DNA of 22,768 nt from a virus: positions 1 to 22,768 of IMG/VR virus record IMGVR_UViG_3300042463_000506; one strand, given 5' to 3'. Below, in pieces: positions 1 through 22,768 of the stretch. Under the pieces are notes generated by a model that worked only from the letters and a program-made list of their open reading frames with translations, did not search any database and had not been told where the DNA came from. A program made the position numbers and the translations under genes. Position 1 is the first letter of the stretch; each line of letters begins with the position of its first letter.

Positions 1-208
1 AGTAAAATTCTCCGTACTTAATTGTACTTGTAACTATTTCTCCATTTTCAATTCTTAAACTTGGACTATTACACCACATATAACCTTCTCTAAAAAAATC
101 ACACATCTGTTGCTTTTCAAGTTCTAAGGCTTGTTCAAAGTCTACATCTTCAATATACTTGTGACTTTTGACTTGTTCAACTAACCACTCGACTGCTGTT
201 TTTTCCAT
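1..208 (-). CDS. Conserved Bacteroidota phage-type accessory protein, partial at window edge
   Basis: An open frame of 69 codons starts with ATG at 208 and runs off the left edge without a stop, so only the N-terminus is seen. It begins MEKTAVEWLVEQ, followed by an acidic, Gln-rich helix (about residues 23-36) and an aromatic stretch MCDFFREGYMWC. I know proteins beginning EKTAVEWL as short accessory proteins of Bacteroidota phages and mobile elements; their function is unknown to me. The start is supported by spacing: the preceding gene's TAA ends at 210 and ATG follows after one base, the same TAA-G-ATG junction seen elsewhere in this operon. It is the last visible gene of the run starting at 1203. 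Confidence 0.75.
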   Translation of the reverse strand, partial: MEKTAVEWLVEQVKSHKYIEDVDFEQALELEKQQMCDFFREGYMWCNSPSLRIENGEIVTSTIKYGEFY

Positions 209-209
209 C

Positions 210-467
210 TTAATATTTATTACTTTCCAAAATAGCGATTGACCTTTTCCAACGCTTTATTTCCCTTTCCATTTCTGCAATTTCTGCTTTGTGACTAACT
301 ATTTCTATTTTGTCGTCTTGAATTTCACTAAAAAAACGCATATCAATAATAACATCGCTGTCAAGTCTTTTTTGCAGTTCGTTAATCCTAGCTTTTAAAA
401 TACCAATTCGTTCCTCAAATGGCTTTATTTTAGCTTTTAACTCGGATATTGTTTGTTTTGCTTCCAT
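210..467 (-). CDS. Small coiled-coil protein, unknown function
   Basis: This encodes 85 residues rich in Glu, Lys, Ile and Leu. Two long helices with heptad-like spacing (about residues 3-35 and 50-82) flank a short break around DVIIDMRFF, so it is probably an antiparallel coiled-coil hairpin that acts through protein contacts. There is no signal peptide or membrane segment. It starts two bases after the previous stop (TAA-TC-ATG) and is followed by the left-edge gene after one base, so it is part of a tight operon. Both it and its upstream neighbour begin MEAK, though the proteins otherwise differ. I cannot assign a function; it could be a small inhibitor or an accessory factor. Confidence 0.7.
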   Translation of the reverse strand: MEAKQTISELKAKIKPFEERIGILKARINELQKRLDSDVIIDMRFFSEIQDDKIEIVSHKAEIAEMEREIKRWKRSIAILESNKY

Positions 468-469
468 GA

Positions 470-835
470 TTAGTTGTTTAAAGTTAATTCTTCCCCAGTT
501 AATGCGAAGTAAAGGTTTTGGAGTTGGTGTACGTGTTCTATGTCATACCTATACTCATAATAGAAAACTTGCTCTATTGGTATCGAACCTCCAAAATCAT
601 CTTCATCTGATTTTTGTTCAATGCCGAATCCTTTGTAATTCCAATGAGTATGAACTGATTTATACTTTCCTATAAATCCAAACTTCAACAACCATTCTTC
701 TGTAAGTGGGATTGGTTTATATAAACACTTTTCATTATTTTTAATTGATTTTAATACATTAATATTTACATCAATAATTATTTCTCGAAAGTAGTCGTAA
801 ACCAAATTCCCTATCCTTAATTCTTTCGCTTCCAT
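470..835 (-). CDS. Conserved Bacteroidota phage/mobile-element protein (KELRIGNLV family), unknown function
   Basis: The 121-residue product starts MEAKELRIGNLVYDYF and carries YKPIPLTEEWLLKFGF at about residues 40-55 and a C-terminal VHQLQNLYFALTGEELT. These three blocks recur, as I recall them, in a widespread family of hypothetical proteins of Bacteroidota phages and conjugative elements. The N-terminal part looks like a small beta-barrel and the C-terminus is helical. No catalytic motif is visible. It starts one base after the stop of the 24-residue reading frame upstream, consistent with one polycistronic message from the promoter at 1226-1233. Identification as a real gene is firm; the function is unknown. 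Confidence 0.85.
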   Translation of the reverse strand: MEAKELRIGNLVYDYFREIIIDVNINVLKSIKNNEKCLYKPIPLTEEWLLKFGFIGKYKSVHTHWNYKGFGIEQKSDEDDFGGSIPIEQVFYYEYRYDIEHVHQLQNLYFALTGEELTLNN

Positions 836-836
836 A

Positions 837-911
837 CTAAATAAAACATAAAGTGATTAATACTAAAACATGCAATCCAAACACTACTAAATAAATTTTC
901 TTTTCTTTCAT
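837..911 (-). CDS. Putative 24-residue membrane micropeptide
   Basis: A 24-codon frame starts with ATG at 911, one base after the stop of the 96-residue gene (TAA-G-ATG), and ends with TAG at 837-839, one base before the ATG of the next gene. It fills the gap between the two genes exactly. The peptide starts MKEKK and continues as one uninterrupted hydrophobic segment (IYLVVFGLHVLVLITLCFI), the layout of a single-pass N-in membrane peptide. The basis is tiling and composition only; no homologue is claimed. The alternative is a chance frame in an otherwise empty 77-bp spacer, which would be unusually long for this operon. Confidence 0.5.
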   Translation of the reverse strand: MKEKKIYLVVFGLHVLVLITLCFI

Positions 912-912
912 C

Positions 913-1203
913 TTAATTAATTTTAGTTAATTTTTCATTTGCTTCTTTGTGTTCTTTGAATTTGTTAAATTCATAAATACGACCATCTTTATTGTCAATA
1001 ATCAATTTAATTTTCTCTAGGTTTTCTTTTACAAAAGAAATTTCATCTCTATTAAGAATCTTAAAAGCAATTTCTTTATTTTCATTAATATAAATAAGTT
1101 CATACTTTTTATATGATTCTTCTTTTGAACCTTTGAACTTTTCAAAATACTGCATTACTGAAAACGGGGTATTGTTTTCTAACATTTTTCTAACATCTAT
1201 CAT
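913..1203 (-). CDS. Hypothetical protein, first gene of the left operon
   Basis: This is a 96-residue, strongly charged protein (many Lys and Glu) starting MIDVRKMLENN. The middle part (YELIYINENKEIAFKIL) looks like a beta-hairpin followed by a helix; the C-terminus is helical. There are no membrane segments, Cys pairs or catalytic motifs. The ATG at 1203 lies 23 nt downstream of the G of a TATATTTG promoter box and is preceded by an A-rich leader typical of Bacteroidota. It heads a run of five tightly spaced genes. It might be a small regulatory or anti-host protein, but nothing in the sequence shows it. Confidence 0.65.
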   Translation of the reverse strand: MIDVRKMLENNTPFSVMQYFEKFKGSKEESYKKYELIYINENKEIAFKILNRDEISFVKENLEKIKLIIDNKDGRIYEFNKFKEHKEANEKLTKIN

Positions 1204-1225
1204 AATTTTTCTTTTTAAGTTTCAG

Positions 1226-1233
1226 CAAATATA
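1226..1233 (-). promoter_or_regulatory. Bacteroidota-type -7 promoter box TATATTTG
   Basis: Read on the minus strand the box is TATATTTGC, an exact match to the Bacteroidota housekeeping consensus TAnnTTTG. It lies 23 nt before the ATG at 1203. The 14 bases TATATTTGCTGAAA are identical to the box at 21050-21063. The nearest upstream TTG (-33-like) is about 25 bp away, a little farther than usual, so the promoter may depend on an activator; two direct repeats lie just upstream. Confidence 0.7.
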
Positions 1234-1265
1234 TTAACTCACTTTCGATAAATTACTACAATTGT

Positions 1266-1298
1266 GATGAACGGTAAATATCAATGATAAACGGTAAA
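1266..1298. repeat. Pair of 13-bp direct repeats, candidate operator
   Basis: GATGAACGGTAAA (1266-1278) and GATAAACGGTAAA (1286-1298) differ at one position and start exactly 20 bp apart, about two helical turns. They lie upstream of the TATATTTG box at 1226-1233, roughly at -50 and -70 relative to the expected start site, a placement suited to a DNA-binding protein bound on one face of the helix. The motif ACGGTAAA was not seen elsewhere by eye. The regulator is unknown. Confidence 0.5.
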
Positions 1299-1300
1299 AC

Positions 1301-1326
1301 AAAAAAAGCACCCTCTAGAGATGCTT
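1301..1326 (-). terminator. Intrinsic terminator (second of tandem pair)
   Basis: On the minus strand the stem AAGCATC pairs with GGTGCTT (one G-T pair) around a 7-nt loop and runs straight into seven T residues. It ends the candidate small RNA at 1301-1395 and insulates the left operon from late transcription. Its flanks (AAATTAAAGC before, GCTTTTTTTGT after) match those of the terminator at 1409-1438. Confidence 0.8.
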
Positions 1327-1395
1327 TAATTTAAACGACTTAAACTGGTACGCCGACAGCGGACACCACTATCCAAATGCGTTTTAAGTACTGTT
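1301..1395 (-). ncRNA. Candidate structured small RNA between two terminators
   Basis: No reading frame fits here, yet the segment begins just after a TATCTTTGC promoter box (1400-1407) and ends at a strong intrinsic terminator, giving a transcript of about 95 nt. Inside, ACTTAAAAC (1389-1381, minus strand) can pair with GTTTAAGT (1345-1338) with one bulged base. This outer stem encloses a GC-rich hairpin at 1367-1347: GGTG/UACC and CGC/GCG with a UC bulge and UGUCG loop. The locally high G+C in an AT-rich genome favours real structure. I do not recognise an Rfam family. The alternative is an untranslated spacer of the lysis operon. Confidence 0.4.
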
Positions 1396-1399
1396 ATTG

Positions 1400-1407
1400 C
1401 AAAGATA
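1400..1407 (-). promoter_or_regulatory. -7 promoter box TATCTTTG for the candidate small RNA
   Basis: The minus strand reads TATCTTTGC, an exact TAnnTTTG match, placed directly after the T-run of the upstream terminator. No convincing -33 TTG is visible because the upstream 25 bp are the terminator stem. It is the same octamer as the boxes at 8979-8986 and 19959-19966. Confidence 0.45.
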
Positions 1408-1408
1408 C

Positions 1409-1438
1409 AAAAAAAGCGTATCAGTTACGACACGCTTT
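1409..1438 (-). terminator. Intrinsic terminator of the late/lysis operon
   Basis: On the minus strand AAAGCGTGTC pairs along all ten positions with GATACGCTTT (one G-T pair) around a 6-nt loop, followed by a run of T. It lies about 50 bp after the stop of the last lysis gene (1491) and is the probable end of the long late transcript. Confidence 0.88.
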
Positions 1439-1490
1439 AATTTACCTAAACGAAAAAATTAATGTAGAAAAAAATCTTACGCAAATATAG

Positions 1491-2045
1491 TTAAAATTCG
1501 TCAACTATAACCATTGACCAAATTTTCTGAGGTTCTAACAAATTGATTACTTTCAAATAAGTTGGTATGTCATTTAATACTAAACAACCCTCTGACCAAC
1601 CGCCTATATTAGTCTTAATAATTTTACGGTTTATGTCATGGTCTGCTGGATGAAAATTAAATCCTCGAATATCTGTTTTGATTTCAGTCGTTGGATTCGT
1701 TTTTCCATCGTTTGTGAAGTCTCGTTGATAAGGGAAACCAACTCTTTGAAGTCCCGCTTTAACTTTACCTTTATGCTTTCCAATAATCCAGGCGCCATAA
1801 TTCCAAACATTCGCACAAACAACTCCAGTACCTTTGTTCCCTTTATTCGTTGTACATGAAGTTACAAGCACAAACTTTGATCCACGAAACAAATAACATT
1901 TATCGTCAAATTTATCCGTTTCATCTTCATTACTTCGCACCGATAAAATCCAATAAGTTTCGGGAATACCTTTGAATCCTTTTAATGTTTTGACTTTTTC
2001 AAGCAAATCAATATCGGTGTATTTCCTAACGTTCGACATTTTCAT
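1491..2045 (-). CDS. Probable lysis enzyme with L,D-transpeptidase-like SxGC motif
   Basis: The 184-residue product has an FHPADHD segment (His132, His136) followed by IGGWSEGCLVLND with Ser151-Glu-Gly-Cys154. A His followed about 18-22 residues later by S-x-G-C is the active-site signature of YkuD-type L,D-transpeptidase folds, which act on peptidoglycan stem peptides; relatives occur as phage lysis or cell-wall proteins. No signal peptide is visible, so export would need a holin. It is the last gene of the late operon, after two small membrane proteins and just before a strong terminator, which fits an endolysin role. It overlaps the preceding gene by 20 bp; ATG at 2039 is an alternative start. 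Assignment to the fold is moderately sure; the reaction is inferred. Confidence 0.6.
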   Translation of the reverse strand: MKMSNVRKYTDIDLLEKVKTLKGFKGIPETYWILSVRSNEDETDKFDDKCYLFRGSKFVLVTSCTTNKGNKGTGVVCANVWNYGAWIIGKHKGKVKAGLQRVGFPYQRDFTNDGKTNPTTEIKTDIRGFNFHPADHDINRKIIKTNIGGWSEGCLVLNDIPTYLKVINLLEPQKIWSMVIVDEF

Positions 2046-2241
2046 CTACTTTTTGACCGTTAAATACTGCTACGCCACCACTTACGGCGGTAACGATTGT
2101 AAGTATAGTAACTCCTAACGGTGCGGTAACAACTCCAGCGCTTAAAATAGTTCCAGCGATTACTCCGATAGCCGTAAAAATACGACCTATTCTTTTGTTC
2201 TTTTTTGGTGTAGGTGCTTCTAAGCGGTCCAATAAATCCAT
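2026..2241 (-). CDS. Small membrane protein, holin-like
   Basis: From ATG at 2241 this encodes 71 residues: a basic N-terminal cytoplasmic segment (PKKNKRIG) followed by two adjoining hydrophobic stretches, about residues 20-42 and 44-60, rich in Gly, Ala, Val, Ile and Thr, and a short charged tail. The 2241 start is preferred because it follows the upstream stop after a run of A; an in-frame ATG at 2259 would add six residues and overlap that gene. Its size, hairpin-like topology and position immediately before the putative lysis enzyme suggest a holin, but holins share no sequence signature, so this rests on context. Confidence 0.6.
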   Translation of the reverse strand: MDLLDRLEAPTPKKNKRIGRIFTAIGVIAGTILSAGVVTAPLGVTILTIVTAVSGGVAVFNGQKVDENVER

Positions 2242-2245
2242 TTTT

Positions 2246-2494
2246 TTAACATTCTTCATCTTCTGAATTTTTAAAGTTTACTGCTTGTGATAAAATTGCG
2301 ATTTTTAGCGGTTTATTTTCGTTGTGACGGCTTGTAATTGGTTTCGTTAGTTCTCGGTAAATGTCTATTTTACTATCGTTACACGCTTGCAATTCTAGTT
2401 CTAATTTATCCACTCTACTATTCGTCATGAATAACCAAACGGAAAGCACTCCTAGTCCTCCGTAAGTCTTAAATATTTTAACCGCCTCAGTCAT
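2246..2494 (-). CDS. Small N-terminally anchored membrane protein in the lysis group
   Basis: An 82-residue protein has one membrane segment near the N-terminus (GGLGVLSVWLFM, residues 12-23), then a charged helix with coiled-coil character (RVDKLELELQACNDSKIDIY) and a polar tail ending SEDEEC. Bitopic proteins with this layout next to holins are often spanin or holin/antiholin components, but no lipobox or second spanin partner is visible. It starts three bases after the stop of a 48-residue gene and precedes the holin-like gene. A role in lysis is inferred from position. Confidence 0.55.
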   Translation of the reverse strand: MTEAVKIFKTYGGLGVLSVWLFMTNSRVDKLELELQACNDSKIDIYRELTKPITSRHNENKPLKIAILSQAVNFKNSEDEEC

Positions 2495-2497
2495 TTT

Positions 2498-2644
2498 TTA
2501 ATTATTTATAGGTTCGTCGCCTTGATAATAAATATACTCACTACCGTTGCTCAATACGCTTGTTACGGTTTCCATTTGTTCAACCGTTAAAATGATTTCA
2601 GGTCTTACAAAATCATTCTCTAATATTGCTTTTATTATAATCAT
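2498..2644 (-). CDS. Small hypothetical protein between tail fibre and lysis genes
   Basis: This 48-codon frame starts with an ATG that shares one base with the tail fibre stop (TAATG) and ends three bases before the next start, filling the gap completely. The product begins MIIIKAILENDF, has PEIILTVEQMETVTSVL in the middle and ends YYQGDEPINN. It is soluble in appearance, with alternating strand and helix character. The junctions are good evidence of translation; no family is recognised. It could be a fibre chaperone or a lysis accessory. Confidence 0.65.
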   Translation of the reverse strand: MIIIKAILENDFVRPEIILTVEQMETVTSVLSNGSEYIYYQGDEPINN

Positions 2645-3543
2645 TATCTAAATATATTTGTTCTTAAATAGTTAAATATGACACTATCGCTTACGTTGGC
2701 TAATTCAACTGCTACAATAAAAAATTGATTAACATGAAAATTTATGGATAACATACTTATTGAACTATTTGCACTCTCGTTGTCCGCAATATTAGAAGTC
2801 ACATTATATATTTCTTGCGACGATAAACTGTTTTTAAATACTAAGTCTCGAGCAGCATTACAACCTGCTAATGAAGTAAGTGTTCTGGTAGCAATCAATG
2901 TAGCACCTGTTAGCGATGTAGATGTATTTATGTAAACTCTTAATGTTTTTATATTTGCATTTACTATTTGTGATGTTTGTATAGAGAATCTAAATATATC
3001 GTTTGCTTGAAAAGTTCCAGACGGAATCAAATAACTAGCGATAATTGTGTTTGCCGTTGTGCCTGTATGCGTAATGCTAACATTCTGCTTAATAGGCATC
3101 GGTGTGAATGTAGGAATATCACTCGTTAAAGCAATCGTTCCACTTGCATTTGGTAAATAATGATCTCTAGTTTGAGTTAATCCACTTGTATAAAGATTAG
3201 ATTGGATTATTTCACTTTTATGCAATTGCACAAACCCGTCTTCAACAACAAATAAAGGGTGTCCATCGCCATCCTCAATGTGAAAATTACCATCTGTAAA
3301 ATGTATTGAACCAAAATTATCGTTTGGGTCATCGTATAAAAACACTTTTTCAGTGATTAAACTATTAGTTCCTAAGTCTAGGTCAGACGTTGCACCCGTG
3401 TAAGGAACAAGCCCAGTTATTTCAGAAGCATCTGCCTTAGTTGCTAGAGCGTCAAAGACTGCATTTTCGCTAGGTGCAGTAATAGTAACCCCGTCTGTGA
3501 TTGTTTGAGTTACTTCGCTTGGTATATTTACAGTTATTGCCAT
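2644..3543 (-). CDS. Tail fibre / receptor-binding protein
   Basis: The 299-residue protein starts MAITVNIPSEVTQTITDGV with SENAVFDALATKAD, a common trimeric fibre opening, followed by GLVPYTGATSDLDLG at about residues 44-58; VPYTGAT..DLG repeats are typical of Bacteroidota phage tail fibres. A middle section mentions the HYLPNASGTIALTSD block seen in fibre shafts, and the C-terminal 150 residues form a Thr/Ser/Asn-rich beta domain likely to meet the receptor. It is the last structural gene before lysis genes, the usual fibre position. The start overlaps the upstream gene by 10 bp. No endosialidase or autoproteolytic chaperone domain is visible. Confidence 0.75.
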   Translation of the reverse strand: MAITVNIPSEVTQTITDGVTITAPSENAVFDALATKADASEITGLVPYTGATSDLDLGTNSLITEKVFLYDDPNDNFGSIHFTDGNFHIEDGDGHPLFVVEDGFVQLHKSEIIQSNLYTSGLTQTRDHYLPNASGTIALTSDIPTFTPMPIKQNVSITHTGTTANTIIASYLIPSGTFQANDIFRFSIQTSQIVNANIKTLRVYINTSTSLTGATLIATRTLTSLAGCNAARDLVFKNSLSSQEIYNVTSNIADNESANSSISMLSINFHVNQFFIVAVELANVSDSVIFNYLRTNIFR

Positions 3544-4325
3544 ACTATGTTAAATGTTTCATCTGTTAAACTTGGAACGGTTACACTTGTTGTTAATCCG
3601 TTTACTATAAAATTGTAGGTTGTATCAGGTAAAACTGAAGTTTCACAACTTGGAGCGTCTAATTGATAAGTATTGTTTGAATTTACAATAGTTGTATCAG
3701 GAATTAAATATTGAAAATCTACATTACTAGGATTTCTTTTTACATCTATTAAATTTTCCTTTGTGTTATAAGTCGTTAAATTAATATCTTCTAAAATCAA
3801 TTCACCACCACTTGGTACTATTGCTGTAAAGCTACCATCTGAATTTCTAATGAATCCACTTGGGCAACTTGGCGGTGTTGGCGGTTGCTCACCTTTAAAC
3901 GGTATCTCACAAAGTCCAATCTTTTCAACTTGCAAACGTAATCTAAGAACCCACCCCCCAACATAATCTAAAAGGTCATTATTTATAGGCGTTTGAGTCG
4001 AAGTACTTACTATTTCAATACTATCTTGTCCCTCTTCAAGCCACAACACCAAATCATTTAACGTTTGGTTACAGTCACTGACAACAAAGTTAACGTTTGT
4101 ACGGTCTTTTTGATAACGGTCAACGCAATAAACATCAATATCAAACTCGTTAACGTTTTGGATTGTATCGCTTGCAATAGGCACTACAAAAAGCAAAGGA
4201 TATGCTTCATCTAATGTGGCCAAATTTGGCATTTGTTCCCTAAACTCAAAATCAAACTTGTTAATGAAGTAATGATTTATCGCAAATGTGCGAATAACGT
4301 CGATTGCTTGTAAATAACTAATCAT
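3534..4325 (-). CDS. Structural protein, tail-terminator-like N-domain plus variable beta C-domain
   Basis: The 263-residue protein seems to have two parts. Residues 1 to about 140 (MISYLQAIDVIRTFAINHYF, later a FDIDVYCVDRYQKDR strand and a LNDLVLWL helix) have the size and helix-strand rhythm of phage tail terminator/tail completion proteins. A Pro-rich linker (EQPPTPPSCPSG) leads to about 110 residues rich in Asn, Thr and Ser resembling a virion surface domain. It overlaps the connector gene upstream by 4 bp (ATGA) and the tail fibre downstream by 10 bp. The neck position supports a connector or terminator role. The fold assignment is by eye and uncertain. Confidence 0.5.
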   Translation of the reverse strand: MISYLQAIDVIRTFAINHYFINKFDFEFREQMPNLATLDEAYPLLFVVPIASDTIQNVNEFDIDVYCVDRYQKDRTNVNFVVSDCNQTLNDLVLWLEEGQDSIEIVSTSTQTPINNDLLDYVGGWVLRLRLQVEKIGLCEIPFKGEQPPTPPSCPSGFIRNSDGSFTAIVPSGGELILEDINLTTYNTKENLIDVKRNPSNVDFQYLIPDTTIVNSNNTYQLDAPSCETSVLPDTTYNFIVNGLTTSVTVPSLTDETFNIVWQ

Positions 4326-4825
4326 ATGAACATTGTATCACTGTTAAAATTATCGTCGTTCTGTGGGGCTAATTCTGAATCTCTATTTAGATTGCTTGTG
4401 AACTGTGGAAACAAGTCTTTATTTAACTTCAAATATTTTCTTGTTATCATTTCAAAGAATTCAGCTTTCTGCTCATAGTGACGCATCACAAAAGTGGTTT
4501 CTGTTTGGTCAACGCTTTCGGAGTTATCGCCGTTTTGCTTTTGAAGTCCCTTATTTTTTAGTTGGTATGTAAGACCTAGCACACAATCCACAGTTGCCCG
4601 CCACGCCACAGCGGGTTTAATCTTTTCAACTAATATTTCTTCATCACTTGTCAATGTTTGTGCGTTGTAAGCCGTCAATAAATGATTAAAAAAGTAAGTA
4701 CCTAGAATAGACTGCATCCAACTGCTCGCGCTAGGCTCTATAAACGGCATCACATCTGTGGCGCTAACGTTTTGCGTTATTGGTGTTTTTTGTTTTAAGT
4801 ATTGTTCTGTTACAAAATAAATCAT
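4322..4825 (-). CDS. Head-tail connector/adaptor-like protein
   Basis: The 167-residue product begins MIYFVTEQYLKQKTPITQNV, followed by DVMPFIEPSASSWMQSILG, EEILVEKIKPAVAWRATVDC and NKGLQKQNGDNS. I recognise this pattern as a family common in Bacteroidota phages, probably matching DUF6712, encoded in head genes. The all-helical layout resembles gp6-type head-tail connectors that bind beneath the portal. It follows the portal gene with a 4-bp ATGA overlap, so the two are probably translated in a coupled way and assemble together. The family name is from memory and should be verified. Confidence 0.65.
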   Translation of the reverse strand: MIYFVTEQYLKQKTPITQNVSATDVMPFIEPSASSWMQSILGTYFFNHLLTAYNAQTLTSDEEILVEKIKPAVAWRATVDCVLGLTYQLKNKGLQKQNGDNSESVDQTETTFVMRHYEQKAEFFEMITRKYLKLNKDLFPQFTSNLNRDSELAPQNDDNFNSDTMFI

Positions 4826-5982
4826 GGTAATGGAATGTTTGTAGTATCTATAATTTGACCTTCTACTATTTTAAAGTCTTGAATTTTAAATTTTCCGTCA
4901 ATATTTGCAATCTGCATTAATTCTTCGTACATGTATTCAAGTTGTTTACGCATCGGAAATACAACATTTTTCTCAAAAATAGCGTAAGACATTTCAAGCT
5001 CTTGAGCGTTACCCAAAGAACCCGCAACTTTTACTCCCATAATAGCGGGGTTAATTTTGTGAGCAAAGCAAATATTATCTTTTAATTCTTTGCTTGTACC
5101 CTCAAATAACTTATCATTGTTTTGAGCGCTTGGAACTACAACCTCAGGAGTGTTTTCTATACCGTCACCCGTCAATACAAATACTTTACCCGCACTTTTA
5201 GCGCCTTTGTTTTGCGTTAAACCGTCTTTAAAGTCTTCTTGTTCCTTTTTAGAACCGAATCGCTTAGGGCGTCTAATAATTAAACTAGGAAAGATAGAGT
5301 TTTGTAGGTTTGACTTATGAAAGTAACTTTGTTCACCGTCTAGGTAGCACCAATTTAACGCACTTGAATAAGTAGGTATAGGGTAAATATCTTGTCCCGC
5401 TCCAACTTCGCCAAATGTGTAAAGCATCTCGTTAAACTTTCCTATTTTACCGTGGTGAAAAGCCTCAATAAAACGTCTTTCTTTTCCCGTTGACCAATCG
5501 CTAGAAAATTCGTAGTTACCGTCAAAGCGATAACGAATACTAGCGGGTTCTACTCGTTCCATTCTCAAAAACTTTCCGCTATCTGAGTATTTTAACAAAT
5601 AATGAACGCGTGAATGTATTTTATAATCCCTTGCAACTGTTTCGAGGTTACGATCAACTTTATTCATTCGCGACCAAACCTCAAAATCTACTTTGTCTTT
5701 TGCCGTTGTTAATCCGTCAACTGTAAAACCGCCACCGATTACAGCCATTACCGTAAAATCAATAACAGCCCCGTGAATTGGACTTGTATAATACATCTGA
5801 TTTAATACGCTTGGGAATAAGTTATCCGAACCGAAGTAAATAACGCCCGCTTTGTGAACTTGAGACTGTATAAAAGGTAAAGATAAATTACCGTCACCAA
5901 TAACGCCAAACGGTGTGCTGTATGCTTGTTGCTCAGTTCTTACAACCGCGCTCCTACTAAAATTAATTCCTAAAATTTTCAT
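4822..5982 (-). CDS. Phage portal protein
   Basis: This encodes 386 residues, the usual range for short HK97/PBSX-type portals. Features include DNLFPSVLNQMYYTSPIHGAV (about residues 53-73), IDFTVMAVIGGGFTVDG, a central RRPKRFGSKKEQEDFKDGL segment, VVVPSAQNNDKLFEGTSKEL and INPAIMGVKVAGSLGNAQELEMSYAIF, which matches the portal stem/wing region containing the D/N-P-x-x-x-G and GN-x-x-E blocks. The portal forms the dodecameric ring at one capsid vertex through which terminase pumps DNA. It overlaps neighbours on both sides by 4 bp. Its position downstream of the capsid gene, about 11 kb from the terminase, is unusual. Confidence 0.88.
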   Translation of the reverse strand: MKILGINFSRSAVVRTEQQAYSTPFGVIGDGNLSLPFIQSQVHKAGVIYFGSDNLFPSVLNQMYYTSPIHGAVIDFTVMAVIGGGFTVDGLTTAKDKVDFEVWSRMNKVDRNLETVARDYKIHSRVHYLLKYSDSGKFLRMERVEPASIRYRFDGNYEFSSDWSTGKERRFIEAFHHGKIGKFNEMLYTFGEVGAGQDIYPIPTYSSALNWCYLDGEQSYFHKSNLQNSIFPSLIIRRPKRFGSKKEQEDFKDGLTQNKGAKSAGKVFVLTGDGIENTPEVVVPSAQNNDKLFEGTSKELKDNICFAHKINPAIMGVKVAGSLGNAQELEMSYAIFEKNVVFPMRKQLEYMYEELMQIANIDGKFKIQDFKIVEGQIIDTTNIPLP

Positions 5983-6311
5983 AAATAAATATTTGTGTTT
6001 ACGTCTTCGTCTGAGTGTACTATCATTATCCCCGTTTCAACAATGTAACCCGTTGTATCTGCTATCGTTTCGGGGTTCGGTGTTGCACTTTCATAGACTG
6101 TATAAGTATATTGACCTTTAACGTAATTTAATTGCATTGTGAATAGATTAAAACGCTCAGGATAACCGCTAATATCCTCAAAGGTTGCAAACGTTTCTGA
6201 ATCGTTAATCTCGTTTATAAAATGAAATAGATAATAAGGAACTGCCAAACGTGAACTTTCCGTAAGTGTAAGCGCTATGTTTGTCTCAATATTTTTCTCA
6301 ATGTAAATCAT
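5979..6311 (-). CDS. Small beta-rich structural protein
   Basis: From ATG at 6311 this encodes 110 residues starting MIYIEKNIETNIALTLTESS, then YYLFHFINEIN, GQYTYTVYES and a C-terminal TGYIVETGIMIVHSD. Alternating strands suggest an Ig-like or jelly-roll fold. I recall similar VYES...ETG-IV proteins repeated among the tail/adhesion genes of Flavobacterium phages, where they are called structural or hypothetical. An upstream in-frame ATG at 6353 lies inside the terminator stem, so 6311 is preferred. It overlaps the portal start by 4 bp. It could be a virion decoration or neck protein; the exact role is not shown. Confidence 0.6.
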   Translation of the reverse strand: MIYIEKNIETNIALTLTESSRLAVPYYLFHFINEINDSETFATFEDISGYPERFNLFTMQLNYVKGQYTYTVYESATPNPETIADTTGYIVETGIMIVHSDEDVNTNIYL

Positions 6312-6327
6312 GCAAATAATAGGACAT

Positions 6328-6357
6328 AAAAAAAGGCTGTCCAAATTGAACAACCTT
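6328..6357 (-). terminator. Intrinsic terminator after the tail tube gene
   Basis: Minus strand: AAGGTTGTTC pairs with GGACAGCCTT over ten positions (two G-T pairs) around an AATTT loop, then T-run. It starts 23 bp after the stop at 6380 and precedes the 110-residue gene. It should reduce readthrough from the capsid/tube genes into the portal genes. Confidence 0.85.
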
Positions 6358-6379
6358 AATCCCTCGAAAGTTATGTTTT

Positions 6380-6898
6380 TTAGCCTTCAGTAGCTAATAT
6401 GTCAGCAACAACTGCGCTTTCAATTTCATATGCTAAGTGGTCATCCTCTCCAACAAAGACAACTGAATACTTAGAACCGTCTGCACGCTCTTGTCCTGAA
6501 CCCTCACCAACTGATTGAAGTTGTACATTAGGGAAATACCAATAAATACCGTTTGCATCTTTACAAATTACATACAGGTATCTTTGACCAGCACTCAACA
6601 AATTCAATTTTCTAGATTTTTCAGCATCACGTCTGTGCAACATTGCTGTAATTGTAGCAGTAACAACAGTAGAACCGTTTACGAAGTCTTCTTGTTCATC
6701 TTCTACATAGTTAGATACTTTTCTCTTAACCTCAATTTCAATCGGTGGAACATTAACTGTCATTCCTTTAACAGACCAAGTTACTGAACTAGTAATTTGT
6801 GTTAAAATATCGTTCATATCACCAACTAAAATTTGGTGAATACCCCCGCTGTTTCTTTCACAACCTAACTCAATACCCTCTAATACTTCGCAAGCCAT
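6380..6898 (-). CDS. Probable major tail tube protein
   Basis: The 172-residue protein starts MACEVLEGIELGCERNSGGI and is beta-rich, with VTWSVKGMTVNVPPIEIEVK, VVTATITAMLHRRD and a C-terminal YSVVFVGEDDHLAYEIE. Length and strand pattern fit tail tube proteins of long-tailed phages, and an initial ELGCERNSGGI segment is one I associate with Bacteroidota phage tail proteins. It lies between two strong terminators right after the capsid gene, implying separately tuned, probably abundant expression, as expected for a tube subunit. The alternative is a capsid decoration protein. There is no separate sheath gene nearby, so a contractile tail is not supported. Confidence 0.55.
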   Translation of the reverse strand: MACEVLEGIELGCERNSGGIHQILVGDMNDILTQITSSVTWSVKGMTVNVPPIEIEVKRKVSNYVEDEQEDFVNGSTVVTATITAMLHRRDAEKSRKLNLLSAGQRYLYVICKDANGIYWYFPNVQLQSVGEGSGQERADGSKYSVVFVGEDDHLAYEIESAVVADILATEG

Positions 6899-6921
6899 AA
6901 TTTATATTTTTAAAAGTGAAT

Positions 6922-6945
6922 AAAAAGGGGTGAATTAACACCCCT
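6922..6945 (-). terminator. Intrinsic terminator after the major capsid gene
   Basis: Minus strand: AGGGGTG, loop TTAATT, CACCCCT, then TTTTATT. The stem is seven perfect pairs, five of them G-C, and lies 9 bp after the capsid stop codon. It is the most GC-rich hairpin noticed in the window. Because the next gene has no clear promoter, it probably acts as a partial terminator that also protects capsid mRNA from 3' decay. Confidence 0.88.
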
Positions 6946-6953
6946 CGTTAATG

Positions 6954-7895
6954 TTATGCGTTTGCAGGAATACTATAAGTAACCCATTCTGCATCGTTCA
7001 AATAGTTGAAACCTACTTTGAAATCAGAAATAACACGAATCTTACGATCTCCAGTTGTTTCTTTCATATTGATAGTTGTGATATCAGTTGGATCACTAAT
7101 CAAGTCAGCAAGGAAAATGTAGTTAGACTGCAAAGACAAAGTCATCGCGTTATCAGACATACCCTCACCAATAGACAAAGTGTAACCTAAGAAATTCAAC
7201 GGAGCGTCTTTTGTTGTATACGCCTCAGCTGATTGAACTGCAACAGCCAATCTGTAAGCATCAGCAACGTTAGAAGCTACAAACCATTTAACGTCTGCTT
7301 TACGGTTTCTTAAAGCTCTTGGAATTTGGTTGTATACCAAAGTCATTTGAGCGATTACGTTAGAAGCTGTGATAGCTGTTCCAGCGATTCTTTGAGCAAC
7401 TGGAATAGTTGCACCTCCTAATTGTTTCTCCAAACCGTCGCAAAGGTCTAAGTAAGTTCCTGTATCTCCATCAACATCACCTTGCCATGTAAGGTACTCC
7501 AATTGGTTAGAAACTGAACGACCTAACTCAGCATAAAAATGCGTAGCGAATTCAGCTGGCATAAAATCACCGTTAGAACCTTGACGCATCCAATCAGCTA
7601 AGAAAGATTGCTCAACTTCGAATTGACATACCTCAGTATTCAAAGCGATTTTGCAAATATCCATTGTTTTAGCTGACAATGTAGAGTTGTTTCTAACGAA
7701 ATCACAATCTGCCTCAGTCAATAATGTACCGAAGTCCAACGCTGCGATTTTTGTTGATTCTTTAATTCCCAACAATTGACGGAATTCTGCGCTTGAACGA
7801 TTCTCAAGCAATGCTTTTGTGTAAAACTCTTTAGGGTTTACTTGCAATAGAGCGTTATTTGTAACCTCCATCGAAAATTGTACTTTTCTGCTCAT
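6954..7895 (-). CDS. Major capsid protein (HK97-fold, inferred)
   Basis: The 313-residue product directly follows the protease/scaffold gene after one base (TAA-G-ATG). It begins MSRKVQFSMEVTNNALLQ; helices around residues 30-70 resemble a delta domain/N-arm. The central part contains HFYAELGRSVSNQLEYLTWQ (a spine-helix-like segment) and WFVASNVADAYRLAVAV, and the C-terminal part has NFLGYTLSIGEGMSDNAMTL and RVISDFKVGFNYL, as in P-domain strands. Such late 'ADAYR...G..L' and 'F..GFNYL' blocks fit HK97-fold capsids. Protease before and terminator after are the usual context. Base composition is a little less AT-rich than neighbours, consistent with high expression. Confidence 0.85.
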   Translation of the reverse strand: MSRKVQFSMEVTNNALLQVNPKEFYTKALLENRSSAEFRQLLGIKESTKIAALDFGTLLTEADCDFVRNNSTLSAKTMDICKIALNTEVCQFEVEQSFLADWMRQGSNGDFMPAEFATHFYAELGRSVSNQLEYLTWQGDVDGDTGTYLDLCDGLEKQLGGATIPVAQRIAGTAITASNVIAQMTLVYNQIPRALRNRKADVKWFVASNVADAYRLAVAVQSAEAYTTKDAPLNFLGYTLSIGEGMSDNAMTLSLQSNYIFLADLISDPTDITTINMKETTGDRKIRVISDFKVGFNYLNDAEWVTYSIPANA

Positions 7896-7896
7896 C

Positions 7897-8958
7897 TTAT
7901 TTCTTATTTATAAAGTTTGATAATTTTTCTACTTTCGACATTTTCAACTCAATGCCTGACTTTGGCGCCTCTGCCATTTCTACTTCTTCGACTGTTGCTA
8001 CATCCGCAACTTTTAGTTCTGCAATCATTGAATATATTTCATCAAATTTTGCGTCAACTTCTTCCTTTGTGTACGCCTCAACGGCAACTTCTTCAACTGC
8101 CATTTCAGTTTCAACAACAACTTCTTCTTTTGCCATTTCAACCTCTTCAACAACAACTTCTTCGGTTTTCATTTCCATTTCTTCCGCGCCCATTGATGTG
8201 ATTACGTTATCTGTAATAACTACGGGTGTGTCTTCAATGGTAATTTCTCCGCTAAAGTTTTCGATTGGTGTGAATTCAGTATCTAATACAGCAACGTCTG
8301 CACCTACTTCCAGTACGTCTGCTGTTACGATTACTTCACCACTATCTGTACCGATTGCTTCCGTGAATTGAGCGACAAACTTTCTCTTTTTGCTCATATT
8401 TATTGGTTTAATAATTTCTTGTTTTGTGAATTTTAACGCACTTTCACCGTGAATAGAGAATCCAATTTGCCCACTTTCTACGCAATCAAAATACGCTTGC
8501 TTATCTGTGAACTGCTGAACTGCAAACCATGTTTTTTCAGGGCATTCAATACCGTAAGTAACTAGAGATTTATCAGTCTTTGGCGTTTCAACTAACCATG
8601 TTTCTAGAATGTAGCTTGGTACTCGTTGCGCTTCATCATGTTCTAGGTTAAAAACGTCTTTACCGCTTCTATCTCTTTGGAACTTAACAAACATTTTTTC
8701 AACTATCTCAGGTGTTACGTTTACATAGTACTCCTCACCCGTTTGTTCGTCACGTCGGTATATTTTTGACGGTATCAATACAGGACTTGCTATCCTATAT
8801 TTTAAGTCATCTTTGAAAATCATTTGTTTGATGTCACTCAATGCAATACCCTTAATCATTATCGCGGGGTTTGCGGTGTTTGCAATTTCTAAAACGCCTA
8901 AATACTCGCCGTTTTCAGCGTCGCATTCATCAATTGAAAGATTATAGACTGGTAACAT
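7897..8958 (-). CDS. XkdF-type prohead maturation protease with scaffold-like C-terminal region
   Basis: The 353-residue protein has an N-terminal domain of about 185 residues with FNLEHDEAQRVPSYILETW (candidate catalytic His107) and GQIGFSIHGES (candidate Ser168), the His and Ser blocks of XkdF-like phage serine peptidases that process capsid proteins. Residues 188-353 differ: very acidic and Val/Glu-rich imperfect repeats (EEVVVEEVEM, EEVVVETEM, EEVAVEAY) and a coiled-coil-like end, as in scaffold proteins. An in-frame ATG at 8397 (Met188, MSKKRKFVAQF) preceded by an A-rich stretch could initiate the scaffold part alone. The start at 8958 faces the plus-strand cassette across 45 bp. The third catalytic residue is not identified. 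Confidence 0.8.
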   Translation of the reverse strand: MLPVYNLSIDECDAENGEYLGVLEIANTANPAIMIKGIALSDIKQMIFKDDLKYRIASPVLIPSKIYRRDEQTGEEYYVNVTPEIVEKMFVKFQRDRSGKDVFNLEHDEAQRVPSYILETWLVETPKTDKSLVTYGIECPEKTWFAVQQFTDKQAYFDCVESGQIGFSIHGESALKFTKQEIIKPINMSKKRKFVAQFTEAIGTDSGEVIVTADVLEVGADVAVLDTEFTPIENFSGEITIEDTPVVITDNVITSMGAEEMEMKTEEVVVEEVEMAKEEVVVETEMAVEEVAVEAYTKEEVDAKFDEIYSMIAELKVADVATVEEVEMAEAPKSGIELKMSKVEKLSNFINKK

Positions 8959-8960
8959 GG

Positions 8961-8986
8961 TTGTAATAGGTAAATTCTTATCTTTG
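8961..8986 (+). promoter_or_regulatory. Bacteroidota-type promoter of the plus-strand cassette
   Basis: TTG at 8961-8963 and TATCTTTG at 8979-8986 on the plus strand match the -33 and -7 elements of Bacteroidota promoters, separated by 15 bp (shorter than the usual spacing). The box ends 18 nt before the ATG at 9004, the same distance class (18-23 nt) as the other promoter boxes in the window. It lies in the 45-bp divergent gap between the protease gene and the cassette. Confidence 0.65.
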
Positions 8987-9003
8987 TCCTAAAAGTAAAA
9001 GTT

Positions 9004-9552
9004 ATGGTAAACGTAAAATTAGAGAATGAAACCTTTGAACTTCGCAACGAAGCGAATGAAATAACGCTCAAAGAATTTAACAAAATTTACACTATTCTAA
9101 ACAGCCAAACACTTGGAAAATTAGAGCAATATTGTGAGGTGTTTAAAACGCTTGGACTTCCTGAGGCGATTATTTACGATATGGAAAACGATTCATTTAT
9201 TGAATTGATAAAATCATTTAACGCAATGGAAATTAGCAATGAATTACCAGCTAAAAGCATTGAGATTAAAGGATACAATTATGTTGCTTACACGGGTGAT
9301 GAATTTAAGTTTAAAACAAAGGATTTAATTGAGATTGAAAAATGCGCTAAACGTGGTATTGATAATTTCCCTAGTTATATTCTATCAATTATCTTTAAGC
9401 GTGAAGATTTAAGCGTAAATGAACACTATGAACAATCACATTTAAACCTAAAAGCTAAATTATTTGAGGAAAATGTGAATGCTGACTTTGCGATACCTTA
9501 TATCACCCTAGTTGCTAAACGTACATTGAAAAGTTTAGAGGATGCAAAATAA
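9004..9552 (+). CDS. Putative tail assembly chaperone, N-terminal-type (plus-strand cassette)
   Basis: The 182-residue protein begins MVNVKLENETFELRNEA, continues with EITLKEFNKIYTILN and ends DFAIPYITLVAKRTLKSLED. An N-terminal beta part followed by an all-helical body is typical of G/gp14-like tail assembly chaperones that coat the tape measure before tube polymerisation; the length also fits. No catalytic or membrane feature is present. It is read opposite to every neighbour and has its own promoter at 8961-8986 with an A-rich leader. The next gene's ATG lies within its last codons (10 bp overlap), the paired arrangement expected of chaperone genes. The family assignment is inference from layout; an unrelated morphogenesis pair is possible. 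Confidence 0.55.
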   Translation: MVNVKLENETFELRNEANEITLKEFNKIYTILNSQTLGKLEQYCEVFKTLGLPEAIIYDMENDSFIELIKSFNAMEISNELPAKSIEIKGYNYVAYTGDEFKFKTKDLIEIEKCAKRGIDNFPSYILSIIFKREDLSVNEHYEQSHLNLKAKLFEENVNADFAIPYITLVAKRTLKSLEDAK

Positions 9553-10189
9553 TTGGAACGCCGTAACAGTTGGTAAATTTTTAGAAATCATTGAACTAGA
9601 TTCTCAGGAACTATCACCTACGGAATTTTATTTGGAGCGTATTGCCATTGTCACGGGAAACGATTATTTTGATACTGATGAAAGTGAGTTAAACGGGATT
9701 CTTAAGGAGTTCCGTTGGCTCGATTCATTACCTACAAATAAAACTAAACAATCATTTAGGCACTTATCATTTGGAGCATTTATTGACCTTAATACCTATT
9801 GCACCGATAAAGCACCTATTGAGAATATTGATAAGATTTGTGCAACTATTAAAGGTTACGAAATACTAACCTTTGAATGTGAAAAGATACGCGAAGAACC
9901 AATAACAAAACACTATTCAACTGTTCAATCATTCGTAGAGTATAGAGCTGAAATACTAGAAAAGTATAAAGGGCTTCTTGAAGACGATAATCCAGAACCA
10001 GACGAAGAAGAACCCGAAGAAATACAACCTACAAAACCCGAACAAACCAATACTAAGTGGGGGTGGCAAAGATTAATATACGGGCTTTGTAATGGTGACG
10101 TTACCAAAGTAAAAGACGTTACTAGCTTAGGGCATATTTTAGTACTAAATTGGCTTTCTATGGAGTCTGAATTAAAACTTAAAGGTTAA
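9542..10189 (+). CDS. Putative tail assembly chaperone, second gene of plus-strand cassette
   Basis: The 215-residue protein contains SELNGILKEFRWLDSLPTN (about residues 47-65), an acidic Pro/Glu linker (PEPDEEEPEEIQPTKPE, about 150-166) and a C-terminal KWGWQRLIYGLCNGDVTKVK block followed by a HILVLNWLSMESE helix. A terminal W-x-x-x-I-x-x-L..GD-x-x-K block is one I associate with tail chaperone or tape-measure-binding proteins. The gene overlaps its partner by 11 bp in the +1 frame, so translation is coupled or a frameshift makes a fusion. Its TAA shares the palindrome TTAA with the stop of the convergent minus-strand gene, leaving no room for a terminator. Confidence 0.55.
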   Translation: MQNNWNAVTVGKFLEIIELDSQELSPTEFYLERIAIVTGNDYFDTDESELNGILKEFRWLDSLPTNKTKQSFRHLSFGAFIDLNTYCTDKAPIENIDKICATIKGYEILTFECEKIREEPITKHYSTVQSFVEYRAEILEKYKGLLEDDNPEPDEEEPEEIQPTKPEQTNTKWGWQRLIYGLCNGDVTKVKDVTSLGHILVLNWLSMESELKLKG

Positions 10190-10599
10190 CCCTCTAAATA
10201 AAAGTTATAAAGCCCACCGCCCTCAGGTTGGTTAACGATAATAATATTACCTAATTCAAAAGTGATATTATCAAAATTAATTAGTGGGTATTCGTTTTGT
10301 AGGTAGGCTCTGAAATACTGCCTATATCGTTGTGTCGTATTATTAAATGACCTTGAATTTTTAAACCATGATAATAGTTGCATAGGTATAATGTGATAGC
10401 ACAAATAAGGTTCAGCGTAAATCTTAACCGTGAAAGTATATTGACTAGACATAAACGTACCAAAACTATAATCTATTTCGGCTGTTACGTCAATCGATTT
10501 ATAAAGCGCGCGTGTATCAATCAAAGGAGCGTTTAAGATTATCTCTTTGAATTTACGGGTGTATCTACGGTCAATATCTCTGGGTGTTCTAAATGCCAT
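10186..10599 (-). CDS. Head/tail completion-like protein (gp10-type), copy 2
   Basis: The 137-residue product has IILNAPLIDTRALYKSIDVT near residues 20-39, then strands including YTFTVKIYAEPYLCYHI. The pattern 'helix, D-T-x-x-L-x-x-S-I-x-V, strands, Y-x-x-x' resembles HK97 gp10-type head-tail joining/tail completion proteins. The preceding gene (10600-10950) shows the same pattern, so they may be distant duplicates. It starts immediately after that gene's stop and ends convergently with the plus-strand cassette. The C-terminal PEGGGLYNFYLEG is unassigned. Role inferred from pattern and context. Confidence 0.5.
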   Translation of the reverse strand: MAFRTPRDIDRRYTRKFKEIILNAPLIDTRALYKSIDVTAEIDYSFGTFMSSQYTFTVKIYAEPYLCYHIIPMQLLSWFKNSRSFNNTTQRYRQYFRAYLQNEYPLINFDNITFELGNIIIVNQPEGGGLYNFYLEG

Positions 10600-10950
10600 T
10601 TATACAGTTTTAAATACTTCAAATTCTCTATCTATTTGGTAATCTATCCAAACCCCGTACAACTTATCTAACGCTTTTTGAACGTTATCTTTACCTATTG
10701 TCTTATCGGTAATATTTCGGGGTGTAATATAAATCGTTCCTTTATCCACAAATTTAAAATAAAAAGTTGAACTAATACTTTTGATTGTGAAAACCTCTTT
10801 ACTAAAATCAAAGTCTATTTTTACCTTAGTACTATTTTTCATTAATCCAGTACGCACCGCTTTAACGTCGATAATCGTTTTCTTTATTTCAGCGTTAAGC
10901 GTTCTTGTACACGCGCCTAATTGTGATATAAATTTAGATCGTGAATCCAT
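10600..10950 (-). CDS. Head/tail completion-like protein (gp10-type), copy 1
   Basis: A 116-residue protein follows the tape measure with a one-base stop/start overlap (TAATG). It has an N-terminal helix (TRTLNAEIKKTIIDVKAV), then TGLMKNSTKVKIDF and a strand region ending FYFKFVDKGTIYI. The succession T-G-x-L-x-x-S, beta strands, F-V-D/E-x-G-T is the recognisable core of HK97 gp10-like tail completion proteins that join tail and head. Unlike canonical phages, it lies after the tape measure rather than between capsid and tail tube genes. Confidence is limited by the short, divergent sequence. Confidence 0.55.
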   Translation of the reverse strand: MDSRSKFISQLGACTRTLNAEIKKTIIDVKAVRTGLMKNSTKVKIDFDFSKEVFTIKSISSTFYFKFVDKGTIYITPRNITDKTIGKDNVQKALDKLYGVWIDYQIDREFEVFKTV

Positions 10951-13136
10951 TATAGTGACGCGCTTAATTTCATTGAGTTAACACGCTCCTGTGTGTATGT
11001 CATATCTGTTTCACTTACAACCGCTGTTACTGTAATATTCTGACCGTTTGAATTGTTACCGCTTGCATTTTGATTGTTTGCTGTACCGCCCGAACCGAAC
11101 ATATTAAATACAGGTGTGGCATTTGCTTGTGGCTCACTTACCGATGGATTTGGAGTATTTGGGGCTTGCGTTCCCGCGCCTGAGTTAAATTGTTTACTTG
11201 CAATCACTCCAATTTGTGCTGCACCCGTTAAGCCAGCTAACGCCATTAAAGCGGGATTTGGCATTGCTTTAGTAATTGCTAAAGCTGTATTTATTCCAGC
11301 TGTAACCAAAGCGGCTGCTTTATCAATAGCGAACTTTTTACGCGCAGCTTGTTCTTGGCTTTTAGCGTCTTTTTTTGCAGTTGCTACGGCTAAGTCACCC
11401 AATGCAGTCATTAACCCCGTGCTGGCTTCTGCGTATTGTTGCGCACTTGCTAATCTAGCATCTAAACTTTCTTTTGCTTTTTTCTTATCGTATTCAGTTA
11501 CTTCATCTGTTTTCTTTTGTTGAATTGCTTTAAGTGCGTCTTGGTATGCTTGTTCATCAATTAAGCCTTTATCTTTGGCTTCTTTTAATTTTGTTTCATC
11601 CTCAAGTTGTTTAGCTTCTAAATTAGCGACATACTTCGCTCTTTCGTCAGTATTAAAAGTATTCATCCACGAAGCCAACTCAATAGCGTTAGCCTTTTTC
11701 TTTTCGTCGTATGATAAATCAATAGCATCAAGTTCTGCCTTTTGATTAGCCTCTAAAATCTTTGTGTCTAATCCCGCCTTTTTTGCATCCTCAATAGCTT
11801 TTGTGTACTTGTCATTTACTGCCAATTTTTCTTGGTCAATATCTGAAAGTCTAGCGTTTAGAAAGTCTTTATTAAGTTGGTCAATTATGGCTTGCGCTTC
11901 TTCTGCTTGCTTAATTTCTTCTTGTTTGTACTTAACATTTATTTCATTCTCCGCATTCTTTTGAGCTATTACAATTTGAGAATAGTCTTGTTTGTATTTA
12001 ATAGCTTGGTCTATTTGCGCTTGGTATTTATCGTTGGAAATTTTTATTTCACGGTCTTGAGCTGAAAGTAAATTTAATTCATTTTCTTTTTGAGCATCTT
12101 TATTAAATTGAACCGCTTTATTTATTTCTTGTTGTATTTTTTCTTGGTTCTTTTTTCTTGTTTCACCCGCTTTTTTTGCGTTTTCAGCATCTTTTTTAGC
12201 TTCGTCTTCAGTTGCCTTTTCTTTTGCTTTGGCAGTTACTTTTCTTTGGTATGTAATATCGTCACCCGCTTTTTTCACTAATGCAATTTCCGCATAGGCT
12301 TTTGCTTCAAGTGCCGCTAATTCTTTTTCATCTAATTCATTTTTAATTTTAGCAACTCTAAACTCTTCTATTGCTGCTTCGGCTTTTTTCTGTTGTAAGT
12401 ATTTTAGCCACCACAATTTTTTCATAGTTACTTCTTCGGTACTTTTCCCGTCAAGTTCTGCCATGCGAATTTCTTGGTCGTAACCTTGAACAACTGCTGC
12501 GCTTTTCGCTTCCATTGCTTCGGCTGTTTTTTTAGCTGCGTCGGCTTGTGCTTGTGCAGCGTCTTCAACTGCAAAGTTTGTTAAACCTATCCAATCTAAA
12601 AAGTCTTTAAGTCCTTGTATTAACCAATCCACAACCGCGCCAATTGCTTCAAAGATTTTCTTTAAGATACCCATTTTGTCAAGTAGTTTGACAATTGCAA
12701 CGCCTATCAAAATAATAACCCCAGCGATAAGAAATAAAGGATTTGTTAGTATAGCTTTACCAACAGTCATGAAAGTACTACCTAACTCTTTTACACTTCC
12801 TATTGCATCTTTAAATGTAATTGCTTTAGCCGTCTTTGCAAATAACATTGCACGCTCAGAGGCTTCTTGAAAATCCATGTTACGAAGTGAATCACCAACC
12901 AAACCTAATGAACTAGAAACACGCTCAAATTTAGAACCCGAAGCCATTGCGTTAATTTCCGCGTTGACATCCATCATACGGTCTTTAAGTTGCCCAGCTT
13001 TTTGCTGTAACTCTTCAATATATTTTGGATCTGTTGCTTGTTGCAGTGCAATAGTTGTTTCGCGTAATTCTTGACGGAGCGACTTTATCCCCGTCGTGTT
13101 TGTTCTTATCTCTACGTCTATTACCTTGTCTGCCAT
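10950..13136 (-). CDS. Tail tape measure protein
   Basis: At 728 residues, this protein starts with a domain containing SLRQELRETTIALQQATDPK, carries one strongly hydrophobic stretch (TNPLFLIAGVIILIGVAIVK, about residues 135-155), then some 330 residues of Ala/Lys/Glu/Gln-rich coiled coil (about 220-580), a second apolar region (ALVTAGINTALAITKAMPNP) and a Gly/Asn/Ser-rich tail. This is the usual tape measure layout: the coiled coil sets tail length and the hydrophobic segments enter the host membrane. By the common rule of about 0.15 nm per residue, the tail would be near 110 nm. It overlaps the upstream gene by 16 bp and the downstream gene by 1 bp. No lysozyme domain is visible. Confidence 0.9.
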   Translation of the reverse strand: MADKVIDVEIRTNTTGIKSLRQELRETTIALQQATDPKYIEELQQKAGQLKDRMMDVNAEINAMASGSKFERVSSSLGLVGDSLRNMDFQEASERAMLFAKTAKAITFKDAIGSVKELGSTFMTVGKAILTNPLFLIAGVIILIGVAIVKLLDKMGILKKIFEAIGAVVDWLIQGLKDFLDWIGLTNFAVEDAAQAQADAAKKTAEAMEAKSAAVVQGYDQEIRMAELDGKSTEEVTMKKLWWLKYLQQKKAEAAIEEFRVAKIKNELDEKELAALEAKAYAEIALVKKAGDDITYQRKVTAKAKEKATEDEAKKDAENAKKAGETRKKNQEKIQQEINKAVQFNKDAQKENELNLLSAQDREIKISNDKYQAQIDQAIKYKQDYSQIVIAQKNAENEINVKYKQEEIKQAEEAQAIIDQLNKDFLNARLSDIDQEKLAVNDKYTKAIEDAKKAGLDTKILEANQKAELDAIDLSYDEKKKANAIELASWMNTFNTDERAKYVANLEAKQLEDETKLKEAKDKGLIDEQAYQDALKAIQQKKTDEVTEYDKKKAKESLDARLASAQQYAEASTGLMTALGDLAVATAKKDAKSQEQAARKKFAIDKAAALVTAGINTALAITKAMPNPALMALAGLTGAAQIGVIASKQFNSGAGTQAPNTPNPSVSEPQANATPVFNMFGSGGTANNQNASGNNSNGQNITVTAVVSETDMTYTQERVNSMKLSASL

Positions 13137-15922
13137 GATTCAATGATTATTGTTGTGTTATCTAGTATTCCGTCTGTAAGTATTCCGAGTAAATTTAGCG
13201 TATTTATTTCAACTACTGAATCTGAAATTCTACCTATTGCGATTAGTCCTAATGTAATTTTTGAGAATTGAGCCAAACAAATTACTTGACCTAAAAACAA
13301 ACCGCTTGAAGTAATCCTATAAGTTCCTATTCCGCTTCGTGTAATCGTTAAACCAAATTGGTCAACTGCAATATCCATTGTAGGGTTTGAAGTACCTACC
13401 TGAGTAACTAACGCTTTGAAAGTTGCCGTAGGTGCAACAAGTTCCGTACCTTTAATCGTTATGCTTGGTGTATAAAGACCGTCTTTTTGTACTACGTTAC
13501 CGTCGCCAATTATAAGCGCGTTTTTTACCGTTCCTAATATTTGGTTTGACTTACCTAAAACAAACACCCCACCGCTTGCGCTGTCACTTGTCAAAGAGTT
13601 ATAGCGGTCTTTAATAATATCCTTTATCGGTACACTAACGCCCGCGTCACCTTTATTTGGTTTTGTAGGTTTCTTAGTTGGAAAATTTGGTAAATCTATT
13701 TCTTGGTCTACACTAAGCAACTCGAATTTTGTCGGAGCGTTGCTGTTTGCATCGTAGTCAATAACCTTGTTAATTATCCAATAGGCTCTATCTAAATAGA
13801 TTTTATCGTTTAGTCTAAGGTTTGCTACATCAAATGAATTAACGTTAAGCATAACGCTGTAAAGTGTCCCGCTATTAATTTGCGCCATTGTGCGACGCCA
13901 ATAAGTATTCCCTAAGTTATTGTAAGGAATAACCCCGTATGTATTATCAAAGTAATAGTCACACGTTCCAAAGTTAAAATCTTTATCAGGGTTTACTGGC
14001 GCGCTAAAATGCCCAACGTATGGATATTCATTAACACTAATCCATTGAGTGGGGTTTCCGTTTACTGTTACATCGTTTATCTGGTAGTAACCACACGGTA
14101 ATTTTCCGCCGTCGTAAACTATTCTTGGTAGTGTTTTTGGCTCGCTTCCATTAATACCCATTACAGTTGCACCAAATGGAGCTTTGACAAATGGACTAGC
14201 GCCAAATATTACTTTGTTAATTGCTTCGTTCTTTATGTACTCGTTATCGAATATGTATTGAATTTGCCCGTAGGTTTCGTTGACGTTCTTTTTATACCCT
14301 ACATTTAATGCGTCGGTGTCATCTGAATAGGTTAATGTTAATTTTTTGGCTGTTAACTCAGGTAAGAATGTCAAAGTATGTGGTAACTCTTTGCAAAGTA
14401 ATTTTGTGAAATCTTTTACCGTTCCCTCGTCGTAGTATTTATCCCTAGTTTTTATGATAATATCTTTCGGGTTGTCAATATTAGGAATAACAAACAAGTT
14501 AAACATCGTAAACAATGACTTTAGAAAGTCGCTTTGTTTGATATTCGACGGTATAAAATCGTTCATTACAACGGGAAACCCAAACGTTAAACTTTCAGCA
14601 CTTGGAACAACACGAATTTTAATTGAATTTACAGTTACAACATAGGTAACATTTGCGGGTGCATTGTCAATTACTCTAAAAAATTGAGGTGCTGTATTTA
14701 TTGTAGTGTACATTTGCAACTCTAATACATCTGTAAATGCGATGTCAGTTGCTGACAAAATCAAAGTATTAACACCACTTGAAATAGTCGTATCGCCAGT
14801 TGGTAAATTGGCATACCCTGAATAATTTGAATCTATAACTGTAAATCCGTCAGATGCAATGTAGCAAATAGGATTAACAGTATTCGCAATTACATCTACA
14901 ATACCCAAAGGAAATACGCCACCGCTTGTACATTCAATAAATGGCTTACTAGATATTTGACCGTTTAAATAAACAGAAGTAAATTCGTTATTTCTAAATT
15001 TTAAATCGTAATCAATCTCAATTTTATATTCAAGGGCGCTTGGTGGGCTTAAATTAAATGGACTTGTATACTCGCTTAACGTTGGATTGTAAACGTTTTG
15101 GTCGTCTTTAATTTCTGTATTTATATTTAGCTTTGTTGCTGTACCTACATTATTAAGTTTAACACCCGTTACTAATTGAGATGTTGTTTTTTCTGCAATA
15201 ACTTCAATCGCTTCTTGAGTGGCTTCGCTTACTTTTGATTTACCACCATTGTAAGGGATAAGCAATTTATCAAAACCAATTTGCACCATTTCGTCAAACT
15301 GATACGAATAACCAGCATTTGAGAAAATACGGTTAAGATACTGCCAAACATAAACAGCGGGCTTCATTTCAGTCAAATCGTATTGAGCGTCGTCGGTAAG
15401 TGGTAAAATATATTTATACCCGTCTTCCTTATCATGGTCGTAACTTGCAATTACATCACTCGCTTGGTAAGTATGGTTAAAATCGCTAAAATCTAAGTCA
15501 GTTAATAGCTTAGTTCCTATATCCGTGAACAACTCAGAAACCGTATCTTTTACCGTGATAGTGTATTCTATTTGCTCATCGTTGCCTAGTCCCGTCGAAA
15601 TCTTTTGAACGTCGATAAGTTGCATTATAGCGTTGTCTAATACTATCTCACCGTCTTGCTCAATTAAACATTGCTGTTTAGTATTGATATTGAATTCTAG
15701 CGTTACGTTGTTTACATCAAAGATATTATCAAAGACTAGGTTATTGTGTTTTGTTCCCGCTATTTTGATTGACTTACTAAAAGAACCCGTTTTGCTTGTA
15801 AAATCTCGAACATCTGAAACTCCAAAATTCAAAGGTACAACAACGTTTTCTGCAACCTCTAAATAGTCATTTATACCAACATTAAAGAAATCACCTATTA
15901 ATCTAATTCTAGTTACCGTCAT
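13121..15922 (-). CDS. Large tail tip/baseplate-hub-type structural protein
   Basis: This 933-residue protein is the largest in the window. Its N-terminus contains FGVSDVRDFTSKTGSFSKSI followed by KIAGTKHNNLVFDNIFDVN (about residues 33-72), a block I know from long structural proteins found beside tape measures in Bacteroidota phages. ELFTDIGTKLLTDLDFSDFN (about 130-149) belongs to the same family. The remainder is beta-rich; the last 130 residues, after a GDAGVSVPIKDIIKD linker, form a separate domain (GNVVQKDGLYTPSITIKGT) like those that end receptor-binding tail proteins. It overlaps both neighbours, 4 bp upstream (ATGA) and 16 bp downstream. Likely at the tail tip; the exact role is not known. 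Confidence 0.75.
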   Translation of the reverse strand: MTVTRIRLIGDFFNVGINDYLEVAENVVVPLNFGVSDVRDFTSKTGSFSKSIKIAGTKHNNLVFDNIFDVNNVTLEFNINTKQQCLIEQDGEIVLDNAIMQLIDVQKISTGLGNDEQIEYTITVKDTVSELFTDIGTKLLTDLDFSDFNHTYQASDVIASYDHDKEDGYKYILPLTDDAQYDLTEMKPAVYVWQYLNRIFSNAGYSYQFDEMVQIGFDKLLIPYNGGKSKVSEATQEAIEVIAEKTTSQLVTGVKLNNVGTATKLNINTEIKDDQNVYNPTLSEYTSPFNLSPPSALEYKIEIDYDLKFRNNEFTSVYLNGQISSKPFIECTSGGVFPLGIVDVIANTVNPICYIASDGFTVIDSNYSGYANLPTGDTTISSGVNTLILSATDIAFTDVLELQMYTTINTAPQFFRVIDNAPANVTYVVTVNSIKIRVVPSAESLTFGFPVVMNDFIPSNIKQSDFLKSLFTMFNLFVIPNIDNPKDIIIKTRDKYYDEGTVKDFTKLLCKELPHTLTFLPELTAKKLTLTYSDDTDALNVGYKKNVNETYGQIQYIFDNEYIKNEAINKVIFGASPFVKAPFGATVMGINGSEPKTLPRIVYDGGKLPCGYYQINDVTVNGNPTQWISVNEYPYVGHFSAPVNPDKDFNFGTCDYYFDNTYGVIPYNNLGNTYWRRTMAQINSGTLYSVMLNVNSFDVANLRLNDKIYLDRAYWIINKVIDYDANSNAPTKFELLSVDQEIDLPNFPTKKPTKPNKGDAGVSVPIKDIIKDRYNSLTSDSASGGVFVLGKSNQILGTVKNALIIGDGNVVQKDGLYTPSITIKGTELVAPTATFKALVTQVGTSNPTMDIAVDQFGLTITRSGIGTYRITSSGLFLGQVICLAQFSKITLGLIAIGRISDSVVEINTLNLLGILTDGILDNTTIIIESWQTR

Positions 15923-17358
15923 GCGTTAATTGGATTTTGTACAGCGTATCTTACCGTTACTGTTTTACGGATTAAAACCCCGTTTATTGCTCTTTGTGTT
16001 TCGTATGCTGTTTCCTGTACTTGACATGCAAAATAATCATCACCAACTTTCAAATAAACGTAACCACTTGTAAGCAATTCATCGAAATAAACGCTTTCAG
16101 CATCCGTCATGTAATTAGTGTTTAAGCTAATCTCTTTGGTGTCGTCTACATGGTAGGTAGTAGTTCCACTTTCCCAAGTGTTAAACGTTACTAGTCCAGC
16201 AACTGTATTACCAAACTGTTTGTTGTAAGTCAATCGGTTTATATTCCCTTTTTCATACGCTCTAAGTTGCATAGCGAAGTTGGCAAACGTTCCTAACTTA
16301 TCCATAAAGACTATTTCGTAATCTGAAATATTACAACGTCTGTCAATTTGGTAGGTAATTCTATCGCTTATTCTTTCACCTAAGCTATTAAGTATCTCAA
16401 CATAAACCTCCGTTGCTTCGTCTTTTACTATTGGCAAAGTTCCGTTAATCAAAGTTAGTATTCCCATGTTACCTAAACCACTAGCAACTTGTACAATTCC
16501 TTGAGTACTTGTCGTAGGCAAATCTCTAACAGCTTCGTCACTTATATCGTTGCTAAACCTAATGAATTTGTCATCACCATCGTAATTATTGAAGAATGCC
16601 AGCCAATTATCCTGATTAGGATTTTGTTTGATTACGCTAGGCATATTAGTAAGAAATTTACCAAGTACTAAAGCATCTAAAATAAACTGAGAACCCGTAA
16701 AAGTGTTCATTTCTTTTAGAGATATAGCAATATTTGCAGTCGTCTTATTTGTTTGGTTTGTAAGATTCAAGAAACGTGATTTTCTATTATCTGCGTAGTA
16801 CATTTTCCCTGGTGTTGCACCGCCCGAACCAATCCACGGCAACTGAGTAACTACGGTATAATTGTCAGGTTCTATCGTCACCGTAAACAAACCGTTTAAC
16901 GCATCTCTAAAATCATTGTAAGTAGTATTGAGTTCAACTCTTACTTGGTCACCAACGGCAAAAGGGTGTGGTGTTACGTTTGGCGTTTGATTGAAACCCG
17001 TTAAACCACTATCAAAAATATAGTCGTCAAAGTTCCACGCTACTATGTACTCTTCACCAAATTTAATATCATACTTCAAATAGTGTTCGGATGCGTCTTG
17101 ATAATCTGAGTTAGTAAATGGTGTATGTGCGCTAAGGAAATTTTGAACGTCTCTTGAAATATCGATTTCAGCGTATCCGTCAACTGGTCTTGGTGCGTAT
17201 TTTTTCTCAAAGAGCTTATCGCTAGTTCCCGCCTTGAATACTTCAACAATGTATCTAAATGCTTTCTCGTTCTTTTTATCGCTATCAATGTACCAACGCA
17301 AAGGATTATAACCCGCGCTTAATACATCTTGGTTTGTGCTAATAATTGTTATTGCCAT
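15919..17358 (-). CDS. Tail structural protein, distal-tail-like
   Basis: The 479-residue product begins MAITIISTNQDVLSAGYNPL, followed by RWYIDSDKKNEKAFRYIVEV and YAEIDISRDVQNFLS, and ends VRYAVQNPINA. It is beta-rich throughout. In Bacteroidota phages, proteins of this size pair with the KIAGTKHNN-type long tail protein and the tape measure, and the same trio is seen here, so a distal tail or tail-tip function is inferred. It starts 21 bp after the terminase stop and overlaps the next gene by 4 bp. No enzymatic motif, signal peptide or membrane segment is visible. Confidence 0.65.
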   Translation of the reverse strand: MAITIISTNQDVLSAGYNPLRWYIDSDKKNEKAFRYIVEVFKAGTSDKLFEKKYAPRPVDGYAEIDISRDVQNFLSAHTPFTNSDYQDASEHYLKYDIKFGEEYIVAWNFDDYIFDSGLTGFNQTPNVTPHPFAVGDQVRVELNTTYNDFRDALNGLFTVTIEPDNYTVVTQLPWIGSGGATPGKMYYADNRKSRFLNLTNQTNKTTANIAISLKEMNTFTGSQFILDALVLGKFLTNMPSVIKQNPNQDNWLAFFNNYDGDDKFIRFSNDISDEAVRDLPTTSTQGIVQVASGLGNMGILTLINGTLPIVKDEATEVYVEILNSLGERISDRITYQIDRRCNISDYEIVFMDKLGTFANFAMQLRAYEKGNINRLTYNKQFGNTVAGLVTFNTWESGTTTYHVDDTKEISLNTNYMTDAESVYFDELLTSGYVYLKVGDDYFACQVQETAYETQRAINGVLIRKTVTVRYAVQNPINA

Positions 17359-17379
17359 AACTTAAATAGGATTTATTTA

Positions 17380-18570
17380 TTACATGTCCATCGAGAATGA
17401 TTCGCCAATATCGCCAACTGAATAACTATCCACCCACAAATTAGCGTATCTAATCGCATCCATCGCATCGTCAAACTGTTTTAACGGTTCTTCAGTTTGC
17501 ACCCCGTTAATCTTTCTGTAACGGTATTTCTTATTCTCTCGAATGATATTTGAGCTATCTGAATGTACAAATACTTTCTTTTGTTTGAGTTTATCGAGTC
17601 CGCTTTTCACGTTCTTGTTAGCGTTTAAAACATAGTAACCAGCGTTGCGTATGTCTTGTATCATTTCGGGGCGGGCGTAGTCTGCTATTATTTCAATGCT
17701 ATTCTCAATACCTTTGCTTTGCATTAAGGAAACGAGTTGACCACTTGTTAAACCCTCACGATAAATTATTTCTTCAACAAATATTTCGTCCTCAAAATAC
17801 CAAACACGGCAAAGTGCAGTAGGGTGAACAAAACCAAAATCTAAACCGTAGCAATACGTTTGGAAACGCTCAGGCTTTTTATCCACTTGTTCCCAAACCT
17901 CAAAGATAGATTCTTGAAGTTGTCCGATTTCGCCTAAGCCGTATACTTGCCACCAGTTCCACCAATAACCTTTATTACCGCTTTTCTCTTCCTTTTCTGC
18001 TTTGGCTTTCCTTAGCATCAAATCTTTAAAGATACGTTGCGGTATCGCCTCGTTATCTAGGTAGGTAAGTTTTAGAAAGTCAACTTCTTTTTGTGGTAGT
18101 ATTTCGGTGTGCGCCCAAAATTCCATGTCCGCGTTGAAGTCCATCCAAACCTCCTCGCTTCGTATCATAAGCGCGTCTGCTATTTCGTAGTCTATGTGAT
18201 TTGCTTCGTTTAAAAATAAGATTTGTCGCTTTCCGCTTGCTTTGGCTTTACCTACCGTGTCAAATGATTTGAACTGTATTTTTGATCCGTTGCTTAGTGT
18301 GTAGATCAAACTTGAGGCGTTCCAACTCGTATCGTTCCAACGCCCCTCGTCAATCAGAAAATTAATAAAAATATCTAACGCGCCCTCTTTTACGGCGGTT
18401 AATGTTTCAGCAACTATTGTGATTCTTATTCGTGGTGTTTCAAGTCCTTTGTCGTAAAGTATTGGAACTATACCGAAAGTCTTTCCGCTACTCGTAGAGC
18501 CTTGAATTATCTTAATAGGCTGTTTTAAGGCTAACATTTTCCTAAGTGCTGTTGTAACCTCAAAAGCCAT
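17380..18570 (-). CDS. terL: Terminase large subunit
   Basis: The 396-residue protein has a P-loop GSTSSGKT (residues 24-31, Walker A), a Walker B-type ILFLNE (117-122) with Glu122 as candidate catalytic base, and a C-terminal RNase H-like nuclease with Asp244 in YGLDFGF, Asp297 in IIADYARP and the FDDAMDAIRYA block (Asp367, Asp368, Asp371). ATP hydrolysis drives DNA into the prohead and the nuclease cuts the concatemer. Length is on the short side of the usual 400-550, as in PBSX-type large subunits. It follows the small subunit after one base (TAG-T-ATG). All expected catalytic residues are present. Confidence 0.96.
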   Translation of the reverse strand: MAFEVTTALRKMLALKQPIKIIQGSTSSGKTFGIVPILYDKGLETPRIRITIVAETLTAVKEGALDIFINFLIDEGRWNDTSWNASSLIYTLSNGSKIQFKSFDTVGKAKASGKRQILFLNEANHIDYEIADALMIRSEEVWMDFNADMEFWAHTEILPQKEVDFLKLTYLDNEAIPQRIFKDLMLRKAKAEKEEKSGNKGYWWNWWQVYGLGEIGQLQESIFEVWEQVDKKPERFQTYCYGLDFGFVHPTALCRVWYFEDEIFVEEIIYREGLTSGQLVSLMQSKGIENSIEIIADYARPEMIQDIRNAGYYVLNANKNVKSGLDKLKQKKVFVHSDSSNIIRENKKYRYRKINGVQTEEPLKQFDDAMDAIRYANLWVDSYSVGDIGESFSMDM

Positions 18571-18571
18571 A

Positions 18572-18955
18572 CTAATCGATTTTAAATACTCTAGGTTCTG
18601 ATTTAATTGTGTGTTCTATTTTAGTACCCCAAACATTCGCGCGAAGTTTAGACAAAACGAATTTAAGCGTGTCTGCTTTGAGTCTATCTCTAGCGATTGA
18701 GTTACTACCCAAGTTTACCGTACCATCAACTAAAATATCTTTCTTGTCATTCATTGATATTTGAACTAGCAAATCTTCAAGGTAATCGAGTTGCTTCTCG
18801 CGTGCGCGCGCGTAACGGTCAGTACGTTCAACAGTTTTATTCTTATACTCAAAGAAATAACCCCTATCAACTTTATGTTTAGGGCAAATAATAGAGAGAC
18901 CTTCCCAAGTACCCTCTATTTCTTTACATATCGCTTCAAACTGTTCTTCGGTCAT
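18572..18955 (-). CDS. terS: Terminase small subunit
   Basis: The 127-residue protein has an N-terminal DNA-binding part (MTEEQFEAICKEI...SIICPKHKVDRGYFFEY), ARAREKQLDYLEDLLVQI (residues about 50-67) and the C-terminal RDRLKADTLKFVLSKLRANVWGTK block. R-x-R-x-K-x-D...RDRLK-x-DT-x-x-x-x-x-K-L is the signature of a common terminase small subunit family that recognises the packaging start and recruits the large subunit. Its place directly before terL supports this. The start overlaps the previous stop by one base (TAATG). The N-terminal helix-turn-helix is less standard, with a spaced Cys-Pro-Lys-His stretch. Confidence 0.85.
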   Translation of the reverse strand: MTEEQFEAICKEIEGTWEGLSIICPKHKVDRGYFFEYKNKTVERTDRYARAREKQLDYLEDLLVQISMNDKKDILVDGTVNLGSNSIARDRLKADTLKFVLSKLRANVWGTKIEHTIKSEPRVFKID

Positions 18956-19254
18956 TACGCTGGTATTTGTTCGATAAACGCTTTCTTAGATGTCGCTTTG
19001 ATATTCGGGAAACGTTCACGTAATTCGTTCAATGTGAAATCTGCGTAACTGTCAGCGATTAACCCCTCGTTTTCGTTTGACTGAGTATCATTGATGACGC
19101 TCTGTGATGTCTCCTCCTCAAACATAAATGCAAATTCTTTGATGTTTGCCCAGTGATTAGGGTTTACCGTTGCGGTGTTAATTGTTATTTTACCTACCGA
19201 TGGTGAGTTAACTGTTACCGTACAGTCTTTATACTCTTCTTTAAATTTTGCCAT
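18955..19254 (-). CDS. Hypothetical protein with SAP/HeH-like C-terminus
   Basis: A 99-residue protein lies between the sigma-like gene and terS. The N-terminal half is beta-like (DCTVTVNSPSVGKITINTAT) with NPNHWANIKEFAFMF; a low-complexity polar stretch follows; the C-terminus LNELRERFPNIKATSKKAFI looks like a small HeH/SAP-type helix-extended-helix fold, seen in phage proteins that bind nucleic acids or partner proteins. It overlaps the sigma-like gene by 14 bp and terS by 1 bp, so it is made with them and could assist packaging. No firm family is claimed. Confidence 0.6.
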   Translation of the reverse strand: MAKFKEEYKDCTVTVNSPSVGKITINTATVNPNHWANIKEFAFMFEEETSQSVINDTQSNENEGLIADSYADFTLNELRERFPNIKATSKKAFIEQIPA

Positions 19255-19765
19255 GATTCTTAATTTTAAATTTTAACTCGTTTATTATGTCGTTTGCTGT
19301 TTGCTTGCTTAGATTAAAGTAACTTGCAAATTCTCTTACTGTTCTTTTTCTCTTGTAAAAATACGCATCAAAAATGATTTTATCAAACTGATCCGTTAAC
19401 GCTATTTTGTAACTTTCAATCTGTGCCTTTTGGCTGTTTCTTTTTATGTCGTGTTCTATCTCTAATAGTATTTCGTTATACTCTTGTCTTTCTATTCCTA
19501 TCAGTTCCGTTGTACGTTCTTTGAATAGGTAATTAACTGAGCTGTTTTGTTTGCTTACTTCTAGGTTTATTTTGCTTATAAAGTACGATTGCAGTTGTCC
19601 GATTGTAGTAATTCTATCTTTGATTTTTAGAATGTAAATGTATGCTTCGGATATTACTAACTCAGGTTCGTAGTTTCTTTTTTTTCGTCGCACAAAGTCA
19701 GTCGCTACCTTTTGAAGTAGTGTATAATTTTCATTTATGTAGGTATCAATTTGAGATTTGTTCAT
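19241..19765 (-). CDS. Sigma-70-like / helix-turn-helix transcription factor
   Basis: From ATG at 19765 the product has 174 residues. The N-terminal half (YTLLQKVATDFVRRKKRNYE, VISEAYIYILKIKDRI, IGQLQSYFISKINLEVS) resembles region 2 of small sigma factors. The C-terminus RTVREFASYFNLSKQTANDI followed by INELKFKIKN is a helix-turn-helix like region 4, for a -33-type element. A GTG at 19786 would extend it by seven residues but deepen the overlap with the upstream gene, so 19765 is chosen. Sitting immediately before the terminase genes, it is a good candidate activator of late transcription. It lacks the conserved -10-binding aromatic residues I could check with confidence, so it may be only sigma-like. 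Confidence 0.6.
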   Translation of the reverse strand: MNKSQIDTYINENYTLLQKVATDFVRRKKRNYEPELVISEAYIYILKIKDRITTIGQLQSYFISKINLEVSKQNSSVNYLFKERTTELIGIERQEYNEILLEIEHDIKRNSQKAQIESYKIALTDQFDKIIFDAYFYKRKRTVREFASYFNLSKQTANDIINELKFKIKNHGKI

Positions 19766-19937
19766 ACCATTCGTTAAATTCGACACGCTTCATTTTACGT
19801 CTAGTCTTTGCACACATACAGTAGTAAACCGCTTCGCTATTATACGCCAAAAAGATACGCTGACAGGTCAACATATCCTTTTTTGAATCACTTGGGTGCG
19901 TCTTCCAAGTATCAATTTCGCTCTGCAATAGAATCAT
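19746..19937 (-). CDS. Small hypothetical protein, first gene of the terminase transcript
   Basis: The 63-residue product starts MILLQSEIDTWKTHPSDSKK, continues TCQRIFLAYNSEAVYYCMC and ends RVEFNEWYEQISN. Three Cys (CQR and CMC) could bind metal or be incidental. It resembles small accessory proteins of Bacteroidota phages, but I cannot name a family. The ATG at 19937 lies 22 nt after the G of a TATCTTTG promoter box located within the preceding gene; it overlaps that gene by 26 bp and the sigma-like gene by 20 bp, so it may translationally couple the latter. Confidence 0.6.
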   Translation of the reverse strand: MILLQSEIDTWKTHPSDSKKDMLTCQRIFLAYNSEAVYYCMCAKTRRKMKRVEFNEWYEQISN

Positions 19938-20148
19938 ATAAATAAGCCGTTAACGATGCAAAGATAGCATAATAAACATTCCAAGTAATAATTAGCACGC
20001 TCCAAAAAGATAGGCATTTAAAACAAGTCAGAATGTCTACTACTTTCTCTAGACGTTTAATTAAGTATAAACGTTCCAATCTGTCACGGATTGGTTCAAA
20101 ATGCGTAATAAACCACGCTATTAAGAATATTTTTATAGATAAAATCAT
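19912..20148 (-). CDS. Membrane protein with CxxCxxFW motif
   Basis: From ATG at 20148 (the upstream TTG is rejected) the product has 78 residues: an N-terminal membrane segment (ILSIKIFLIAWFITHF, 2-17), a basic amphipathic linker, then DILTCFKCLSFWSVLIITW, where Cys42 and Cys45 precede a second membrane segment (about 47-70). The C-x-x-C-x-x-FW motif at a membrane boundary is one I have met in small proteins of Bacteroidota phages; its function is not established to my knowledge. The promoter of the terminase operon lies within its 3' end. It could be a holin-like or host-interaction protein. Confidence 0.65.
   Translation of the reverse strand: MILSIKIFLIAWFITHFEPIRDRLERLYLIKRLEKVVDILTCFKCLSFWSVLIITWNVYYAIFASLTAYLYDSIAERN
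19959..19966 (-). promoter_or_regulatory. -7 promoter box TATCTTTG for the sigma/terminase operon
   Basis: Minus strand TATCTTTGC, with TTG 15 bp upstream (same spacing as the plus-strand cassette promoter). The box ends 22 nt before the ATG at 19937. It lies inside the coding region of the CxxCxxFW membrane protein. It is the only good promoter candidate seen upstream of the terminase and tail genes, so it may be the main late promoter. Confidence 0.6.
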
Positions 20149-20170
20149 ATTCAAATGTACAAATTATTTT

Positions 20171-20296
20171 CTATTTTGGCATCACTCCGCTACATTTAGC
20201 AACTATTGCAAAAATAACAACTATTGCAACACCGTAGATAAGACGTTCAAAGTTTTTCCCTAGTGGCTCGTTTCTGTTAAATTTTCTAATTCCCAT
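20171..20296 (-). CDS. 41-residue single-pass membrane protein
   Basis: A 41-codon frame starts with ATG at 20296, overlapping the preceding gene by 11 bp, and ends at TAG 20171-20173. The product has a basic, polar N-terminus (MGIRKFNRNEPLGKNFER) followed by one hydrophobic segment (LIYGVAIVVIFAIVAKCSG) and a short tail, so N-in topology is predicted by the positive-inside rule. It fills the space between two neighbouring genes. No family is recognised; small phage membrane proteins of this kind often act on the host envelope, which is only a possibility here. Confidence 0.6.
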   Translation of the reverse strand: MGIRKFNRNEPLGKNFERLIYGVAIVVIFAIVAKCSGVMPK

Positions 20297-20477
20297 AAAC
20301 CAATTCAATTAATTTTCGTAAATCTCTTATATCTCTTATTCCGTATAATTGGAAAGTGTTTAAATCAACTACCATTTCACCGTCAACAAAATATATTAAA
20401 ATATCTTTATAAGACCATGTATCTAACATTTCTTCATACTCAAACTCTAAACTTTGCAATTGTGCTATACTTATCAT
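20286..20477 (-). CDS. Small acidic hypothetical protein
   Basis: This encodes 63 residues starting MISIAQLQSLEFEYEEMLDT, with an IYFVDGEMVVDLNTFQLYGI hairpin and a C-terminal RDIRDLRKLIELVYGN helix. It is mostly soluble and acidic. The start overlaps the previous stop by 4 bp (ATGA), showing translational coupling. The size and helix-strand-strand-helix pattern are compatible with a small inhibitor or adaptor. Nothing more can be said from sequence. Confidence 0.6.
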   Translation of the reverse strand: MISIAQLQSLEFEYEEMLDTWSYKDILIYFVDGEMVVDLNTFQLYGIRDIRDLRKLIELVYGN

Positions 20478-20686
20478 TGTACATCACGTTTAGCAATATT
20501 AAACCAATAGTCATGACCTTGAGGTGTTTCATCGTACCAAAATGCAAGTGTAATAAAATATTCAAATAACCTATATTCGTCATTCATTAACTCTGGAAAA
20601 TTATCCTGCGCATTTTTCACATTCTCCCGAAACTCTTTCTGCTCTTTCTCGCTCAAGAAAGAAAACCAATAACTACCTTTTTTCAT
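20474..20686 (-). CDS. Small hypothetical protein
   Basis: The 70-residue product begins MKKGSYWFSFLSEKEQKEFR and ends DYWFNIAKRDVQ. It is predominantly helical with several aromatic residues (YWF, FYWY-type clusters). It starts two bases after the previous stop and overlaps the next gene by 4 bp. No motif identifies a function. Confidence 0.6.
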   Translation of the reverse strand: MKKGSYWFSFLSEKEQKEFRENVKNAQDNFPELMNDEYRLFEYFITLAFWYDETPQGHDYWFNIAKRDVQ

Positions 20687-20687
20687 A

Positions 20688-20897
20688 TTATAAACAATTT
20701 TCGTTAAACCACTCTATCGCTTCCTCATTTGTACTAAAACGTCTTAAATGCGTTTGAGTCTTTACATCTCTAATTACCCACCAACCACGCAAATATTTAA
20801 TTTCGTACTTTGGGTTTAGTTTTTCTGCAATGATAATTGCCCCAAATAATATGGTAAGCATCACTATTACCGTTGCTATTAATAATTCATTTTGCAT
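20688..20897 (-). CDS. Small N-terminally anchored membrane protein
   Basis: From ATG at 20897 the product has 69 residues: a membrane segment at about residues 5-24 (LLIATVIVMLTILFGAIIIA), then a cytoplasmic domain KYEIKYLRGWWVIRDVKTQT with a C-terminal EEAIEWFNENCL helix. The domain looks like a short strand-strand-helix fold of the 'WWV' type common in small phage proteins. The ATG shares one base with the previous stop (TGATG); a GTG codon earlier is not needed. Function unknown. Confidence 0.6.
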   Translation of the reverse strand: MQNELLIATVIVMLTILFGAIIIAEKLNPKYEIKYLRGWWVIRDVKTQTHLRRFSTNEEAIEWFNENCL

Positions 20898-21037
20898 CAC
20901 TTTGATTTTTTCGTTTCGTACTCTCGATAATTCTCTGCCAACTTTTTATATTCATCAGCGTATTTGGCAGTTACTTTGGCTTGCACCATAACCGCGTCTT
21001 TTACTTTTTTTCTTCCAGCGTTCCTATCGTTCTTCAT
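20897..21037 (-). CDS. 46-residue basic protein, first gene after promoter
   Basis: This 46-codon frame starts MKNDRNAGRKKVKDAVMVQA and continues as one long charged helix ending ETKKSK. The ATG at 21037 lies 19 nt after the G of an exact TATATTTG promoter box and the TGA shares one base with the next start, so both ends are well supported. The NDRNAGRKK opening followed by a helix resembles the start of small DNA-binding (ribbon-helix-helix-like) proteins of Bacteroidota elements, but the protein is too short for a full fold. A DNA- or RNA-binding role is only inferred from the basic charge. Confidence 0.65.
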   Translation of the reverse strand: MKNDRNAGRKKVKDAVMVQAKVTAKYADEYKKLAENYREYETKKSK

Positions 21038-21055
21038 TTCGTTTAAATATTTCAG

Positions 21056-21063
21056 CAAATATA
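21056..21063 (-). promoter_or_regulatory. Bacteroidota-type -7 promoter box TATATTTG
   Basis: Minus strand TATATTTGC in a very AT-rich spacer between the NinB-like gene and the small gene cluster, ending 19 nt before the ATG at 21037. Fourteen bases (TATATTTGCTGAAA) are identical to the box upstream of 1203. No -33 TTG is visible, so an activator or very weak -33 dependence is possible. Confidence 0.65.
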
Positions 21064-21090
21064 ATACTATTATTTTAATAAACTAATATT

Positions 21091-21504
21091 TTATAAATAT
21101 TCTTTAAATTTCTCTATCTCGCTATCAATTGCAAACTTGTTTTGTATGTATTCGTCTGGCGTTGGTATGTAACAGCCTTGCATACTTGCAAACGTTCTAA
21201 TCCATTCAATAAAATCAGTCATCTGTTTAGTGTCTAAATCCCTTGTACGTTTTGTTTTGGTGTTTTCTCCATCAAATGTGTGCATAAAATGACAAGCTCG
21301 TTTCAAAAGTTGCTTAGCATCTTCTAAATGGTTTCCGCTTTCAATTGCGAATAAAGTTATACAAACGTGTAAATAGCTATTTTGAGATAGTGTACGAGTC
21401 TTTTTCTTTTCCGTTAACTCAATTATACACTTCTTACTCAATAATGCGTCTAAACGGCTTAAAAGCTTGTTTACTTCTAATTCTTTTGATGTGTCGTAAA
21501 TCAT
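21091..21504 (-). CDS. NinB-like recombination protein
   Basis: The 137-residue protein contains KKKTRTLSQNSYLHVCITLF (residues about 33-52) and MTDFIEWIRTFASMQGCYIP then TPDEY near the C-terminus (about 104-130). The R-T-x-x-Q-N-x-Y-x-H/W block and the terminal FIEWIRxxA...YIPTPxEY block are typical of the NinB/Orf family that binds single-stranded DNA and helps load recombinase in lambda-like recombination. It shares an ATGA overlap with the HNH gene upstream, and NinG lies two genes away, supporting a recombination block. Its stop is followed by an AT-rich spacer with the next promoter. Confidence 0.72.
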   Translation of the reverse strand: MIYDTSKELEVNKLLSRLDALLSKKCIIELTEKKKTRTLSQNSYLHVCITLFAIESGNHLEDAKQLLKRACHFMHTFDGENTKTKRTRDLDTKQMTDFIEWIRTFASMQGCYIPTPDEYIQNKFAIDSEIEKFKEYL

Positions 21505-22124
21505 AATAGTGCTTTTCTTAAATAATTACCCTCTCTTATTTTTTTATCAAAAGCATCTTCACAACTCCACCCTCTCTTTAATCTTATTCTAATTGTTGCT
21601 TCATGATTTTTTAAACCTTTTCTATCTAATAAAAACATAAATGGTATTTTTTCCCCTTTATAAATTACGAAAAAAGTATTATCTCTATTATTCATGTTTA
21701 TAAATTGAGAAACATATCTACAATTTAAAGGGCTATAACCTAAAGAATTATCTATTCTATCTATTTGCAATCCTTTTTTATACCCATTGCCTATAGACCA
21801 ATGATAAAATGTTTCGTAATCTCTCCATTCGTCACAAACATTAATTTGTTTTTTTCTGTAAACATCGTTATAATGACCACTAGTTCTTAATAAAATAGCT
21901 TGCCAAACTTTATACAAAGGATGTGTTGTTAGTCCGTTTTTAGTTCTTACTATACAACCACAACTGCTAATTCTATTCCTTACTAGGTGTAATTTTCTAA
22001 CAATCTTTTCGTTTCCACAATCACACTTACATAAAAAAGCTTTGTTTTTTTGACCACTAGGTAAAATGTAACTTTCAGCTTCTCTCAATATTGTAAGTTT
22101 ACCATATTTTTGTTTAATATCCAT
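21501..22124 (-). CDS. Free-standing HNH homing-type endonuclease with N-terminal zinc-ribbon
   Basis: The 207-residue protein has three parts: an N-terminal ribbon with CKCDCG and SCGC (residues about 32-37 and 54-57) that probably binds zinc; a central HNH-type domain with INVCDEWRDYETFYHW and LQIDRIDNSLGYSPLNCR (about residues 119-136), the D-R-I-D-N...N-C-R core of phage HNH/AP2-type endonucleases; and a C-terminal RIRLKRGWSCEDAF DNA-binding block. Such genes are mobile and nick or cut DNA of related phages. It sits between the NinG- and NinB-like genes, its codons are visibly more AT-rich than the neighbours', and its end overlaps the next start by 4 bp. No intron is evident. Confidence 0.85.
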   Translation of the reverse strand: MDIKQKYGKLTILREAESYILPSGQKNKAFLCKCDCGNEKIVRKLHLVRNRISSCGCIVRTKNGLTTHPLYKVWQAILLRTSGHYNDVYRKKQINVCDEWRDYETFYHWSIGNGYKKGLQIDRIDNSLGYSPLNCRYVSQFINMNNRDNTFFVIYKGEKIPFMFLLDRKGLKNHEATIRIRLKRGWSCEDAFDKKIREGNYLRKALL

Positions 22125-22158
22125 ATTACAGTTTTTATCTGTAAAGATAACATTTTTA

Positions 22159-22680
22159 TTATAATGTTTTACATTTGTCTTTATAAATAACTACGATTTC
22201 TTTTAATTCATCAATAGTCCAATTTTTTGTTTTTCTCGCTTCATTTTCTAATATTTCTAATCTTTCAAGTCCAATTCTTTGTATTAATCCTTTTCTATAT
22301 TCAATTAAATTTCCACTCTTACTACTATTGCAATTAAACCAGCATTGACCATGCAAATTATCTTCATTAAATGTTACGCTTTTATTTGTGCTTGGAAAAT
22401 AATGACCTGCAGTTATTGTGTATTTTCCTGCAGTTGCACCGCATGAAATGCAAGGTTGACCAATATCTCTTTGTCGAATGAATTTATTGAATACCGCTTG
22501 AGCAAGTTTAAGATAGTCACTCAATGTCATCAACTCCTTTTTCATTTCGGCTTTTTTCTTCTTCCATTGTTTCGCCTTTACTTCGCTTACAAATATTTCA
22601 ACGCACTCAGGTCTTACCATGCAGTGCTTTTGCAAAAAGGTTTTAGGTATGAATTGGTCTTTACAGTTTTTACACTTCAT
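22159..22680 (-). CDS. ninG: NinG/Rap-like recombination protein
   Basis: The 173-residue protein begins with a zinc-binding C-K-N-C pair (Cys3, Cys6) completed by Cys20 and Cys26, a long Lys-rich helix (KQWKKKKAEMKKELMTLSDY), then CISCG (77-81), ITAGHYFPS (about 89-97, His93) and CWFNCNSSKSGN (113-124). This order is that of the lambda NinG/Rap family, structure-specific nucleases that resolve branched recombination intermediates. Length is near the family average. Its ATG overlaps the upstream stop by 4 bp. A 34-bp spacer separates it from the HNH gene; this spacer contains an inverted repeat TATCT-TTAC-AGATA. Confidence 0.9.
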   Translation of the reverse strand: MKCKNCKDQFIPKTFLQKHCMVRPECVEIFVSEVKAKQWKKKKAEMKKELMTLSDYLKLAQAVFNKFIRQRDIGQPCISCGATAGKYTITAGHYFPSTNKSVTFNEDNLHGQCWFNCNSSKSGNLIEYRKGLIQRIGLERLEILENEARKTKNWTIDELKEIVVIYKDKCKTL

Positions 22681-22768
22681 AGTAATTCCATTATTTCGTT
22701 TACTTTATTTTCTAGTTCTAAAATCTTTGCATCCCGCATCTGAATGTTAATATTCAAAGTTCCGCAAT
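22677..22768 (-). CDS. C-terminal end of an unknown gene, partial at window edge
   Basis: An open frame enters from the right edge without a stop for 29 codons and ends in TGA overlapping the NinG start (ATGA). The visible end, MRDAKILELENKVNEIMELL, has leucine/isoleucine heptads typical of a coiled coil. It is in a coupled arrangement like other junctions in the window, so it is likely the real upstream gene of the same transcript. The identity cannot be judged from this fragment. Confidence 0.6.
   Translation of the reverse strand, partial: CGTLNINIQMRDAKILELENKVNEIMELL

Follow-up and report, generated by a model that had tools for sequence, protein, structure and literature searches.

The DNA analysed here, referred to below as the window, is a 22.8-kb IMG/VR virus record taken at its full length of 22,768 nucleotides. 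It presumably derives from a freshwater, Bacteroidota-type phage, the host being suggested by the promoter type and by Flavobacteriia phages with a common terminase. On the minus strand, the gene order begins with recombination/early genes, a sigma/HTH-like gene, TerS, TerL, the tail genes, the tape measure gene and two small neck/tail genes; beyond a pair of plus-strand genes, it continues with a 353-aa protein, the capsid protein, a probable tail-tube protein, the portal and the lysis genes. The initial annotation described this pair as two overlapping plus-strand genes in an otherwise minus-strand window, and the reading frames bear this out: the ORFs at 9004-9552 and 9542-10189, here genes A and B, overlap by 11 nt and are the sole plus-strand genes among the credible genes of the window, all further plus-strand ORFs lying antisense within minus-strand genes. 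The features of the locus are as follows.

7897..8958, minus strand: divergent neighbour g353 (353 aa), upstream of the capsid gene; probable protease/scaffold, judged from position
8979..8986, plus strand: TATCTTTG, Bacteroidota -7 promoter element of the cassette (motif match and positional conservation in relatives)
9004..9552, plus strand: gene A (182 aa), short tail-assembly-chaperone form, TAC-N (AlphaFold, BFVD, HHalign, dN/dS)
9542..10189, plus strand: gene B (215 aa), long form, TAC-NC (HHalign to the frameshift product)
9542..9552, plus strand: A/B overlap of 11 nt, the start of B lying within the end of A in the +1 (= -2) frame
10186..10189, both strands: TTAA, where the stop codons of plus-strand B and the minus-strand 137-aa gene meet and overlap; terminator absent
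10186..10599, minus strand: convergent neighbour g137 (137 aa); probable tail-completion or neck protein, judged from position
10950..13136, minus strand: tape measure protein (TMP; PHROG tape measure match, E=1.7e-9)
19959..19966, minus strand: TATCTTTG with a TTG 15 nt upstream; candidate late-operon promoter, preceding the sigma-like gene ahead of the terminase genes

The A-B cassette is two genes away from the TMP gene and on the opposite strand, and its G+C content is slightly below that of its neighbours. At the place equivalent to g353, phage TCUEAP1 has an annotated protease.

The two products are related to each other. The N-domains of A and B are homologous (HHalign 93%, E=3.4e-7, 141 columns), and beyond this domain B carries an acidic linker (residues about 149-169, pLDDT <50) and then a helical C-domain that contains a W-x-W motif. 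In siphophages, G and G-T of lambda and their equivalents are the TAC-N and TAC-NC forms, produced via a -1 programmed frameshift. A and B likewise are two forms with a common N-domain, the long one with a C-terminal extension. As for location, they may be counted as lying in or beside the tail module, the pair standing between the tail and head blocks. The layout of tail assembly chaperones (TACs) pairs a short form with a frameshifted long one (PMC12846349), and the -1 frameshift is common in TACs and absent from some genomes, so it is no required feature (PMC10885494). Pfam, PHROG and PDB sequence searches of A and B gave no significant family, and Pfam Phage_TAC_7 matched some B homologues below the cut-off (18.1 vs 25 bits, best E=0.0027). 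The AlphaFold model of A (pLDDT 88) matched 32 BFVD models at E<=1e-3, including Nonlabens phage P12024S gp38 and a Flavobacterium phage 6H protein, and a weaker match (E=5.9e-3) is named 'tail assembly chaperone'. The initial annotation had proposed comparing both structures with known chaperones; on this point the result was negative, since Foldseek against solved structures (PDB) returned nothing for the model of A or that of B. Both genes are under purifying selection, with dN/dS of 0.03-0.17 for A and mostly 0.03-0.2 for A and B, comparable to the capsid gene and g353.

The distant homologues of A/B are the relatives of PHROG 32199, such as P12024S gp38/39, which are annotated as being of unknown function. 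This homology is seen only by profile-profile comparison and iterated HMM, and a single-sequence PHROG scan of the window proteins did not reach PHROG 32199. In P12024S, a T9 run at gp38 leads into a -1-frame C-domain that shares the W-x-W motif of B. T-TTT-TTT stands in slip phase at the equivalent place in 63/63 contigs encoding gp38 relatives, compared with a background of 4/7407 positions for in-phase TTTTTT, and these contigs are not independent, because they are related and have phenylalanine codons in common by homology. The -1 frame past the T-run encodes the W-x-W domain in 61 of the 63, the remaining two having just 20-30 codons, and the 41 distinct C-peptides show real divergence. 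The loci of PHROG 32199 with this signature are L098:23136-23830 and L267-L329. Aligned with B, the predicted frameshift product matches from end to end and through the junction (HHalign 99.7%, E=3e-25, 221 columns); the C-domains of B and of the PHROG 32199 kin alone reach 97.3% (E=1.8e-11), and A matches the N part of the frameshifting TACs at 94.4% (E=9.4e-8). Controls against the same HHalign target (capsid, g353 and g137) reach <=0.2%.

A co-directed outgroup, L076 (9989-10911), has a single B-like gene that contains a T9 run and encodes the C-domain in its -1 frame, and its score against the B profile rises from 63 bits to 92 bits once the -1 frame past the T9 run is joined. This gene is a sequence intermediate. 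No close kin of L076 were found, and its putative frameshift therefore rests on the T-run as in the PHROG 32199 kin. In the window itself the long form does not originate by a -1 frameshift: B begins at a start codon of its own, in the +1/-2 frame, and an in-phase TTTTTT is kept in the 3' half of none of the B genes.

Because the homologues carry a conserved -1 frameshift signature and A/B show the N / N+C architecture of the two isoforms, the tail-chaperone identity of the pair, which the initial annotation had proposed from gene layout, is well supported, and PHROG 32199 is probably a tail assembly chaperone family and can be annotated so. The likeness to the lambda-type frameshift thus lies in the kin of A/B, where a conserved -1 slippery site precedes the C-domain. 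The window differs from lambda in that A and B are two overlapping genes, on the strand opposite to the TMP gene, with a promoter of their own and not adjoining the TMP gene. It also differs from P12024S, in which gp38-gp39 is one frameshift-signature gene directly after TerL and co-directed with the tail genes, as the gene of the PHROG 32199 kin lies between TerL and the tail genes in the same direction, whereas TerL, the g479/g933-like tail genes, the capsid and the portal of P12024S also match the window. A further comparison is offered by T4, with genes 26 and 51 as its chaperone genes; the T4 record places gene 26 on the strand opposite to 51-27-28-29. According to Vladimirov et al. 2022, as cited in PMC10885494, the chaperone genes of T4-like phages use a mechanism other than frameshifting. 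T4-like phages and A/B are thus alike in having two chaperone forms without a frameshift, but the two T4 genes diverge whereas A and B overlap, and no homology of A or B to T4 gp26 or gp51 was detectable.

Relatives were gathered by A, TerL, B and, independently of the cassette, the capsid protein. The first set consists of deduplicated loci with A and the capsid gene, found mainly by A, and the second of capsid-found contigs; some contigs are common to both, and nearly all relatives are metagenomic contigs. In the first set, A is reversed relative to the capsid gene in 65 loci and co-directed in three members (L066, L094 and L137) as well as two distant outgroups. Among the 80 capsid-found contigs, 65 reach far enough, and all of these (65/65) have A in the reversed orientation; the other 15 end too early. 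The comparison of orientation suggested in the initial annotation thus gave a clear answer, the reversed pair being kept throughout both sets apart from the few co-directed loci. Neither A, B nor related B proteins gave a tblastn match among isolated phages, and no isolate with a reversed cassette was found in the phage collection; a scan of genome contigs with A gave no relative. In L094 and L066, A and B directly follow the tape measure gene and are co-directed with it, whereas the chaperone genes of classical phages precede the tape measure gene, a point against the chaperone reading.

The trees place these co-directed members differently. In the capsid tree, L137 is nested inside the reversed clade, and in the A/B tree L066/L094 group with the window clade. 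A clean count of inversions was abandoned for this reason; the trees require at least two changes of orientation, with no single polarity emerging from the capsid and A/B trees. Contig 3300020044_004708 (L008, L014, L015 and L068), in which two mirror-image half genomes are joined near g353 and the cassette promoter, is probably a chimeric assembly and was left out of the tree.

The initial annotation had also assigned the pair a TTG-type promoter of its own in the 45-bp divergent gap between the ATG of the minus-strand neighbour (8958) and A. The gap contains TATCTTTG, 25 nt upstream of A, and a TTG at 8961-8963, 15 nt from TATCTTTG; because this spacing is just 15 nt, the -33 part is weak and the promoter looks non-ideal. 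Transcript data from Flavobacterium johnsoniae give TAHHTTTG as the -7 consensus, with transcription beginning 4-5 nt further downstream, and show little conservation of the -33 element (PMC6847099). The cassette element matches this Bacteroidota primary-sigma consensus at a conserved position, and from the start distance in F. johnsoniae the cassette transcript is predicted to begin near 8991, with a leader of about 12 nt. A sigma-70 style promoter scan is uninformative for Bacteroidota.

The mere presence of TAnnTTTG says little, as its count on the plus strand of the window (25 vs 19 expected) is barely above chance; its position before A, on the other hand, is far beyond chance. A perfect TAnnTTTG lies 14-45 nt before A in 60/65 loci of the set found mainly by A (36/41 distinct upstreams) and in 63/65 capsid-found contigs (43/45 distinct upstreams), and several relatives without a perfect match are one base off. 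At the same distance, the motif occurs 0-1 times per gene before g353, MCP, the tail-tube gene (MTP), portal, g124, g167, g263, g137 and TMP, and at most once per gene before g933, g479 and TerL. The exceptions in the first relative set are g116 (5/19) and B itself (4/64), the g116 homologues (e.g. L096 in G003) representing the sole late gene besides A with several upstream TAnnTTTG. In five further long contigs, TAnnTTTG precedes early genes, the gene preceding the sigma-like gene, and A, and is rare within the structural operon. In one of them, that of the close relative L003, it precedes an inserted first gene, a 106-aa ORF (9677-9997) between the intact cassette promoter and A. From this distribution, the cassette appears to bear an early/housekeeping promoter class in a block largely without it. 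The octamer is TATCTTTG in the window clade and mostly TATATTTG elsewhere, which is consistent with repeated compensation. None of the three co-directed cassettes (L066, L094 and L137) has TAnnTTTG at 14-45 nt before A; L094 nevertheless carries TTG-N19-TAACTTTG at 47 nt before A, showing that inversion and an own promoter do not always go together. In sum, the proposed promoter in the divergent gap gained comparative support through its -7 element, its TTG part being weak. The conserved reversal and the promoter element likewise favour the earlier view that the cassette is separate from the tape measure transcript.

An independent transcription unit with its own promoter within late genes, as the sequence evidence indicates here, is also what morons look like, and A and B might accordingly be accessory genes with no part in tail assembly, serving instead in host takeover, exclusion or defence. 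The opposite strand and the slightly lower G+C would fit such an insert, as would the extra genes that joined the cassette in some lineages (L003, L022). Unlike morons, however, A and B are core genes, the pair occurring in 65/65 usable contigs that were collected independently of it. They are also morphogenetic by homology, their homologues lying between terminase and tail genes with the TAC frameshift signature, and they are under purifying selection akin to that of the capsid gene; moreover, a search of 8700-10700 on both strands turned up no terminator-like site. This reading is largely refuted and very unlikely. A phase-variable cassette, inverted back and forth between the co-directed and the reversed state, could account for the occurrence of both orientations in the family and for the position of L137 inside the reversed clade of the capsid tree. 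Orientation is nevertheless uniform in the 65 loci and the 65 contigs, and no near-perfect inverted repeats flank A-B. As the promoter elements vary from lineage to lineage and L137 is without them, the orientation states look fixed, and such switching is extremely improbable.

At the A/B junction, every locus with adjoining genes shows an overlap of 2 mod 3 in length, and the overlap probably serves translational coupling. Since the start of B within the end of A, in the +1 frame, is kept wherever the genes adjoin, termination-reinitiation may keep B scarcer than A. At the other end of the cassette, the stop codons of B and its convergent neighbour have TTAA in common in many lineages, an overlap of 4 nt, and overlap by up to 25 nt in others; elsewhere, the convergent gap is 240-415 nt, with extra genes there in some lineages. 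Because the stop codons overlap and no terminator was found, the plus and minus transcripts probably overlap in the window, and because the capsid block is almost without TAnnTTTG of its own, late transcripts probably cross the cassette.

The initial annotation had suggested antisense RNA as a possible means of keeping chaperone levels low or early. This arrangement allows an antisense timer to be envisaged, in which host polymerase would transcribe A/B early and late minus-strand transcription would then shut the cassette through collision and antisense RNA, so that the chaperone dose would be early and limited. The stop-codon overlap, the missing terminator, the probable crossing by late transcripts and the very strongly conserved orientation all speak for it. 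Against it, the conserved overlap may reflect compact genomes, three relatives manage with a co-directed arrangement, and the convergent gap is wide or filled with genes in some lineages. We regard such a timer as unlikely. The broader proposal that translational (frameshift) control of the chaperone ratio was swapped for transcriptional control, with a host promoter and a forced sense-antisense overlap giving an early, limited dose and a late shut-off, is similarly doubtful. By sequence comparison, inversion with a compensating promoter would explain the data equally well as antisense control does.

Based on the results presented above, A and B are best read as the two forms of a tail chaperone encoded by two genes, reversed and under a host-type promoter of their own, in place of the one frameshifting gene of the distant relatives; we put the probability of this reading at about 0.8. 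It is drawn from comparisons of sequence, namely homology, N / N+C architecture, conserved reversal, the conserved promoter element and the frameshift signature of the homologues. Under the two-gene chaperone reading, host RNA polymerase would transcribe A-B from the TAnnTTTG promoter, B would be translated by coupling to A and hence be scarcer, and termination-reinitiation at the overlap would replace the frameshift as ratio control. The chaperone supply would thereby be uncoupled from the late transcript. The inversion may have taken the cassette out of late transcription, for which the promoter would compensate. Judging from the outgroups, a single frameshifting gene close to TerL looks like the ancestral state, and since the co-directed L066/L094 are already two-gene, the split into A and B appears to precede or accompany the relocation.

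Tail chaperones are a textbook example of two protein forms whose ratio is set by a ribosomal frameshift. The large A/B group suggests that this control can be dropped, while distant relatives keep a perfectly conserved slippery site, and it offers a way to test whether tail assembly depends on the proportion of the two forms or on when they are supplied. The comparison also provides a likely function for PHROG 32199 and its reversed relatives, an unannotated, widespread family that a simple rule allows one to recognise. We found no report in the open-access literature of a reversed tail-chaperone pair or of a PHROG 32199 frameshift, which does not in itself prove novelty.

Several further observations concern the surroundings of the cassette. 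Directly ahead of TerS lies a weakly sigma/HTH-like protein, g181 (19241-19786, minus strand), with TAnnTTTG upstream of the gene preceding it, and an annotated sigma-70 region 2 protein occupies a similar place in P12024S. This protein is a candidate late-transcription regulator; a phage-specific sigma factor driving the late operon was considered and set aside, g181 being just weakly sigma- or HTH-like. In L022, a homologue of the gene at 470-835 of the window lies between A and B (11355-11720), and a similar A-B gap is seen in L156 and L157; the cassette therefore appears to take in gene kinds otherwise outside the structural block. At the convergent end, L025/L093 (G005) have probable glycosyltransferase-like genes between the homologue of the 137-aa gene and B. 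Finally, the g353 homologue of L040 (19662-21047) is about 100 aa longer and carries a seeming Nudix-like insert (GGKIEEGES motif), as judged by eye.
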